Below the pieces are notes generated by a model. That model made no database searches, was not told the DNA's origin, and saw nothing but the letters and a program-made list of their open reading frames with translations. Both the position numbers and the translations under genes were made by a program. This document shows, one piece after another, positions 1-61,604 of a DNA stretch of 61,604 nt (positions are counted from its first letter, which is position 1; every line of letters begins with the position of its first letter). The stretch is from Clostridiales bacterium (GTDB lineage: Bacteria; Bacillota; Clostridia; Peptostreptococcales; Anaerovoracaceae), in the NCBI GenBank assembly GCA_015058145.1, contig SVCX01000005.1, forward strand, positions 1 through 61,604, given 5' to 3'.

Positions 1-47
1 TCAGCGGTTTAGAAGACCGCTGCTCTATCCTGTTGAGCTAATGGAGT
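1..47 (-). tRNA. tRNA-Arg(UCU), cut by the window edge
   Basis: Only the 5' part is inside the window. On the minus strand the acceptor 5' strand, the D arm and the anticodon arm are visible, with loop CTTCTAA giving anticodon UCU. The T arm and the 3' end lie outside. It is the last gene in view of a minus-strand tRNA array. Confidence 0.85.
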
Positions 48-51
48 ATGT

Positions 52-126
52 TGGCGGCCCCTGCAGGACTTGAACCTGCACCTCCGGAATCAGAATCCGG
101 CATCCTGCCGATTAGACGAAAGGGCT
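52..126 (-). tRNA. tRNA-Gln(CUG)
   Basis: The cloverleaf is complete: anticodon loop TTCTGAT between CCGGA and TCCGG gives CUG, the T loop is TTCAAGT, the discriminator is G and CCA is encoded. The first acceptor pair is A-C, a mismatch where glutamine tRNAs usually have a weak U-A pair. Confidence 0.92.
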
Positions 127-129
127 ATA

Positions 130-206
130 TGGTACGCCCTCGTGGATTTGAACCACGGACTCCCCGCGTATGAAACGGGTGCTCTGGCCAACTGAGCTAA
201 GGGCGC
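130..206 (-). tRNA. tRNA-Met(CAU), elongator type
   Basis: Loop TTCATAC between CCCGT and GCGGG gives CAU, the acceptor is GCGCCCT/AGGGCGT and CCA is encoded. It lacks the three G-C pairs of the initiator anticodon stem. An Ile2 tRNA with a lysidine-modified C cannot be excluded from sequence alone. Confidence 0.88.
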
Positions 207-209
207 ATA

Positions 210-284
210 TGGTGATACCAGCGAGAATCGAACTCAGCATTGCCGGAGTGAAAATCCGGTGTCCTACCTTTAGACGATGGTACC
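210..284 (-). tRNA. tRNA-Glu(UUC)
   Basis: The cloverleaf is complete with loop TTTTCAC (anticodon UUC), T loop TTCGATT, acceptor GGTACCA/TGGTATC, discriminator A and encoded CCA. Confidence 0.93.
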
Positions 285-286
285 GT

Positions 287-362
287 TGGCGGTCTCTGCA
301 GGAATCGAACCTGCAACCCTCACCTTAACAGGGTGCCGCTCTACCGATTGAGCTAAGAGACC
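287..362 (-). tRNA. tRNA-Asn(GUU)
   Basis: Loop CTGTTAA gives anticodon GUU. The acceptor GGTCTCT/AGAGACC is perfect, the discriminator is G and CCA is encoded. The outermost anticodon-stem pair is mismatched (G-A). It is the first tRNA downstream of the XRE regulator and is probably on the same transcript. Confidence 0.92.
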
Positions 363-372
363 GTGGATCGGC

Positions 373-714
373 TCAGAAATGAGCCGATATACTATTCAGT
401 TGTATGGTTATTCTTTGCCAATTGCTCATCATATCGAACTGACTGGCGATATCATCTGATGATTCCTCTTCGCACACAAGGATGTCGTCGACTGTTGTCC
501 CCAGCACTGCTGCCAGGATCACAAGATTGTCGACTGTCGGAAGGCAGCAGCCATTCTGCCATTTGTAAATCGCCTGAGGGTTGGTGAAACCCATGACTGC
601 CTGCAGATCCCTGACCGAGATCCCTGCTTTTACACGAAGTTTCGTGATGTTGCGCCCGGTAGCTGCTAGGTCGATGACCGGGACTTTTGTTACACCGACC
701 GGTTTCGTTGACAT
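373..714 (-). CDS. XRE-family helix-turn-helix regulator inside the tRNA array
   Basis: This 113-residue protein has an N-terminal XRE/Cro-type helix-turn-helix (about residues 18-75, with the core PQAIYKWQNG and PTVDNL) and an acidic tail with no recognisable domain. A DNA-binding role is known for the fold; the target is not visible. Start: AGGAGG lies 8 nt before the ATG. The gene at 1879-2112 is a clear paralogue with the same core, and both lie between tRNA genes on the same strand. A terminator-like hairpin ends directly at the ribosome binding site (728-765), which suggests that expression depends on read-through or on an alternative leader fold. Its target could be its own leader or promoter, but that is inference. 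Confidence 0.85.
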   Translation of the reverse strand: MSTKPVGVTKVPVIDLAATGRNITKLRVKAGISVRDLQAVMGFTNPQAIYKWQNGCCLPTVDNLVILAAVLGTTVDDILVCEEESSDDIASQFDMMSNWQRITIQLNSISAHF

Positions 715-727
715 TTCATTTTCCTCC

Positions 728-765
728 TAAAAAAATCCGCTTACCTCTGTATGAGACAAGCGAAT
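728..765 (-). terminator. Terminator-like hairpin fused to the Shine-Dalgarno of the XRE gene
   Basis: On the minus strand ATTCGCTT (765-758) pairs with AAGCGGAT (742-735), with inner TCT/AGA pairing. A run of seven T follows and runs straight into AGGAGG. It could end transcripts from the upstream tRNA genes, attenuate the regulator, or do both. Confidence 0.65.
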
Positions 766-793
766 CTGATTTCTGTATTGACTGTCTGCGGTT

Positions 794-931
794 CTACTCC
801 AGGTGCCGCATATCTATCTTACCTGTCTCATTTTTGCACGCAAAGCTCTGCTCCTGATCTATGTTCCAATCGAAGCTTCTCTGTTCCATAAAGCTATTCA
901 TAATTTGTGCAAAAATAGTTCTGTACAACAT
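794..931 (-). CDS. Possible 45-residue small protein or leader peptide
   Basis: An open frame on the minus strand begins MLYRTIFAQIMNSF and ends KIDMRHLE. An AAGGA motif lies 6 nt before the ATG. It sits between the tRNA array and the terminator-like hairpin of the XRE gene, so it could be a regulatory leader or a small protein of a mobile or regulatory cassette. I recognise no family. The rest of the 300-bp gap holds a short hairpin near 946-957 and AT-rich sequence without another convincing frame. Confidence 0.4.
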   Translation of the reverse strand: MLYRTIFAQIMNSFMEQRSFDWNIDQEQSFACKNETGKIDMRHLE

Positions 932-1017
932 TTCTTTTCCTTTCCGCCTTTCGGCTTTTTCTGTAATCAATTTACCACCTAGTTTTACCTCTGTATATTT
1001 ACCCTGTGGTTTAATAA

Positions 1018-1093
1018 TGGAGTGGGCAGCGGGATTCGAACCCGCACCTCGAGTTTGGTGGACTCATATGCTGCCATTAAACACCATGCCCAC
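1018..1093 (-). tRNA. Glycine-type tRNA with anticodon ACC and C33
   Basis: The body is almost identical to tRNA-Gly(UCC) at 1257-1333 (same anticodon stem, T arm and U discriminator, encoded CCA). The anticodon loop reads CCACCAA, so position 33 is C rather than the near-universal U and the anticodon is ACC. Bacteria normally read GGU with GCC, so an A34 glycine tRNA is unusual. It may be a diverged duplicate, a non-decoding tRNA or a true reader of GGU. Confidence 0.75.
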
Positions 1094-1094
1094 A

Positions 1095-1170
1095 TGGAGC
1101 CGGAGAAGGGACTTGAACCCCTAACCTGCTGATTACAAAACAGTCGCTCTACCAATTGCGCTACTCCGGC
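1095..1170 (-). tRNA. tRNA-Thr(UGU)
   Basis: Loop TTTGTAA gives UGU. The acceptor GCCGGAG/CTCCGGC is perfect, the discriminator is U and CCA is encoded. The base of the anticodon loop carries a U-U mismatch (31-39). Confidence 0.9.
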
Positions 1171-1176
1171 ACATAC

Positions 1177-1251
1177 TGGGTGGAAGGACGGGAATCGAAC
1201 CCGTGTCTCCGGAGCCACAATCCGGCGTTCTGCCACTGAACTACCAACCAC
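1177..1251 (-). tRNA. tRNA-His(GUG)
   Basis: Loop TTGTGGC gives GUG. The extra G at -1 opposite C73 that defines histidine tRNAs is encoded, as is CCA. The acceptor stem TGGTTGG/CCTTCCA has two adjacent U-U mismatches (4-69 and 5-68), which is odd for a working tRNA. Confidence 0.88.
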
Positions 1252-1256
1252 ATATT

Positions 1257-1333
1257 TGGAGTGGATAGCGGGATTCGAACCCGCACCCTGAGTTTGGAAG
1301 ACTCACATGCTAGCCGTTAAACACTACATCCAC
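1257..1333 (-). tRNA. tRNA-Gly(UCC)
   Basis: Loop CTTCCAA gives UCC. The D arm, the T loop TTCGAAT, U73 and encoded CCA are all regular. It is the canonical sister of the ACC tRNA at 1018-1093. Confidence 0.93.
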
Positions 1334-1337
1334 ATAC

Positions 1338-1415
1338 TGGTCCGAGTAGCAGGATTCGAACCTGCGGCCTCCTGAACCCAAATCAGGCGCTCTACACAAA
1401 CTGAGCTACACCCGG
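1338..1415 (-). tRNA. tRNA-Pro(UGG)
   Basis: Loop TTTGGGT between CCTGA and TCAGG gives UGG. The discriminator is A and CCA is encoded. The acceptor contains two G-U pairs. Confidence 0.93.
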
Positions 1416-1418
1416 ATA

Positions 1419-1492
1419 TGGAGACGACACCCGGAGTCGAACCGGGAACCGGGATTTTGCAGACCCCTGCCTTACCATTGGGCCATGCCGTC
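1419..1492 (-). tRNA. tRNA-Cys(GCA)
   Basis: Loop CTGCAAA gives GCA. U73, encoded CCA and the compact D arm are typical of cysteine tRNAs. Confidence 0.93.
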
Positions 1493-1501
1493 TCGTTACG
1501 A

Positions 1502-1578
1502 TGGTGCACCCTCTGGGATTCGAACCCAGACTTGGAGGATTTTAAGACCTCTATCTCTGCCAATTGGATTAAGGGTGC
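1502..1578 (-). tRNA. tRNA with leucine anticodon UAA but short variable loop
   Basis: Acceptor GCACCCT/AGGGTGC is perfect, the T loop is TTCGAAT, the discriminator is A and CCA is encoded. Loop CTTAAAA gives anticodon UAA (leucine UUA codons). Leucine tRNAs are class II with a long variable arm, yet only about five bases separate the anticodon and T stems here. Pair 31-39 is U-U. The amino acid identity is therefore uncertain. Confidence 0.75.
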
Positions 1579-1587
1579 ATCTCTCTG

Positions 1588-1675
1588 TGGCGGAGGGAGC
1601 AGGATTCGAACCCGCGAGGCTTGCGCCACAACAGATTTCAGGTCTGCGCCGTTATGACCACTTCGGTATCCCTCC
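1588..1675 (-). tRNA. tRNA-Ser(UGA)
   Basis: Loop CCTGAAA gives UGA. The long variable arm expected of class II tRNAs, G73 and encoded CCA are present. Confidence 0.93.
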
Positions 1676-1681
1676 GCATGT

Positions 1682-1769
1682 TGGTCGCAGGGGTGAGAAT
1701 CGAACTCACTGGGTCAAATCAGACAACGGATTTACAGTCCGCCCTCGCGCCGTACGAGACTACCCTGCG
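1682..1769 (-). tRNA. tRNA-Tyr(GUA)
   Basis: Loop CTGTAAA gives GUA. The long variable arm of bacterial tyrosine tRNAs is present, the acceptor CGCAGGG/CCCTGCG is perfect and CCA is encoded. Confidence 0.93.
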
Positions 1770-1773
1770 GTAT

Positions 1774-1849
1774 TGGTGATGAAGACTGGATTCGAACCAG
1801 CGACCCGCGGTTTAAAAGACCGCTACTCTACCAACTGAGTTACTTCACC
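1774..1849 (-). tRNA. tRNA-Lys(UUU)
   Basis: Loop CTTTTAA gives UUU, with A73 and encoded CCA. It is the first tRNA after the second XRE gene. A short hairpin (GTCCC/GGGAC, 1857-1869) separates it from that gene's stop codon. Confidence 0.93.
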
Positions 1850-1878
1850 ATATGGTGTCCCTGAGGGACCACTCCGTG

Positions 1879-2112
1879 CTATCTGTTCAGCACTACGATA
1901 TCTTCTACCGTGACGTTCAGAACTGCAGACAGAACGATCAGATTATCTACCGTTGGCATAGAGATACCGTTCTGCCACTTGTAGATGGCCTGTGGAGACG
2001 CAAAACCAAAGACGTCCTGCAGATCTCTCACGGTCATGCCTGCCTGCTCTCTGAGTCTGGTTATGTTATTACCAGTCGCAACCATATCAATGGTCGGCAA
2101 CATCAGATTCAT
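1879..2112 (-). CDS. Short XRE-family helix-turn-helix regulator, paralogue of 373-714
   Basis: This 77-residue protein is essentially only the helix-turn-helix domain and ends soon after the DIVV segment. It shares GNNITRLREQAG, VRDLQ, PQAIYKWQNG and PTVDNL almost unchanged with the regulator at 373-714 but lacks its acidic tail. AGGAGG lies 8 nt before the ATG. The leader again ends in a terminator-like hairpin (2131-2162) whose U-run reaches the ribosome binding site. It lies between the tRNA-like RNA at 2448-2557 and tRNA-Lys on the same strand, so one transcript may carry all three. Confidence 0.85.
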   Translation of the reverse strand: MNLMLPTIDMVATGNNITRLREQAGMTVRDLQDVFGFASPQAIYKWQNGISMPTVDNLIVLSAVLNVTVEDIVVLNR

Positions 2113-2130
2113 TTTATTTTCCTCCTATCT

Positions 2131-2162
2131 AAAAAACTGCCTATCTTCTCGATAAGCAGTTT
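2131..2162 (-). terminator. Terminator-like hairpin in the leader of the second XRE gene
   Basis: AAACTGC (2162-2156) pairs perfectly with GCAGTTT (2140-2134), the stem continues through TTATC/GATAG, and a T-run follows immediately before AGGAGG. The layout matches 728-765 although the sequence differs. Confidence 0.65.
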
Positions 2163-2447
2163 CTCTATGTTTCTATTACATTACAGAGCGTACTATCATC
2201 TACTCCGCCCTCTTCCACTGCTTATCTTTTTTTGACATAACAAACAATCACTTCCGCCGCCATAGTTGAAGTGTGATCTATGTGTCTGTTCGATTGTCGG
2301 TAAGTATTGTCTGTTAAATATCATCTCTTAATGAAATCCTTTCACTTATTCTTTCCATATTAGGTATGATAACACGTTACCGTACCTACTGCATTAAACC
2401 TGTAGTCTAATCACATCTCGCCTGTTGATGCGTGTCGTGATGCGTAC
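2163..2447. other. Non-coding stretch between tRNA-like RNA and XRE gene
   Basis: No convincing gene is visible. It contains a 6-8 bp inverted repeat (CACTTC/GAAGTG, about 2248-2273), a direct repeat ACGCATCA on the minus strand near 2424-2444, and only very short open frames. It probably holds the leader or promoter of the XRE gene. Confidence 0.5.
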
Positions 2448-2557
2448 AAGGCGCGGTTTTTCGTGCATGCAGGATTCGAACCTGCCACCCCCTGGGTATG
2501 ACCCAGATATCCTCCACTAGGATTAATGCATTATTCTACCTTTGCTGTCCGCGCCTT
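2448..2557 (-). ncRNA. Y RNA-like (YrlA-type) RNA with tRNA-like module
   Basis: On the minus strand the segment opens with AAGGCGCGG and closes with CCGCGCCTT, a perfect 9-bp helix. Inside is a tRNA-shaped fold: short acceptor TGCAT/ATGCA, D arm ATCC-TAGTGGA-GGAT, anticodon-like arm TCTGG-GTCATAC-CCAGG, T arm GCAGG-TTCGAAT-CCTGC. There is no encoded CCA and the acceptor is only 5 bp, so it is not an ordinary tRNA. Bacterial Y RNAs of the YrlA type are known to be a Ro-binding helix plus a tRNA-mimicking module, usually encoded next to a Ro60 homologue, and a Ro/TROVE-like gene lies 90 bp upstream on the same strand. The 5' side of the joint carries an unpaired purine-rich stretch of about 17 nt. 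The alternative is a decayed tRNA-Met. Confidence 0.7.
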
Positions 2558-2647
2558 TTATCATCGTTTCAAGGCACTCGCTACGTGTTGCGGTTTAACA
2601 GACCGATCGTATGATTGCTGTGTGTGCCTTTCATATTGTACAGCTTT

Positions 2648-3997
2648 TTATGCTGCAATGCTCGCATATCGCTCGCTGCCGATGACCTCCATCATGAAGT
2701 CATATGGGTTGTAGTTCCCGGAAGCGACCATTGAGAACAGTCTCGGTGTGCATCCGGATACGAGCACGACGCCCTGTTCGTTCATGGTTACCGGAACCTG
2801 CTCGTTTCTGCTCTGTACGTTCCAGAACACTACTTGCGGCAAATTGTAGCCGAATTTGGTATACAACTGCTTCGCATACTCAAAGTTGGTGATATCTGCA
2901 CCATCGGCACAATAGTCGAACTCCATATCGGATATGATATACAAAGTCTCTGGCAGGTCTTCCTGCGGCAATTTGTTCGCTAATGCAACATCAAGCAAAA
3001 GTTCAAAAACTCTTTGTATATTCGTGTTGCTGATTTCGTTGAATCCCTCACAGTACACCGTCTTATCAACGATATCTTTTCCCTTGATCTCAACAAGCTG
3101 AGGAGATGAGGAGAAAGTGATGAAGTGATTCTTGAACGCACCGGTATTTCTTTCTGCGAAGTAGATTCCCAACGAAATCGCTACAGCTTCCGGAATCGGA
3201 GTTCCACCCCAATACATGGATCCTGACCCATCAACAACTGCCAGTGCATTTCTTCCGTCTGCGAAGTCTTCCAATGCGTTCCAGGAAATATTTATCGCTT
3301 TGCGCTGTTCTATAGTAAAGTTTCTACGGTCAAGGATTGGCGCAATGATGTCATATGGCATCAGCGTCTTCGCATTAAGCTTCGCTTCGCCCTTCTCAAC
3401 CTTGTTCAAAAACTCCATGTAACGTTCATTATCATTTCTGATGAACGCCTGTCTGTACTTGAACATGGCCTTGGACGGCTGCTTAGAATAGTCAAAGGAA
3501 TAATCCTTTTCACGCAGGTTGTTCTCAATAATCTTAATCTGCGCTCTAAGCTTGCTCAGTGCCTTTCTGTACTGAGCGTCAGTCATATTGAGTGCTCTGG
3601 CAACCTTCTTCGCCTTTCTGACTGTTTCCGCATTGGATGCGTTGACAGATGGCAGCCACTTGGCCAGTAATGAAACGTTGCCGCCGTTTTCGAGCGCCGT
3701 CAGATCAATTGACAACTGCTTTCTTATATATTCCAGAGCGCTTCCGTCGCACCCTGTATCTAAGAGCTCAACAACATCATCAAATCTACCGAATTCGGCG
3801 ATTTGTTCAATGTTCTTGACTACCGACTCTTTATTGAAACCAGCGAGCCAGTTCATGATGACACGGAATACTCTTCTTTCACCGAGTCCACCACGGATAT
3901 CCCTTGCATAAAACAGGATCTTCATGGCTAAATCCGGATTCTCGATATATGCCCTTGAAAAGCAGTTGATGATATTCTGGTCACATGTGTTTCTCAT
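2648..3997 (-). CDS. Ro60/TROVE-like RNA-binding protein (DUF2828 plus vWA), 5'-truncated
   Basis: The 449 residues comprise an alpha-helical repeat region of the DUF2828/TROVE type (signature FYARDIRGGLGERR) followed by a von Willebrand A domain with an intact MIDAS (DGSGSM, then ISDMEFD). Ro60 proteins are rings that bind misfolded RNAs and Y RNAs. Homology continues upstream of the first ATG: the in-frame codons 4054-3998 encode YRNTASDCLDLFARIGAM, a typical beginning for this family, but a TGA at 4055-4057 and unrelated sequence follow. The gene has therefore lost its true 5' end, or is now translated from the weakly placed ATG at 3997 (GGAG only 2 nt upstream). A Y RNA-like RNA follows downstream. 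Confidence 0.8.
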   Translation of the reverse strand: MRNTCDQNIINCFSRAYIENPDLAMKILFYARDIRGGLGERRVFRVIMNWLAGFNKESVVKNIEQIAEFGRFDDVVELLDTGCDGSALEYIRKQLSIDLTALENGGNVSLLAKWLPSVNASNAETVRKAKKVARALNMTDAQYRKALSKLRAQIKIIENNLREKDYSFDYSKQPSKAMFKYRQAFIRNDNERYMEFLNKVEKGEAKLNAKTLMPYDIIAPILDRRNFTIEQRKAINISWNALEDFADGRNALAVVDGSGSMYWGGTPIPEAVAISLGIYFAERNTGAFKNHFITFSSSPQLVEIKGKDIVDKTVYCEGFNEISNTNIQRVFELLLDVALANKLPQEDLPETLYIISDMEFDYCADGADITNFEYAKQLYTKFGYNLPQVVFWNVQSRNEQVPVTMNEQGVVLVSGCTPRLFSMVASGNYNPYDFMMEVIGSERYASIAA

Positions 3998-4398
3998 TGC
4001 TCCGATTCTTGCAAACAGGTCAAGACAATCAGACGCAGTGTTTCTGTAAACCGGTCAACAAATGGGTGTCTGAAGAATTTGTATATAAATTAGTGAAACA
4101 ATTATACAAAGAATACCATGTCATATACCATCATAGACCATTCTACTTGAGAAGTTCCAAAGGTGGTCAAATGTCATTTGATGTGTTCATAACAGGCCTA
4201 AATGTTGCGATTGAGTATCAAGGAAAACAACATTTCGAACCAGTTGATTTCTTTGGTGGTGTAGAAGCCTTTGAAAGCGTTCAAAAGCGAGATAGAGAAA
4301 AGGCGGAATTAAGTAAAGAACATGGGGTCAAGTTAGTGTATATCAATTATTGGGAGAATGTAACTGCTGAACTTATTCGTGAACGAGTCGAACAATAA
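3985..4398 (+). pseudogene. Truncated PD-(D/E)XK/Vsr-like nuclease domain
   Basis: Residues from about 25 onward resemble the C-terminal nuclease domain seen in many clostridial and phage proteins: a W-E-E helix, then FDVFI, IEYQGKQHFEPVDFFGG, a KRDREKAEL helix and KLVYINY. D, E and Q-x-K positions suit a Vsr/PD-(D/E)XK active site. The first 22 codons are merely the antisense of the Ro-like gene, so the natural N-terminus is missing and the junction lies near 4048-4060. No good ribosome binding site precedes 3985. The piece probably came with the rearrangement that truncated the Ro-like gene. Confidence 0.6.
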
Positions 4399-4458
4399 TT
4401 ATCATTATAGATGACCAGCAGATAAAAATATGGGGAACTCATGAATCACATATTATTG

Positions 4459-4495
4459 AAAAAATGAAAAACCTGAAGTTTTTGAGACTTCGGGG
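4459..4495. terminator. Bidirectional hairpin terminator
   Basis: CCTGAAG (4472-4478) pairs with CTTCGGG (4488-4494). On the minus strand a T-rich tract follows, giving a good terminator for the aminotransferase gene. On the plus strand CTTGTTT follows, a weaker end for the nuclease fragment. Confidence 0.65.
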
Positions 4496-4540
4496 CTTGT
4501 TTGGTACGCCATTGCACATTTGAACTCTAACCATTCTCTT

Positions 4541-4563
4541 AAAAAGGGAGTGCCTACTCTCCC
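4541..4563 (-). terminator. Intrinsic terminator of the aminotransferase gene
   Basis: On the minus strand GGGAG pairs with CTCCC around an 8-nt loop and is followed by five T. It lies 29 nt after the stop codon. Confidence 0.7.
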
Positions 4564-4591
4564 AATTCAAATCGAACTTGCTGCTTCCCTC

Positions 4592-5911
4592 TTATACTAC
4601 TTCATTAATCGTCTTCTCCAACAACCTTATCGCTTCATCCACGTTCTCCTTCGTAAACTCAAAGCATGGTCCGAACAGCAGCGCATCGCCCTGTTTGCCG
4701 TGGTCGATTCCCATGCACTCCATGAGGATTAGGCCATTTTCGATGCCCTTTTGGTACAGCTTTTCACCAAGCTTCATTTCCGGCGGGAATGGTTCTTTCG
4801 TCGCCTTATCCTTAACGAATTCCACGCCGATCATCATGCCTTTGCCCCGGACGTCACCGATGTATGGACTCCGTTCCGCCAGCTCACAAAGCTGGTCCAT
4901 AAAATAGGTGCCCACTTTTCTGACGTTGGCGAGAAGGTTTTCGGACTGTATGATATCCAGTGTCTTCTTTATAACAGCGCAGGCCATAGGGCTTCCCGTC
5001 CATGTGTGGAGCACCGGGAAGATGCCGTTGTCCATGATTGGCTTTGCGACTGCTTCCTTCATGCCCACGGCGCCGACCGGGAAGTAGGATCCGCCCAGAG
5101 ACTTGGCCAGGGCGATGATGTCAGGTTCCACGCCGTACTGCTCGATGCAAGACATGGTTCCGGTTCTGCCGGTTCCGCACATGACTTCATCGGTAATCAG
5201 CAGCACATCATATTTGTCACAGATCTCACGGATGATTTTGAAGTATCCGTCCGGCGCAGGAACGCCGCTGAGTGCTGTTCCCACGACAGGCTCCGCAATA
5301 AATGCCGCCACTGTCTCAGGATCTGCCTTCAGGATCTCTTCTTCCAAAGCATAGGCGCATTCCATATTGCAGCTTTTGCATGACTTGCCGTACCAGCAGC
5401 GGTAGCAATAGGCAGGCGGAATATGTCCATCCTCACGGAGGATCTCCACAAACTCTTTCCGTCTGGATGGGTGGCCTCCATAGGCCAATGCACCTTCCGT
5501 ATACCCATGGTAGGACATCCATCTGCCGATGATTTTGTTCTTCTCTGGTCTGCCGCTGTGGTAGAAGTGGAGACGAGCGATCTTGGTGGCAATTTCCGTA
5601 GCTTCGCTACCGCCGGAGCAGAAGAAGAAACGGTCAAAGGCCGGGAATGCTTTTGCAAGAGCGTCTGCCGCTTCATGCTGGATGCCGGAGTCCATATGGG
5701 CGTTGTACGCGAAGGGAAGCGTCAGGGCCTGATCACCGATGACGCTCGCCATATCTTCACGGCCGTATGCCAGGCTGTTGCTGATGGAACCGCCGCATGT
5801 TTCCAGATACCTATTGCCCTCCTCGTCATAGAGGTACGGTCCTTCGCCGCGGACCATGACCGGCGCGGCGTAGTGGTTGTCGAAATATAGTACGTGGTTG
5901 CTTTTTGCCAT
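4592..5911 (-). CDS. Class III PLP-dependent aminotransferase
   Basis: The protein of about 439 residues shows the class III fold: an N-terminal glycine-rich segment, SGGSEATE for phosphate binding, the TDEVMCGTGRTG motif with the PLP aspartate and the Schiff-base lysine in ALAKSLGG. A cysteine-rich insertion (CYRCWYGKSCKSC) near the middle is also seen in some relatives and could bind metal. The amino donor cannot be read from the sequence. The start at 5911 is chosen over an upstream ATG because AGAGGTG lies at proper distance. The gene is monocistronic with its own terminators and shares a divergent promoter region with the channel gene. Confidence 0.9.
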   Translation of the reverse strand: MAKSNHVLYFDNHYAAPVMVRGEGPYLYDEEGNRYLETCGGSISNSLAYGREDMASVIGDQALTLPFAYNAHMDSGIQHEAADALAKAFPAFDRFFFCSGGSEATEIATKIARLHFYHSGRPEKNKIIGRWMSYHGYTEGALAYGGHPSRRKEFVEILREDGHIPPAYCYRCWYGKSCKSCNMECAYALEEEILKADPETVAAFIAEPVVGTALSGVPAPDGYFKIIREICDKYDVLLITDEVMCGTGRTGTMSCIEQYGVEPDIIALAKSLGGSYFPVGAVGMKEAVAKPIMDNGIFPVLHTWTGSPMACAVIKKTLDIIQSENLLANVRKVGTYFMDQLCELAERSPYIGDVRGKGMMIGVEFVKDKATKEPFPPEMKLGEKLYQKGIENGLILMECMGIDHGKQGDALLFGPCFEFTKENVDEAIRLLEKTINEVV

Positions 5912-5936
5912 AATGACACCTCTTTGATACGCTATC

Positions 5937-5956
5937 ATTATACCATATGTTATAAT
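5937..5956. promoter_or_regulatory. Facing -10 elements between two divergent genes
   Basis: ATTATA (minus-strand TATAAT) and TATAAT (plus) face each other across 8 bp, forming a near-perfect palindrome. Each is placed well for its gene. The -35 elements are weak, so the two promoters probably compete or share a regulator. Confidence 0.5.
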
Positions 5957-5970
5957 GCTTTCATTGGCAG

Positions 5971-6729
5971 GTGAATGATATGAATGATTGGAGAAAAAAG
6001 ATATACGACGTCCTGGAACCGGGCATCAGAGAAGGCTCTCTGAGCCGCGTTTATGATATCTTCATGATCGTCGTCATCATTCTCTGCACGATTCCTCTGA
6101 TGGTCCGGGAAACGAACGCGGTGTTCGACGTATTCGACGGTATCGCAGTTACCGTCTTCAGCATCGACTACATTCTGCGGCTGGTCACAGCCGATTACTA
6201 CTTCAAGGACCACAGGCTTCGGTCATTTCTGCGGTATCCGGTTTCCCCTCTGGCAATCATCGATCTGTTGTCGATCCTGCCGTTCATCTCGCCGCTTCAC
6301 AATGGTTTCAGAGCGCTCCGTCTGCTGCGGCTTATCATCGCCCTGCGCGTGATTGCCCTGCTGCGGTACTCCAAGAGCGTGCAGATTCTAAAACGGGTAT
6401 TCCAGAGGCAGAAAGAAGCACTTCTGGCGGTATTCGGATTTACACTCGCGTACATTCTGATCACCGCAATCATCATGTTCCAGATTGAGCCGGACACCTT
6501 CGGTAATTTTCTGAATGCGTTCTACTGGGCGACGGTATCCCTGGCGACCGTAGGATACGGTGACATCACCGCAGTTTCATCTATGGGGCGGCTGTTCACC
6601 ATTCTTTCCACCTTTGTCGGCATCGCGGTCATCGCCCTTCCTGCCGGCGTCGTTACGGCCGGGTATCTGGAGGAGATACGGATTCTGAATGAAGAACAGA
6701 AAGTAAGGAAAGAGAAAAGCGAGGACTAG
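5971..6729 (+). CDS. Voltage-gated (Kv-type) potassium channel
   Basis: The 252-residue membrane protein has six predicted membrane segments. S4 is arginine-rich (RALRLLRLIIALR), the pore loop carries the selectivity filter TVGYGD, and S6 ends in a charged cytoplasmic tail. The architecture matches small prokaryotic Kv channels that pass K+ in response to membrane potential. No RCK or cyclic-nucleotide domain follows. A terminator overlaps the stop codon. Confidence 0.92.
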   Translation: MNDMNDWRKKIYDVLEPGIREGSLSRVYDIFMIVVIILCTIPLMVRETNAVFDVFDGIAVTVFSIDYILRLVTADYYFKDHRLRSFLRYPVSPLAIIDLLSILPFISPLHNGFRALRLLRLIIALRVIALLRYSKSVQILKRVFQRQKEALLAVFGFTLAYILITAIIMFQIEPDTFGNFLNAFYWATVSLATVGYGDITAVSSMGRLFTILSTFVGIAVIALPAGVVTAGYLEEIRILNEEQKVRKEKSED

Positions 6730-6741
6730 CCTCGCTTTTTT
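6718..6741. terminator. Bidirectional terminator between convergent genes
   Basis: AGCGAGG (6718-6724) pairs with CCTCGCT (6730-6736) and six T follow on the plus strand. The minus strand continues with TTTCTCTTTCC. It overlaps the channel gene's stop codon. Confidence 0.85.
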
Positions 6742-6742
6742 G

Positions 6743-7357
6743 TTATATCTTATCTAATGAAACGTCCCCAATGATGTTGCCTAGGTCGATGTTCTTCTGA
6801 ATCATCGGTTTCGATACTTCGTCCCACAGAATCTGAGACCCTTCGGCAGTGCGGCGCTGGCGTTCGATGGCCTGGGAGAGTCGGATACCCTTCTCTTTCC
6901 AGTCTTTTCCCTCGGATGCGTCATTCTGCATGACGGGCTGCACATTGTCCAGCGACCGGGCGAACTTAGCTTCAGGCGTGTTTCCTTCTTCGAACTCATG
7001 GAAGAGTTGGAACATCCAGTCCCGCTGGTCCTCCGGAAGCATACCGAAGATCCGGTCTGCAGCCTTTGCTTCTCGTTCCGCCTGGGATTTCAGGCCCTCG
7101 GTGTCGTAGGCGTAAGTGTCTCCCGCGTCAATTTCCACGATGTCGTGAATCAGAAGCATCTCGATGACCTTGAGCAGGTCTACGTCCTCATTGGAGTATT
7201 CCTGTAGGATCATGGCCATGATGCTCATATGCCAGGCGTGCTCCGCGTCGTTTTCCCGACGGCTGCCATCGCAGAGGAACGACTGGCGGAATACTTCCTT
7301 CTCTTTATCCACTTCACGGCAGAAATCCATCTGCCGGGTTAGTCTTTCTTTGTCTAT
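6743..7357 (-). CDS. HD-domain phosphohydrolase (YfbR/HD_3 type)
   Basis: The protein of about 204 residues has a metal-dependent HD fold: H in DAEHAWHMS, the HD pair in LLIHDIVE with the following D of AGDTYAYD, and a distal SLDNVQP aspartate. Relatives act as 5'-deoxynucleotidases or similar nucleotide phosphatases, so substrate is inferred only at that level. The start is MIDKERL, where GGTGA lies 5 nt upstream within the end of the preceding zinc-ribbon gene; the longer upstream frame overlaps that gene. It forms a two-gene unit with the zinc-ribbon protein. Confidence 0.85.
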   Translation of the reverse strand: MDKERLTRQMDFCREVDKEKEVFRQSFLCDGSRRENDAEHAWHMSIMAMILQEYSNEDVDLLKVIEMLLIHDIVEIDAGDTYAYDTEGLKSQAEREAKAADRIFGMLPEDQRDWMFQLFHEFEEGNTPEAKFARSLDNVQPVMQNDASEGKDWKEKGIRLSQAIERQRRTAEGSQILWDEVSKPMIQKNIDLGNIIGDVSLDKI

Positions 7358-7365
7358 CATTGGTT

Positions 7366-7584
7366 TCACCGTGCGTTTCTTATGGCTTCTTCCATGTTTT
7401 CGTCCCACTGGAGCTTGCAGCTTTTGCATTTGAAGGTGCGGCTGCTGCCCGTACCGCAGCAGGCAGTGCAAACAATGGCGCGCCCCTCCTTCACTTCTTG
7501 GCGAAGTTCCGGGACGGCCAGGATCATGCTGGATGTCAGCACGCGGACTACGTTGTCGGAATCACATCTTGGACAGGTTTTCAT
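7366..7584 (-). CDS. Small zinc-ribbon protein
   Basis: The 72-residue protein begins with CPRC and carries CTACCGTG and CKSC further on, so it likely holds one or two zinc sites of the zinc-ribbon or DnaJ-like type. No enzymatic motif is visible. It is flanked closely by the lipoprotein gene (3 nt) and the HD gene (8 nt), consistent with one operon. Function unknown. Confidence 0.75.
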   Translation of the reverse strand: MKTCPRCDSDNVVRVLTSSMILAVPELRQEVKEGRAIVCTACCGTGSSRTFKCKSCKLQWDENMEEAIRNAR

Positions 7585-7587
7585 GAG

Positions 7588-8382
7588 TTATTTCCTAAGT
7601 AATGTTATGACATCCGTATTCTCGCCGGTTCCGCTCATCCAGTCATTATCGACTTCGTATTCATAGGCATCGTTACCGGCTTCGTTCGTATCCGGATCGG
7701 TGTAGTCGAGTGTTATATACATACTTCCGTCGGATTTCCAGGTTCCGTCTGCGTCCACTGAGCCATTCTTATAGTGCATGGTTCCGTCATCATTGAGTTT
7801 GAGGAGAATTGCTCCGTCATCCGTTCCCCATTCTCCGGCAACAATAGATGCAAGTCTGGAATCAATGGTCTTGTTGACAATCATCTCCGGGTCTGCCGGG
7901 TCGTCCGTCAGTTTCTCATACGGAGCGTCATTGATTATCGCTGTGTGATCCGTGATGTTTTCGACCACAACGACACCTTCCTTGCCGATTTCTCCGCCGG
8001 CGCTGTATTCACTGAGTTCTGAGGTATAGATTATCTTGCCGTTATCGGTTTCGGAGGTGACAGTCGTTACTCCGCCGCCATCATACTTCACATATTTCTC
8101 CTGAATGCAGAATTCCCCGCTGTCAGGATCAGCTGATAATCCTTGATCCGTCATATAGCCAAAGGAAAAAGCGCTGCTATCCAGACCATCGGCCGGCATC
8201 CAGGCACCAATCAGTTTGGCGCTCATATCGTCCGAAGACTGCGCCTCTGCAGGTTCTTCGGCTGCGGCTGTGGTGCTTTCATTCTCTTGTTCTGCATTCT
8301 GGTCCTCTCCGCAGGCGGTCATGCCGATCATGAGGAGGACGCATATGGCTGTGGTGGCCAGTAATATGAGTCGTTTTTTCAT
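7588..8382 (-). CDS. Secreted lipoprotein, unknown function
   Basis: The 264-residue protein has a lipoprotein signal peptide with lipobox MTAC (Cys24), a low-complexity Glu/Ala/Ser linker and a predicted beta-rich body. A C-terminal segment repeats the pattern of small 'weight of evidence' lipoproteins: GEWGTDDGAILLKLNDDG followed by GTWKSDG, reminiscent of the DUF5640/lipocalin-like modules of clostridial lipoproteins. The start ATG at 8382 is preceded by GGGAG at a rather long 11-nt spacing; a longer upstream frame lacks a signal peptide at its start and is rejected. Confidence 0.8.
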   Translation of the reverse strand: MKKRLILLATTAICVLLMIGMTACGEDQNAEQENESTTAAAEEPAEAQSSDDMSAKLIGAWMPADGLDSSAFSFGYMTDQGLSADPDSGEFCIQEKYVKYDGGGVTTVTSETDNGKIIYTSELSEYSAGGEIGKEGVVVVENITDHTAIINDAPYEKLTDDPADPEMIVNKTIDSRLASIVAGEWGTDDGAILLKLNDDGTMHYKNGSVDADGTWKSDGSMYITLDYTDPDTNEAGNDAYEYEVDNDWMSGTGENTDVITLLRK

Positions 8383-8561
8383 CTTTTGGTCATCTCCCTT
8401 CTTTGTTGAGGTAATTATATCATAGGTGGGTGATGGGGTGCGGGGAAATGAGATTTTCAGATTCTTCACGAATAGAATTCGCCTCTGTGCGTGTTTTATC
8501 GCGTACTTAGACCCATTCATCCAACTCTCTTTTCCTTTCTGAAATCGATGATTTCTGTTGT

Positions 8562-8710
8562 TTGGGTAATATTCGACATTATTATGTGGAAAATACCCAT
8601 AGTTTTTCGAAATCCTTACCCATAAAAACTCGGTAGTGAAAATTTTTATGGGTAAGATTCTCACTTTCCTATGGGGAAAATACCCATAAAAATCCCATTC
8701 CGTACCCATA
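8562..8710. repeat. TACCCATA-box palindromic intergenic repeat
   Basis: This AT-rich stretch holds six copies of TGGGTA/TACCCA in both orientations. TTACCCATAAAAA (8616-8628) and TTTTTATGGGTAA (8643-8655) are a perfect 13-bp inverted repeat. The first 61 bp align well with 28225-28284 in another intergenic space. No open frame fits, and I do not recognise the family. Confidence 0.7.
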
Positions 8711-8810
8711 ACACAAGAATGACGTTCCTAAAAGCTCGAATTGTGCTATTTCAATGGTGCTGATTCGGCTCTAATTGGTCATTTTTCGCACCAATAGGAA
8801 GGATGAGGGG

Positions 8811-8907
8811 AATTGAGCGGCGGGGCCCCTGCCCCTCCGCCGTCCTGCGCCGCCCCGCACAGGCGGCTTGGACCCGTCGCTACAGAACTGTCCACCGGAC
8901 AGTTCTG
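8811..8907. other. GC-rich segment ending in an 11-bp perfect hairpin
   Basis: A GC-rich tract (about 8815-8870) unlike its AT-rich surroundings is followed by CAGAACTGTCC (8883-8893) facing its complement GGACAGTTCTG (8897-8907) across 3 nt. There is no T-run and no gene. It may be a leftover of a mobile element or a protein-binding site. Confidence 0.45.
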
Positions 8908-8935
8908 CTTCACGCTCCGGCCCTCGTATCATAGA

Positions 8936-8984
8936 AGTATAGTAATATCCTTTGTTTCCAAAAGGATAATGCTATACTTTTTTT
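8936..8984 (+). terminator. Strong two-part hairpin with T-run upstream of the IS110 element
   Basis: AGTATAG (8936-8942) pairs with CTATACT (8972-8978) and the inner ATCCTTT pairs with AAAGGAT; seven T follow on the plus strand. The mirror strand also ends in A/T-rich sequence. It could shield the insertion element from read-through or mark the pre-insertion site. Confidence 0.6.
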
Positions 8985-9165
8985 GATACTGTGGATTAGT
9001 TCACGCGCCCTACCACTTTGATGGTTACCGAAAGGCTCTAACCACAGTCGTCTTGTTGATCTGTTAATGAGTTAGATACCGCCAGACGGTTTATGTAGAA
9101 CGAGGTTACGGAAACAGGATGTACTGTGGGCCCTAAAACAGTGTCGAATTCTTTTACAGGAGGTT
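8985..9165 (+). ncRNA. Candidate bridge RNA of the IS110 element
   Basis: In IS110-type elements the non-coding end upstream of the transposase is known to encode a bispecific bridge RNA. Here ACTGTGG-TTAG (8988-8999, one bulge) pairs with CTAACCACAGT (9038-9048) around a large internal loop, and a smaller ACCG/CGGT stem and an ACTGT/ACAGT stem follow before the ribosome binding site. That is compatible with guide loops, but no donor or target pairing was demonstrated. Confidence 0.45.
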
Positions 9166-9169
9166 TTTT

Positions 9170-10345
9170 ATGATTTATGTTGGAATTGATGTGGCTAAAG
9201 ATAAACACGATTGCTTCATCATGGATTCAGATGGAACGGTGTTATTTGATGTGTTCACCATATCAAATACACGGACTGGCTTTGTCGAATTGCTGGATTG
9301 CATCAAGTCAGTTACTCGATCATCTGAAAATGTGACGATAGGGCTTGAAGCAACCGGACACTTTAGCTACAACATCCAGAGTTTCCTGACTGACAACAAT
9401 ATGCCGCCTGTTGTCATCAATCCGCTCTACACCAATCAGTTCAGAAAAGCGACTAGTCTCCGAAGAACAAAGACTGATCGCATTGATGCACGCAACATTG
9501 CATTCTTGCTTTCATCTGGTTTTGACTTCAAGCCCTGTCGATGTGAATCATATCATATTAGCGAATTAAAATCACTAACACGCTATCGGTTTGAAAAAGC
9601 ACAGGAACGAGGAAGGTTGAAAGTTTCAGTAACACGTCTTGTTACAATACTTTTCCCAGAGCTGCTTCACTGCGTATATTCCATACACTCTACTGCGATA
9701 TACCAGATGTTATTAAACTATCCATCGGCCAAGTTGATTGCAGAGGCTCATCTGACACGATTATCCAGTTTACTCAACAAGTATTCATTGAATCATTTTA
9801 AGAAGGATTTTGCTATTCATGTTCGGGCTGAAGCCCGTCAGTCCATAGGACTTGATTTGCGCGCAAAATCCATTGAGCTGCAACATACGATCAAGTTAAT
9901 TCAAGAATATGACCGCGAGATTAATGAGTTGGACGAATTGATCAAAGATTACATGAATCAGTTGCATTCTCCAATCACAACGATTCCAGGGATAGGGACT
10001 AACCTCGGGTCAATTATCCTAGCGGAAATCGGAGATATTAATCGCTTTGAAAATGCAGATAAGCTTCTGGCTTTTTCCGGAATGTCGCCCTCCACATACC
10101 AATCGGGAACTTATGAATCGAATAATGCCCGAATGGAGAAAAGAGGATCAAAATACTTGCGGTATGCGCTTTTTAATGCGGCGAGATATGTATGCCAGTG
10201 GGATCCAACTTTTGCGGCGTATCTTGAGAAAAAACAATGTGAAGGCAAGCACTATTATGTTGCTCTTTCACATGTAGTGAAAAAACTCGTTCGAGTCATT
10301 TTCCATCTGTTGAAAACGAATCAGGAATACATTTCTCGAGCATAA
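9170..10345 (+). CDS. IS110-family transposase (DEDD/serine recombinase)
   Basis: The 391-residue protein has the N-terminal RuvC-like DEDD domain (GIDVAKDKHD, then EATGHF, then KTDRIDARNIA) and the C-terminal Tnp_20 domain with the GIGTNLGSIILAEIGD helix-hairpin-helix-like segment and the serine-bearing PSTYQSG. All parts are present and the length is normal, so it is probably active. AGGAGG lies just upstream of the ATG. Confidence 0.95.
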   Translation: MIYVGIDVAKDKHDCFIMDSDGTVLFDVFTISNTRTGFVELLDCIKSVTRSSENVTIGLEATGHFSYNIQSFLTDNNMPPVVINPLYTNQFRKATSLRRTKTDRIDARNIAFLLSSGFDFKPCRCESYHISELKSLTRYRFEKAQERGRLKVSVTRLVTILFPELLHCVYSIHSTAIYQMLLNYPSAKLIAEAHLTRLSSLLNKYSLNHFKKDFAIHVRAEARQSIGLDLRAKSIELQHTIKLIQEYDREINELDELIKDYMNQLHSPITTIPGIGTNLGSIILAEIGDINRFENADKLLAFSGMSPSTYQSGTYESNNARMEKRGSKYLRYALFNAARYVCQWDPTFAAYLEKKQCEGKHYYVALSHVVKKLVRVIFHLLKTNQEYISRA

Positions 10346-10389
10346 AACAGTTTTCATTTCGCCCATTAGGGTTTATTTGTTATGCCCAA

Positions 10390-10404
10390 AAAAGCAGCGC
10401 TTTT
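10390..10404 (-). terminator. Terminator of tRNA-Gly(CCC)
   Basis: On the minus strand AAAAGC-GCT-GCTTTT is followed by TT. A larger AAAGACT/AGTCTTT hairpin with CTTT lies just before it (about 10424-10443). Together they end the tRNA transcript and face the end of the IS110 gene. Confidence 0.6.
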
Positions 10405-10462
10405 CACGCAAAGAAAGACTTGACTAAAGATAGTTAGTCTTTCGGGGGCACGTTTTTCGTTA

Positions 10463-10536
10463 TGGAGCGGATGAGGGGAATCGAACCCCCAACCTCAGCT
10501 TGGGAAGCTGATATTTTACCACTAAACTACATCCGC
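10463..10536 (-). tRNA. tRNA-Gly(CCC)
   Basis: Loop TTCCCAA between TCAGC and GCTGA gives CCC. The acceptor GCGGATG/CATCCGC is perfect, with U73 and encoded CCA. It is a single gene outside the main array. Confidence 0.94.
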
Positions 10537-10609
10537 ATAGATTGCAGGCGGGGTGGTTTCGCCCGCCCGCTAGTTATATTATAATCCAAAATCTCGCCTT
10601 TTGCACTGG

Positions 10610-11401
10610 CTACTGGGAAATTGGTACTACTACTTCAGGTTCAAACTTCTCTTCCTCCTCGAAGTCGTTCTCTCCGATCAGGGTCAGGTACAGTGCCGCG
10701 TTGGCGTTCTGTCTGTACGGCTCGGTCCAGAATACGTTCACCAGTCCGCAGGTGATGCAGCCGAGCAGGTACCATCCGATATAGGACAGGTCGAAGACGA
10801 AGGTGTTCCACTTGTGGCCGTTCATGAGCTTACGCGAGGCGGTGATGACTTGCGTCGCCGAGAGTTCCGGATGGTCGCGCAAAATAAACGGTACCATTCG
10901 ATACGAGTATGCTTTGATCACGCCCGGTACGATGAACAGCAGTGTCCAAAGTATCTGGAACAGGTCTCTCAAAAACAGTGTGATAAAGGTATGTCCGTAC
11001 TTGGTGAATCCGGTTTTCAGGATACCCAGATCCGGGTTCTGATTCTTGGCGTTCTCACGGAAGAATCCGTAGCAGCCCACCTGCAGCGGGTTGAATACGA
11101 AGATCTTGAGGATGAAGCCGATGATGAAGATGACGAAGATTGCCACCAGGATACCTGCGAAGATCATTCCTGCGACGGCCTGGTCTTCTGCAGGCATGCT
11201 TTCTACCGTATTGGTGATGTTCTGCAGTTCCTGGGTGGTCGTATCGTCAACCGGTTCCTCGTCCGATGATGTGCTGAAACTGCTTGCAATGCCTGATCCG
11301 CCGGCCAGTATCGAGATCAGGAATGCTGACAGCACGCTCCTCCAGTAGTTTGCTTTAAATCTTTCTTTTCCGCGTAATTTAAGTTCTTTTCTGTCCCACA
11401 T
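10610..11401 (-). CDS. DUF975-family membrane protein
   Basis: The 263-residue protein starts with the family signature of a charged segment (RKELKLRGKERFKANYW) and has about five membrane segments, with the conserved stretch PDLGILKTGF, the FIVPGVIKAYSY segment and the DLSYIGWYLL segment typical of DUF975. Members are integral membrane proteins of unknown function. The acidic C-terminus is cytoplasmic. A GC-rich hairpin without T-run follows at about 10543-10570. Confidence 0.85.
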   Translation of the reverse strand: MWDRKELKLRGKERFKANYWRSVLSAFLISILAGGSGIASSFSTSSDEEPVDDTTTQELQNITNTVESMPAEDQAVAGMIFAGILVAIFVIFIIGFILKIFVFNPLQVGCYGFFRENAKNQNPDLGILKTGFTKYGHTFITLFLRDLFQILWTLLFIVPGVIKAYSYRMVPFILRDHPELSATQVITASRKLMNGHKWNTFVFDLSYIGWYLLGCITCGLVNVFWTEPYRQNANAALYLTLIGENDFEEEEKFEPEVVVPISQ

Positions 11402-11449
11402 ATCTAGTTCTTTCCTCCAATAGTCCCTTCCAATACCCCTGACAACACG

Positions 11450-12121
11450 CTACCTAGTATATAACTCTGCCGCCAGCTGCGCAACCCTGATCGGCGATTC
11501 TGGAAAGTCGCTGATGGTGTGCTCTTCCCCCGGGAAGATGGTCAGCGGATATCCGAAACGATCCGTGAATGCGATGGCTGCTTCTACCTTCACGGTGCTG
11601 TCGCACGCTCCGTGTGCAAAGGCCATAGCCACTCCTTCGGGCTTTGCCTGCTCATACAAAGCAAACAGATCCGGCAGTTCCACGTCGTCGGCTCCTTCGT
11701 CTATTGCGAGCTCCGGGAAGTTCACCGCGGCGCAGCGCAGGAAGGCTTTGCATCCTCTGTGCGGACGTGTCGCCAGGTAGATGCACGTGATGTAGGCGCC
11801 GAAACTGGAGCCGAAGTAGCAGAGTTCCGTTTCCGGAAACCGCTCAGCCAGATAGTCCTCCACGCAGGCCAGGCTGTCCAGGCAGTTCTCGACGGTGAGT
11901 TCCTCTTCCGCCGCCTGGGCGGTTCCGTGGTGCGGCTGGTCGTAGGCCAGAACGCCGAAGCCTTTGCCCGGCAGTTGACGCATCAGGTTGGCCGCGTTCG
12001 CACTCTCCTTGCTGCTGTCGTAGCCGTGGACCACGATGACCAGCTTCTCTAGGCCCTCCGGAAACTCCGCGATGCAGGGAACCTGGTGGCCGTTTGCTTT
12101 TGTCAGTAAGATCTTTTCCAT
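11450..12121 (-). CDS. Alpha/beta-hydrolase (dienelactone hydrolase/prolyl peptidase-like)
   Basis: The protein of about 223 residues has the hydrolase fold: HGYDSSKES oxyanion segment, nucleophile elbow GSSFGA, acid in the HGACDSTV region and catalytic histidine in GEEHTISDF. Substrate is unknown. The start is MEKILL at 12121: TATAAT sits so close upstream (12128-12133) that transcription should begin at or next to the ATG, so the mRNA may be leaderless and no Shine-Dalgarno is visible. Confidence 0.85.
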   Translation of the reverse strand: MEKILLTKANGHQVPCIAEFPEGLEKLVIVVHGYDSSKESANAANLMRQLPGKGFGVLAYDQPHHGTAQAAEEELTVENCLDSLACVEDYLAERFPETELCYFGSSFGAYITCIYLATRPHRGCKAFLRCAAVNFPELAIDEGADDVELPDLFALYEQAKPEGVAMAFAHGACDSTVKVEAAIAFTDRFGYPLTIFPGEEHTISDFPESPIRVAQLAAELYTR

Positions 12122-12127
12122 GCTCTG

Positions 12128-12133
12128 ATTATA
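12128..12133 (-). promoter_or_regulatory. -10 element of the hydrolase gene
   Basis: A consensus TATAAT on the minus strand leaves only 6 nt before the start codon. No clear -35 is present because the tRNA-Pro terminator occupies that position. Confidence 0.55.
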
Positions 12134-12147
12134 CCACAAGAATGAAA

Positions 12148-12177
12148 AACGCCGAGGTGCGTGTCTGCCTCAGCGTT
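12148..12177. terminator. Terminator after tRNA-Pro(CGG)
   Basis: AACGCCGAGG (12148-12157) pairs with CCTCAGCGTT (12168-12177). Both strands continue with T-rich sequence, so it is bidirectional. It mainly ends the tRNA-Pro transcript. Confidence 0.8.
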
Positions 12178-12183
12178 TTTCTT

Positions 12184-12260
<77 letters not shown>

Positions 12261-12290
12261 ATATTGGCCATTACGGCCCGTGCGAAGAGT

Positions 12291-12319
12291 ATTGTAACAC
12301 TTCGCACTGGTTAAAGCAA
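12291..12319 (-). promoter_or_regulatory. Sigma-A type promoter of tRNA-Pro
   Basis: On the minus strand TTGCTT (12319-12314) and TACAAT (12296-12291) are separated by 17 bp. The spacer overlaps an 8-bp hairpin (GTGCGAAG/CTTCGCAC) that may also end the ribF operon. Confidence 0.7.
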
Positions 12320-12326
12320 ATGTTTT

Positions 12327-13256
12327 TTAACGGTTCTGCCTGTGCCAGACCCTCGCCTCGATGGAATCGCTCTCGATTTGCTTCTTGAGTTCGTCGATGC
12401 CATCGAATTTCCGCTCCCCGCGGGTGTGCTTGATGAAGTCCACGCGGATCTGCTTGCCGTAGACGTCCTCGTTGAAGTCGAAGATGTGGGTCTCGATGTT
12501 CTTCTCGTAGGTGCCGATGGTCGGCTTGACGCCCACGTTGGTCACGCTCGGACGGGTTACGCCGTCGATGGTGCAGGTGGTGATATAGACGCCGTTCGGC
12601 GGGGTGATCATGGTGTCGTCCACCAGAGTGTTGCAAGTTGGGAATCCGATGGTTCTCCCTATCTTGTTGCCCACGATGATCTCGCCGCTGACGGAGTACA
12701 TTCTGCCCATGAACTTCGCCGCTTCCTCCATGCGCCCTTCTTCGATAAGCTGGCGGATGTGAGTGCTGCTGACAACGACGCCGTCGATGATGTACGGTTC
12801 CTGCACGTGGATGCCGAAGCCGTGCTTCAGTCCCTCGTGCATGAGGATTTCCGGCGTGCCGGAGGCTTTGTAGCCGAAGCTGTAGTTGAAGCCGCAGTAT
12901 GCCTCGCGGATGTTGAACCGCTTGACCAGAATCTCCTCGATGAAGGCCTCTGGGCTCATGCGCAGGATTTCCTCGGTGAAGGGGACGTTGAACACGTAGT
13001 CCACGCCCATCTCGCCCAGAATCCTCAGTTTATCCTCAGGATAGAGGATGTTCTTGACCTGAGGCACGTTCTTCAGAATCGAACTGGTGTGGTTGGAGAA
13101 GGTGAAAACAGCGCTCTTCAGACCTGCCGCCTCCGCTTCTTTGACCGTGCGGCCGATGATCTCCTGATGTCCCTTGTGGACTCCGTCGAAATTGCCCAGC
13201 GCCACTACCGTCGGCTCTATATTGTTGATGTCTTCCAGTCTTTCAAATACGATCAT
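12327..13256 (-). CDS. ribF: Bifunctional riboflavin kinase/FAD synthetase
   Basis: The 309-residue protein makes FMN from riboflavin and then FAD. The N-terminal nucleotidyltransferase domain shows GNFDGVHKGHQ, and STHIRQLI ends that domain. The C-terminal flavokinase domain shows IGFPTCNT and PPNGVY. The start ATG (13256) overlaps the truB stop by 4 nt, whereas the longer open frame upstream is the shadow of truB. It is the last gene of the rimP-ribF operon. Confidence 0.95.
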   Translation of the reverse strand: MIVFERLEDINNIEPTVVALGNFDGVHKGHQEIIGRTVKEAEAAGLKSAVFTFSNHTSSILKNVPQVKNILYPEDKLRILGEMGVDYVFNVPFTEEILRMSPEAFIEEILVKRFNIREAYCGFNYSFGYKASGTPEILMHEGLKHGFGIHVQEPYIIDGVVVSSTHIRQLIEEGRMEEAAKFMGRMYSVSGEIIVGNKIGRTIGFPTCNTLVDDTMITPPNGVYITTCTIDGVTRPSVTNVGVKPTIGTYEKNIETHIFDFNEDVYGKQIRVDFIKHTRGERKFDGIDELKKQIESDSIEARVWHRQNR

Positions 13257-14233
13257 ATCAGTACTTTGTCTGCTTTTAATCTTCCAGTCTCGTTGTCTAT
13301 GTATCCGGTTCCCAGGAATTCCCCGGTCTCCGCCTCGTACACTTTGTAAATGAAGGCGTAATCCCTGCCCCGGGCGTTCTGCAGGCCCGCCACCTCCGGG
13401 TCCGTCTCCTCTTCCACCGTCACCTGGGTCATCCAGATGCTGTTGCCTTTGCGAAAGTAGTCGGCCCGCTCTGATGGCATGGTGATTCTGCCGAAGTGCA
13501 CCAGCACCTCGTCCACGGGCAAAAGCATCTGCTCCAGCTCCGCTCCGTCCATGGTCTTCACGTCCTCGGCGGACACTTTGGCCTGTTCGATGTGGATGGG
13601 CCCCACCGCCGTGCGCTCCAGAGCCGTCATGGTGCATCCGCACCCGAGCCGCGCCCCGATGTCGCTGCAGATGGTCCGCACGTAGGTGCCCTTCGAACAC
13701 TCTATCTCAAAGGCGAACTGCCCCGTCTCCATATCCACGTCGATGACAGAGATGCGGTCGACGAAGGCCTTCCGCGGTTTGATCTCGAAATCGATCTCCT
13801 TGCCTTTGTACGCGTAGTCGTAGAGGCGCTTGCCGTCGACTCTCACAGCAGAGTACTTGGGCGGGATCTGCTCGATTTCACCCTGAAAAGAAGCGATAGC
13901 CTCCAGGATATCGGCCTTTGCGATGCCCTTCTCCTGCTGAATCTGTTCCCAGGGCTGTTCTTCCAGGACCTGGCCCCAGATATCCAGGGTGTCCGTCGTC
14001 ACGCCCAGTTTGGCGGCGCAGACGTAGGTTTTGCTGTCCAGCTCCGTGTATTCCATGATGCGGGTGGCCTGGCCCACAAAAACAGGCAGTACGCCTGTCG
14101 CCATAGGGTCAAGAGTACCGCCGTGGCCCACTTTCTTGACGCCTTTGACGCCAAGAGCCCTGCGGCACACCGCCACGCAGTCGCTGGACGTCCAGTTCTG
14201 GGGTTTGTAAAGTACCAGAATTCCGTCTCTCAT
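13253..14233 (-). CDS. truB: tRNA pseudouridine(55) synthase
   Basis: The 326-residue protein isomerises U55 in the T loop of tRNAs. The catalytic aspartate lies in GGTLDPMATG, and the YSAVRVDGKR and GTYVRTI motifs are intact. The C-terminal extension resembles a PUA domain. It overlaps nrnA by 1 nt and ribF by 4 nt, indicating tight translational coupling. Confidence 0.96.
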   Translation of the reverse strand: MRDGILVLYKPQNWTSSDCVAVCRRALGVKGVKKVGHGGTLDPMATGVLPVFVGQATRIMEYTELDSKTYVCAAKLGVTTDTLDIWGQVLEEQPWEQIQQEKGIAKADILEAIASFQGEIEQIPPKYSAVRVDGKRLYDYAYKGKEIDFEIKPRKAFVDRISVIDVDMETGQFAFEIECSKGTYVRTICSDIGARLGCGCTMTALERTAVGPIHIEQAKVSAEDVKTMDGAELEQMLLPVDEVLVHFGRITMPSERADYFRKGNSIWMTQVTVEEETDPEVAGLQNARGRDYAFIYKVYEAETGEFLGTGYIDNETGRLKADKVLI

Positions 14234-15195
14234 CAGTCCAGCGCGGTCTCCATGGCTTCCTTGATGATTGCAAAGGCATTCTCCAGGGTTGAGTGGATGG
14301 TGCAGCCGGCAGCCTTAACGTGCCCGCCGCCGCCGTTTCTCTGGCAGATTTCCAGAACGCTGGAATAAGTCTTGGACCGCATGCTGACCTTGATGCCGTC
14401 CTCCCGCTCCTCCAGATAGGCGGCCATTTCCACGCCTTCGATGTCGCGGAGCCGGTCGATGATCTCATCCGCGTGCTGCGGATGGGCGTCCATGGCGGCC
14501 ATTTCTCCGCTGGTCAGGTAACTGATGACGCCTTTGCCGTCGGCGAAGAACACTGCTCTCGCCACAGCCTTGTTTTCGCAGCGAACCTTCTTCAGATTCT
14601 TGTTGTTGAAGAGATTGACCATAATATTGATATGGTCTACTCCTATTTCGAACAGTTCCGCTGCCATTTTGAAGGTTTCCGCCTTGGTATTGGAGTAGCG
14701 GAAGCTCCCTGTATCGGTCACAATGCCCGTATAAAGGGCGTTTGCGATGTCTTTGGTGATTTCCACGCCGGATTCCTTGATCACCTCATAGACGAGCTCA
14801 CAGGCTGCTGCCGCTCCCTCGTCGATGTAGTAGAGATCACCGAATCCCTGGTCGTGTTCGTGGTGGTCGATGCAGATACGCGTCTGTCCCCTGTCGAAGA
14901 TTTCGGCGCGACCCTGCAGCCTCTGGTATTCATTGCAGTCGATGGCGACGCAGACGTCAGGATTGGAAATCTTGTCCCAGCTCCTGTCAAACGCCTCCAT
15001 ATTGAGGAAGCTCAGGTACTTCGGCGCCTCGTCCGCGTAGACGTAGCACTCCACTCCTGCGGCCCGCAGGGCCAGGCTCAGGGCGCTGCACGCCCCGACG
15101 CTGTCGCCGTCCGGGTTCTTGTGCGGAAACAAGAGTACTGTCTTCGCTGCAAATATTTTTTCACTTATGGTTTTCAGATCGGTATTTTTCTTCAT
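14233..15195 (-). CDS. nrnA: DHH-family nanoRNase/pAp phosphatase
   Basis: The 320-residue protein shows the DHH metal motifs (HKNPDGDSVGA, the DHH triad in CIDHHEHD, DTGSFRYSNT) and a DHHA1 domain with GGGGHVKAAG. NrnA degrades 2-5 nt RNAs and dephosphorylates 3'-phosphoadenosine 5'-phosphate. Its position between rbfA and truB is conserved in the Bacillota. Confidence 0.94.
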   Translation of the reverse strand: MKKNTDLKTISEKIFAAKTVLLFPHKNPDGDSVGACSALSLALRAAGVECYVYADEAPKYLSFLNMEAFDRSWDKISNPDVCVAIDCNEYQRLQGRAEIFDRGQTRICIDHHEHDQGFGDLYYIDEGAAAACELVYEVIKESGVEITKDIANALYTGIVTDTGSFRYSNTKAETFKMAAELFEIGVDHINIMVNLFNNKNLKKVRCENKAVARAVFFADGKGVISYLTSGEMAAMDAHPQHADEIIDRLRDIEGVEMAAYLEEREDGIKVSMRSKTYSSVLEICQRNGGGGHVKAAGCTIHSTLENAFAIIKEAMETALD

Positions 15196-15217
15196 GATAC
15201 CTCCGCTGCCTTTGCTC

Positions 15218-15580
15218 TTACAGCGTGCTGATGATATCTTCGATGTGTCTGGAGTACTCCATGGAGTGATCCACCTTGAAAATCAGCTCCGGCGTGTGTC
15301 TGAGCTTCAGTTCGTGGCCGATGCGGCTGCGGATGAAGCCTTTGGCGCTGTTAAACGCCTCCAGAACCTCTTCCTGATGGGCTTTCAGCTCCTCTTCGCT
15401 GCCCTTCACGCCCAGCGGCGAGAAGTACACGGTGGCGTAGCTGTTGTCCCGGGTAACTTCCACATCAGTAATGCTGATCATGGAGTCCAGACGCGGGTCC
15501 TTCAGGTCCGACAGGAGCATCTCGCTGATGATCCTGCGGATTTCCTCCCCGATTCTGTCCTGTCTGTAGTTCTTAGCCAT
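15218..15580 (-). CDS. rbfA: 30S ribosome-binding factor A
   Basis: This 120-residue KH-like protein helps mature the 16S rRNA 5' end and the small subunit. It shows the family motifs RIGEEIRRIIS, DPRL and the LRHTPEL segment near the C-terminus. The start at 15580 overlaps the infB stop by 1 nt (TAATG). Confidence 0.94.
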   Translation of the reverse strand: MAKNYRQDRIGEEIRRIISEMLLSDLKDPRLDSMISITDVEVTRDNSYATVYFSPLGVKGSEEELKAHQEEVLEAFNSAKGFIRSRIGHELKLRHTPELIFKVDHSMEYSRHIEDIISTL

Positions 15581-18522
15581 TAGTCTCTTGCAACCTCTTC
15601 CATGGTGAAGCACTCAATGATATCGCCTTCCTTGATATCATTGTAGTTTTCGATGCCGATACCGCACTCGTAGCCCTGGGCCACTTCCTTTGCGTCGTCC
15701 TTGTATCTCTTCAGGGACGAGATCTTGCCCTCGTGGATGACGATACCGTCACGCACCAGTCTGACGGACTCGTTGCGGACGACCTTGCCGTCGGTCACGT
15801 ATGCGCCGCCGATGATGCCCACGTTCGGCACCTTGAAGGTCTCGCGAATCTCCACGGTACCCAGTACGACTTCCTTGTACTCCGGATCCAGCATACCCTT
15901 CATAGCGTTCTCTACGTCGTCGATGATGTTGTAGATGACGTTGTAGGTTCTGATCTGGATGCCGTCTCTCTCGGCCATACCTGTAACGGTTATGCTCGGA
16001 CGGACGTTGAATCCGATGATGACGGATCCGGATGTGCCCGCCAGCATGACGTCGGACTCGTTGATGGCGCCGACGCCTGTATGTACGATGTTGACCTTGA
16101 CTTCGCTGTTGGACAGCTTCTCAAGCGACGTGACGATAGCTCCCACGGAGCCCTGTACGTCCGCCTTGACGATCAGGTTCAGTTCCTTGACCTCTCCCTC
16201 CTGAATCTGGCTGAAGAGCTCTTCCAAAGTAGTGCTGGCCTTTCTCGCCAGGATCTCCTGTCTGACCTTCTGCTGTCTCTGGTAAGCGATTTCCTTCGCC
16301 TGGCTGGACTTCTTGACCGCGTTAAACTGGTCGCCTGCCACAGGAACGTCTGAGAGGCCCAGAATCTCTACGGCCGTTGCCGGGCCTGCCTTCTTGAGCT
16401 TCTCGCCTTTGCTGTTTGTCATGAGTCGGATCTTGCCGGAGCAGGTACCTGCGACAACGCTCATATCCGATCTCAGGGTTCCGTTGAGAATCAGCAGGGA
16501 CGCAATCGGGCCCTTGGCCTTGTCCAGTCTGGCTTCCAGTACGGTACCCATGGCCAGTCTGTCCGGATTTGCCTTCAGTTCCAGTACTTCCGCCTGGAGG
16601 AGAATCATCTCCAGCAGGTTCTTGATGCCGTCGCCGGTCTTAGCGGATACCGGTACGCTGATGACGTCGCCGCCCCAGTCTTCGACCAGTACGCCGTTCT
16701 CAGCCAAGTCCTTCTTGACCATATCAGGGTTAGCGCCCGGCTTGTCCATCTTGTTGATGGCTACGATGATCGGAACGCCGGCAGCCTTGGCGTGGCTGAT
16801 GGACTCGATGGTCTGCGGCATGACGCTGTCGTCGGCTGCAACGACCAGGACTGCGATGTCCGTGGTGTGCGCGCCTCTGGCTCTCATGGCGGTAAAGGCT
16901 TCGTGTCCCGGCGTATCCAGGAAGACGATCTTCTGTCCGTTGATCTCGACTTCCGAAGCACCGATGTGCTGGGTGATGCCGCCGGACTCGCCTGCCGTAA
17001 CGTTTGTATTTCTGATGGCGTCGAGCAGTGATGTCTTACCGTGGTCGACGTGTCCCATGACCGTAACGATCGGAGCGCGCGGCTTCAGGTCTTCTTCCTT
17101 GTCCTCAAAGGTCTCGATGCCTTCTTCTTCCAGATATTCTTCTTCCTCGTCTACGCTGCCGATGGCGATCTGGATGCCCATCTCGTCGGCCAGCAGCTGA
17201 ACGGTGTCTTCGTCCAGGTTCTGGTTCTGGTTTGCCATGACGCCCATCTTCATCAGGGTCATGATCGCCTGTGAAAGAGTCGTCTTCGTCTGCTCAACGA
17301 ATCCCGCTACGGTGATCGGGCAGTTGATCAGAACGGTGCCGGCTTCCAGTTCCATTTCAGGTTCTTCGTGCTCGACCTTCGGCTTGTTCTGATGTCTCTT
17401 CGGTCTCGCCTGCTTCTCGAGAGACGCCGGAATCGACGGCTTGCCGCCCTTCTTTCCGCCTCTTTCGAGTCTTGAGAACTTATCTCTCTCTTTTTCTTTA
17501 TCCTTATCCTTGCCCTTCTTGCTGTGGCTGGAGGTCTTCACAGTTGCAGGGGCTGCGGATCTGTCTGCTGATTTTTTGCGGGAGTCAGCTTTGTCGGAAG
17601 ACTTGGCAGATTTCTTGGAGGATTTTTCTTCTGCCTCTTTCTCCTTGCGAGCGGCCGCCTTGCGCGCAGCGGCTTCCTTCTCTTCGCGACGGATGTCTTC
17701 TGCTCTCTTGATGATCTTGATTCTGCTTCTAGGCTTTTCTTCCTTCTTCGCCTCTTCTTTCTTCTCTTCCTTAGGCTCTTCCTTCTTCGCTTCTTCCGTT
17801 GGTTCAGCCTTTTCTTCGGTCTTGGCCTTTTCTTCCGCCTTTGCCGCCTTGGCTGCTTCCTTTTCCGCTGCCTTGGCTACCTTGGCTGCTTCCTTCGCCT
17901 CAGCCTTCGCTGCCTTGGCCGCTTCCGCTGCTTCCTCAGCTTCCGCCTTAGCCGCTTCAGCCGCTTCCTTGGCTTCCTTAGCCGCTGCTTCCGCCGCCTT
18001 GGCTGCTTCTGCCTTGGCTGCTTCCGCTGCTTCTCTGGCTGCCTTCGCTTCGGCTTCTGCCTTTGCTTTAGCTTCCGCCTGCTCCTTGGCGATACGTTCC
18101 TCGAGTTTTGCCTTTGAAACCTTCGGAGCACCTACCGGTGGCTTGGCCTTGCTGATCGTCTCCTTGGCTGCGGCTTTTGCTTTAGCGGCTGCAGTCGCTG
18201 CTGCAGAGGCCGGTTTCGTCGCGCCAAGTCCCGCCGCCTTCTTCGTGGTCTTCTTTTCCGGCAGCTTAAGATTGGCGGCCTTGACGGTCACCTTCGGTTC
18301 GTTCTCCTTCTTTTCGGCGGCTGCCTTCTTCGTGGCTGTCTTTCTGGCCACCTTGGTCTCCGCCTTGCTGCTCGCGCGTGTAATCGTGTTTCTCACGGCA
18401 GCTGTGTCGATGTCCGACATGGTGTCAGTGGTCTTCGCCACAGGCACACCCATCGCGATCGCCTTCTCCAGCACCTCTTTGCCGGTCATACCCAGTTCCT
18501 TTGCTAATTCTGTTATCTTCAT
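15580..18522 (-). CDS. infB: Translation initiation factor IF-2
   Basis: The 980-residue GTPase places initiator tRNA on the ribosome. Order: an N-terminal IF2_N helix domain ([16 protein letters not shown]), a very Ala/Lys/Glu-rich low-complexity linker (about residues 60-350), a second IF2_N-like segment, the G domain ([22 protein letters not shown]) and domains II-IV. It is long mainly because of the linker, which also creates long spurious frames on the other strand. AGGAGG precedes the ATG at 18522 by 8 nt; the longer upstream frame overlaps ylxQ. Confidence 0.97.
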
Positions 18523-18541
18523 ACGCACATCCTCCTTTATG

Positions 18542-18850
18542 CTATGATTTTTGCTCCAGCGCCTCCCGAATACTATCGGCGAAGCCCTTGTCCAGCACCG
18601 CGAACACGCTTCTCCCGCTTTCTCCCGCAATGTGGGAGAGCTCGTCGATGGTGCCGTACTTTATGTAAGGAACGTCTTTCTTCCTTATCTCCTTCATTAT
18701 CTTCTTCTCGCTGCCCGCTGAGATGTCCTCGGCCAGGATCACGAGCTTGGCTCTGCCCTTGCCTATTGCAAAGCCGCATGTATTCACTCCGGAAACCAAA
18801 TTCCCGGATTTCTTCGCAAACCCTAAGAGGCTCATGGCTTTAGTCCGCAT
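18542..18850 (-). CDS. ylxQ: L7Ae-family K-turn RNA-binding protein (YlxQ)
   Basis: This 102-residue protein has the L7Ae fold (LGFAKKSGNLVSG, AEDISAGSEKKI, GKSGRSVFAVLD-like end). YlxQ binds kink-turn RNA and is genetically linked to nusA-infB throughout the Bacillota. AGGAG lies 7 nt before the ATG at 18850, so the start overlaps ylxR by 11 nt. Confidence 0.92.
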   Translation of the reverse strand: MRTKAMSLLGFAKKSGNLVSGVNTCGFAIGKGRAKLVILAEDISAGSEKKIMKEIRKKDVPYIKYGTIDELSHIAGESGRSVFAVLDKGFADSIREALEQKS

Positions 18851-19127
18851 GGTCCGTCTCCTCCGCCAGCTTTCTGAGCTCCTCGACGACACGGTCGATC
18901 TGCTCTCTGCCCGGGTCCACCCGCAGACTTCTTGCAAAGGCTCCCTTCCGGGCTGCCTTGGCGACGCATTCCTTGTCTTTGCAGATGTAGACGCCGCGGC
19001 CCTTGGCCTTGCCCGTGGTGTCGACGGCCAGCTTGCCCTCGTACCACGTGACTCTTACGAGTTCGTCTTTTGTCTTGGACTCCATGCAGCCGATGCACCG
19101 GCGCATGGGTTTTTCTCTATTCTTCAT
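18840..19127 (-). CDS. rnpM: YlxR family RNA-binding protein (RNase P modulator RnpM)
   Basis: The 95-residue DUF448 protein shows RRCIGCMESK near the N-terminus and GRGVYICKDKECV in the middle. The family has been reported to bind the RNA of RNase P. It overlaps nusA by 11 nt and ylxQ by 11 nt. Confidence 0.93.
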   Translation of the reverse strand: MKNREKPMRRCIGCMESKTKDELVRVTWYEGKLAVDTTGKAKGRGVYICKDKECVAKAARKGAFARSLRVDPGREQIDRVVEELRKLAEETDHAD

Positions 19128-20214
19128 TTTCTTCTACTTCATCTTCGTACTCGTCGAATTCCAGATCCTCAGGGTCCTCGTCGCCGAAGTACTGGGAATG
19201 GCTCTTGATGTCGATCTTCCATCCGCAGAGTCTGGCTGCCAGTCTGACGTTCTGACCTTCCTTGCCGATGGCCAGGGACAGCTGGTAATCCGGAACGACC
19301 GCGATGGCGGACTTCTCTTCTTCATCGATGGCGACGGCTTCGACCTTGGCCGGGCTGAGCACGTTGCTGATCAGGATAGCCGGGTCTTCGTCCCATGTAG
19401 TGATGTCGATCTTCTCACCCCAGAGCTCGTCCACGATGTTTCTGACTCTGTTGCCGTTCTGGCCGACGCATGCGCCTACCGGATCGATATCTTCATCTTC
19501 TGTATAAACAGCAATCTTGGTTCTGGAGCCCGCTTCTCTGGCGATGCTCTTGATGACGACGTCGCCATCCTCGATCTCAGGCACTTCCAGTTCAAAGAGC
19601 TTCTCGACGAATCCAGGATGGGTCCTGCTCAAAAAGATCTGAGGTCCCTTGTTGCTCTTTCTGACGTCCATGATGTAGGCCTTGATTCTATCGTTGACTC
19701 TGTATCTCTCGCCTGCAGCTCTCTCGCCGGCTACCAGGATGCCTTCGGTATTGCCGATGTTCACGAAGATGGTCTCGTTGCTGATTCTCTGCACGACGCC
19801 TGTGACCAGCTCACCCTGCTTCTTGATGTAGTTGTCATAGACCATTCCGCGCTCTGCTTCTCTGAGTCTCTGAACTACTACCTGCTTGGCTGTCTGTGCC
19901 GCGATTCTGCCGAAGTCCTTCGGGGTGACCTGATATTCTACGATGTCGTTCACCTCATATCTCGGGTCGATTTCGCGGGCCTCTTCCAGAGAGATCTGGG
20001 TCGCGTCGTCTTCGACTTCCTCGACTACGTCCTTCTGCATGAGCACTTCGACGTCGCCGGTCTCTTCATTCATCTCGGCGCGTACGTTGGCGGCAGTACC
20101 GTAGTTCTTCTTGTACGCGGAAACCAGGGCGGACTCGATTGCCTCCATGATCACGTCCTTCGTGATGCCCTTCTCCTTCACCAGATCATTGATTGCGTCC
20201 ATAAAATCACTCAT
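19117..20214 (-). CDS. nusA: Transcription termination/antitermination protein NusA
   Basis: The 365-residue protein contains the N-terminal RNA polymerase-binding domain, an S1 domain, and two KH domains (GACVGQNGNRVRNI and AIGKEGQNVRLAARLCG). An acidic tail ends it and no C-terminal acidic repeat domain follows, as usual in the Bacillota. GAGG lies 8 nt before the ATG at 20214. A 100-bp gap to rimP contains a GGCGGCCG direct and inverted repeat that may be a processing hairpin. Confidence 0.96.
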   Translation of the reverse strand: MSDFMDAINDLVKEKGITKDVIMEAIESALVSAYKKNYGTAANVRAEMNEETGDVEVLMQKDVVEEVEDDATQISLEEAREIDPRYEVNDIVEYQVTPKDFGRIAAQTAKQVVVQRLREAERGMVYDNYIKKQGELVTGVVQRISNETIFVNIGNTEGILVAGERAAGERYRVNDRIKAYIMDVRKSNKGPQIFLSRTHPGFVEKLFELEVPEIEDGDVVIKSIAREAGSRTKIAVYTEDEDIDPVGACVGQNGNRVRNIVDELWGEKIDITTWDEDPAILISNVLSPAKVEAVAIDEEEKSAIAVVPDYQLSLAIGKEGQNVRLAARLCGWKIDIKSHSQYFGDEDPEDLEFDEYEDEVEENEE

Positions 20215-20313
20215 TTTCTTTTCCTCATATCTTCTATATATCTTCAATAGGTTTAACTATGTTTGAACTTTGTTTATGGCGGCCGCTTGTGGCGGCCGTT
20301 TGTGGCCTTTGCG

Positions 20314-20865
20314 TTAGAACACGACGGCCAGGTTGGCCTTGGCGATGTCGGCCAGAGTCAGTTCGTAGGTTTTGCCTTCCGGATCGGCGTTCTTGCCCTG
20401 CTCTGGGCACCGCACTGTGACCGCGCCGCTCTCCGCATCGAAGGACTCCAGTACGCCCTGAAGGTTCTTGACTCCGTCGATGGCCTTGTAGAGTTTGACC
20501 TCCACCTCTTCGCCTACGTAGCGCGCGTAGTGCTCCGGCTTGATGAGCGGTCTGTCCAGTCCCGGGGAGCTGACCTCCAGATAGTAGTTCTGCTCGATCG
20601 GGTCCGCTTCATCCAGTTTCTCGCTCAGGAAGCGGCTGACCTTCTCGCAGTCCTCCGTGCTGATGTAGCGCGGCTCGTCCTCGTCCGCCTGACTTTCCTT
20701 GGCCGGCTGACTCTCCTTGTCCGGCTGTGCCAGATCCACGTAGACCCGCAGGAACCAGTCCCGGCCCTCCTTGACGAACTCCGTATTGTACAGCTCATAG
20801 CCGTTCTCTGCCAGGAAGTCTCCCGCCAGCTCTGTTACAACATCTGTGATCTTTTTCTTCGCCAT
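20314..20865 (-). CDS. rimP: Ribosome maturation factor RimP
   Basis: The 183-residue protein is needed for 30S maturation. It shows the RimP signature EVSSPGLDRPL with the following H-Y-R-Y segment. An insertion of charged residues (about 52-66, rich in E, S, Q and D) lengthens the first domain. It heads the nusA-infB operon and has no clear Shine-Dalgarno sequence, but a stable leader hairpin ends 22 nt upstream of its ATG. Confidence 0.94.
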   Translation of the reverse strand: MAKKKITDVVTELAGDFLAENGYELYNTEFVKEGRDWFLRVYVDLAQPDKESQPAKESQADEDEPRYISTEDCEKVSRFLSEKLDEADPIEQNYYLEVSSPGLDRPLIKPEHYARYVGEEVEVKLYKAIDGVKNLQGVLESFDAESGAVTVRCPEQGKNADPEGKTYELTLADIAKANLAVVF

Positions 20866-20887
20866 AGTCCATTATTTTCATAAAAGA

Positions 20888-20910
20888 GGAGTGGGCCTCT
20901 CGCCCACTCC
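20888..20910 (-). promoter_or_regulatory. 8-bp GC-rich leader hairpin upstream of rimP
   Basis: GGAGTGGG pairs perfectly with CCCACTCC around a 7-nt loop; on the minus strand TCTTTT follows. It could be an attenuator or an mRNA 5'-end stabiliser for the rimP-ribF operon. Confidence 0.55.
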
Positions 20911-20938
20911 AGTGATAACTTATCTATTAACCTTGCTA

Positions 20939-20967
20939 ACAATAACACATAAATGCGGATAATGCAA
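20939..20967 (-). promoter_or_regulatory. Probable sigma-A promoter of the rimP operon
   Basis: TTGCAT (20967-20962) and TATTGT (20944-20939) on the minus strand are separated by 17 bp. Transcription would begin about 30 bp before the leader hairpin. Confidence 0.6.
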
Positions 20968-20991
20968 GGGGTTAAGCCATTTTCGGCTCTC

Positions 20992-21287
20992 TCTCATGAA
21001 AGGTCAACGAAAAAAATGGGTTTTCAGAGATGCTTTTCATGAAAAACGAGGTCATTCCGATTGGTTCTCATGAAAGCCCAACGAAGAATTAGGGTTCATG
21101 GCGATTCCTTTCATGAGAAACGGGCTCATTCCGATCGGTTCTCATGAAAGACCGGCGAAGGATTAGGGTTCATGGTAATCCTTTTCATGAGAACCCAGCT
21201 TATTCCCATCGATTCTCATGAAAACCCAACGAAGAATTAGGCTCTGTGGTACTTCCTTTCATGAGGGCGATAGGAAAAAGCATGAGA
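20992..21287. repeat. Array of four 74-bp units with inverted CTCATGA boxes
   Basis: Units begin at 20992, 21066, 21140 and 21214 with TCTCATGAAA. Each also contains the reverse complement TTTCATGAGA (or a close variant) 43 nt downstream, so boxes alternate orientation with spacings of 43 and 31. Units 1-3 are exactly 74 bp; unit 4 decays at its end, where two more CATGAG boxes follow to about 21311. There are no unique spacers as in CRISPR and no coding frame. The rest of the rimP-LOG gap (20866-21326) is described in the neighbouring entries. Confidence 0.8.
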
Positions 21288-21326
21288 AAAAGCGATAGAA
21301 AAACCCATGAGGGCATACGAATCACA

Positions 21327-21863
21327 CTATTTGGATTCCAATATCCCCCTGATCTCCTCCACGCTGTCGGCGAAATGGATGCCCTGCTGGCGCTCCGAGG
21401 TGGATAATCCCTCTTTCACCATCCGCCCAAGCTGCGCCCGCAGAGAATCATAGTAGCCTTTGTGGTTGTATAGGATGCACGGGGCCCGGAGCAGGCCCAA
21501 AGATACGGAGGACATGATTTCCGCAATCTCCTCCAGGGTTCCGGTGCCGCCCGGAAGAGCGATGAAAGCATCGCCCAGCTCGATCATCTTGGCTTTGCGC
21601 GAGGACATGTCCAGGGTGACGATCAGCTCGGTCAGATCGTCGTACTGCAAAACCTGGTCGACCAGAAACTGGGGCTCTACGCCGATGGCTTTGCCGCCGG
21701 CTGCGATGACGCTCTGGGCCAGAATGCCCATGAGGCCGACCTTCGAGCCGCCGTAGACCAGCGTGTGCCCGCTCTCCCCGATCCACGTGCCCAGCTCGCG
21801 CACGGCGTCGGTCAGGGAGTCGTCCTTTCCTTTGTATGAACCTAAGTAAACCGTAATATTCAT
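21327..21863 (-). CDS. LOG-family nucleoside 5'-monophosphate phosphoribohydrolase
   Basis: The 178-residue Rossmann-like protein has the LOG motif PGGTGTLEEI and the upstream SSRKAKM. Such enzymes cleave the N-glycosidic bond of (cytokinin-type) nucleoside monophosphates. The first strand carries a serine-less LGSYKGKD instead of the common SS motif, within family variation. Its start overlaps the stop of the preceding VWA-like gene by 4 nt. Confidence 0.88.
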   Translation of the reverse strand: MNITVYLGSYKGKDDSLTDAVRELGTWIGESGHTLVYGGSKVGLMGILAQSVIAAGGKAIGVEPQFLVDQVLQYDDLTELIVTLDMSSRKAKMIELGDAFIALPGGTGTLEEIAEIMSSVSLGLLRAPCILYNHKGYYDSLRAQLGRMVKEGLSTSERQQGIHFADSVEEIRGILESK

Positions 21864-22990
21864 CGTGTCAATTTCTTCATCTGTTCGTCTGTGATATAGA
21901 TCACTTTCCCGCCCTTCGGCTCGATCTTCTCGTCGCCGTAAACCAGCCAGACGGCGTCGATAGGCTCCTTCGGCATGGGCGCGCAGCCGTCCGTGAAGAT
22001 GATCTTGTTGTCCACACGCAAGGAGAAGGCCGACGTGGCCACGTCGAAGTCGGTGCCGCCGCCGCCCAGGAAGACCATGTTGTCGATGTCCTCCTCGGTC
22101 CGGATCTCATGGAACCCGTAGAACAAAGTATCGAAGCAGCCCGCCTTGAGACGGGAAAACTTCAGGATGTTTTTGCATTCGCGGAGGAAGTTTCGGAGAA
22201 GGTTGTCATCCACGGACCAGCTGGTGTCCAGGACAATCTCCGTCTCCGGCATGGGCCAGGCTTCCAGCACCGGCCGAACGATGCCTCCTTCGATCTCCGC
22301 ATGGGCCATGGACCAGTCTACGCCGTAGTTGATCGTATCCCGAAGGATGTAGCGCCAGTCCAGAATCGGCCTGGCGTGCCCGATGTCTTCGATGGGACGC
22401 TCGTCACGGACGATGGCATTGCCCGCTTTGGCGCCTTTGCGAGGGGTGAAGTTCTCGATCTCTTCCAGTTCCTCGTCGTCCCACAGCAGGTGGGCGTCGT
22501 CGGGGGCTTCTTCGAAGATCACGTTTTCGTCGTCGTCGCTGTCCCCGCCCGATCCGCTCTGGGCGCCGTCCAGCATCCCCTCCTGCAGATCGATCTCCAG
22601 CTTGTGCTCCATGAGGAACTCGTAGTAGCTGTCGGCGTCGTAGTCGATGGCCTCCGGGTAGTCGACCCCGCCCTTGATAATTTTCATGCCGTCCCGCTTG
22701 AGCAGCTGGTTGATCACCGCGTCTGTAGCTTCCTGCCAGACGACCGGGTCCCTGCCCCGTCCCCGGCGGATGTGATCGAAGGCGATGTGGCAGATCTCAT
22801 GGGTGAGCACGAAGACGCGGTCTTCCTCACTGAGACTTTCGATGTAGTCGGGATTGTAGAAGATGGTCCTGCCGTTGCTGCCCATGGTGCGCAGGTTCGT
22901 CGCCTTCACGCACTCCACGCTGGCCGCCAGACTGCCGAAGAAGGGGTATCTGGCGAGCATCTCTTTTTTCGCCGCTTCCAGAGCTACCAT
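21860..22990 (-). CDS. DUF2201 metallopeptidase-like/VWA-like protein
   Basis: The 376-residue protein has an N-terminal domain with HEICH (residues 64-68), a putative zinc site of the DUF2201 N-terminal type, an acidic low-complexity linker near 140-165 and a C-terminal VWA-like domain (LDTSWSVDD, then GGGGTDF, then FTDG). Such proteins are normally encoded with a MoxR-type AAA ATPase, as here (7-nt overlap). They are assumed to act as chaperone pairs that activate or unfold targets; the target is unknown. Confidence 0.87.
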   Translation of the reverse strand: MVALEAAKKEMLARYPFFGSLAASVECVKATNLRTMGSNGRTIFYNPDYIESLSEEDRVFVLTHEICHIAFDHIRRGRGRDPVVWQEATDAVINQLLKRDGMKIIKGGVDYPEAIDYDADSYYEFLMEHKLEIDLQEGMLDGAQSGSGGDSDDDENVIFEEAPDDAHLLWDDEELEEIENFTPRKGAKAGNAIVRDERPIEDIGHARPILDWRYILRDTINYGVDWSMAHAEIEGGIVRPVLEAWPMPETEIVLDTSWSVDDNLLRNFLRECKNILKFSRLKAGCFDTLFYGFHEIRTEEDIDNMVFLGGGGTDFDVATSAFSLRVDNKIIFTDGCAPMPKEPIDAVWLVYGDEKIEPKGGKVIYITDEQMKKLTR

Positions 22991-24669
22991 AGCCTGGATC
23001 CGCCCTGTCCCCGCAGGGAATCAAAGACTGCCAGAAACTCCGGTCCCAGCTTTCGCACGAAGGCGCTGGCCACTTCGGCCTGTTCTTCGCCGGCCTGGGA
23101 GAGACCGATGGCCGTGGCGTAGCGCTCGGCCGTATCCAGCTCCGCGATTTCCTGTTCTGTATAGTCGCCGGCCAGCACCCGCTCCAGGGTGATGACAGGC
23201 TTGCTGCAGAAGCGCACGAACTCTTCTGTAATTTCCTCTCCGATCAGGGACCGCAGCATCTCCGGGCACCCCGTGGCGTAGAGCATCTTCGACGCCATCT
23301 CCCACTTTCTCGGGTCCGCGTTCGGCTTCTCGCCGTCGTAGGTGCTGCGCAAAGTCTCCCCGCGCTTGTATGCGATAAAGGAATAGATGGCCGGATGGAT
23401 GTCATACTCCCGCGCCCAGTCGAGCCACTTCTCCGTCGTCGTGTTGATGTACACGTGGGCGAAGCGGTTGAAGAACGGCGCGGCCAGCTGGTTGGCGGCG
23501 ATGGAATCCTGCATATCGTTTCCGGCCGCCACGACTCTGGCGTTCTCCGGCAGTTTCCAAAGGCCGTTGACTTCTTTGTCCAGCACGATGTTGAAGGCCA
23601 TGCCCTGGATGCTCGGCAGCGCATTGTTGATTTCATCGAAGAACACCACGTGCAGCTTGTCCGGCTCCGCCTCGCACTTGGCGACCACCTTCTTGTACCA
23701 GGTCGGCGGCAGATCGATCATCTCGCCGGTGTCCTGATTGTACACGCTTCTGCCGTTCAGGCTGTCCGGGGTGGCGTTCCGCAGATAGATGATCTCGCAG
23801 GTCGGATCGATCTGGCGGATCCTGGCGCTCTTTCCCTCCGAAGACGGTCCGTGCAGGAAGACAGCGATGTCGCTCTCGATGGCGCCGCGGATGATGTCCT
23901 CCTCGGTGACCTGCTTGAAGGTCAAATCGTACGGATTGCGCCGCGCCTCGGCACGTTCGATGTAGGCGTCGTATTCCGCCTGCTCTTCCGCTGTCATCTC
24001 GCGAATCACGCTCGGTACGATGTCCTTCGCGAACCCGCCGTTCAGAAATCTATAGGCTTCTGTCTTCTCGAACTCCCCTCCGTAGTGGTTGTCCAGACAG
24101 TACTCTTTCACAAAAGAAACGATGTTTTTGCTGATGAGCAGGCCTTCCTCCTCATCGTAATACCACTGCAAAGGCGCCACTTCGAACCACTTGGCCCGCT
24201 CGTCCTCAGGCTTGACGCGGACGAACTTGTTGCCTTTGTATTCGAATTCCTCGTAAGCGTCCAGATAGGTTTTGCCGGTTTTGCGCAGCATGCCCAATCC
24301 GTATTCGTCCTCCAGGAATCGGCCGATCATCTTCTCCGCCAATGCTTGCGGATACTCGCCGTATTCCACCAGCCAGCACCCGGTCACGTCCTTCGCCAGG
24401 CCGCCCGCAATCTGACTCACGTCATCACATGCAAAGGCAGGACGCAGGCCGCCGCCGGCGTTGGCGTATCCGACTGCGTGCTCCCCGTCCTCCTTGACGA
24501 TGCAGACGTCTCCGTAACCCGCCGCGGACCGCAGCCACCAGCTGCCGTTTCCTCCCAGAGCCGCCGCAAAGGCTGTCTCCGGACATTTTGTACCGATCTT
24601 TCTGATGACGCCCAGCCGTCCGTCTCCGAACGCCTGCTCAACAGATAACAGTGTGAATTCTACGTTCAT
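22984..24669 (-). CDS. MoxR-like AAA+ ATPase with N-terminal DUF6273 domain
   Basis: The 561-residue protein carries about 225 N-terminal residues with the DUF6273 hallmarks (WWLRS at 44-48, GLRPAF, then LQWYYDEEEGLLIS), a domain common in exported clostridial proteins. It is followed by an AAA+ module: GPSSEGKS P-loop (about 274-281), VVFFDEINNA Walker B and AGNDMQD sensor region. There is no signal peptide. The DUF6273-MoxR fusion is unusual and may recruit substrates to the VWA partner encoded next. Confidence 0.85.
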   Translation of the reverse strand: MNVEFTLLSVEQAFGDGRLGVIRKIGTKCPETAFAAALGGNGSWWLRSAAGYGDVCIVKEDGEHAVGYANAGGGLRPAFACDDVSQIAGGLAKDVTGCWLVEYGEYPQALAEKMIGRFLEDEYGLGMLRKTGKTYLDAYEEFEYKGNKFVRVKPEDERAKWFEVAPLQWYYDEEEGLLISKNIVSFVKEYCLDNHYGGEFEKTEAYRFLNGGFAKDIVPSVIREMTAEEQAEYDAYIERAEARRNPYDLTFKQVTEEDIIRGAIESDIAVFLHGPSSEGKSARIRQIDPTCEIIYLRNATPDSLNGRSVYNQDTGEMIDLPPTWYKKVVAKCEAEPDKLHVVFFDEINNALPSIQGMAFNIVLDKEVNGLWKLPENARVVAAGNDMQDSIAANQLAAPFFNRFAHVYINTTTEKWLDWAREYDIHPAIYSFIAYKRGETLRSTYDGEKPNADPRKWEMASKMLYATGCPEMLRSLIGEEITEEFVRFCSKPVITLERVLAGDYTEQEIAELDTAERYATAIGLSQAGEEQAEVASAFVRKLGPEFLAVFDSLRGQGGSRLW

Positions 24670-24687
24670 TTCTTTTCCCTTTTTTAT

Positions 24688-27600
24688 CTAGAAGAAACTG
24701 ATCTGAGCGGTCTCCGGCAGTCCCTCCAGGACGCCGTGATCGCGCAGTTTTTCTACAACCGTCTTGTTGACTTTGCCCCGGTCGATGACGTCTTCGACGG
24801 TTTCGTACGGCTGCCGCTCGTACTCGCTCGCAAAGGCCGTCGCCGCCTGCTCTCCCATACCCGGGATGGCCACGAACGGCAGGACCACCTTGCCGTCTGC
24901 GACGCGGAACTTCAGGGCGTCGGACACGCCCAGACGGGCCGGCGCGAACTCATAGCCGCGCGCGTACATCTCGTAGGCCACCTCCAGGACGGTATAGTCG
25001 TTCTCGTCCTTCTTGGTGGCGTCCTTACCCATGCGCTCGATTTCGGCCATGCGGTCCTCTACCGCCTTCTGTCCCCTGAGGATGACGCCGGCGTCGAAGT
25101 AAGCCGCCTTCGTCGTAAAGTACACCGCGTAGAACTCCAGCGGATGGTAGACTTTGTAGTAGGCCTCACGCATGGACATGAGTACGTAAGCTACCGCGTG
25201 GGCACGCGGGAACATGTACTTGATCTTCCGGCAGGAGTCGATGTACCAGTCCGGTACGTCGTGCTCGACCATGAGCTGCTCCTGCTCCTCCGTGACGCCT
25301 TTACCCTTACGGACTTTCTCCATAATGGTGAAGGCGTCGCCGTTGTTCAGGCCTTTTTTCCGCAGGTAGTTCATGATGTCGTCACGGGTGGCGATGGCCT
25401 CGCGCATGGTGGTCACGCCATTGACGACCAGATCCTGGGCGTTGCCCAGCCACACGTCGGTGCCGTGGGACAGGCCGGAAATACGGACCAGCTCCTCGAT
25501 GGTCGTCGGCTGGATGTCGTCCAGCATCTGGCGGACGAAGGACGTGCCGAACTCGTGGATGCCGTAGCTGCCGTGGGTGAACTTGTAGTCCGGATCCTTG
25601 ATGTCCAGACCCTCCGTGCCGATGAAGATGGTCATGACCTTGTCGTCCTTGATTGGTACGTCCAGCGGGTCGACTCCGGTCAGGTCCTTGAGCTGCTTGC
25701 ACATGGACGGAATATCGTGTCCCAGTATGTCCAGCTTCAGCAGGTTCTCATCGATGGAGTGGTAGTCGAAGTGGGTCGTGATGACGCCGGATTTGGCGTT
25801 GTTGGCCGGGTGCTGCACCGGACAGAACTCGTAGATCTCGTGATCCCGCGGCACGACGACAACGCCGCCCGGGTGCTGTCCCGTGGTGGCTTTGACGCCT
25901 TCGCAGCACTGGGTCAGACGATCCAGCTCCGCGCTGGAGACCTGCTGTCCCAGCTCCTCGAAGTACTTAGCCACGTAGCCGAAGGCCTTGTTGCTCTTGA
26001 CCGTCGAGATGGTCCCCGCTTTATATACATTCTCCGCGCCAAAAATCTCTTCGACGTATTTCTGCGCGGTGCTCTGATATTCGTTTGCAAAGTTCAGGTC
26101 GATGTCGGGCTCTTTGTTGGCCTCGAATCCCAGGAAGGTCTCGAACGGAATCGTGAATCCCTGCTTCGTGTACGGCGTGCCGCAGACCGGGCAGACCTTG
26201 TCCGGCATGTCGACGCCGCAGTCGTACTCGCCCGTGTCATCCCATTCGATGTTTTTGCACTTCGGGCAGAGGTAGTGAGCCGCCAGCGGATTGACCTCGG
26301 TGATGCCCGCCATGGTCGCCGCAAAGGAGGATCCGACGGAACCTCTCGAGCCGACCAGGTAGCCGGCTTCCATGGACTTGTCCACCAGCATCTCCGCCGA
26401 CCGGTACATGACAGCGTAGCCGTTATCGATGATGGAGTTGAGTTCTTTATCCAGTCTGGCGCGGATCACATCCGGCAGCGGATTGCCGTACATGGCGGCC
26501 GCCCTCTCCTCGCAGACGGTGCGCAGATACTCCTCGGCCCCGTCGATGTGCGGCGGGTACTTGCCCTCCGGCACCGGCTTCATCGGCTCGATCATATCCG
26601 CGATCTTGTTGGTGTTGGTGACGACCACTTCAAAGGCTTTCTCCTCACCCAGGTACGCGAACTCGTCCAGCATCTCCTCCGTGGTCCGGAAGTAGAGACC
26701 CTGTCCGCTCTCGGCGTCTTTGAAGTCCTGGCCCGCCATGATGATGCGGCGGTAGAGGGCTTCCTCCTCGTCGAAGTAGTGAGCGTCGCAGGTGGCCACT
26801 ACCGGCTTGCCCAGCTTCTCGCCGAGAGCCACGATCCTGCGGTTGTAATCCTTCAGCACCTCTTCACCGGCGGCCATGCCGCCTGTGATCATGAACCGGT
26901 TGTTGATGAGAGGCTGTATCTCCAAATAGTCGTAATAAGATGCAATCTGCTCGATCTTCTCCTCCGTCTGTCCCGACCGGATGGCGCTGTACAGTTCGCC
27001 CGCCTCGCAGGCGGAGCCGAGCAAAAGCCCTTCCCTGTGCGCGTCCAGGACCGACCTCGGAATCCTCGGCCGGTAATAGAAGTAGTCGATGTGGGATTTT
27101 GAAATCAGCTTGTACAGGTTCAGCAGGCCCGTCTTGTTCTGGGCCAGAATGATGATGTGATTGGTCTTGCGGCCTTTGTAGTCGATGGAGCCGTCCTCCC
27201 GGATCAGACCCTCGTCGTCCAGCAAGTATCCCTCGCATCCAAAGAGCACCTTCACGTTCCCTGCGTTGTTGGCCGCGTCCGGGAAGGACTGTACCACGCC
27301 GTGGTCCGTGATGGCGACGGCCTTGTGCCCCCAGTCGTTGAGGCGCTTCATCATATCCTTGGTGACAATGAGGCCGTCCATGGCGCTCATCTTCGTATGG
27401 CAGTGGAGCTCGACGCGCTTGATCGGCGCCTCGTCCCTGCGCTCCTTGATCTCCGTCTTCTCGATGCTGTCGGCCATGACGGTGACCGCGTTGTCGTATC
27501 TGTCCCACTGGGCCTTGCCCTTGACTTTCACGTGGGATCCTTCCGGCAGATAGGTCTCGAAGTCCTCCCACTTCTGGTTGTGGACGAAGGCCTTCACACA

Positions 27601-28170
27601 GATGCTGTTTCGCTTATTGGTCACAAAAAGGCTCGCCAGTTTCCGGCCTTCGTTGACCGTCCTGGCGTCCTTCTTGAAGAGTTCTCCTTCAAAAGCAACG
27701 GTGCCGCTTTCGGAATCGATTTCGTCGAGAGGCATGCAGTCCAGATTGATGGCGTTGCCCAGGATGATGTTGCCCTTGACCGGCCGGTAGGCGTGGCGCC
27801 TGCCTTTGCCGTTTGCGCCGCTCCAGCCTCCGCCGTTTCCGCTGCCGTTGCCGTTGCTGCTGCCGCCGTTTCCGTTGGCCGCTCCGTTGCCGTTTCTGGC
27901 TCGCTTCTCCGGCGCCGGGATCTCGCTGCCCTTCACGTCCTTGTAGGTGATGGTCAGGTCCACGTCCCGGATGTCCGGCATGGCGCGGCGGATGTTGGAC
28001 TTGATGTCCTCCGCGGTCTCCGCGCGCACAATAAAATTGAGCTCCAGCGCAAGGTGCAGCACCAGGCTGTCCTTGTCGAGAGTCGCTCCCTTCACTTCGA
28101 CCTTCAGGTCGTCTTGATTGAATTCCGGTGTCTTCGAAAAATCGATCGATTCCTTTAGAATCTTCTCCAT
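24688..28170 (-). CDS. polC: PolC-type DNA polymerase III alpha subunit without exonuclease domain
   Basis: The 1160-residue replicase has a shortened N-terminal domain, a Gly/Asn/Ser-rich linker (about 92-125), an OB domain, a PHP domain (VELHCHTKMSAMDG, TDHGVVQSF, ATCDAHYFD), a four-cysteine zinc motif (635-663) and the palm with PDIDLNF (about 688-694). In typical PolC (about 1430 residues) a DnaQ-like 3'-5' exonuclease interrupts the PHP domain. Here the GCEGYLLDD strand runs within about 20 residues into HIIILAQNKTG, so the whole exonuclease is absent while the frame stays open. Proofreading must then come from elsewhere or be missing. Confidence 0.95.
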   Translation of the reverse strand: MEKILKESIDFSKTPEFNQDDLKVEVKGATLDKDSLVLHLALELNFIVRAETAEDIKSNIRRAMPDIRDVDLTITYKDVKGSEIPAPEKRARNGNGAANGNGGSSNGNGSGNGGGWSGANGKGRRHAYRPVKGNIILGNAINLDCMPLDEIDSESGTVAFEGELFKKDARTVNEGRKLASLFVTNKRNSICVKAFVHNQKWEDFETYLPEGSHVKVKGKAQWDRYDNAVTVMADSIEKTEIKERRDEAPIKRVELHCHTKMSAMDGLIVTKDMMKRLNDWGHKAVAITDHGVVQSFPDAANNAGNVKVLFGCEGYLLDDEGLIREDGSIDYKGRKTNHIIILAQNKTGLLNLYKLISKSHIDYFYYRPRIPRSVLDAHREGLLLGSACEAGELYSAIRSGQTEEKIEQIASYYDYLEIQPLINNRFMITGGMAAGEEVLKDYNRRIVALGEKLGKPVVATCDAHYFDEEEALYRRIIMAGQDFKDAESGQGLYFRTTEEMLDEFAYLGEEKAFEVVVTNTNKIADMIEPMKPVPEGKYPPHIDGAEEYLRTVCEERAAAMYGNPLPDVIRARLDKELNSIIDNGYAVMYRSAEMLVDKSMEAGYLVGSRGSVGSSFAATMAGITEVNPLAAHYLCPKCKNIEWDDTGEYDCGVDMPDKVCPVCGTPYTKQGFTIPFETFLGFEANKEPDIDLNFANEYQSTAQKYVEEIFGAENVYKAGTISTVKSNKAFGYVAKYFEELGQQVSSAELDRLTQCCEGVKATTGQHPGGVVVVPRDHEIYEFCPVQHPANNAKSGVITTHFDYHSIDENLLKLDILGHDIPSMCKQLKDLTGVDPLDVPIKDDKVMTIFIGTEGLDIKDPDYKFTHGSYGIHEFGTSFVRQMLDDIQPTTIEELVRISGLSHGTDVWLGNAQDLVVNGVTTMREAIATRDDIMNYLRKKGLNNGDAFTIMEKVRKGKGVTEEQEQLMVEHDVPDWYIDSCRKIKYMFPRAHAVAYVLMSMREAYYKVYHPLEFYAVYFTTKAAYFDAGVILRGQKAVEDRMAEIERMGKDATKKDENDYTVLEVAYEMYARGYEFAPARLGVSDALKFRVADGKVVLPFVAIPGMGEQAATAFASEYERQPYETVEDVIDRGKVNKTVVEKLRDHGVLEGLPETAQISFF

Positions 28171-28224
28171 GCGTTGTCAGTTTCCTGTCTGTCTATTTGA
28201 TTTGATGGATATTTGAGGTTGTTG

Positions 28225-28284
28225 TTGGGTATTATTCAGAATAATCATGGGGAAATTACCCATACTATTTTGAAATCTTACCCA
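28225..28284. repeat. Second copy of the TACCCATA-box intergenic repeat
   Basis: A 60-bp stretch between polC and ispG begins TTGGGTATTATTC, includes GGGGAAATTACCCATA and ends TTACCCA. It aligns end to end with 8562-8622, with the same order and spacing of boxes. It lies in the short leader of polC. Confidence 0.7.
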
Positions 28285-28304
28285 AAAGGTTGCGTCATTG
28301 CGCA

Positions 28305-29360
28305 TCAATTGCCCATCACGAGCCGCATCAGCTCGTCCACTATGTCTTCTTCTTTCACTTTTCGGATGATCTCGCCTTTGGCGAAGAGCAGGCCTTCGCC
28401 CCGTCCGCATGCCACGCCGAAGTCAGCCTCTCTGGCCTCCCCCGGTCCGTTGACCGCGCAGCCCATGACGGCGACGTTGAGTTCGCCGACTGCCGGGTCC
28501 TGTCTGTACATGTCCGCAAGGCGCCGCTCCACTTCCGTGGCGATCTTCTCCAGATCCACTTCGGTCCTGCCGCAGGTCGGACAGGATACCACGTTCGGTC
28601 CGTTCTTCCTAAGGCCCACAGCCGCCAGCAGTTCCCGCGCGAAGTACACTTCCTCCACCGGGTCTGCCGTCAGGGAAATCCGCATCGTATCGCCGATGCC
28701 CGCCAAAAGCAAAGCCCCCACGCCGGCGGCGGACTTGATCTTGCCCCGGGACGGTGTGCCCGCTTCCGTCACGCCGATGTGCAGCGGATAATCCGACTGC
28801 TCGTGGACAATCTTATAGGCGTCGTAGTTCATCTGAACGTCCGAGGACTTCAGGGAAATCACGATGTCCTCGAAATCATATTTCTCAAGCAGGGCCACAT
28901 TTCTGAGGGCGCTCTCGGCTAGACCTTCCGCCGTCACGCGGCCGTACCTCTCCAGAATGTCCTTCTCCAGGGAGCCGCCGTTGACGCCGACACGGATTGG
29001 TACATGGCAGGCCTTGGCCTTCTCCACGACGGCCTTCACGCGATCCTCGGAGCCGATGTTGCCTGGGTTGATCCGGATCTTGTCGGCGCCCGCGTCCATG
29101 GCCGCGATGGCCATGCGGTAGTCGAAGTGGATGTCGGCGACTACAGGAATGTTCGCGTGGCGCTTCACTTCCCGGAAGCCCTCCACCGCGTCCTGATCCG
29201 GCACGGTCAGCCGCACGATTTCACAGCCCGCTTCCTCCAGGCGCTTCACCTGGGAGATGGATGCCTTTGCATCAGAAGTCCGGGTGTTGCACATGGACTG
29301 GATGCTGACGGGCGCGCCGCCGCCTATGAAAATGTCCCCTACCTTTACTTGCTTTTTCAT
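28305..29360 (-). CDS. ispG: 4-hydroxy-3-methylbut-2-enyl diphosphate synthase
   Basis: The 351-residue iron-sulfur enzyme converts MEcPP to HMBPP in the MEP isoprenoid pathway. It shows PVSIQSMCNTRTSD at the N-terminus, and the [4Fe-4S] cysteines lie in CPTCGR and GCAVNGPGE. It is encoded next to rseP and dxr, as in other Clostridia. Confidence 0.96.
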   Translation of the reverse strand: MKKQVKVGDIFIGGGAPVSIQSMCNTRTSDAKASISQVKRLEEAGCEIVRLTVPDQDAVEGFREVKRHANIPVVADIHFDYRMAIAAMDAGADKIRINPGNIGSEDRVKAVVEKAKACHVPIRVGVNGGSLEKDILERYGRVTAEGLAESALRNVALLEKYDFEDIVISLKSSDVQMNYDAYKIVHEQSDYPLHIGVTEAGTPSRGKIKSAAGVGALLLAGIGDTMRISLTADPVEEVYFARELLAAVGLRKNGPNVVSCPTCGRTEVDLEKIATEVERRLADMYRQDPAVGELNVAVMGCAVNGPGEAREADFGVACGRGEGLLFAKGEIIRKVKEEDIVDELMRLVMGN

Positions 29361-29363
29361 AAC

Positions 29364-30374
29364 TTAGAATATCGGAATAATAAACTTGATCACATCATTG
29401 AAGGTCACGTAAATCATCAGGGCGAAGAGCAGGCAGATGCCGATGAAGTGGATCTTGCCTTCGGTCTCGTCGGAGACACGCTTGCCCGTGAAGAGCCGGA
29501 TCACCAGGAACAGGAGCCGCCCGCCGTCCAGGGCCGGGAACGGCAGCATGTTGATGATGGCCAGGTTCAGGGACAGCAGCGCCGCCAGATAGATGACGTA
29601 CATGATGCCGGATTTGGCCGCTTCATTGGTAGCGTAGACGATGCCCACCGGTCCGGACAGTTCGCTTACGGCCACTTCGCCCGTGAAGAGCTGCTTGATG
29701 ACCGTGTACATCATCACCGTCATGGTGCCGGTGTTTTTGATGCCGCCCGGGATGGCTTTGGCCACGCTGTGCTTCATGACCGGCGTGATGCCGACCATAT
29801 TGCGGCCTGCTTCTTTATCGTATTCCAGCTCCGCCGTCAGAGTCTCCTCCTGGCCGTCCCGCAGGACGGTGATTTCGGCGGTGTCTGCCTCGCTGTAGCC
29901 GATGGCCTCGATGAGGTCGTTCCACTCGCCCATCTCCTTGCCGTCGATGCTGACAACCGTGTCGCCGCTGACCAGCCCTGCCTTCTGCGCCGGGGAATCC
30001 TCCATGACCTGATCGATGGTCAGGGTCGCCGTGCCCACCCAGAAAGCGATGACGATGAGCAGCACAACGCAGGTGATGAAGTTCATCACCGATCCCGCTG
30101 CCAGAATGCAGGCTCTCTGCCAGGCTGGCTGGTTGTTCAGTGCGCGCGGCTCGTCGGAGTCTTCATCTTCGCCCTCCATGGCGCAGAACCCGCCGATCGG
30201 GAACGCGCGGATGGCGTAAAGTGTCTCGCCTTTCTGCTTCTTGTAGATGGCCGGTCCCATGCCGATGGCGAACTGGTTGACCTTGACCCCGCAGGCCTTG
30301 GCCACGATGAAGTGTCCCAGCTCGTGCACGAAGATGAGCAGGCAGAATATAATTACTGCGTAAACAATGGTCAT
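29364..30374 (-). CDS. rseP: RIP zinc metalloprotease (site-2 protease)
   Basis: The 336-residue membrane protein cuts substrates within the membrane. The zinc motif HELGH is at residues 17-21, one PDZ domain lies in the middle (SPAQKAGLVSGDTV), and the second metal site is NMLPFPALDGG. Membrane segments are at the N-terminus, near 100 and in the last 90 residues. It overlaps dxr by 4 nt. Confidence 0.95.
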   Translation of the reverse strand: MTIVYAVIIFCLLIFVHELGHFIVAKACGVKVNQFAIGMGPAIYKKQKGETLYAIRAFPIGGFCAMEGEDEDSDEPRALNNQPAWQRACILAAGSVMNFITCVVLLIVIAFWVGTATLTIDQVMEDSPAQKAGLVSGDTVVSIDGKEMGEWNDLIEAIGYSEADTAEITVLRDGQEETLTAELEYDKEAGRNMVGITPVMKHSVAKAIPGGIKNTGTMTVMMYTVIKQLFTGEVAVSELSGPVGIVYATNEAAKSGIMYVIYLAALLSLNLAIINMLPFPALDGGRLLFLVIRLFTGKRVSDETEGKIHFIGICLLFALMIYVTFNDVIKFIIPIF

Positions 30375-31501
30375 TCTCTATCCTCCAATAACTTTCTCAC
30401 GTAATCTCTAATCTTCCGATCCTCTTCGAGAACGCCCTCCAGATCCAGTCCGAACTTCGGTACGTGCTCGTTCAGGATCTTTTCCAGGGTATCCTGTATC
30501 TCAACAAAACGTATTTTCTTATGCAAAAACATATCGACCAGCACTTCGTTGGCGCCGTTGAGCACCACCGGACAGCTGCCGCCCGTCTCGCTGGCCTGCC
30601 GCGCCAGAGCGATGGTCTTGAAGACCTTGTCGTCCGCCGGGTAGAAGGTCATGCCCTCTTTCAGGCTGAACAAGTCCAGGCTCTTGACCGAGCCGTCCGT
30701 GGTCAGGTCGATCCTCTCTGGGTAGGAGAAGGCGTAGGCGATCGGCACTTTCATGTCCGGGTTGCCCATCTGTCCCACAACCGAACCGTCCTCGTACTCC
30801 ACGGCCGAGTGCAGAATGCTCTGCGGATGGACGACCACCTGAATCTTATCCAAAGGCACGTCGAAGAGCCACTTGGCTTCGATAATCTCCAGCCCCTTGT
30901 TCATCATGGAGGCCGAGTCGATGGTAATTTTGCTTCCCATGGACCAGTTCGGGTGCTTCAGGGCCTGCTCCAGAGTGACCTGCTCCAGCTGCTCCCGGCT
31001 GTAGCCTCTAAAAGGGCCGCCGGACGCTGTCAGCAGGATGCGGCGGATCTTGTCCCCCGCGTTTCCCTGCAAAGCCTGGAAGATGGCGCTGTGCTCGCTG
31101 TCCACCGGCAAGAGCTTGACGCCTTTGCGCGCGACCGCGTCCATGACGATCTCTCCGCCGACGACCAGGGTCTCTTTGTTCGCAAAAGCAATATCCCTGC
31201 CGGCTTCAATGGCCGCCAGGGTCGGTTCCAGTCCCCTCATGCCCATGAGGGAGTTGAGGACTATGTCCGCATCCTCCATGGTGGCGATGTCGATCAGCCG
31301 ATCCGCATTCTTATTCAGACTGCTGTCCGCGTCGCAGTAGACCATCTCGGGGTCAAACTCCTCGATCTGCTGCTGCAGAAGCGCGGTGTTTTTGCCGCAG
31401 CTCAGGGCCACCGCCTTGTATTTATCCGGATTGTTTCTAATGATTTCGAGGGCCTGGGTTCCGATGGAACCGGTGCTCCCGAGAATTGCAATTCGTTTCA
31501 T
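30371..31501 (-). CDS. dxr: 1-deoxy-D-xylulose 5-phosphate reductoisomerase
   Basis: The 376-residue enzyme makes MEP from DXP with NADPH, the first committed step of the MEP pathway. It has the nucleotide motif GSTGSIG, ANKETLV, the metal site VDSEH and the flexible-loop segment HPNWSMG. Spacing to cdsA is 31 nt and there is no promoter in between. Confidence 0.96.
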   Translation of the reverse strand: MKRIAILGSTGSIGTQALEIIRNNPDKYKAVALSCGKNTALLQQQIEEFDPEMVYCDADSSLNKNADRLIDIATMEDADIVLNSLMGMRGLEPTLAAIEAGRDIAFANKETLVVGGEIVMDAVARKGVKLLPVDSEHSAIFQALQGNAGDKIRRILLTASGGPFRGYSREQLEQVTLEQALKHPNWSMGSKITIDSASMMNKGLEIIEAKWLFDVPLDKIQVVVHPQSILHSAVEYEDGSVVGQMGNPDMKVPIAYAFSYPERIDLTTDGSVKSLDLFSLKEGMTFYPADDKVFKTIALARQASETGGSCPVVLNGANEVLVDMFLHKKIRFVEIQDTLEKILNEHVPKFGLDLEGVLEEDRKIRDYVRKLLEDRE

Positions 31502-31532
31502 GTTGATGCCTTTAGGGTTGATGCTTTTGCAT

Positions 31533-32351
31533 CTAGAGCATGGTGATGATGTTGACCACGTAGTAGACCAGCGGCGCGGTGAACAGGATGCTGTCGAAGC
31601 GGTCCATGATGCCGCCGTGGCCCGGGATCAGGTTGCCGTAGTCCTTGATGCCCATCTTGCGCTTGAAGATGGAGGCCGTCAGGTCGCCGAACATGGAGAT
31701 GATGCTGCCCAGGAATCCAACGATCAGGCACAGGGCGATGGCGTCCTTCATGAAGATCAGGCCGAAGATCAGGCACAGGATCATGCTGCCCAGCACGCCG
31801 CCGATGGCGCCTTCCCAGGTCTTCTTCGGGCTGATGATCGGGCACAGTTTGTGCTTGCCTAAGGCGACTCCGGCGAAGTAAGCGCAGATGTCCGTTCCGA
31901 AGGCCGTGATGACCACGAGCCATACGGCAAGCCCCAGGAATTCATCCATGCCCAGCAGCGCCAGATGATACAGGAAGAACACCACATAGAAGATGCCGGT
32001 GAGTGTCACCATGGCGTCTTCGAGCTTTCGTTCCTCGATCTTGAACAGATACAGCAGGCATGCAATTACTGTGACGAACGCCCACAGCATGAAGATAAAA
32101 GTGCTGGAGAACATGCTCGTGCTGAAGGAGCTTCCTACGTAGCACAGCATTCCCATCAGGTACAGCAGGATCGTGGATCCCACCGCGATCGGGTAGCTCG
32201 GTTTGATGTTCAGTTCCTTGAAGCCGCGGAAAAACTCATACACGGCCAACAGGCTCAGCACGAAGCATCCCGCGAAGAGTACCCATCCCCGCAGTATGAT
32301 GATGACGAGCAGCGGGAGCATGATGAGTCCCGACAATATTCTTGTTTTCAT
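31533..32351 (-). CDS. cdsA: Phosphatidate cytidylyltransferase
   Basis: The protein of about 272 residues makes CDP-diacylglycerol for phospholipid synthesis. It is highly hydrophobic with about eight membrane segments. The CTP transferase signature occurs as KKTWEGAIGG with the later HGGIMDRFDS. The start MKTRIL is chosen because the 25 preceding residues run into uppS and are hydrophilic. Confidence 0.95.
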   Translation of the reverse strand: MKTRILSGLIMLPLLVIIILRGWVLFAGCFVLSLLAVYEFFRGFKELNIKPSYPIAVGSTILLYLMGMLCYVGSSFSTSMFSSTFIFMLWAFVTVIACLLYLFKIEERKLEDAMVTLTGIFYVVFFLYHLALLGMDEFLGLAVWLVVITAFGTDICAYFAGVALGKHKLCPIISPKKTWEGAIGGVLGSMILCLIFGLIFMKDAIALCLIVGFLGSIISMFGDLTASIFKRKMGIKDYGNLIPGHGGIMDRFDSILFTAPLVYYVVNIITML

Positions 32352-32370
32352 AGGTCCATTTCCTCGCAGT

Positions 32371-33099
32371 TTATCTGCCGCCGAAGCGCCGGTCTCTCGA
32401 CTGGTATTCGACGATGCATTTTTCATATTCTTCCGGTGTGAAGTCCGGCCACAGCACGTCGGAGAAGACGAACTCGCTGTAGGCCCCCTGCCAGAGCATG
32501 AAGTTGGAAAGTCGCTCCTCGCCGCTGGTCCGGATGATCAGCTCCGGATCCGGGCTGTAGGCGTGATCTTTGCCCGTCCACAGACCTGCTTCGATCATCT
32601 CCTCCGTCACGTCCTCCGGCTGGATCTCCCCCGCTTTCGCTTTGGCCGCGATGGCCTCCACGGAGCGCCGGATCTCATCGCGGGCGCCGTAATTCAGGGC
32701 GATGTTAAACTGAAGCCCTGTATTGTTCTTCGTGTCATCGAGAGTCTTCTGCAAAGACCTCCGCGCGTCCGCCGGTATGGAGGAGTAGTCCCCCAGCACT
32801 TCCACGCGCACGTTGTTCTCGATGAGTTCCTTCAGGTCCCGCTTCACAAAGGTGACGAGCAGTCCGAAGATCCCCGAGACTTCCTCCACCGACCGTTTCC
32901 AGTTTTCTGTAGAAAAAGCGTACACTGTCAGGTACCTGATGCCGAGCTTGTCCGAATGGTCCACGATCTTCTTCATGGCCTCCATTCCAGCTCTGTGACC
33001 TGCTACCCTTGGTACGCCTCTCTGCTTCGCCCAGCGGCCGTTGCCATCCATGATGATGGCAACGTGCTGAGGCATCAGTTCTTGAATTAATTCCGTCAT
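32371..33099 (-). CDS. uppS: Undecaprenyl diphosphate synthase
   Basis: The 242-residue cis-prenyltransferase makes the C55 lipid carrier for cell-wall synthesis. It shows the catalytic MDGNGRWA, the YAFSTENW segment, RTSGEERLSNF and the WPDF end motif. Confidence 0.96.
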   Translation of the reverse strand: MTELIQELMPQHVAIIMDGNGRWAKQRGVPRVAGHRAGMEAMKKIVDHSDKLGIRYLTVYAFSTENWKRSVEEVSGIFGLLVTFVKRDLKELIENNVRVEVLGDYSSIPADARRSLQKTLDDTKNNTGLQFNIALNYGARDEIRRSVEAIAAKAKAGEIQPEDVTEEMIEAGLWTGKDHAYSPDPELIIRTSGEERLSNFMLWQGAYSEFVFSDVLWPDFTPEEYEKCIVEYQSRDRRFGGR

Positions 33100-33120
33100 A
33101 TCCGTTCCGTCTTCGTCTGA

Positions 33121-33678
33121 CTAGACTTCCATGATTTCCTTTTCTTTGGCCGCGACGATCTCATCGATTTCCTTGATGGACTTGTCCGTCAGTTCCTGAA
33201 TCTCCTTGAGGGTATCCTTGACGTCGTCCTCTGTGTAGTCGCCGGCCTTCTCCAGCTTCTTGACCTTGTCGTTGGCGTCTCTTCTGAGATTTCTGACGGC
33301 AACCTTGGTCTCTTCGCCCATCTTCTTGACGGTCTTGGTCAGTTCCTTTCTGCGCTCCTCCGTAACCTGCGGAATCTGCAGTCTGACGACTTTGCCGTCG
33401 TTGATCGGGTTGATGCCGATGTTGGCGATGTTGATGGCCTTCTCGATCTCCGCGATGCTCTTCGGATCGAACGGTGTGATCAGAAGCGTTCTCGGTTCAG
33501 GAACGCTGATGTTCGCCAGTGACTTGAGCGGTGTCGGGCTTCCGTAGTAGTCAACCATGACCTTGTCCACGATGGCCGCATTGGCTCTGCCCGCTCTGAC
33601 GGTTGCCAGATCTTCTTTTAAGAGACTCTCACTCTTCTGAATCTTTTCTTCTAATAATTCCATTGAAAAATCGCTCAT
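33121..33678 (-). CDS. frr: Ribosome recycling factor
   Basis: The 185-residue protein is a two-domain tRNA mimic that splits post-termination ribosomes with EF-G. Family motifs include VRAGRANAAIVD, YYGSPTPL and EERRKEL. It lies 15 nt downstream of pyrH. Confidence 0.97.
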   Translation of the reverse strand: MSDFSMELLEEKIQKSESLLKEDLATVRAGRANAAIVDKVMVDYYGSPTPLKSLANISVPEPRTLLITPFDPKSIAEIEKAINIANIGINPINDGKVVRLQIPQVTEERRKELTKTVKKMGEETKVAVRNLRRDANDKVKKLEKAGDYTEDDVKDTLKEIQELTDKSIKEIDEIVAAKEKEIMEV

Positions 33679-33693
33679 GTTGTTACCTCCCGG

Positions 33694-34398
33694 TTACTTT
33701 ACTATCGTTCCTATTTCTTCACCGCAGATCGCTCTCATAATACCGTTTTCTTCGGCCAGACCGAAGACGTGGATTGCGATGTTGTTATCTCTGCACATTG
33801 CGGCCGCCGTAGCGTCCATGACTTTCAGATCCTTCTCCAGCACCTCTGCGTGGGTCAGGTGGGTGTACTTCACGGCGTCCGGATTCTTGTTCGGATCGTC
33901 CGAGTAGACCGCGTCGATGTTCTTGGCCATGAGGATGACTTCCGCTTCCACTTCTGCCGCCCGCAGGGACGCCGTCGTGTCCGTGGAGAAGAACGGGCTG
34001 CCCGTTCCGCCGCCGAAGATGACCACGCGACCCTTGTTCAGATGGAACAGGGCTCTCCTGCGGTTGTAGACCTCTGCCACCTGCGGCATCTGGATGGCTG
34101 TCTGCACGACCGTCGAAACGCCTTCCGCTTCCAGGGCTTCCTGCAGGGCGATGGCGTTCATGATCGTCGCCATCATGCCGATGTAATCCGCCGAGGCCCG
34201 GTTCATCTTCTCGGAGCTTCTGCCTCTCCAGAAGTTGCCGCCTCCTACGACGACTGCGACCTGTACGCCTGCTTCGACGACCTCTTTCAGCATCTTCGCT
34301 GTTTCGGCCGTCATCTCTTCGTTGATGCCGTGTTTCTGCTCGCCGGCCATGGCCTCGCCGCTGACTTTGATCAGCACGCGTTTGTATTTTGGTTTCAT
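33694..34398 (-). CDS. pyrH: UMP kinase
   Basis: The 234-residue amino acid kinase-fold enzyme phosphorylates UMP. It shows the [12 protein letters not shown] start, [10 protein letters not shown] and the [12 protein letters not shown] segment. The start is MKPKYKR at 34398, where GGAGGAAG is well placed; the 20 upstream residues are not conserved. It is the first gene of the pyrH-polC run; rpsB and tsf, which often precede it, are not here. Confidence 0.96.
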
Positions 34399-34475
34399 AA
34401 GACTTCCTCCGGATCTGTCTTGTGTGTTCTGCGTATATTCACTTAATAATTGTACCATATATGCGATGGTGATAT

Positions 34476-35225
34476 CTACCTTTTATTGATGACGGAGGCA
34501 GTATATCCCGCGCCGAATCCGTTGTCGATGTTCACGATGCTCACGCCGTTGGCGCAGCTGTTCAGCATGGACAGCAGAGCCGACAGTCCGCCGAAGTTGG
34601 CGCCGTATCCCACGCTGGTCGGAACGGCGATGACAGGCGCCGCTACAAGGCCGCCCAGTACGCTTGCCAGAGCCCCTTCCATACCGGCCACCACGATGAT
34701 CACGTCGGCGCTTCTAATCTGATCCAGCTTGTCGAAGAGCCTGTGGATGCCCGACACGCCCACATCGTAGATGCGCATGACCTCGTTGCCCAGCGTCTCC
34801 GCCGTCACGGCCGCTTCCTCGGCCACCGGAATGTCCGCGGTGCCTGCGCTGACGACGGCGACCTTGCCGATCGGTTCTTCGTCAGCCACGTCCGCGTTTT
34901 TGCTCACGATAATCCGGGCCGCTTCATGGTACACGGCGTCCGGCAGTTTCTTCAGCACTGCCTCGTAATCGTTCCGCGTGGCGCGGGTTCCCATGACGGT
35001 CCCATGCTCCGACAGCGCCGCGAAGATGTCCCGGATCTGCGCCGGCGTCTTGCCTTCGCAGTAGACCACCTCCGGGAAGCCCGTCCGGATCTGCCGGTGG
35101 AAGTCCAGGTTGGCGAAGCCCATCTCCTTGTACGGCAGCACCTTCAGCTGCTCGAGGGCTTCCTCCTCCGAGACCGTTCCGTCTTTCACGTTTCTGATCA
35201 GTTCTTTCAAATAGTCTTCTTTCAT
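34476..35225 (-). CDS. larB: Nickel pincer cofactor synthesis protein LarB
   Basis: The 249-residue protein has a C-terminal AIR-carboxylase-like domain ([30 protein letters not shown]). LarB carboxylates nicotinic acid adenine dinucleotide in the synthesis of the cofactor of lactate racemase and related enzymes. LarC, LarE and LarA are not within this window. It follows the GTPase gene by 9 nt. Confidence 0.93.
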
Positions 35226-35234
35226 GCAAAATCC

Positions 35235-36515
35235 TCACTTCAGGTTTGTCTCAAGTTGGCGGGTCAGCTTCCGCATCTGCTGCATCAGGATGTTCAGGTC
35301 CTCGATCCGCCGCGCTACGGCGTAGGCGTTCTCCTCCTTGTACATGAAGATCCGGTTCACCGTAGTCTCCAGCTCCTCGTAGACCGCCTCCAACTCCGCC
35401 CGGTACGCGTCCCGGTCCATGAGCTCCGCCGCGTCGTCTCTATCCACGTAGTAGTAATATTCTATTCCAAAAAGCTCCCGCACCTTCCTGGTCAGGAACG
35501 CTTTCTCTTCATTGAGCCGCGCCCGCAGGTACTGCCCCTCTTCCAAAAGCTCCAGCTGCTGCCTTTGCTCCTCCATGAGGGTCTTCATTTCCTTGAATCG
35601 CCGGTTGAACACGTTCGGCGCCATCTTCAGCACTTCCCGGTAGGACGCGATCTGACTGCGGGTGTTGTTCAAAATCTCCAGGAGTTTCAACCCCACGGAG
35701 CGTTCCATGATCTCGGTGCCCTTATTCACCAGGTCTTCCCGGATCATCTCCGTCAGGGCGTCCACGCCCATGTTCTTCTTGGCGCTGACCGGCAGGAGTT
35801 TTAATGCCTTTGCATCTTCGTCCTCCAGCTCCATGATGGCGATGATCAGGTCCCGGCAGTAGTCAAGGTACTCGGCCAGTTCCTCCTCGTCCACCCGGTC
35901 GATCTTGTTCACGGCGAAGTAGAACTTGCCGGCGAAACGGCGCACCTTTCGGAGGAAGTCCACCTCGATCTGATTGAGGGGGCTGTCCACAGAGAGCATG
36001 AAGATGACGCCATCGCTCTCCCGGGCGAAATCCATAGCCGATTTGGAGTTCTGCTCGTGCACGGATCCCACGCCCGGCGTGTCCACCAGGGTGAGGCCGT
36101 CCTTCAGAAAGTCCGCGTCGGTCAGCAGTTCCACCTCGGCCACGCCCCGCTCGTTGTCGTGGTTTTCCTGCTCGCTGATGTATGCGTGCAGGTCAGCCGC
36201 AGGCACCTGCTGGCTGAGGCCGTTGGTGAAGTAGACCGTAGCCATCGTACTGTCTACGCCGTCCTTCTGCTCGGCGTACTCGATCCGCGTGATTGCCGCC
36301 GTGATCGGGACGATGCCCACAGGCAGCAGCGGCGCGCCCAGAATCGTGTTGATCAAGGTCGTCTTGCCCCGCTTGAACTGACCGATGACGGCGATGGTGA
36401 CCTTCTTGTCTTCCAGCCGTTCCTGCAGTTTGCGTGTTTCCTCTTCCTGATGGCGGCACAGTTCAAAGCCGCTGAAGAGTTCCTTCGCTTTGATTGTCGT
36501 ATCAAGTATGTTCAT
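35235..36515 (-). CDS. Dynamin-family GTPase
   Basis: The 426-residue protein has G1 GQFKRGKTTL (about 45-54), a G2 threonine in PITAAITRI, G3 DTPGVGS and G4 NKID, then a long helical C-terminal half that is predicted to form coiled coils. Bacterial dynamin-like proteins bind and remodel membranes. There is no membrane-spanning segment in view. It is 16 nt downstream of the cyclo-ligase gene and 9 nt upstream of larB. Confidence 0.9.
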   Translation of the reverse strand: MNILDTTIKAKELFSGFELCRHQEEETRKLQERLEDKKVTIAVIGQFKRGKTTLINTILGAPLLPVGIVPITAAITRIEYAEQKDGVDSTMATVYFTNGLSQQVPAADLHAYISEQENHDNERGVAEVELLTDADFLKDGLTLVDTPGVGSVHEQNSKSAMDFARESDGVIFMLSVDSPLNQIEVDFLRKVRRFAGKFYFAVNKIDRVDEEELAEYLDYCRDLIIAIMELEDEDAKALKLLPVSAKKNMGVDALTEMIREDLVNKGTEIMERSVGLKLLEILNNTRSQIASYREVLKMAPNVFNRRFKEMKTLMEEQRQQLELLEEGQYLRARLNEEKAFLTRKVRELFGIEYYYYVDRDDAAELMDRDAYRAELEAVYEELETTVNRIFMYKEENAYAVARRIEDLNILMQQMRKLTRQLETNLK

Positions 36516-36531
36516 CTATCTTCTGTTCTTC

Positions 36532-37122
36532 CTATCTGAATACGCTGGTCTCGCTGACCACGTAGTCCGGTTTTCTGTCGTGTTCCTCCACCGGCAGCTC
36601 GTCCACCACCTGCAGATCGTAGCAGACTGCGATGGTCTTACACTGCGGGTGTTCGTCGAGGAACCGGTCGTAGAATCCGCCGCCGTATCCGATGCGGTCC
36701 TTCCACGGTGTGAAGACCGCCCCCGGCATGATGATCAGGGTCTTGTCGTTGGGCTCCAGTATCTCCTCGGAGCGGGACTCGCGGATGTCGTAGGCGCCGG
36801 TGATGATGTCCTCTTCACCCAGTCCTGTGAACCGATTGAATACCATGACACCGGCCTTCTTGCCGTCGCCTTTTCCCGTGGTCTTCTCCACGACCTTCGG
36901 CACCCAGACGCGCTTGCCGGCAGCCTCGGCCGGCTTCGCCAGAAGCAGCACGTCCACTTCGTTGCGCGTCGGCATGTAGAGGCACACATCGGTGGCCTCC
37001 TCGTATGCGTCGATGTCCATGATTTTGCGGCAGATGACCTGGGCCGCCAGGGCCGCCGTCTCTTCGTCCAAAGCGCTGCGCTGGGCCAGCACCGCGTTGC
37101 GTATTTCTTTCTTCGTAAGCAT
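36532..37122 (-). CDS. 5-formyltetrahydrofolate cyclo-ligase
   Basis: The protein of about 196 residues turns 5-formyl-THF into 5,10-methenyl-THF using ATP. Motifs: KKEIRNAVLAQR at the N-terminus, PGAVFTPWKDRIGYGGGF near the end. The start is uncertain: ATG 37122 has GGAGG 14 nt upstream, while ATG 37143 would be nearly leaderless given the promoter at 37150-37179. Residues before MLTKKE are not conserved. Confidence 0.92.
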   Translation of the reverse strand: MLTKKEIRNAVLAQRSALDEETAALAAQVICRKIMDIDAYEEATDVCLYMPTRNEVDVLLLAKPAEAAGKRVWVPKVVEKTTGKGDGKKAGVMVFNRFTGLGEEDIITGAYDIRESRSEEILEPNDKTLIIMPGAVFTPWKDRIGYGGGFYDRFLDEHPQCKTIAVCYDLQVVDELPVEEHDRKPDYVVSETSVFR

Positions 37123-37149
37123 GTTGTCTATCTTCGCCTCCATGAAGGT

Positions 37150-37179
37150 ATTATATATCCAAACCTGCCCTGCCCGCAA
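37150..37179 (-). promoter_or_regulatory. Sigma-A type promoter of the cyclo-ligase gene
   Basis: On the minus strand TTGCGG (37179-37174) and TATAAT (37155-37150) are separated by 18 bp. Confidence 0.6.
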
Positions 37180-37284
37180 TTGATTGTATTTTTCTGTATT
37201 TTTCATCAGCTCGACATATTTCTCCCCGACCTTTGTGATATACTGTCTACGGCATTAGAGATTCGGGAGGAGAGAAACTGTAAT

Positions 37285-38022
37285 ATGAACATCAAAGATT
37301 ACATAGACGAAAAGAGAAAAAAGAAGTACTACGAAGAGATGTCTTCGGACAAATTCATCCGTTATTTCGAGAAGAACGACAAAGAACTGCAGAAACTCAT
37401 GACCTACTATGAGTGCGCCATGATGGAAGCGGAGACCAAGTTCAAGGTGCTGAATTCCGAGTTCGAACTGACGCGGGAATACAGCCCGATCGAGACGATC
37501 AAATCCAGGCTCAAGACCCTGGACAGCCTGGTGGCCAAGTCCCACCTGTACAAAGCCAAAACCAGCTTCGAAGACATTCAGGACAAGATCGAAGACATCG
37601 CCGGCATCCGCGTCATCTGCGGTTTTCCGGAGGACATCTACCTCGTCGCCGACTGCTTCCTGCAGCAGGATGACATCACCCTCATCGACTGCAAAGACTA
37701 CATCAAAAATCCGAAGCCAAACGGATACCGCAGTCTGCACCTGATCGTGACCGTGCCGATCTTCCTGGAGCACGAGAAGCGGGATATGAAAGTTGAGGTC
37801 CAGCTGCGCACCATCGCCATGGACTTCTGGGCAAGTCTGGAGCACAAGCTCAAGTACAAGAAAGAGCTGCCGGCGGACATCAACGACCGTCTGGTGGAGG
37901 AACTGCTGGAGTGCGCGACCACCAGCGCGGATCTGGATATGCGCATGCAGAACATACGACGCCAGATCGAAGGCGGCACGTCCCACATCGACGACGCGGT
38001 CGATCTGCAGCAGTGGATGTGA
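37285..38022 (+). CDS. Small alarmone synthetase (RelP/RelQ-type GTP pyrophosphokinase)
   Basis: The 245-residue protein contains a single RelA/SpoT synthetase domain: the SRLKTLDSLVAK substrate region, the metal site near GIRVICGFPED and GYRSLHLIV. There is no hydrolase, TGS or ACT domain, so it should only make (p)ppGpp. Helices at both ends support the tetramer known for this family. AGGAG lies about 12 nt before the ATG. Longer upstream frame is antisense to the cyclo-ligase gene. Confidence 0.93.
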   Translation: MNIKDYIDEKRKKKYYEEMSSDKFIRYFEKNDKELQKLMTYYECAMMEAETKFKVLNSEFELTREYSPIETIKSRLKTLDSLVAKSHLYKAKTSFEDIQDKIEDIAGIRVICGFPEDIYLVADCFLQQDDITLIDCKDYIKNPKPNGYRSLHLIVTVPIFLEHEKRDMKVEVQLRTIAMDFWASLEHKLKYKKELPADINDRLVEELLECATTSADLDMRMQNIRRQIEGGTSHIDDAVDLQQWM

Positions 38023-38038
38023 TCCACTGTTTATATAG

Positions 38039-38070
38039 AAAGCGGGAGATCTTACGATCCCCCGCTTTTT
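38039..38070 (+). terminator. Intrinsic terminator of the alarmone synthetase gene
   Basis: AAAGCGGGAGATC pairs with GATC-CCCCGCTTT around a short loop (one bulge), ending in TTTTT. It also faces the convergent MscS gene. Confidence 0.85.
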
Positions 38071-38096
38071 GTGTTGCGCGGTTTATAGCCTTTGCA

Positions 38097-38915
38097 TTAT
38101 TTGTCTGTGACAATTTGTGTCGCAGGCAGCGGTCCGCCGATACCCGCCTCGCCGAGAGCCGTCGGAATGGCTTCCATGAGAGCGTGGTAGACGTCCCAGT
38201 AATCTTCCGTCTTCGTCCAGACTCTGACGGCGAAGGACATGCCGCCCGGAATGCCTTCCACCGGTTCCGCAAACGGCGCGGCCGGTTCGTTGAGGACTTT
38301 GTCGTTGGCCGCAGCCTGTTCCAGCATGACCTTGCGCGCGCCGGCGATGTCCGCCCCGCTCACGTTGAAGGTCAGGTCCACGCGGCGCAGATCCTCCTTG
38401 GTGAGGTTGGTGATGTTGGCGGCCATGAGCGTTCCGTTCGGAATCGACACGACCTTATTGTCAAGCGTATTGATGACCGTGTAGAAGAGATTGATCTCCT
38501 TGACGACGCCCTCCGCGTCCGTCGCCACGATCAGATCGCCGATGCCGAATGGCTTAAACATCAGCAGCATGATGCCGCCAGCCAGATTGGACAGCGCGCC
38601 CTGCAGCGCCATGCCGATGGCCAGTCCGCAGGTGGCCAGCACGGTGATGACGGACGCCATCGGTACGCCCAGTACGCTGATGATCGAGATGATCACCACA
38701 ACCCACAGACCAATCTTGAAGAAGCTCATCAGGAACGATTTGACCGCAGGATCCACCTTTTCCATGCCTTTGCTCTTATCCAGTTTCGCGAGAATCATTT
38801 TGATGATGAAACGTCCGATGATGAGTATCAGGAGCGCCATCACAATCTTGATGCCCAGAGATGTGCAGACGTCGATCATCTTGCTTCCCCATGCGCTGAT
38901 AGTAGCAGTATCCAT
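38097..38915 (-). CDS. MscS-family mechanosensitive channel
   Basis: The 272-residue protein has three N-terminal membrane helices, the last being the glycine/alanine-rich pore helix (GLAIGMALQGALSNLAGG), then the beta domain with the PNG motif (VSIPNGTLMAANITN) and the alpha/beta cytoplasmic domain. It releases solutes on osmotic downshift. Confidence 0.94.
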   Translation of the reverse strand: MDTATISAWGSKMIDVCTSLGIKIVMALLILIIGRFIIKMILAKLDKSKGMEKVDPAVKSFLMSFFKIGLWVVVIISIISVLGVPMASVITVLATCGLAIGMALQGALSNLAGGIMLLMFKPFGIGDLIVATDAEGVVKEINLFYTVINTLDNKVVSIPNGTLMAANITNLTKEDLRRVDLTFNVSGADIAGARKVMLEQAAANDKVLNEPAAPFAEPVEGIPGGMSFAVRVWTKTEDYWDVYHALMEAIPTALGEAGIGGPLPATQIVTDK

Positions 38916-39028
38916 ATGTATGTCCTCCTTTAATTTTAGGTTTTCTTTCCCTTTCGATTATATTGATTTGCCTGATTTTTTGCAATATAATACATTTGTA
39001 ATTATATTGATACGAAAGGAGAATTCAA

Positions 39029-39385
39029 ATGGGTTTTTTCAGTAAACTGTTCGGTAAGACCGATGTAGATGAAAAAGTAGCCGAAAAGGCAAAGGAAGTC
39101 CTGGATAAGACTGACATCGATGACAAAATCGCAGATAAGGCGAAGGATGTTCTGGACAAGACGGACATTGATGAGAAGGTCGCTGCAAAAGCTGGCGAAC
39201 TGAAGGACAAGGCGGGCGAGCTGAAGGACAAGGCTGACGCCGCTCTGGACAAGACGGATGTCGATGAGAAACTGATCGCCAAGGCCGGTGAACTGAAGGA
39301 CAAGGCGGGAGACGCCATTGAAGGCGCACTTGAGAAGACCGACATCGACGACAAGATCAAAGACAAAATCGACGACCTGAAGTAA
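39029..39385 (+). CDS. Small helical repeat protein with K-T-D-x-D-E-K motifs
   Basis: The 118-residue protein is built of repeats with the pattern KTD(I/V)D(E/D)K(V/I)..KA.E(L/V)LDK, about five times, plus two copies of GELKDKA. It is highly charged, lacks cysteine and aromatic residues after the first ten, and should form long amphipathic helices resembling LEA-like or YtxH-like stress proteins. The N-terminus MGFFSKLFGKTD might touch membranes. AAAGGAG precedes the ATG and a terminator follows. No function can be assigned. Confidence 0.75.
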   Translation: MGFFSKLFGKTDVDEKVAEKAKEVLDKTDIDDKIADKAKDVLDKTDIDEKVAAKAGELKDKAGELKDKADAALDKTDVDEKLIAKAGELKDKAGDAIEGALEKTDIDDKIKDKIDDLK

Positions 39386-39386
39386 A

Positions 39387-39433
39387 CAAAAAAAGGACTG
39401 GCCCCATCTGAAATGGATGAGGCCGGTCTTTTT
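39387..39433. terminator. Bidirectional terminator
   Basis: GACTGGCC (39396-39403) pairs with GGCCGGTC (39421-39428); T5 follows on the plus strand and a T-run on the minus strand. It separates the repeat protein from the convergent putP gene. Confidence 0.85.
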
Positions 39434-39461
39434 ATTTGCACGCACGATATTACTCGATGAA

Positions 39462-40967
39462 TTACTCGTCGTAGTTCGGATCTGCGGCTTTGTCGAAGAT
39501 ATCGGTGACTGCCTTTTCTGGAGCCTTTGTCACGAGGGTTCCGATGATCGCCGCGATACCGCCTGCCACGAAGCCAGGGAACAGCTCATAGACGCCCGTG
39601 GAGGACAGGCAGAAGAGCCAGATGATGTCCACGGCCGCGCCGACGATAACGCCGATGCATGCGCCGGCGTAGTTGAACCGCCTCCAGAAGAGAGACAGAA
39701 TCACGACCGGTCCGAAGGCCGCGCCGAAGATGCCCCACGCATTTTCTACTAAGTTCATGATGGCCTGGGCTCCTGAGCCTTTTGATGACGCCAGCATGAA
39801 AGCGATGATAGCGATGATTACAACCGCAATTCTTCCGACCATGAGAGTCTCTCTGTCGTTGGCGCTCTTTCTGAGCATCGGTTTATAGATGTCCGCCGTG
39901 AAGGAGCTGGACGCAACGAGTAGCTGGGAGTCCGCTGTGGAAACGGACGCCGCCATGATGGCCGCCAGCAGGAAGCCTGCGATGGCCGGCGGGAAGAATC
40001 TCCTCGCCATGGCGATGAATACGGTCTTCTGTGCGCCGACAGTCAGCAGTTCCTCTGCCATGACCATTCTGGCCAGATATGCCACCAGGCATGCGCCGCC
40101 GATGGCGAGCACGACCCAGATGATAGCGACTGCTGCTGATTTATGCATCATAGATGGTTTTTCGATGGACATGAACCGTACCAGAATGTGCGGCATACCG
40201 AAGTAGCCGAGACCCCATGCAAGACCAGAAACGACTTCCTGCCAGGAAGCGCTGAACAGGCCTGCGCCGAAGTCGCAGACAACTTTCGAACCATCGGCGT
40301 CCACATAGCTGTAGGAAACCTGCAGCAGCGAGGTGTCCAGATTTTGGGTGGCCACGACGATAATTGGAATAGCGAGCAGCGCCAGCAGCATCAGGATGCC
40401 CTGGAAGAAGTCCGTCCAGCAGACTGCCCGGAATCCGCCCAGGAAGGTGTATCCGACGATGATCAGCGCGAAGAGGAGCATCGCTGTGCTCTCCGGCATA
40501 GCCGGGAAGAGCATGGTGAATACGGATGTGCCCGCAACAAATGCTGACGCAACGTAAACTGTAAACGCGATCAGGAAGATGACCGCGCAGATGACCTGCA
40601 GCGCCTTGTTGCTCGTCGCGAACCGGTTGGTCAGGTACTGCGGAAGCGTGATGGAATCGTTTGACACCTTACTGAACTTTCTGAGTCTCTTAGCGCAAAA
40701 GATCCAGTTGGCCGCGGTTCCCATCGCCAGACCGATACCGATCCAAATCTGTCCGAATCCAAAAGCCAGAATCGATCCCGGAAGTCCCATGAGCAGCCAG
40801 GCCGACATGTCTGACGCCTGAGCTGACATGGCCGCGACCCACGGTCCCATGCTTCTGCCGCCGAGGAAGTAGTCCTTGTCGTTCTGGTTGCTTCCGTTGA
40901 AGAAGAAGATCAACGCAACGAAGAACAGGATCACAAAATATCCTATAAATACAACAATTTCAGCCAT
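39462..40967 (-). CDS. putP: Sodium/proline symporter
   Basis: The 501-residue SSS-family transporter has about 13 membrane segments. Diagnostic parts are GGRSMGPWVAAMSAQASDMSAW near the start (kept short here: residues about 37-58), the sodium-site region ASVSTADSQLLVASS, and the IMLLALLAIP helix. Start at 40967 with GAGG 7 nt upstream; the 11 residues of a longer frame are rejected. It diverges from a TetR gene and is likely regulated by it. Confidence 0.92.
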   Translation of the reverse strand: MAEIVVFIGYFVILFFVALIFFFNGSNQNDKDYFLGGRSMGPWVAAMSAQASDMSAWLLMGLPGSILAFGFGQIWIGIGLAMGTAANWIFCAKRLRKFSKVSNDSITLPQYLTNRFATSNKALQVICAVIFLIAFTVYVASAFVAGTSVFTMLFPAMPESTAMLLFALIIVGYTFLGGFRAVCWTDFFQGILMLLALLAIPIIVVATQNLDTSLLQVSYSYVDADGSKVVCDFGAGLFSASWQEVVSGLAWGLGYFGMPHILVRFMSIEKPSMMHKSAAVAIIWVVLAIGGACLVAYLARMVMAEELLTVGAQKTVFIAMARRFFPPAIAGFLLAAIMAASVSTADSQLLVASSSFTADIYKPMLRKSANDRETLMVGRIAVVIIAIIAFMLASSKGSGAQAIMNLVENAWGIFGAAFGPVVILSLFWRRFNYAGACIGVIVGAAVDIIWLFCLSSTGVYELFPGFVAGGIAAIIGTLVTKAPEKAVTDIFDKAADPNYDE

Positions 40968-41052
40968 AATAATACCTCTTTCCTTTTTTTGGTACGACAC
41001 GAGTGTAGCAGAACAAAAGGCTGAATGAAATATCGACTGAATTCTAGATTAT

Positions 41053-41119
41053 TTAGACTAAAACTTATTGTTTTTGCAAAAATTTGTTGAAATTTCAACG
41101 ATTTTAAATTAGACTAAAA
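41053..41119. promoter_or_regulatory. Operator-like repeats between putP and the TetR gene
   Basis: TTAGACTAAAA occurs twice in the same orientation (41053-41063 and 41109-41119), 56 bp apart, with a perfect 14-bp palindrome GTTGAAATTTCAAC (41086-41099) between them. Such layout suits a TetR dimer site controlling both genes. Confidence 0.6.
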
Positions 41120-41150
41120 TAAATACTAAAGATAGGAATCTTCATTAATT

Positions 41151-41744
41151 ATGGCAAAAGCATCAAAAAGAGTTACAAATGAGACCAAAGGCCGCATCGT
41201 ATCGGCCGCCTGGAAGCTGTTCTACCAATACGGTTACAACAACACGACCATCGACGACATCGTGGAGGAATCCAACACATCCAAAGGCTCCTTCTACCAC
41301 TACTTCAGTTCGAAGGACGATCTTATGGGCTCCCTCTCCTACCTCTTCGACGAGAAGTACGAGGAGTTGGCCGAAACCATGGACCCTTCCCTGTCGCCGG
41401 TCGATAAACTGATCACCATGAACCGGGAGCTGTTCCTCATGATCGAGAACACAGTCTCTGTCTCCATGCTGTCCCAGCTCTTCGCTGCGCAGCTGACGAG
41501 TATGAGCGAAAAGCACCTGCTGGATCCGGATCGGACCTACTACAAGCTTTTGCGGCAGATTGCCATCGAAGGTCAGGCTCAGGGGCTCTTTCGCGACGAC
41601 CTCTCCGTCAACGACATCACGAAATCCTACGCCCTCTTTGAGCGCGGCATGATGTACGACTGGTGCATCTCCAGCGGCAACTACTCCCTCTGCCAGTACT
41701 CGGAGAAGATGCTGCCGCTGTTCATCGCAGGGCTGACGAAATAG
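41151..41744 (+). CDS. TetR/AcrR-family transcriptional regulator
   Basis: The 197-residue protein has the N-terminal TetR helix-turn-helix (AAWKLFYQYGYNNTTIDDI then SKGSFYHYFSSKDDL) and a ligand-binding helical domain with cysteines and tyrosines at the end. It is divergent from putP, so proline or a related compound is a plausible signal, but this is inference. Confidence 0.92.
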   Translation: MAKASKRVTNETKGRIVSAAWKLFYQYGYNNTTIDDIVEESNTSKGSFYHYFSSKDDLMGSLSYLFDEKYEELAETMDPSLSPVDKLITMNRELFLMIENTVSVSMLSQLFAAQLTSMSEKHLLDPDRTYYKLLRQIAIEGQAQGLFRDDLSVNDITKSYALFERGMMYDWCISSGNYSLCQYSEKMLPLFIAGLTK

Positions 41745-41756
41745 CATAAACGCGGG

Positions 41757-41785
41757 TTGACGAAACGGGAAACTATGGCTATAAT
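41757..41785 (+). promoter_or_regulatory. Strong sigma-A promoter of tRNA-Val
   Basis: TTGACG (41757-41762) and TATAAT (41780-41785) are separated by 17 bp and end 11 bp before the tRNA. Confidence 0.85.
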
Positions 41786-41796
41786 ACTCCGTGCGG

Positions 41797-41872
41797 GATC
41801 CGTTAGCTCAGCTGGGAGAGCGTCTGGGTGACAACCAGAAGGTCATTGGTTCAAGTCCAATACGGGTCACCA
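41797..41872 (+). tRNA. tRNA-Val(GAC)
   Basis: Loop GTGACAA between TCTGG and CCAGA gives GAC. Acceptor GATCCGT/ACGGGTC, A73 and encoded CCA complete the cloverleaf. Confidence 0.94.
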
Positions 41873-41877
41873 AACAC

Positions 41878-41912
41878 AAAGGACCGGTTAAGTTAATACC
41901 GGTCCTTTTTTC
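41878..41912 (+). terminator. Terminator of tRNA-Val
   Basis: AAAGGACCGGT pairs perfectly with ACCGGTCCTTT around a 9-nt loop, and the T-run continues. Confidence 0.9.
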
Positions 41913-41927
41913 TATGCGTAGCCACCT

Positions 41928-42195
41928 AACGCTGTCCCAAAAGCGACTTGTCGTAGTTTTGATTACTCTTTTTATTGGTTTCTGTCATTTTCAGCTCTTT
42001 CACGCTATGATGAATGGATTCTGAATTGAATATTTGTAGCATTTTGCTTAACACGAGGCATTTTCTATGATTATCGAGTGGAGAAGCCTTAGTTTAAGGC
42101 TTCTCCACTGCCTACTTCCCCTTCAGGCAACACTTTTTCCCTAGAAAACTTGTCATTCCGACTAAGTAACTACGACAAGTCGCTTCTAAAGCGTT
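41928..42195. mobile_element. MITE-like element with 18-bp terminal inverted repeats
   Basis: AAGCGACTTGTCGTAGTT (41941-41958) is exactly inverted at 42168-42185, and AACGCT/AGCGTT lie outside (41928 and 42190). The interior holds a perfect 14-bp-arm hairpin (GTGGAGAAGCCTTA, 42079-42109) and no gene. The left end reads GCTGTCCCAAAAG, similar to ends of several insertion sequences. The right end touches the stop codon of the beta-helix lipoprotein gene. Confidence 0.65.
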
Positions 42196-44011
42196 ATTTA
42201 TTGTTCGTTCCGAACTGTGTCGATGTCTTGTAGTACTCGTCAAAGACTGTTCTGTCGAGAACCTTGGTGTCGAGTCCCGCCGTATCAGGCAACTCATCGG
42301 CTGCAGCTTCAGCCGCATCTGTGCTGTACTCGCCGGTCACAGTAACGGTAACGTCACTGTCCCCTTCTACGACAGTCTTGCCGTCAGCCACGATGGTAAC
42401 TGTCTTGCCATCGGCGTCGATGATCTGCGCGCCATCTTCCGCATTCAGGTCGGCAACAGTCGTATTGCCTGTAACTACCCAGGCGGATGTATCGTCAACG
42501 GTTACATTCAGATTGTTCTCTCCTTCTGATACTCCGGTCCAGGTAGAACCCTCTGTCAGAGACATGTCCACATTGCTAATCTCATCAGTATAGACGTTGC
42601 CCACCATGGTCTGGTCGATAGCTGTCAGCGTGACCGTACCGCCGTTCTTGCCTTCGGTGCCCCAGTTGTTGGAACTGTTGCCCGCCGCGTTGATCAGCTG
42701 TACGTTTTCGCTGTCAAAATCCAGCACCGTGTTCTGCAGCACGATGTCTGCCTTCGTATTGGTTACGTAGAACATGGCACCGTCGGAGATCGATGTCTTC
42801 AGGGTTGAATCGACCGCTTCAAACTCACAGGAATCTGTGGACGCCGTGTCCGCGTCGCCTGACATGGACTGGTACAGGATGACGCCGTTCTTGATCGGAT
42901 CGCTGCCTGATGTGGCGTCGTTAGTGCTCTCCAGCGTAGAGTTGTTGATCACGATGCGGTTGTACCCTTCGATGCCCGCAATCTGGCTGCCCGTGGATGT
43001 ACCGGTGACGTTGTCCACTTCGATATCTCCCGTGGAGTAGATCAGCGGCGATCCGTTGCCTGCTGTATCCAGACTGCTGTTCGTCACGGAAATGTATCCG
43101 CCGCCTCTGTCCGTGGCCAGCGCCGCGCAGTGGTCTTTGGCTGTGCTGACAGTCAGTTCGTTACCGTAGATGACGCCGCCGTAGGTTGCGTCCAGACCTC
43201 TGGAACTGCTGCCCTTTGTTGTATTGATTTCCACCTTGTTCAGGTAAGCCGTTCCTCCATCTGTTGCAAAGACTCCATTATTACCTTCACCTGTGGAGCT
43301 GACCTTGCTGTCGGAGAGATATACTTCAGAGTCCTCTCCTGTGCTGAGAACGCTGGAATTGATTCCGTAGAAATTGCAGTTGTCACCGTTGCTGTCATCG
43401 CCGGATTTGGTGATGTCCGCGCCGGTTACTTTGAGTACGCCGCCGTTTTTGGCGAGGAGCACATTCTCATCAGCTGTAGTTGATTCAATTGACTCGCCGT
43501 CGGAAGTAACTTCCTCACCATCCGCGGTCAGTTTGCCAGCTGTATCGCCGCTGAAATCGTAGTTTGCTGTATCCGGACCGCCCTGTCCAGGAGCTCCGCC
43601 GCTTGGCGCTTCTCCGTTCGGCATCTCAGGCGGCTGCCCGTTGCTGTTATCGCCTTCCGGCATCTCAGGTGGCTGTCCGCTCGGTGCTTCACCGCTCGGC
43701 GCTTCGCCCTTGGCTTGCGTGTCACCGTCCGGTTTCTCAGGCGGCTGCCCGCTCGGTGCTTCGCCGTCCGGCGGAGCCTGCCCCTCTGCCTTTGCATCCG
43801 TGTCGGTGTCTGCCTTTGCCGTGTCGCCCTTCAGATCAGATGGCGCCACATATTCCCACGTCACAGCGCTCTTGTCTCCGCTGCCCGTATCAGTCGACAC
43901 CGTGTCTGTACCGCAGCCGGACAGCACCATCGTAGAAACCGTCAGCATCAGCGTCATGACGAGAGCTGCGGCTTTTGCTGCTTTTGCTTTTCGTTTGTTG
44001 TTTCCGTTCAT
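42194..44011 (-). CDS. Beta-helix surface lipoprotein with P/E/G repeats
   Basis: The 605-residue protein has a lipobox LSGC (Cys33), a disordered linker with repeats of GEAPSGQPPEMP type (about residues 85-145) and a long stretch of short beta-strands (NGGVLKVTGADI, SSVLSTGEDSEVYLSDS, GGGYISVTNSSL) typical of right-handed parallel beta-helices found in adhesins and polysaccharide-active proteins. No catalytic motif is seen. AGGAGG lies 8 nt before the ATG. The stop codon abuts a MITE-like element, so the extreme C-terminus may have been altered by its insertion. Confidence 0.85.
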   Translation of the reverse strand: MNGNNKRKAKAAKAAALVMTLMLTVSTMVLSGCGTDTVSTDTGSGDKSAVTWEYVAPSDLKGDTAKADTDTDAKAEGQAPPDGEAPSGQPPEKPDGDTQAKGEAPSGEAPSGQPPEMPEGDNSNGQPPEMPNGEAPSGGAPGQGGPDTANYDFSGDTAGKLTADGEEVTSDGESIESTTADENVLLAKNGGVLKVTGADITKSGDDSNGDNCNFYGINSSVLSTGEDSEVYLSDSKVSSTGEGNNGVFATDGGTAYLNKVEINTTKGSSSRGLDATYGGVIYGNELTVSTAKDHCAALATDRGGGYISVTNSSLDTAGNGSPLIYSTGDIEVDNVTGTSTGSQIAGIEGYNRIVINNSTLESTNDATSGSDPIKNGVILYQSMSGDADTASTDSCEFEAVDSTLKTSISDGAMFYVTNTKADIVLQNTVLDFDSENVQLINAAGNSSNNWGTEGKNGGTVTLTAIDQTMVGNVYTDEISNVDMSLTEGSTWTGVSEGENNLNVTVDDTSAWVVTGNTTVADLNAEDGAQIIDADGKTVTIVADGKTVVEGDSDVTVTVTGEYSTDAAEAAADELPDTAGLDTKVLDRTVFDEYYKTSTQFGTNNK

Positions 44012-44060
44012 ATTCGGATCCTCCTGGTTGTCTGTTCTTATTATCTTACAACCCAATGAT

Positions 44061-44086
44061 AAACGCCGTGTATGAGCACGGCGTTT
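44061..44086. terminator. Hairpin between membrane protein and beta-helix lipoprotein genes
   Basis: AAACGCCGTG pairs perfectly with CACGGCGTTT around 6 nt. No long T-run follows on either strand, so termination may be partial. Confidence 0.55.
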
Positions 44087-44139
44087 GGAGGAGGTGTATA
44101 TTATGTGATGGTTTTGTTAAAGGTAGTAACTTATTGATG

Positions 44140-44958
44140 TTAGTCCAGTCCCGGTTTCTTCCGCCAGATCACTTTCGACATTCTGACGTTCGGGATCTGT
44201 ATGTTGACGCCGGTCAGCAATTTGATGAGCCAGATGAAGAACACCATCACCGCGATTGGTATCGCGCAGGATGTGACGATGAGAACCGCGATGGATTCCG
44301 TCAGTCTGTTCAGCGTGTTCTCGAACTTATCCAGCTGACCCGTGACGCCGCCCTTGACTTTGCTGAACAGCTTGTTGAAGACGCCCTCGTCCTGTTCCTT
44401 GCCGACGGTCGCCTGGATCTGTTCGGCGTCCTTCTGCGTGTCTTCGATCATCTGCTGCATGGACGCTTCATAGCTGGCGTCGATCTTTTCCGATACGACG
44501 ACGCTTGCCGGTACGATGGCGAACATCATCAGCGCGAAGCATATGAGCTTGATCCCGACGGACTTCCACGTGTCTCCGAAGAAGCAATAGGCTAGAATCA
44601 GGATCAGGCACGCTGCTGGTATCAGGATCTTGAAGGCCAAGGTTCCTGTGATTGTCACCATCCATTTTTCCAGACAGATCGCTCCCAGTATGAACATGAA
44701 GTAACCGGAGAGATCCGCAAGCTGTTCGGCAATCGGCGTTCCTGCGTCACCCGGCAGCAGCGATATGGCTGTCGAAGAGGCCGCCGTCACGCCCATCAGT
44801 TCCGTGACTGTCGTACGCTTCTGGTCCAGCGCGGCGTAGGTGCCCGAGAAATTATCCTCTGACGAGGCGAACCCCGAGATCACGAAGAGGGACAGAAGCC
44901 CTATCACGATCAGCGCCGCTACAATAATAATGGTCTTTCTCTTTTCACTCAGTTCCAT
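44140..44958 (-). CDS. Membrane protein of unknown function
   Basis: The 272-residue protein has membrane segments near 9-31, 88-105, 110-127, 135-155 and 220-245, and a charged, probably helical region between them (about 158-215: DASYEASMQQMIEDTQKDAE). I recognise no family. It may form a signalling or pore-like structure, but nothing supports a specific role. Its neighbours are also membrane or envelope proteins. Confidence 0.7.
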   Translation of the reverse strand: MELSEKRKTIIIVAALIVIGLLSLFVISGFASSEDNFSGTYAALDQKRTTVTELMGVTAASSTAISLLPGDAGTPIAEQLADLSGYFMFILGAICLEKWMVTITGTLAFKILIPAACLILILAYCFFGDTWKSVGIKLICFALMMFAIVPASVVVSEKIDASYEASMQQMIEDTQKDAEQIQATVGKEQDEGVFNKLFSKVKGGVTGQLDKFENTLNRLTESIAVLIVTSCAIPIAVMVFFIWLIKLLTGVNIQIPNVRMSKVIWRKKPGLD

Positions 44959-45049
44959 AGCAGGCCTCCTTTCCGGATCAACACAGCTATAACGTCTGAA
45001 TCTATATGAAAACCCCTTTTTTGGGCACCCCCGCGCCCTACAATCTCTA

Positions 45050-45364
45050 TTAATACATCAGATGGAACTCGCCGATGAGCGGCAGCGGATCGGTTCTCCA
45101 GTTGGCCGCTCTGTAGATGCCCATCACGATGAACACGAAAGCCGCTACGCCTGCGACAGCCGATACGCTGTGTCCAATTCCCGGAAGCGCCGCGCACAGT
45201 CCGCCCGCGATCTTGAGCAGGTTGATCATCAGTGCCTGGTTGATGTGATGCGTCTGGAAACTATCCCCTTTATCCCTAATCAGGAACGCGACGATCCAGC
45301 CAACCCATGTGATGTACGAGAGCACTGCGACTCTTCTCGCTCTGATATTCATTGCGTTATACAT
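45050..45364 (-). CDS. Small DUF4870-like membrane protein
   Basis: About 104 residues with three membrane segments. The order LSYITWVGWIVAFLI, then HHINQALMINLL, then GIYRAANW resembles the DUF4870/Tic20-like fold. The start at MYNAMN (45364) is chosen because AGGAG lies 8 nt upstream; a GTG three codons earlier is possible. Confidence 0.75.
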   Translation of the reverse strand: MYNAMNIRARRVAVLSYITWVGWIVAFLIRDKGDSFQTHHINQALMINLLKIAGGLCAALPGIGHSVSAVAGVAAFVFIVMGIYRAANWRTDPLPLIGEFHLMY

Positions 45365-45473
45365 GTCTCCCACTCCTTTCTACGGCTATATGATACTGCC
45401 CTTTCGGCCGCTTCAACATCGCACCGAGTGCGGATTCAGCGGCATTTTTACCGCAGTTTTCGCGCAAAAGCAA

Positions 45474-45502
45474 CAAAAAGGCGGCTGCCTTCCGGCGCCG
45501 CC
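45474..45502 (-). terminator. Terminator of the flavin-binding protein gene
   Basis: On the minus strand GGCGGC and GCCGCC pair around an 11-nt loop, followed by TTTTTG. Confidence 0.75.
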
Positions 45503-45548
45503 GCTCCTTTTGCCAATCTATTCAGCTGTGATTCACTCATTGCCGCTG

Positions 45549-46034
45549 TTACGCTTCGTTGACCAGCTTGCCGGTCATGTGATCTATTGTAATCTCGAAG
45601 CAGCGAACGTTTCTGCCGACCTTCGCGATCTCGTCGTCCGCGTAGTTCGGATCGTCCGTGAACTTGGCGCTGAGGCCGATGCAGATCTCGCGCACTTTCT
45701 CTGGTTCCTCCTCATACAGGAAGCTCCGGATGGTTCCGAAGATGATGACGCTCTTGATGTTCAGCGCCCAGTCGTCGCCTTCTGTATATCCTTCGTCCAT
45801 AGCGCAGAAAGACACTTTGTTGCAGGCGTTGATTGCGTCGACTTTATGTCCCACCTTCGCGCCGTGGAAGTAAAGCTTGCCGTCATCCTCATTGTACCAG
45901 TGGCTGACCGGCAGGCCGTACGGGTATCCGTCTTCGCCTATGACGCTCAGAACGCCGCGCTTGGCGCCCTTCAGCACCTCGACACACTCTTCGTGGGTTA
46001 TCTGCTGTTTGAATCTTCTCATTTTCCTAAACAT
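45549..46034 (-). CDS. Pyridoxamine-5'-phosphate oxidase-like flavoprotein (NimA-like)
   Basis: This 161-residue split-barrel protein shows GVLSVIGEDGYPYGLPVSHWY, LYFHGAKVGHKVDAI and the C-terminal EITIDHMTGK of the FMN-binding nitroimidazole-resistance group. It probably binds FMN and reduces nitro compounds or similar substrates. The real substrate is not visible. Confidence 0.88.
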   Translation of the reverse strand: MFRKMRRFKQQITHEECVEVLKGAKRGVLSVIGEDGYPYGLPVSHWYNEDDGKLYFHGAKVGHKVDAINACNKVSFCAMDEGYTEGDDWALNIKSVIIFGTIRSFLYEEEPEKVREICIGLSAKFTDDPNYADDEIAKVGRNVRCFEITIDHMTGKLVNEA

Positions 46035-46061
46035 GTTATTTCCCTCCTAATTCTATCCCAA

Positions 46062-46784
46062 TTATAACCCAGGGACATAGGATAACGCTACACCGATTAT
46101 GACCATCGGCAGCATATTCGCTACTCGGATTTCCTTGTTCCAGATCAGGTTGATTCCCAGGCACATGATCATGATGGAACCTGTCGTCGTAAGAGACGCT
46201 AAGGCCGCATCCGTCAGCAACGCCTTTGCCTGGCACGCGATCAGGGTCATACCTCCCTGCAGAACGCCGACGGGAACGGATGCGAACAGGCATCCCTTTC
46301 CATACGGAACGGTCAGGACCATAATGATCACAAAGTCGATAGCCGCTTTCGCGAAGAGCATGGAGTGGTCTCCATACAGTCCCTCTGTGATGGGACCCAT
46401 AACCGCCATGGCTCCGATGCCGACGACCATGGTCGCCTTCACAAACCCATTGGCAAACCCTTCGCCGTCATCCTGTTTGACCTGCTTTTGCATAAAGGCT
46501 CCCAGCTGGTTGATCTTCTTCTCGATGCCGAGAGCTTCGCCGATCGCCGCACCTGCCACCAGGCTGATGAGAAGCGGAATGGATCCTTTCACGGAGATCG
46601 CGCCGCCCGTTACGGTCAGCATGCCCTGCATGATTCCTGTGATGCCGATGACGAATATGGATAGTCCGCAGACCGTCATCATCATGTTTTTCATCTGCTC
46701 GGAGAACAATCTGCCGAAGGCGAGCGCCGTTGCGCCGCCTGCGATGATTCCCGACATATCTATAAGTGTTCCTACGCCTGGCAT
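46062..46784 (-). CDS. DUF554 membrane protein
   Basis: The 240-residue protein has the DUF554 features: an early glycine-rich GVGTLIDMSGIIAGG, six or seven membrane segments, and the conserved ATMVVGIGAMAVMGPITEGL. Members are suspected transporters or channels. It overlaps the YgjV gene by 13 nt, so the two are one operon. Confidence 0.88.
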   Translation of the reverse strand: MPGVGTLIDMSGIIAGGATALAFGRLFSEQMKNMMMTVCGLSIFVIGITGIMQGMLTVTGGAISVKGSIPLLISLVAGAAIGEALGIEKKINQLGAFMQKQVKQDDGEGFANGFVKATMVVGIGAMAVMGPITEGLYGDHSMLFAKAAIDFVIIMVLTVPYGKGCLFASVPVGVLQGGMTLIACQAKALLTDAALASLTTTGSIMIMCLGINLIWNKEIRVANMLPMVIIGVALSYVPGL

Positions 46785-47329
46785 TTCGATTCTCCTTTCC
46801 CTGCGAAGCTCGGATCATCCAGTCCCTTCCATCCGAAGCGGATGATGGAGAAGACGATGGAAGCAAGTATTACGAATTCATTCAGCACGCCGCCGTACGC
46901 TCCTTCAATCAGGTCGTATGTCATCCACGCCGGGGAGACGCAGAAGAGTTCCGCCAGACGGAGCTTTTTGGCGCTGTTCGTCCAGTAGCCTAAGGTTCCA
47001 ACGGTCATCGCGATGAACGGAAGGATGTCCAGCGGACCTGACCAGGTCGCGATCATGTAGATCAGGGACGGTACGCACAGCAGCGGAGCCATACCCTTCC
47101 AACGCAGCCACTTCCAGTCGTCGATCTTGCAGAGCAGCAGATTTCGTACGATCTGCATCCCCATATTGAAGAGCCCGCCGTAAGCGCCCAGCAGATAAAA
47201 CTGGATGCCGTAGAATACGTTGGCTACCGACTGAATGATGTACAGCCCTTTATTCGATTTTACCTGGAAGGATGCGATGAAGCACAGTGTGGACAGTACT
47301 CCAAATCCGTTCGCGATGAGATGGATCAT
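46772..47329 (-). CDS. YgjV-family inner membrane protein (first of two)
   Basis: About 185 residues with six predicted membrane segments and the family pattern SFQVKSNKGLYIIQ, then GYWTNSAKKLRLAELFCVSPAW and a final GGVLNEFVILASI. AGGAG lies 6 nt before the ATG at 47329. It is divergent from a LysR regulator and a second family member is encoded at 55926-56459. Function is unknown. Confidence 0.85.
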   Translation of the reverse strand: MIHLIANGFGVLSTLCFIASFQVKSNKGLYIIQSVANVFYGIQFYLLGAYGGLFNMGMQIVRNLLLCKIDDWKWLRWKGMAPLLCVPSLIYMIATWSGPLDILPFIAMTVGTLGYWTNSAKKLRLAELFCVSPAWMTYDLIEGAYGGVLNEFVILASIVFSIIRFGWKGLDDPSFAGKGESKCQA

Positions 47330-47417
47330 TTTATGCTCCTGAATCATTGGTTGATTTATCTTTCAAGTATGATTATACTGATGGCGAGACATTTGAAAAG
47401 CGAATGATATTAATGCT

Positions 47418-47440
47418 AAACATTACAAGCTGTAATGTTT
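47418..47440. promoter_or_regulatory. LysR-type operator palindrome
   Basis: AAACATTACA (47418-47427) and TGTAATGTTT (47431-47440) form a perfect 10-bp inverted repeat. It contains the T-N11-A spacing expected for LysR binding and sits between the divergent LysR and YgjV/DUF554 genes. Confidence 0.7.
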
Positions 47441-47464
47441 AAATGCAAAAGCAAGGAGCATGAA

Positions 47465-48340
47465 ATGAACAATTCACAGATCAGATATGAGATATTCCTG
47501 AAGGTGGCGGAGCTCGGAAACATCACCCTGGCTGCCGACGCCCTCAGCTACACCCAGTCCGGCGTCAGCCACGCCATCGCCGCTATGGAACGGGAGGCCG
47601 GCTGCACCCTGTTTCACCGAAGCAAGACGGGCGTGACTCTGACAGATAACGGCAGGACGCTGTTGCCTATGGTACAGGAGCTGGTCAACAAGCAGCACTC
47701 TCTGGATCAGGCCATGGACGCTCTCTCCAACCGCGTGGCCGGCACCCTTCGTGTGGGCAGCTTCACCAGTTTCACGGCCATCTGGATGGCGAAGATCATC
47801 CAGTCGTTTACGGAGCAATTCCCTGAGGTGAAGGTCGAACTGACGAACGGCGTCTATCGGGATATCGAGAACGGCATCACAGAGGGCAGACTGGACTGCG
47901 GCTTTCTGAGCTCCGTCGAAAACGACCCTCTCGACTTCACACCTCTGTTTGACGATCCCATGCTGGTCATCCTGTCGCCGAAACACGAGCTGGCAAAAAA
48001 GAAAACCCTGCCTTTGCAAGAGTTGAAGAAGTACTCTTTCATCTCGCAATTTCAGGGTTCGAATCACGATATGCAGCAAATCATCCGGAAGGCGAAGATC
48101 CGTCCAAAGACGAAGTACACCTTAGATGACGATATCTCTGTGATGGGGATGGTAGCCCAGAACGAAGGCATCGCACTGATACCTGAAATGATGCTTCAGA
48201 CATGCGCCTTCGATCTCGCCGCGATTCCTCTGGATCCGCCGCAGCACCGCACCATCGGGCTGGCTACACTGCCGATCAAAGAGACCACGCTTCTGGTCAG
48301 GACTTTCGTCGCCTTCTGCAAAAGCTATTCCTTCGGCTGA
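47465..48340 (+). CDS. LysR-family transcriptional regulator
   Basis: The 291-residue protein has the N-terminal helix-turn-helix (LKVAELGNITLAADALSYTQSGVS, cut here to residues about 12-35) and the periplasmic-binding-like effector domain. AGGAG lies 6 nt before the ATG. It most likely regulates the divergent YgjV-DUF554 operon. Its 3' end overlaps the convergent small secreted protein gene by 16 nt. Confidence 0.92.
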   Translation: MNNSQIRYEIFLKVAELGNITLAADALSYTQSGVSHAIAAMEREAGCTLFHRSKTGVTLTDNGRTLLPMVQELVNKQHSLDQAMDALSNRVAGTLRVGSFTSFTAIWMAKIIQSFTEQFPEVKVELTNGVYRDIENGITEGRLDCGFLSSVENDPLDFTPLFDDPMLVILSPKHELAKKKTLPLQELKKYSFISQFQGSNHDMQQIIRKAKIRPKTKYTLDDDISVMGMVAQNEGIALIPEMMLQTCAFDLAAIPLDPPQHRTIGLATLPIKETTLLVRTFVAFCKSYSFG

Positions 48341-48516
48341 TTTCCCTTGTAATCCTCCATTTCAATCGGGTCAACGGCTTCCGTTTTGGTCTCGGTTCCT
48401 GCCTCCTCATCCGCAGCAAAAACTATCTGCGGCATCATCGTGAGCGTAAGCAAAACACACACAAAGAATAGTGTGTATTTTCTGATTATTCTTTTTGACC
48501 CGTTGGATCTTTTCAT
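48325..48516 (-). CDS. Small secreted protein or remnant
   Basis: 63 residues: a positively charged start, a hydrophobic core (YTLFFVCVLLTLTMMPQI) and a likely signal cleavage after VFA, leaving about 27 acidic residues. No domain. It may be the stump of a larger exported protein or a short peptide. No good ribosome binding site is seen. Confidence 0.45.
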   Translation of the reverse strand: MKRSNGSKRIIRKYTLFFVCVLLTLTMMPQIVFAADEEAGTETKTEAVDPIEMEDYKGNQPKE

Positions 48517-48555
48517 TCTTCGTTCTTTCGCTATACTCCGTTTGAATTGTATAAC

Positions 48556-48569
48556 AATACGATCGTATT
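48556..48569. promoter_or_regulatory. 14-bp perfect palindrome
   Basis: AATACGATCGTATT lies between the small secreted protein gene and the phosphatase-GNAT gene. On the minus strand it overlaps a possible promoter for the small gene, so it may be an operator. Confidence 0.4.
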
Positions 48570-48580
48570 ATACAGTTTTT

Positions 48581-49696
48581 TCAAGAACAGCAAAACTCAT
48601 AATTCAGTTTGTCGAACTTGTGTCCGTCGATTTCCAACGCGCCAGGTTCTACGCTGACGCGTTTCATGCCGGCTTTCTCCATGACCTTCATGGAAGCGAT
48701 GTTATCTGCAGCACACCAGGCTTTCACGTTCCAAATGCCTGCCTGACGCGTCAGATAGTCCAGCACTGCAGATACTGCCTCGCCGGCAAAGCCCCTGCCC
48801 CAGCTTTCGCGTTCGATGCTGCAGCCGATTTCAATACTGTCGGTTTCCGGATTGTAATCGTATGCTCCCACGGTACCGATCAGCCGGCCTCCATGTTCCA
48901 CGGCCCAACCATAAAACCGCTCGTCAGCATAGTTCTCGATGAACTGACAGACTGTCTCCTTCGCCATTTCCAAAGTAGCATAGGGATTCCATCCGGAGTA
49001 CTCGAACATCTTCGGGTCCAGGCCGAAATTCCGGAAGAGGACTTCTGCGTCTTCCCCTTTATGTCTCCGCAGGATCAGGCGGTCTGTCTGCAGCTGTACC
49101 GTTCCGCCCTGCTCTTCTACCGGCACCGGAACTGTATAGGTTCCATCTTCCAGTGTCGTCACGTAGACGTCGCAGTTCTTGATATGTTTTCCCCAGTATG
49201 ATCCGCCGGCGTCAGGGGTCAGGTATTCCAGCGCTCCCTTCATGGCGATCGCATGGGTGGAAATCAGAACATCCCCCTCCGGCGGGTTACTGCGCAGTTC
49301 CTCCAGAAAACCGCCCAGCCTTTGCGTCACATGAGACAGGGATTCCATCCCCTCAGGGGCCGGCTGATTCACGAAGTCCCCGAAAAACCTTATGATCTCC
49401 GGCGGCGGGGACGTCAGATCCGTCCCTTCAAAGGGCCCGTAGTCCATCTCAAGGAGTCTGTCGTCTGTCCGAATCGGAACATTCTCGCCTACGATAATCG
49501 CCGCTGTATCCTGCGCCCGCTGCAGCGGACTCGACCACACCTGATCGATGGACACATCCAAAGACCGGAGCAGCGCAGCGGCGGCCTTTGCCTGGCGGAC
49601 GCCGTCCTCGTTGAGGGGTTCGTCCACCCGTCCCTGCAGGACTTGATTTTTATTCAGATTTGTCTGACCGTGTCGGATGATGTAGATGTTGCTCAT
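48581..49696 (-). CDS. Histidine phosphatase fused to GNAT acetyltransferase
   Basis: This 371-residue protein has an N-terminal phosphoglycerate mutase-like phosphatase (IRHGQTNLN with phospho-histidine His9, later EMDYGPFEG and STHAIAMKG) and, from about residue 200, a RimJ/RimL-type GNAT domain (TDRLILRRHKGED, ESWGRGFAGEA, CAADNIASMKVMEKAGM). Each half looks intact. The fusion suggests sequential or cross-regulated reactions on one target, which is inference. It lies 4 nt from the YhgE gene start side. Confidence 0.88.
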   Translation of the reverse strand: MSNIYIIRHGQTNLNKNQVLQGRVDEPLNEDGVRQAKAAAALLRSLDVSIDQVWSSPLQRAQDTAAIIVGENVPIRTDDRLLEMDYGPFEGTDLTSPPPEIIRFFGDFVNQPAPEGMESLSHVTQRLGGFLEELRSNPPEGDVLISTHAIAMKGALEYLTPDAGGSYWGKHIKNCDVYVTTLEDGTYTVPVPVEEQGGTVQLQTDRLILRRHKGEDAEVLFRNFGLDPKMFEYSGWNPYATLEMAKETVCQFIENYADERFYGWAVEHGGRLIGTVGAYDYNPETDSIEIGCSIERESWGRGFAGEAVSAVLDYLTRQAGIWNVKAWCAADNIASMKVMEKAGMKRVSVEPGALEIDGHKFDKLNYEFCCS

Positions 49697-49699
49697 GAT

Positions 49700-51847
49700 T
49701 TATAACATAACGTCGCTTTCACGCTTGCTTTCTTCCACTGTCTCAATAATGCCTCTCATCGGCTTGTGCAAAAGCAGCCCGAAGGCGATTGCAGCAAGGC
49801 CGAAGAGAATCAGTATGCCAAGGCATTTGATATAGGTGTGATCGTACATTCCGCCGATGCACTCCCTCATGGCGTCCATGGCGTAGTGGAACGGCATGAA
49901 CGGGAACATAGCCTTGAATACCGGCGGCAGCACCTCTACCGGGAAGGTTCCCCCGCCTCCTGCAACCTGGAGAATCATTATGATGACGCCGGCCGCCAGA
50001 CCGATATTCCCCAGCGCAAAGACAAGAGAATAGACGATCAGGGTAAAGACGATGCTGTTCACGAGGGCAGCCAGAATGAACAACAGAGGATGCAGACACT
50101 GGATGCCCACATACAGCAGCTCTCCAACTGAAACCAGCAGCGCCTGAGCCAGACCGATCATCAAGAACAGACGGTACCTGCCGAAGAAGGCTTCGTGCAG
50201 TTTTATCGCTCCCGGTTCTTCCTCTCTGCGCTTCACCTGAACGTGGATCATGACGGCTGCAAACATCGCTCCGATCCACTGTGCAATGACCATATAGAAC
50301 GGGGCCATGACGGAACCGAAGTTCCGGATCGGATAAACCTCCTCCGTGTTCATCTTGATCGGCGTAGCCATATTCTCAGCAATCACCGCCGCGTCATTTG
50401 TCATCAGGTGATTGACATCCTCCAGCATATCGCTTCCGGAGAGGTTTTCAAAGAGTGCTGCGAGGTTCTTTGCGCCATTCTGCAGTGACGTAAGAGTGGA
50501 TAACGTTCCGTTCAACCCGCCTTTCAGGGACTTGAGCGACTTATCCGACTTGTCAAGAGCTCCCTCCAGAAGGTCCATGTCACCGTATATTCCGGACAGG
50601 GATGCGCGTGTTTCAGATATCGACTGTCTGGCGTCGCTGATGACTTGATTGAGTTTCTTGTCCAGTTCATCATCCACATCCGCCTCGATTTTGGTAATCG
50701 AATCCTCCGAAAAGGCGACATCTGACAGGATTTCATCGATATATCCCTTCATCGTGGCCCAGTTGGAATCATTCGCATCTTCCAGATTACCCATTACATC
50801 GAGTATGTGGTCGAGTTTACCGGATATCCGGGAGAATCTGGAGGCCAGTCCCGTGAATCCCATATCCTTCAGATTATCTGCAATCTCATCTGTGGAACTC
50901 TTCCTCGTCTCGACCAATTCCTTGAGATCTTTCAGGTCATTGTGGATGTACTGGTTGAACTGTTCCACGCTTTCTTCTGCTGAGGAGAGATCACTGTCGA
51001 TCTTGTCAAGATCCTTCGACAGCTGCTCCGTAATCTTATCAATCAAGTTCTGGACATTTGTTGTGTCAGCCTTCTCCGGAATTCTGCCCTCTGCGGATTC
51101 CAGGAGTTCCTCTGCCAGACCGAGGGTATCTTCTGAGCTGCCGATCAGATCGTCGGAAGCTTTCAGCAGAGTACCTGCCGCATCGGAAAGTCCCGCTGCT
51201 CCTCTGACCATGACCAGAGCGCCCTCCAGGTCTGTGCTCAGATCCGTCATGGTGCTGCTCAGATCACCGAAGGCGTCCTGCGGATCCAGGCCTGCTGCTT
51301 TTGCAGCGTCCGCTGCTTCTGTAATGTAGCTTCCGATGGTATCGACAAAGGCGCGGTCAATTTCCTCCTCCAGGACTTCTCTGACTTTGCCTGTAATCTT
51401 CGGCGCAATGGCATTTGTTTTCTCGTTTTCGTAGAACAGGATCTTCGGATGCCGCATTTCTCCCTTGGAAAAGCTCAGCACATTCTCGCTGAACTCCTCC
51501 GGAACGATGACGGCGGCGTAATAATCTCCTGCATAAACGCCTTCGATGGCTTTCTCTTTGTCTTCCAGGATGTCCCACCCGATCATATCGTTACCGTTCA
51601 CCGCATCGATGAATTTCTCACCGACATTGATATTCAGTCCGAGCATCTCCGTACCTTCGTCTTCTGATACGACAGCAACAGGGATCCTGCCGGTTGACTG
51701 CGGTTTGAACGGGTCATCATTGGACAGGGTGTTGAACCACGCGAAGAGACAAGGAACCACAATGATTCCCATGAGAATGACGAGCGCAACCACACTGGAA
51801 GTCAGGCGTCTGAAGTCATGGACGATGATGTTCAGGATATTTCTCAT
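49700..51847 (-). CDS. YhgE/Pip family membrane protein
   Basis: The 715-residue protein has one N-terminal membrane helix, a large extracellular region (about residues 40-480) with extended helical/coiled-coil segments (for example SDLSSAEESVEQFNQ), and five or six C-terminal membrane segments of ABC-2 permease type. The family includes phage infection protein Pip and T7SS-linked EsaA-like proteins. It is coupled by 4-nt overlap to the small membrane protein, which overlaps the next YhgE gene. Confidence 0.9.
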   Translation of the reverse strand: MRNILNIIVHDFRRLTSSVVALVILMGIIVVPCLFAWFNTLSNDDPFKPQSTGRIPVAVVSEDEGTEMLGLNINVGEKFIDAVNGNDMIGWDILEDKEKAIEGVYAGDYYAAVIVPEEFSENVLSFSKGEMRHPKILFYENEKTNAIAPKITGKVREVLEEEIDRAFVDTIGSYITEAADAAKAAGLDPQDAFGDLSSTMTDLSTDLEGALVMVRGAAGLSDAAGTLLKASDDLIGSSEDTLGLAEELLESAEGRIPEKADTTNVQNLIDKITEQLSKDLDKIDSDLSSAEESVEQFNQYIHNDLKDLKELVETRKSSTDEIADNLKDMGFTGLASRFSRISGKLDHILDVMGNLEDANDSNWATMKGYIDEILSDVAFSEDSITKIEADVDDELDKKLNQVISDARQSISETRASLSGIYGDMDLLEGALDKSDKSLKSLKGGLNGTLSTLTSLQNGAKNLAALFENLSGSDMLEDVNHLMTNDAAVIAENMATPIKMNTEEVYPIRNFGSVMAPFYMVIAQWIGAMFAAVMIHVQVKRREEEPGAIKLHEAFFGRYRLFLMIGLAQALLVSVGELLYVGIQCLHPLLFILAALVNSIVFTLIVYSLVFALGNIGLAAGVIIMILQVAGGGGTFPVEVLPPVFKAMFPFMPFHYAMDAMRECIGGMYDHTYIKCLGILILFGLAAIAFGLLLHKPMRGIIETVEESKRESDVML

Positions 51848-52191
51848 TCGTCCCCCTCCTTCCGCCGCGCTATCCGACTGACAAGTTCCTCGCCGTCCAG
51901 CAAGCTGTCAAACTCTTCTTCACTTCCGGTCAGCCCCTTCAGTTTCCGCTGAAGAACGTGATCCAGGTACTCCACACTGACCAGGTATGCTGCGACCGCA
52001 AACATGCACAGCACCCAGATGAACAGAAATACGTTTTTGTCACTGTCCGTCATCCATCGGATCAGTCCCAGCACAACAGGAAGAAGAATCAGTACGATAC
52101 CGCTGACTTTGACGCGTTTCTTGTTCTTTTCATGCAGTTCATGGGCGTATGAACTGAGGTCTCTGTAACGGTTATCTTGCTTTTGCTCCAT
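51844..52191 (-). CDS. Small two-helix membrane protein between two YhgE genes
   Basis: 115 residues: a charged N-terminus, two membrane segments (VSGIVLILLPVVLGLI and VFLFIWVLCMFAVAAYLV) and an acidic C-terminal tail. It resembles DUF-type accessory proteins found in YhgE operons, but I cannot name the family. Overlaps on both sides show translational coupling. Confidence 0.75.
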   Translation of the reverse strand: MEQKQDNRYRDLSSYAHELHEKNKKRVKVSGIVLILLPVVLGLIRWMTDSDKNVFLFIWVLCMFAVAAYLVSVEYLDHVLQRKLKGLTGSEEEFDSLLDGEELVSRIARRKEGDE

Positions 52192-54248
52192 TACATCACC
52201 TCCGTTTCTTTCATCTTATCGTACATGAACTGTTTCACGCCGGAGAACGGTTTCCGGACGAATATGCCTATGGCGGCAGCGCACAGGAAGAATACCATCA
52301 GCTGCGCCAGGCAGATTATGAAATCATGTCCATACATTCCGCAGATTGCTTCACGCATAGCATTGATCGCATACGGGAATGGGAAGAACAGGAATATCTT
52401 TTCGAATATGTCAGGCAGGATCTCAATCGGATAGGTTCCGCTGGAACCGGCAATTTGTATCATCATAATTACAATCACCGCCGCCCGGCCGATATCACCG
52501 AAGGCGAGGGTCAGGGCGTAGATCAGCGCCACAAATACCATGCTGGTCACTGCGGCGGACAGCCACATGAGCCACGGATGTACCGGACTGCAGTGCAGCA
52601 GGAAAACGTCTCCCGCCACGACGACGGCAGCCTGAATCTGTCCGATCAGGAAGAAGATCAGATACCTTCCGAAGAATCCCTGTGGTTCCGTAATCTGCGG
52701 ATATTTTCTCCTGTCCACGTTGCAGTTCATCAGCGTAACCAGCATAACGCCGCCGACCCACAGCGCGATAATGGAATAGAACGGCGTCATTGCCGCGCCG
52801 TAGGAAACAGGTTTATAGAGTTCATGAGCTTCCACTTCCACGAGATTCGCGAAGAAAGAACTGTACTCGTCCGCGTCGCCGCCCAGCAGATGCGCCAGAA
52901 CTTCAGCTTTATCGCTGTCCTTGGCGTTCTGCACCTGCTCGATAATATCGTTCAGCTTCGTTTCCAGAGGAACAAGGGTAGCCTGCAGGCCTCCCAGTGT
53001 GGAATCCATACTGTCGACGATAGAATCGGCGCTGTTGATGACCGGATCTATATCATCCAGAACACCCCCTGCCGAGGCCAGAATCGGCTTGGTTCTCTCA
53101 AGCGCCTGTTTGATATCGGATATCATCAGCTCCATGCTCGGTTTCAGATCCTCATCCAGCAGCTGCTTTAATGCCTCCACATCGGTTATCATTTCAGGCT
53201 GGGTCGGATCGCTCTGCAGAAGGGTTTTGATGTGTTTCGCATTCGATATCATCATATCCATCGTATCCGCAGAAATGCGTCCCGCAGTAGTCTGAGGATC
53301 TTCCGGAAGCATCGCGCGCAGATTCTCAAGAATCGTCAGCACGCGGTCTGTCCGTTCCAGGGCCTTCTCTTTGTCAATCGGTCCCTGGGAATCGTCCAGC
53401 GTCTGTTTCAAATCATCAATTGCCGTCCTCAGGCTCTCTGTCTCGCTGTTAATGGTCTTCGATACGCTCTGTATTGTCTTCTTGGCGTTCTCAACATCTT
53501 TCTCTGCCTTCGCGATATCCGCGCTGCCTTTGCTTCTCCCTTTATCCAGCTTCTTCTGCGCGTTGTTCAGGGCCGTTGTCACGTCGCCTTTGGCCGTTCT
53601 GATCTGTGCGATGGACTCATTGTAATCATGGATCGCGTCTCTGGTCCCGATCAGCTGCTCCAGCGCCGCATCCACGGCCCCTTCTGTATCCAGGTTCTCG
53701 AGAGCCTCGTCGGCATCGCCGAAGTACTGGTCGAGCATGCTCCTCAGATACTTCGAATTGATGTCCGCGAGCAGATTATCTGCGACGCCGTCGGTGATCT
53801 TGCTGGCGACAGGGTTCTTCTTGATGTTCGTATAGTATGTAATCCTCGGCTGTCTGTCGCCGATGGCCTCTTCGAAATGATGCATGTCATAGGTGAATCC
53901 ATCTTCAAAAACGATGGCAGCATAAAACCGGCCCGACCGGACTCCTTCGATAGCTTCCTCCGGGTCATCCAGCGGCCTGTAGGCAATGTCCTCATCGTCC
54001 CTGACATCTGCAATCACCTCATCAGCGCTGTTGACATGCTGTCCGTTCTTCAGGTCGATTCCCGCGTCCCTGGACGCCAGCGCCACCTCAACATTGCCGG
54101 TTTCGGAATACGGGTCCCAGTTCGCGTAGATGTTGATCCACGCGTACAGCGACGGCAGCGTTCCCAACGCAATGACAATGATGAGCACGAAGATGTACTT
54201 TGTGATCGCGCGTATATCATTTTTGAAAATGTCGAATATGGTTCTCAC
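52191..54248 (-). CDS. YhgE/Pip family membrane protein, second copy
   Basis: The 685-residue protein has the same plan as 49700-51847: start helix (DIRAITKYIFVLIIVIALG), extracellular coiled-coil body with KLDKGRSKG and QTLDDSQGP segments, and a block of C-terminal membrane helices. The C-terminal motif ETKL-type ends differ between the two. The pair probably forms a heteromeric exporter or envelope complex. Confidence 0.9.
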   Translation of the reverse strand: MRTIFDIFKNDIRAITKYIFVLIIVIALGTLPSLYAWINIYANWDPYSETGNVEVALASRDAGIDLKNGQHVNSADEVIADVRDDEDIAYRPLDDPEEAIEGVRSGRFYAAIVFEDGFTYDMHHFEEAIGDRQPRITYYTNIKKNPVASKITDGVADNLLADINSKYLRSMLDQYFGDADEALENLDTEGAVDAALEQLIGTRDAIHDYNESIAQIRTAKGDVTTALNNAQKKLDKGRSKGSADIAKAEKDVENAKKTIQSVSKTINSETESLRTAIDDLKQTLDDSQGPIDKEKALERTDRVLTILENLRAMLPEDPQTTAGRISADTMDMMISNAKHIKTLLQSDPTQPEMITDVEALKQLLDEDLKPSMELMISDIKQALERTKPILASAGGVLDDIDPVINSADSIVDSMDSTLGGLQATLVPLETKLNDIIEQVQNAKDSDKAEVLAHLLGGDADEYSSFFANLVEVEAHELYKPVSYGAAMTPFYSIIALWVGGVMLVTLMNCNVDRRKYPQITEPQGFFGRYLIFFLIGQIQAAVVVAGDVFLLHCSPVHPWLMWLSAAVTSMVFVALIYALTLAFGDIGRAAVIVIMMIQIAGSSGTYPIEILPDIFEKIFLFFPFPYAINAMREAICGMYGHDFIICLAQLMVFFLCAAAIGIFVRKPFSGVKQFMYDKMKETEVM

Positions 54249-54305
54249 TGATTGTTTATCCCTTTATCGACTGCATCAGCATTGTATTTCAGTATATCAT
54301 ATTAC

Positions 54306-54794
54306 TTATTCTTGCGTTATTGTGATTGTGACATCGCCCTGTCCGAGCTGCTCCGCCATCTCTTCCGGCGATTTGTCCGTCACCTTGCCCAAGCGAGTAT
54401 AATCCCATGTGTTAGACCCGTAGAACACGACGATCTTATCGCCGGAATAGAGCATGATGTCTCCGGCTTCCGTCGTAATCTGTTCATCGTCCGCCGGCAG
54501 GCTCATCCCGAGATCGCCCACCTGCTCGAAATCATCGTACATGGACATGTCAATCGTGAGCGGCTCCTCCCCGACGGACTCCTGCAAGGCGGCGACGGCG
54601 TCATTATTTTCCCAGTCGACCGTTACTTCTTCCTCTCCGATGAGCAGTTTCATTTCCATTGTCTCTCTCTGTGTTTCCGTCGCCGCGGCCGTCTGGTCAG
54701 TATTCGATTCTTCCGTCTGATCCGACGCTCCGCATCCTGCCATGCACAATGCAAAAGCAAGAATTACAACTGCTGCTATTACTCTTTTCATCAT
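54306..54794 (-). CDS. Cyclophilin-like lipoprotein
   Basis: The 162-residue lipoprotein (lipobox MAGC, Cys21) has a mature domain with MEMKLLIGEEEVTVDW, GDIMLYSGDKIVVFYG and LGKVTD, a pattern of the cyclophilin-like fold domain in clostridial exported proteins. No peptidyl-prolyl isomerase active-site arginine is evident. An alternative ATG one codon in is possible. Confidence 0.8.
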   Translation of the reverse strand: MMKRVIAAVVILAFALCMAGCGASDQTEESNTDQTAAATETQRETMEMKLLIGEEEVTVDWENNDAVAALQESVGEEPLTIDMSMYDDFEQVGDLGMSLPADDEQITTEAGDIMLYSGDKIVVFYGSNTWDYTRLGKVTDKSPEEMAEQLGQGDVTITITQE

Positions 54795-54803
54795 TTCAGT
54801 GAA

Positions 54804-55898
54804 TTATCCTCCAAAGTATGTTCTTATCTCCTGCATCCTGTTGCTCTGCTCCACGCCAAAAGGACATCTGTCGTCACAGTGGCCGCAGCCCGTGCAGTCT
54901 GCCGCCGTATGCTCGAGAGTGCGGTAATGCTCCGCGGCAAGCAGATCTCCTGCTTTTGCAAGATCGTAGTACTTGTTGATCAGGCCGACGTCCAGACCTG
55001 CCGGGCAAGGACTGCAGTGATTGCAGTAAACACAGGTGCCCTCTGTATCGACGGGATCAAAGGACGCGATCACGGAGTAATCCTTCTCTTCTTCCGGTAG
55101 GTCGTGATAGGCAAGGAGTTCCTCCACCTCCCGGGTGTTGCGCGTTCCTGCCAGTACAGACAGCACCCCGGGTCTGTCGAGGGCGTAGTGAATGCACTGC
55201 GCCTTTGTCAGAGCCACCTTGAAAGGCGACTGCTTCGCGTCCAGAAGCTGTCCGCTGCTAAAAGGCTTCATGACAGTGATGCCAAGACCCTCCGCCTCAC
55301 ATCTGCGGTAGACACTGTTTCTGTCGTTTAAGCTGCCCTTGGCGTACTCCCCCTCGCCGCTGTCATAGGCCGCGTTGATGGAGAACATGAGCAGGTCCGG
55401 CCCCACTTCATCGAGGACCTTCTGTATGACGGACGGTGTATGTGATGAGAAACCGATGTGATGTACGGTCCCTGTCTTCTTCAGTTCATAGATGTAATCC
55501 AGGATGCCGTTTTTCTGAAACGTCTCCCAGTCTTTTTCTTCATCCAGGCAGTGGATAAAGCCGTAATCGATGTAGTCTGTCTTAAGTTGCGAAAGCTGAC
55601 TGTCGACAGATCGTTTTACTGTATCCAGATCAAGAGACCATCCGTAGACGCCCTGTGAATACTCCGCCCCGAAGTGAATCTGATAAAAGATATCCTTGCG
55701 GACATCGGCAAGCGCCTCCCCGAATATCGGATAGGTGTCACCGTGCCCTGCCGCCAGATCGAAGATGTTGATGCCTCCTTCGACAGCGCGATGCAAAGCC
55801 CTGACGCCTTCCTCCATTCCGGATTCAAACAGATACGCTGTGCCAAGTCCAATCTCGCTGAACCTGTCTCCCGTCTTCCGATTTGTTCTGTACTCCAT
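54804..55898 (-). CDS. Aldo/keto reductase with two [4Fe-4S] clusters
   Basis: The 364-residue protein has an aldo/keto reductase barrel (GLGTAYLF start, DLAAGHGD with the tyrosine-containing active-site region, ITVMKPFSSG) and a C-terminal ferredoxin-like part with CVYCNHCSPCPAG and CTGCGHCDDRCP. Such proteins occur in strict anaerobes and are thought to couple carbonyl reduction to ferredoxin. Its own mRNA has a 5' leader of 27 nt before the next gene. Confidence 0.9.
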   Translation of the reverse strand: MEYRTNRKTGDRFSEIGLGTAYLFESGMEEGVRALHRAVEGGINIFDLAAGHGDTYPIFGEALADVRKDIFYQIHFGAEYSQGVYGWSLDLDTVKRSVDSQLSQLKTDYIDYGFIHCLDEEKDWETFQKNGILDYIYELKKTGTVHHIGFSSHTPSVIQKVLDEVGPDLLMFSINAAYDSGEGEYAKGSLNDRNSVYRRCEAEGLGITVMKPFSSGQLLDAKQSPFKVALTKAQCIHYALDRPGVLSVLAGTRNTREVEELLAYHDLPEEEKDYSVIASFDPVDTEGTCVYCNHCSPCPAGLDVGLINKYYDLAKAGDLLAAEHYRTLEHTAADCTGCGHCDDRCPFGVEQSNRMQEIRTYFGG

Positions 55899-55925
55899 AT
55901 TGTTGCTCCTCCTTTTGATGTCACA

Positions 55926-56459
55926 TTAGAATCCGGAATCAGGCTTCCCCATCTCCTTCCATCCGTATCTCCAGATGGAAACGAGGATTGACCCCAGTGT
56001 AATGGATTCGTTCAGCACCCCGGCCCAGGACCCAATCAGGGCGTCATATACGAGCCAGCATGGCGATCCGCAGGCCAGATTTCCCAGCCGGATCTTCTGG
56101 GCGTTATCCGTCCAGTATGTGATCGTCGTACCCAGCACCGCGGCATAAGGCAGGAGACTGATCATTCCCTGCCATGTTGCGATAAAGGCTATGGTAAAGA
56201 GGACCAGAAAGATGATCTCCGTCCACTTCGATCTGACCCACGCCCAGTCGCGGTACTTCATCAGCAGGCCGTTCCTCACGATGATTCCAATCAGATTGAC
56301 TGCGCCGCTGGTCGCTCCGAGGAGCAAAAACTGACAGCAAAAAGTAGCCGTTCCAAGCAGCTGCAGCAGAAACAGCATTTTGTTCGACTTGATCTGATAG
56401 GAAATAATGAAGAACAGGACTCCGACGAATCCGATCGCCTGAATGATGATAGGGCTCAT
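55926..56459 (-). CDS. YgjV-family inner membrane protein (second copy)
   Basis: 177 residues with the same family pattern as 46772-47329 (SYQIKSNKMLFLLQLLG, TYWTDNAQKIRLGNLACGSPCW, GVLNESITLGSI). The start overlaps the stop of the carbonic anhydrase gene by 4 nt, so the two are co-translated. Confidence 0.87.
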   Translation of the reverse strand: MSPIIIQAIGFVGVLFFIISYQIKSNKMLFLLQLLGTATFCCQFLLLGATSGAVNLIGIIVRNGLLMKYRDWAWVRSKWTEIIFLVLFTIAFIATWQGMISLLPYAAVLGTTITYWTDNAQKIRLGNLACGSPCWLVYDALIGSWAGVLNESITLGSILVSIWRYGWKEMGKPDSGF

Positions 56460-57031
56460 GCTTCCTCCCCGTCCGGAAGGAATTCGACGGTTCCGTCCTC
56501 TATATGATAGATTGCGCCGATGACTTCCAGGCCCTTCTCGTCTTCGATGGGATGAATTTCAAGTTCATGCCGAATCCGCTCGACGCCATGCTGCACGTTC
56601 AGGCAGCTGGCCTTGAAATCATCCTTTTCATCGCCGATTGCCAGGGCGATATCTTTCAGAATGTAATCGATGAAACCGCCGGAATGTCCCGCAAGAACAG
56701 CGCTGACTGCGCCGCAGCGAGTATGCCCCAGCATGACAATCAGTTTCGTTCCCAGATGCTCGGTGGCGTATTCGATGCTCCCGAGCTGATGGTTATCCAA
56801 TACGTTTCCCGCAACCCGAATCACAAACAACTCTCCGATCCCGGCGGAAAAAATGCTCTCCGGGATGACTCTGGAGTCGGAACAAGTGATGACGATGGCG
56901 TAGGGATGCTGTCCCTGCTCTGCGGTCTTCCGGCGCAGTTCCTTCGATACATCGCCGGCTCCTGCCTTTGCATTAAGGTATTTCTGATTGCCTTCGATTA
57001 GCTTTTTCTTCGCTTCTTCTGCAGATAGCAT
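56456..57031 (-). CDS. Beta-class carbonic anhydrase
   Basis: The protein of about 191 residues hydrates CO2. Zinc ligands are in CSDSRV and GHTRCGAV, and the HYHPIED-like end is near GAIYHIEDG. ATG 57031 with AGGAGA 10 nt upstream is preferred over an earlier TTG. It follows the DUF362 gene with 1 nt between stop and start. Confidence 0.92.
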   Translation of the reverse strand: MLSAEEAKKKLIEGNQKYLNAKAGAGDVSKELRRKTAEQGQHPYAIVITCSDSRVIPESIFSAGIGELFVIRVAGNVLDNHQLGSIEYATEHLGTKLIVMLGHTRCGAVSAVLAGHSGGFIDYILKDIALAIGDEKDDFKASCLNVQHGVERIRHELEIHPIEDEKGLEVIGAIYHIEDGTVEFLPDGEEA

Positions 57032-57032
57032 T

Positions 57033-58130
57033 TTATCCAATCTCTCCTTTTAATTGCTTTAATATAGCGCTTGCTGTCGGCGGACAGCCCACGACACATG
57101 TCTCAGCTCCCTTACAGCATCTTCCGACGCCAAGGCCATCCAGTGTTTTCCCCTGATTGCCCTGGCCGATGAAAATCTTATCCGGAATCGCGAGTCCCTC
57201 TTCCTCTGCCTGGTACAGAGCCCGGACAAGAGCTGCGAAACAGGCGGAACACGCGCTGTCCGCATGGACATTTCGAATCAGTCGCTGTACCTTCCCGGAA
57301 GGCTGTGGATAGTCTGCCGCAGAGGCAGGCTCATTCAGCCGTACAATATCTTCCTCTTTGATCTGGGTGCAGCCGGCGCCCCACTCTTCCGCGAGCTCAA
57401 TATACGGCACGTCTGCAAGGTCCAGTCCCATGAGCTGGCAGCCATAGGCGTCTATCTGCACCGGGTCCGTGCCGAGCATCATCCGGTTCGTCTGTACGGG
57501 ATTGCCTCCCTCTTCGTAATCCAGATCGCCGCAGATGCTGTCCACGATGATGAGCGCCGGTTTCAGAACCGATGCCAGAGCCGCAATCGGCTCAATCAAT
57601 CCATCGGAATGGAACTGTCTCTTCTCGCTGTCCGGAATGCAGCCTTTGAGGTTCTTGAGCGCACAGGTCATGGCGGTCTGACAGTGCCCTTTCAGAACGG
57701 GCATATCGATCAGATAGTCTGCGTCCAGCGCGCGGATGGCGATATCCATGGGCCGCATCGGCGTTTTAACACGTCTGGTCTTATCCTTCTTCAGATCGTA
57801 GAAGCTGACGCCGTATTGCTCGCAGACCTTGTCATACCCGCAGGCCTTCATGGATTTCTGCGTCCCTTCGCCATACCATGAGCTCTCGATGATGGAAATA
57901 TCGGCGAATCCTTTTTCCTGCAGGTATTCGATACATCCCGACAAAACTCCCGCGTGGGTCGTTGCCCCCTTCTCCGGACTTGCCGCCAGAATCAGATTGG
58001 GCTTTAAGGCAATCGAAGACCCCCGCGGTATACAGTCTGCAATCCGGGCCGCTTCCATGAGCGACTTCGTCATCCCATGGGCGTCTGTTCCGAAGATCTC
58101 ATATATTTTTGTTACCGAATTATGATTCAT
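57033..58130 (-). CDS. DUF362 (ferredoxin-like) protein
   Basis: This 365-residue protein shows the DUF362 signatures: LKPNLILAASPEKGATTH, DMPVLKGHCQTAMTCALKNLKGC and CSACFAAL plus GCPPTAS at the end, suggesting an iron-sulfur cluster. Such proteins are linked to redox chemistry in anaerobes but the reaction is unknown. It overlaps the amidohydrolase gene by 4 nt. Confidence 0.88.
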   Translation of the reverse strand: MNHNSVTKIYEIFGTDAHGMTKSLMEAARIADCIPRGSSIALKPNLILAASPEKGATTHAGVLSGCIEYLQEKGFADISIIESSWYGEGTQKSMKACGYDKVCEQYGVSFYDLKKDKTRRVKTPMRPMDIAIRALDADYLIDMPVLKGHCQTAMTCALKNLKGCIPDSEKRQFHSDGLIEPIAALASVLKPALIIVDSICGDLDYEEGGNPVQTNRMMLGTDPVQIDAYGCQLMGLDLADVPYIELAEEWGAGCTQIKEEDIVRLNEPASAADYPQPSGKVQRLIRNVHADSACSACFAALVRALYQAEEEGLAIPDKIFIGQGNQGKTLDGLGVGRCCKGAETCVVGCPPTASAILKQLKGEIG

Positions 58131-59740
58131 GGTGCTTTATATGTTTGTTCTCCGCAGATATATGTGGCTTCCACTTTGAGCTGATCAATGCGCGACGGAT
58201 CCATCGTGAAGATGTCCTCGCTCAGAACAGCGAAATCCGCTGAATAACCGGGCGTCAGCTGGCCCAAACCTGCGAAGCCGCACACGTGGGCCGCCTCCCT
58301 CGTGTAGAGAATAACGGCAGTTTCGATGTCAATTTTCTCATCCTGCCCTGTATCTGAGCCATCATAGGCTTTGCGCGTTGTTGCTGCCTTGATATTGGAA
58401 AACGGATCCGACGGCACCGCCCAGGATGTGGCCGGCGCATCGGTCGAAAGAACCAGCTGAATCCCATGATTCATTTCTGTCCGGAACGGATACAGCTGCT
58501 TCAGCCGCTGCTCATCCATATTGACCTTGTAGGTCTCGATTTCCGAGTACTCGAAGATCGGCTGTGTGACAAAGGCATAGCCTTTTTCTGCCGCCTTCGT
58601 CATTGCCTCCTCGGAAGGTTCCGTCACATGTTCGATTCTGACGAACGGTACACGCCCATCTGTCCAGTCGGACTCGTCGTAAATACGATTGATCACCCGA
58701 TCGACTGCGCGGCCGCCCATGGCGTGTACAGCTATTTGACAGCCTGTCTTTTTCGCAAAATCAATTGCTTTCTCCATGCTCTCATCAGAGTAAACAGGCA
58801 TACCGCAAAGATCTGTTCCAAGGTATGGACGATGCAACCAGGCTGTTTTACCGCTGATGCTGCCGTCGCCGATCAGCTTGATGCCCGCGATGCGGATGCG
58901 GCTTTCGTAATCCATCATCGCATCGGCGATCTCAAACTCAGGATCATCCATGAAGTAATCCCACATGTAGTACAGGCTGACGCGCTGCGGAAAACCACGC
59001 TCTGCTGCTTTTGCAAAATAATCAAGATTTCCGCCCGGGTGCAGGTTGCCCATGTCGCCGATCGCAACGATGCCCTGAGAAATCAGGAGCTGGCCGAGAC
59101 CGACTAGCGCATCCACTACTTCCGCCTCTGTCTCTTCCGGCATGAACGGCAGAACCAGGTCGCGCGCGTTCTCGCGCAGAACGCCGGTCGGCTCACCGTT
59201 TTCATCCCGGTCGATGCTTCCGCCGGGAGGGTCCGGCGTGTCCTTCGTGATGCCTGCGATCTCAAGCGCTTTGCTGTTGACGCAGCGGATGTGTTCGCAG
59301 CTTCTCACCAGAAACACCGGATAATCTTCGCTGCCGCGGTCCAGATCGTAGCGGTCCGGGCTGCGCTTTTCAGCGTACTTTCCTTCATCGTAACCCCAAC
59401 CGCAGATCCACGGGATCTCTTCGCCTTCAGTATTCCCGGCGGCAATGATCTCCTGTCGAACACGGGCGATCTCTGCGATGAGGTCCTCGATGGAGTTCAC
59501 CCTCGGCGGCAGACATGCAATCTGCTTACTGTACTCGGCCAGCATAAGCGGATGCATGTGCGCATCGATGAGACCGGGAATCACCGTCTTTCCCTGAAGG
59601 TCGATGATCTCATCCGGTGTCTCTGCCGGTGCGCCGGTCCCGATCCACTGAATGCGGCCGTTCTCCACAAGCATCGCGTCAGCGTAGAGACGGTCACGGT
59701 TTGATGTGAATATTTTCGCGTTCGTAAAAAGCTGTTTCAT
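58127..59740 (-). CDS. YtcJ-like amidohydrolase
   Basis: The 537-residue metal-dependent hydrolase has IPGLIDAHMHP (HxH metal pair), IAVHAMGGRAVD, VRIEHVTE and STDAPATSW with the late aspartate. The group hydrolyses amides or cyclic ureas, so the substrate is open. It forms an operon with DUF362, carbonic anhydrase and YgjV. Confidence 0.9.
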   Translation of the reverse strand: MKQLFTNAKIFTSNRDRLYADAMLVENGRIQWIGTGAPAETPDEIIDLQGKTVIPGLIDAHMHPLMLAEYSKQIACLPPRVNSIEDLIAEIARVRQEIIAAGNTEGEEIPWICGWGYDEGKYAEKRSPDRYDLDRGSEDYPVFLVRSCEHIRCVNSKALEIAGITKDTPDPPGGSIDRDENGEPTGVLRENARDLVLPFMPEETEAEVVDALVGLGQLLISQGIVAIGDMGNLHPGGNLDYFAKAAERGFPQRVSLYYMWDYFMDDPEFEIADAMMDYESRIRIAGIKLIGDGSISGKTAWLHRPYLGTDLCGMPVYSDESMEKAIDFAKKTGCQIAVHAMGGRAVDRVINRIYDESDWTDGRVPFVRIEHVTEPSEEAMTKAAEKGYAFVTQPIFEYSEIETYKVNMDEQRLKQLYPFRTEMNHGIQLVLSTDAPATSWAVPSDPFSNIKAATTRKAYDGSDTGQDEKIDIETAVILYTREAAHVCGFAGLGQLTPGYSADFAVLSEDIFTMDPSRIDQLKVEATYICGEQTYKAP

Positions 59741-59774
59741 GTATTATGCCTCTTCCGTAAACAGCGGGCATCAT

Positions 59775-59948
59775 CGAAGCTCGACTACGATCGTACTGCC
59801 TTCGGTCTCATCATAGGAATAGCTGACCGATTCCCTTATCATAGGCGTCCTGACGGCTCTTCCCCAAAAGCTTGACCGGGGCGTACATGATGTTTTCTAT
59901 CACAGTCATGTGGCCGAACAGGTTATAGGACTGGAACACCCTGCCCAT
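59775..59948 (-). pseudogene. Remnant of a polar amino acid ABC transporter ATPase
   Basis: On the minus strand a fragment reads VFQSYNLFGHMTVIENIMYAPVKLLGKSR, matching the Q-loop region of amino-acid uptake ATPases, and then breaks. The remaining frame ends in a few codons (YDETEGSTIVVELR-like in another frame). Walker motifs are absent. The gap 59741-60046 therefore holds a decayed gene rather than a promoter only. Confidence 0.65.
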
Positions 59949-60005
59949 TTTTTGCTTTTGTTCCGATTACACAGATGTGGTTATTTTACCATAATCGAGG
60001 GCAAG

Positions 60006-60039
60006 CAAAAAGCCTCAGGAACGCTGTGTTCCCAAGGCT
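60006..60039 (-). terminator. Terminator of the flavodoxin lipoprotein gene
   Basis: On the minus strand AGCCTTGGGAAC pairs with GTTCCTGAGGCT (one mismatch) and TTTTG follows. Confidence 0.8.
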
Positions 60040-60046
60040 GTTTCTC

Positions 60047-60655
60047 TTAAAATCCATCGACCCATGATCGGATTTCATCTTCCGAAGCGCCGCCGTCAAA
60101 TCTCTTTCCCTCGAGCCAGTTACCGCTTCCCGCATAATCAGCGAGGTGCTGTCCGCTCTGCCCGATGTCACTGCTGCCCGATGTGCAGAACGGAATCACT
60201 GTAATCCCGTCAAAGTCATAACTTTCTACAAAGGTATCCATAATGCGCGGTTCTTGTCCCCACCAAATAGGATATCCGATGTAGATGGTTGAATATCCTT
60301 CAAGCGATATTGTATCACTTCCAATTTTAGGACGTACAGATGGATCATTCTGTTCATGGGTCGTACGGCTGTCTGCATTGTCATAGTCGATGTCTTCGCT
60401 TGTATATTCCTCTGCTGCTTTGATTTCATACATATCTGCACCGGTGATACCAGCGATTTTCTCTGCAACTCCCTTGGTATTTCCCGTTACAGAGAAGTAG
60501 ACCACAAGAGTGCCGCTGTCTTCAGCTGCAGCCGCTTCCGTCTCTGTCTCAGCTGCCTCTGTCTCAACAGCCTCATCAGAAGTGTTGTTGCCTGAACATG
60601 CTGTCATCCCGATTATCAGGCAAAGGCTCAACAGAATTAAAAGTATCTTTTTCAT
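60047..60655 (-). CDS. Flavodoxin-like lipoprotein
   Basis: 202 residues: lipobox MTAC (Cys20), an acidic Glu/Thr/Ala linker and a flavodoxin domain with the FMN phosphate loop SVTGNTKGVAEKI (about residues 55-67) and IGYPIWWG in the ring-binding region. It should be an extracellular or membrane-anchored electron carrier. Confidence 0.9.
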   Translation of the reverse strand: MKKILLILLSLCLIIGMTACSGNNTSDEAVETEAAETETEAAAAEDSGTLVVYFSVTGNTKGVAEKIAGITGADMYEIKAAEEYTSEDIDYDNADSRTTHEQNDPSVRPKIGSDTISLEGYSTIYIGYPIWWGQEPRIMDTFVESYDFDGITVIPFCTSGSSDIGQSGQHLADYAGSGNWLEGKRFDGGASEDEIRSWVDGF

Positions 60656-60687
60656 ATTCCTCTCCTTTATTGATGCACTCTGTTCTT

Positions 60688-61443
60688 TTACTTTAATTTG
60701 TTGTAATCGTCTTCCGAAACCGCCTCAAGCCACTCGTTGCTTGTCTCTTCTCCTTCGATCTCGAGAGCAAGATGGGAGAACCATGAATCCGGTGCGGCCC
60801 CGTGCCAGTGCTTGACCTCTGCAGGGATATTGATAACTTTGCCCGGCGTCATCTCAACTGCTTCCTTGCCCCATTCCTGATAATAGCCTCTGCCGCCAAT
60901 GCATATCAGCATCTGTCCGCCTCCGCTCTTCGCATGATGGGTGTGCCAGTTATTGCGGCATCCCGGCTCGAATGTAACATTGAAAACCGGGACCTGCTCA
61001 GAAGAAACGGGCGCGAGGTAACTCTGTCCGACAAAAAACTCTCCGTATGGATTTGCCTCCCCGATTGGGAAACATATGCTGTTCTGATACTTATCCTTCT
61101 CTGTCAGTTCTGGGATGTCTTCATTCCATACTTCTTTCGCGAGGCGGAACACAGCCCAGCCCTTTGGCCAGCCAACATACATCGTTGCATGTGTAATGAT
61201 AGCAGCGATTTCGTCCTTCGTAACGCCATGTGCTTTTGCATTCTGAAGATGATAAGTCAGAGATGAATCCGTAATTCCGGATGCCATCAGTGAAACGACT
61301 GTGATGACGCACTTGGTCTTCACATCGATTGCTTTCTCATTCCATACCTCGCCGAATAGCATATCATCATTGAGATGTGCGAACATAGGAGCGAATTCTC
61401 CCAGCTGCTCTCTTCCTGCTGTCTGTACGATCTTCTCACTCAT
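60688..61443 (-). CDS. Carboxymuconolactone decarboxylase-like domain fused to cupin
   Basis: The 251-residue protein joins an N-terminal CMD/AhpD-like domain (DVKTKCVITVVSLMASGI, HLQNAKAHGVTKDEIAAIITH) and a C-terminal cupin with metal ligands in NWHTHHAKSGGGQ and KHWHGAAPD. The CMD part shows one cysteine (of KCV) but not a CXXC pair, so it is not a classic AhpD peroxidase. The gene is 32 nt upstream of the flavodoxin gene and 4 nt downstream of the aldo/keto reductase, probably one operon. Confidence 0.88.
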   Translation of the reverse strand: MSEKIVQTAGREQLGEFAPMFAHLNDDMLFGEVWNEKAIDVKTKCVITVVSLMASGITDSSLTYHLQNAKAHGVTKDEIAAIITHATMYVGWPKGWAVFRLAKEVWNEDIPELTEKDKYQNSICFPIGEANPYGEFFVGQSYLAPVSSEQVPVFNVTFEPGCRNNWHTHHAKSGGGQMLICIGGRGYYQEWGKEAVEMTPGKVINIPAEVKHWHGAAPDSWFSHLALEIEGEETSNEWLEAVSEDDYNKLK

Positions 61444-61447
61444 GTTG

Positions 61448-61604
61448 CTACCTCCCTATCTTCTGGTCTCCTGTAGACCACACGTGTTTTTCTTTTGCCG
61501 CCGAAGACTTGTTCTGCGCCATAACTCCCGCAAGCGGATGTGGAACATAAGGTTCCTCAAGATACGCCAGTTCTTCACCGGACAACTCCAGTTCAACTGC
61601 CTTT
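61448..61604 (-). CDS. Aldo/keto reductase, C-terminal part only
   Basis: The last 51 codons are visible and include LSGEELAYLEEPYVPHPLAG, a typical aldo/keto reductase end. The stop is at 61448-61450. The remainder lies beyond the window. It precedes the CMD-cupin gene on the same strand. Confidence 0.8.
   Translation of the reverse strand, partial: KAVELELSGEELAYLEEPYVPHPLAGVMAQNKSSAAKEKHVWSTGDQKIGR

Follow-up and report, generated by a model that had tools for sequence, protein, structure and literature searches.

Does a protein of the DUF2828 family form a Ro-Y-type ribonucleoprotein with small RNAs encoded beside its gene? The question is raised by a locus in a 61,604-nt stretch of the genome of a gut bacterium of the Clostridiales (contig SVCX01000005.1; hereafter the window), where an initial annotation, made from the letters alone, had paired a DUF2828/vWA gene with a YrlA-like, tRNA-mimicking Y RNA. 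Bacterial Rsr-YrlA ribonucleoproteins provide the obvious comparison. In Salmonella, their genes form the operon rsr-yrlBA-rtcBA, and both a part in tRNA decay and a role as a nuclease decoy have been raised for YrlA in the available passages of one account (PMC7790460).

A Ro-like Protein Gene and Two Adjacent RNAs

Pfam places DUF2828 (E 6e-33) and DUF7788 (E 2e-41) on the window protein, past the cut-off, which confirms the DUF2828/vWA gene of the initial annotation; the profile phrog_850, for which no curated cut-off is given, matches at E 6.5e-130. The accompanying label, Ro60/TROVE-like, holds for the predicted fold and fails for the sequence. The TROVE model PF05731 yielded no Pfam match to the window protein at E ≤ 0.1, and none of five family members matched at E ≤ 10, a 98%-identical relative (L015, on the contig of L047) included, in a search limited by the HMMER filters, which drop most matches above about 0.1. 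The AlphaFold model of the 98%-identical L047 protein matches Ro60/Rsr along nearly its whole chain, with the predicted Ro60 arrangement of helical repeats and a vWA domain. Five residues (D272, S274, S276, T341, and D373) are invariant across 25 family sequences, and we take them to be the metal-site (MIDAS) residues of the vWA domain. Judged from the predicted model, the DUF2828 protein would therefore be TROVE/Ro60-like only by fold, sequence profiles giving no link. Two family members searched with PADLOC gave no match.

The window copy lacks about 20 first codons, a truncation that the initial annotation overlooked. Similarity to the L047 protein ends near position 4048, an in-frame stop is read from the sequence near 4052, just beyond that end, and 3997 is where the listed open reading frame has its earliest in-frame ATG. 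The loss of similarity at about 4048-4054 is abrupt, and a fragmentary plus-strand open reading frame (3985-4398) lies on the far side of the truncated gene. Going by the sequence, the break may represent a broken gene, a rearrangement, or an assembly joint. Because the gene is truncated, the window copy may be inactive.

Table 1. Positions of the protein gene, the small RNAs, and related features. Positions are those of the window unless a locus is named.
Feature	Position	Strand	Basis
DUF2828-DUF7788(vWA) Ro-like protein gene, 5'-truncated	2648..~4051	-	Pfam, phrog_850, predicted Ro60 fold of a relative
Y-like RNA A, hairpin of 60 nt bearing the module of RNA B, without tRNA domain	2571..2630	-	R1 26 bits (weak); fold
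RNA A, ACAGCAA motif	2615..2621	-	Sequence
Y-like RNA B, native-order tRNA mimic within closing helix, 110 nt	2448..2557	-	Fold z, RF00005, model R1
RNA B, closing helix, 5' strand	2549..2557	-	Sequence and fold
RNA B, ACAGCAA motif	2542..2548	-	Sequence; motif enrichment
RNA B, tRNA-like domain (5-bp acceptor, D, anticodon, and T arms)	2464..2530	-	cmscan alignment
RNA B, closing helix, 3' strand	2448..2456	-	Sequence and fold
Array of 14 tRNA genes, adjoining the system	52..1849	-	ARAGORN
Aeromonas phage Aeh1 tRNA-Val, annotated as 122 nt	L030 8121-8242		
Synechococcus phage B23 tRNA-OTHER	L034 7800-7909		

Two RNAs, and not the single one first described, follow the gene, the order on the minus strand being the DUF2828 gene (end at 2648), RNA A, and RNA B (Table 1). 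RNA B is the tRNA-shaped molecule of the initial annotation, and its description proved accurate: D, anticodon, and T arms are present, the acceptor has 5 bp, CCA is absent, and a perfect 9-bp helix closes the whole, with a fold z of -3.56 and none of 200 shuffles as stable. RNA A, tested on 2568-2632, is less convincing alone than RNA B (z -1.79; 8 of 200 shuffles as good). Both RNAs open with AAGGC... and close with ...GCCUUG, and in both the heptamer ACAGCAA lies 0 or 2 bases past the 5' strand. The common module is thus a helix of 7-9 bp that pairs the RNA ends, with ACAGCAA just 3' of its 5' strand. The Rfam tRNA model RF00005 scores positions 2464-2530 at 32.9 bits against a cut-off of 29, and ARAGORN called no tRNA for RNA B. 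A tRNA would have a 7-bp acceptor with a free 3' end, whereas RNA B has 5 bp followed by the closing helix. Small HTH_3 proteins are encoded between the tRNAs and near the DUF2828 gene (373-714 and 1879-2112, minus strand), and an HTH_3-like coding sequence can also be read in the flanks of loci L014 and L097.

Recurrence of the Module at DUF2828 Loci

DUF2828 was found in 7 of 100 genomes, the window's own included, and all 7 belong to the 49 genomes of the genus. Beyond these, homologues occur in 680 of 50,697 phage records and in 4 of 72,556 plasmids. Going by titles, the literature found under the name 'DUF2828' consists of plant work only. For a survey, loci were picked by the protein alone, and the best 80 of at least 583 bacterial and the best 80 of at least 505 viral loci were taken; these are the closest relatives and not a random sample, and the counts per 80 loci below refer to them.

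ACAGCAA is the 7-mer found in the largest number of oriented flanks in each set, in 74 of the 80 bacterial and 64 of the 80 viral loci. When the 7-mers that occur in 15 loci or more are ranked by enrichment over base composition, ACAGCAA comes first in the bacterial set and sixth in the viral set, where the five that outrank it are T-arm-like. An end helix of at least 7 bp accompanies 202 of 237 bacterial and 154 of 260 viral ACAGCAA motifs within 3 kb of the gene; such helices were found at 159 of 1232 random positions in the bacterial and 132 of 1256 in the viral flanks, and for 375 of 2314 anagram 7-mers. Motif and helix were found together in 74 of 80 bacterial and 62 of 80 viral loci, counts that include hairpin-type helices with a background of 7-10% of positions. 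After the removal of redundant flanks, 55 of 59 bacterial and 58 of 71 viral loci retained the combination. The helix sequences themselves are diverse, with 100 distinct 5' strands among the 202 bacterial modules and 127 among the 154 viral ones. A locus holds up to 8 modules in bacteria and up to 9 in viruses. Two results count against a Ro-Y reading: within 3 kb, motif and helix were absent at 6 of the 80 bacterial and at 18 of the 80 viral loci, and the downstream position of the window pair is rare: of 204 bacterial modules, 198 are upstream of the gene (145 of them within 600 nt) and 6 downstream.

When 23 phage and plasmid regions were judged by eye, 16 held at least one module and L046 a weak one; no convincing module outside tRNAs was seen in L030, L036, L039, L040, L041, and L045. 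Some jumbo phages without a convincing module at the DUF2828 gene have module-like sequences far off, near or inside tRNAs (L236, L231, L228), namely at 290,488 and 298,383 in Munch, whose gene is at about 110 kb, and at 223,535 in D479, about 14 kb off.

As a contrast set, TROVE loci were drawn from 299 genomes of the phylum, 6 of which had a TROVE match, as stretches of about 3.2 kb read on both strands with coding sequence included. These six loci contain seven ACAGCAA, four of them with a helix of at least 7 bp, and one case (L211, 157-203) shows the AAG...CUU form and precedes the TROVE frame by about 600 nt. Covariance model R1, introduced below, gave eight matches at E ≤ 1, the best at 40.9 bits, all within the range of tRNA cross-hits. 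Six loci are too few to call ACAGCAA specific to DUF2828, and chance or non-specific cases exist. Upstream of the same TROVE gene, a permuted tRNA of YrlA-like form was discerned by eye (L211, 157-330), with an end helix of its own that spans 10 bp. That helix is not followed by ACAGCAA, and the stretch with ACAGCAA and AAG...CUU overlaps the 5' side of the tRNA.

The module is carried by RNAs of four shapes: (a) plain hairpins; (b) native-order tRNAs joined via a shortened acceptor, as in the window and in L015, L016, L020, and L026; (c) permuted tRNAs with the T arm ahead of the D arm (L027, L031, L035, and L043); and (d) tRNAs with a module hairpin in the anticodon region, found in L021, at other viral loci, and, as ACUGCAA, in phage B23. 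Shape (d) accounts for 19 of the 260 viral motifs in a crude tally that counts duplicate contigs too; architecture counts are crude in general, the obvious tRNA mimic at L047 2827 having been classed as lacking a T arm. Overlong annotated phage tRNAs with a hairpin and an ACNGCAA-like stretch in the anticodon region were noted in Aeh1 and B23 (Table 1).

Covariation and Covariance Model

To assess conservation of structure, 35 window-type RNAs were aligned, namely that of the window and 34 hand-picked from 104 candidates of 84-118 nt, with permuted and irregular RNAs left out. Among 21 pairs, 17 show compensatory change, and 97.4% of cells pair. Covariation reached 0.539, against 0.193 for shuffled alignments (0 of 500) and at most 0.144 for slid ones. 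The RNAs had been selected for the closing helix and, in part, for patterns of the T or D arm. The anticodon stem played no part in the selection, and all five of its pairs show compensatory change. Seven-base anticodon loops occur in 32 of the 35 RNAs, 26 of them retaining U33. The RNAs carry 17 different anticodon triplets and therefore resemble tRNAs of many kinds.

Covariance model R1 scores RNA B at 77.5 bits, RNA B being part of its training set. At 57 bits or more, R1 gave 55 matches in 42 of the 80 bacterial loci, and by hand count 13 of these 42 are among the 51 loci outside its training. Below about 57 bits, R1 alone cannot tell mimics from tRNAs: the inspected next matches (49-56 bits) lack ACAGCAA and are mostly plain tRNAs. 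On the 80 viral loci, 31 matches reach E 1e-7, with the best at 74 bits and the weaker of them within the scores that tRNAs reach. When ten whole genomes were searched, each of the nine matches of at least 58 bits fell at a DUF2828 locus (matched by hand), three of the nine being training RNAs, and two of the ten genomes had no match of that strength. Across the 49 genomes of the genus, R1 gave six matches of at least 57 bits, two in G008 and one each in G000, G027, G036, and G005. The first four of these genomes carry DUF2828; in G005, the contig stops just past the RNA, at a possible gene start. No match of at least 57 bits was found in the DUF2828-positive genomes G012, G017, and G031, of which G017 and G031 hold modules of other shapes.

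Neighboring Genes

The RNA ligase RtcB is encoded near 52 of the 80 bacterial loci. By hand count, its start lies at most 221 nt downstream at 44 of them, and among the 61 bacterial loci with enough sequence, 35 have it within 2.5 kb downstream. The same test found RtcB within the flanks of none of the 80 viral loci, and RtcB was not found in the window's own metagenome-assembled genome; both results were counted against a Ro-Y reading, the latter saying little in a genome that is 80% complete. RNA ligases are annotated near the gene in Listeria phage CKA15 (RtcB and an RNA ligase), Erwinia phage Kaldavass, and Salmonella phage Munch. A WCX-like regulator, scoring 21.5 bits and thus under the Pfam cut-off of 23.9, lies upstream at 35 of the 80 bacterial loci and at none of the 80 viral ones.

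Relationship to Known Systems

The window locus is like the bacterial Rsr-YrlA ribonucleoproteins in having a Ro60-fold protein, here predicted, and a tRNA-mimicking RNA encoded alongside, and the RtcB neighbor of its relatives is like that of the Salmonella operon, as the latter appears in the passages available (PMC7790460). Unlike Rsr, the protein is DUF2828 and not TROVE by sequence. The RNA differs as well, and the YrlA-like label of the initial annotation was abandoned: the YrlA model RF02553 failed to match the window RNA at E ≤ 10, and the RNA has native D-anticodon-T order, an anticodon arm, and a junction through the acceptor, whereas the Rfam YrlA consensus is permuted, with the T arm before the D arm, lacks an anticodon arm, and has AUGC in the place of ACAGCAA. 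Just downstream of DUF2828, the mycobacteriophages JoeDirt and Krypton555 gave YrlA scores of 39.8 and 38.3 bits; the cut-off of 69 was passed by none of 10 phage records. As the YrlA model also matches in 9 of 14 control genomes, weak scores of this kind mean little. Two sub-threshold RF02553 matches in G000 (contig C59, 76-220 and 819-941; 33.9 and 31.9 bits) are most likely ordinary tRNAs, because the same search matches 7 of 14 control genomes.

The phage proteins named 'Ro-like RNA binding protein' and phrog_850 'RNA-binding protein' belong to the same family as the window protein, and the literature passages covered describe no shared RNA module for phage Ro-like proteins. For Thermus phage phiLo Ro60 (PDB 9l5y), compared by names and titles only, the molecule is called a TROVE domain-containing protein. 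In Listeria phage CKA15, the family member is CKA15_055, near which very abundant ncRNAs were suggested by the authors as possible Y RNAs in the part of the article available (PMC12282133). The extremely abundant transcripts CKA15_059-061 (L024 4377-4928; record ~26.2-26.7 kb), as listed there (PMC12282133), were considered as carriers of the module and rejected as ROOL-like: they score 90.1 bits (E 2e-18) with the ROOL model RF03087, just under the cut-off of 99.1. The module RNAs of CKA15 adjoin CKA15_055, at about 25.38-25.55 kb of the record.

A likeness of another kind is found in the Class I RNAs of dictyostelids, whose motif reads CCUUACAGCAA. These letters fit the invariant positions T3, C6, C9, A10, and A11 of the 11-nt motif that follows the 5' stem, as given in the accessible portion of the source; the same portion describes a 6-bp end stem with compensatory changes, ends AAG and CUGU with a variable rest, a distribution reported as unique to dictyostelids, and an RRM protein, Rnp1A, as binder (PMC7919456). 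On this partial description, the two kinds of RNA seem alike in having an end stem, a conserved motif just past its 5' strand, an AAG start, and a variable remainder. RNAs A and B read AAG...CUU followed by G or GU, beside the CUGU end of Class I. The Class I RNA differs in being eukaryotic with an RRM protein as its known binder. The Class I model RF01414 gave no match to window positions 2380-2640 at E ≤ 10. Over 19 DUF2828 phage records (3.2 Mb), it gave 25 matches at E ≤ 1, none over the cut-off of 41.5 bits and the best at 26.9; it also matches in 7 of 14 control genomes. Eleven of the 25 lie within 1.5 kb of the gene, a region making up 1.8% of the sequence (binomial P 2e-13, from a hand count with matches treated as independent and the limit chosen afterwards). 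A common origin may lie behind the likeness, or convergence toward a single binding protein. A wider proposal, which we regard as tentative and slightly short of an even chance, is that phages, Clostridia, and Class I RNAs share one cross-kingdom 'ACAGCAA end-stem' family serving as the dedicated DUF2828 ligand, with a portable module that has become attached to tRNAs by three routes or more (via the acceptor, in permuted form, and in the anticodon region).

Interpretation and Alternative Explanations

We consider it quite probable that the locus encodes a Ro-Y-type ribonucleoprotein, in which the DUF2828 protein most likely has the module of the adjacent small RNAs, end helix together with ACAGCAA, as its binding site. 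The predicted fold, the module, its association with the gene, the covariation, and the RtcB adjacency in bacteria were observed in the analysis; binding and any function we infer. The helical repeats and vWA domain, a divergent Ro60 fold, would grip the module, and the remainder of each RNA would be a variable arm, in RNA B a tRNA mimic whose anticodon arm is intact. Such a mimic may bring tRNA-handling factors to the protein or act as a decoy for tRNA-cutting nucleases, and the system would contribute, together with RtcB, to the surveillance and repair of RNA. The proposal of the initial annotation, a Ro-Y system built on a DUF2828-type protein, is strongly supported by the Ro60 fold, the recurring adjacent RNAs, and RtcB in bacteria. 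On this reading, the locus is a Ro-Y-type system whose protein is divergent and whose RNA forms lie outside the Rfam YrlA family.

The upstream position of most bacterial modules (198 of 204, with 145 within 600 nt) would also suit cis-acting leaders, in which the protein would control its own synthesis by binding modules on the transcript that encodes it. We judge this unlikely: a locus may hold 8 modules in bacteria or 9 in viruses, the window pair lies downstream of the gene, jumbo-phage module-like sequences lie far from it (290-298 kb against 110 kb in Munch; ~14 kb off in D479), and, as an argument rather than a result, a leader needs no whole tRNA fold.

Two further explanations start from the tRNA likeness itself. 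The modules could be intron-like parts of split tRNA precursors, removed before RtcB joins the ends into functional tRNAs, as viral tRNAs with the module in the anticodon region (19 of 260 motifs by the crude count; L021), the permuted forms, and RtcB beside bacterial loci would suggest. Window-type RNAs, however, join through the acceptor, so that no tRNA ends would remain once the module was removed; a large number of modules close hairpins that contain no tRNA at all, and RtcB was not found in the flanks of the viral loci, the set in which the anticodon inserts occur. This makes the precursor explanation decidedly improbable. That the RNAs are simply ordinary or decayed tRNAs beside a vWA gene is very improbable indeed, although the window RNA and others reach the RF00005 cut-off and U33 is kept in 26 of 32 seven-base anticodon loops. 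The outer helix and ACAGCAA are conserved, the acceptor is shortened, the window RNA lacks CCA, the arms covary, and the same module closes plain hairpins and permuted tRNAs as well.

Implications

If the Ro-Y-type reading is true, DUF2828, a Pfam domain without an assigned function, would gain a definite RNA ligand and a role in RNA repair that experiments could probe. Ro-Y systems would then be common in phages and gut Clostridia, and some predicted 'tRNAs' would be mimics. The module would also provide a clue to the as yet unexplained Class I RNAs found in social amoebas.
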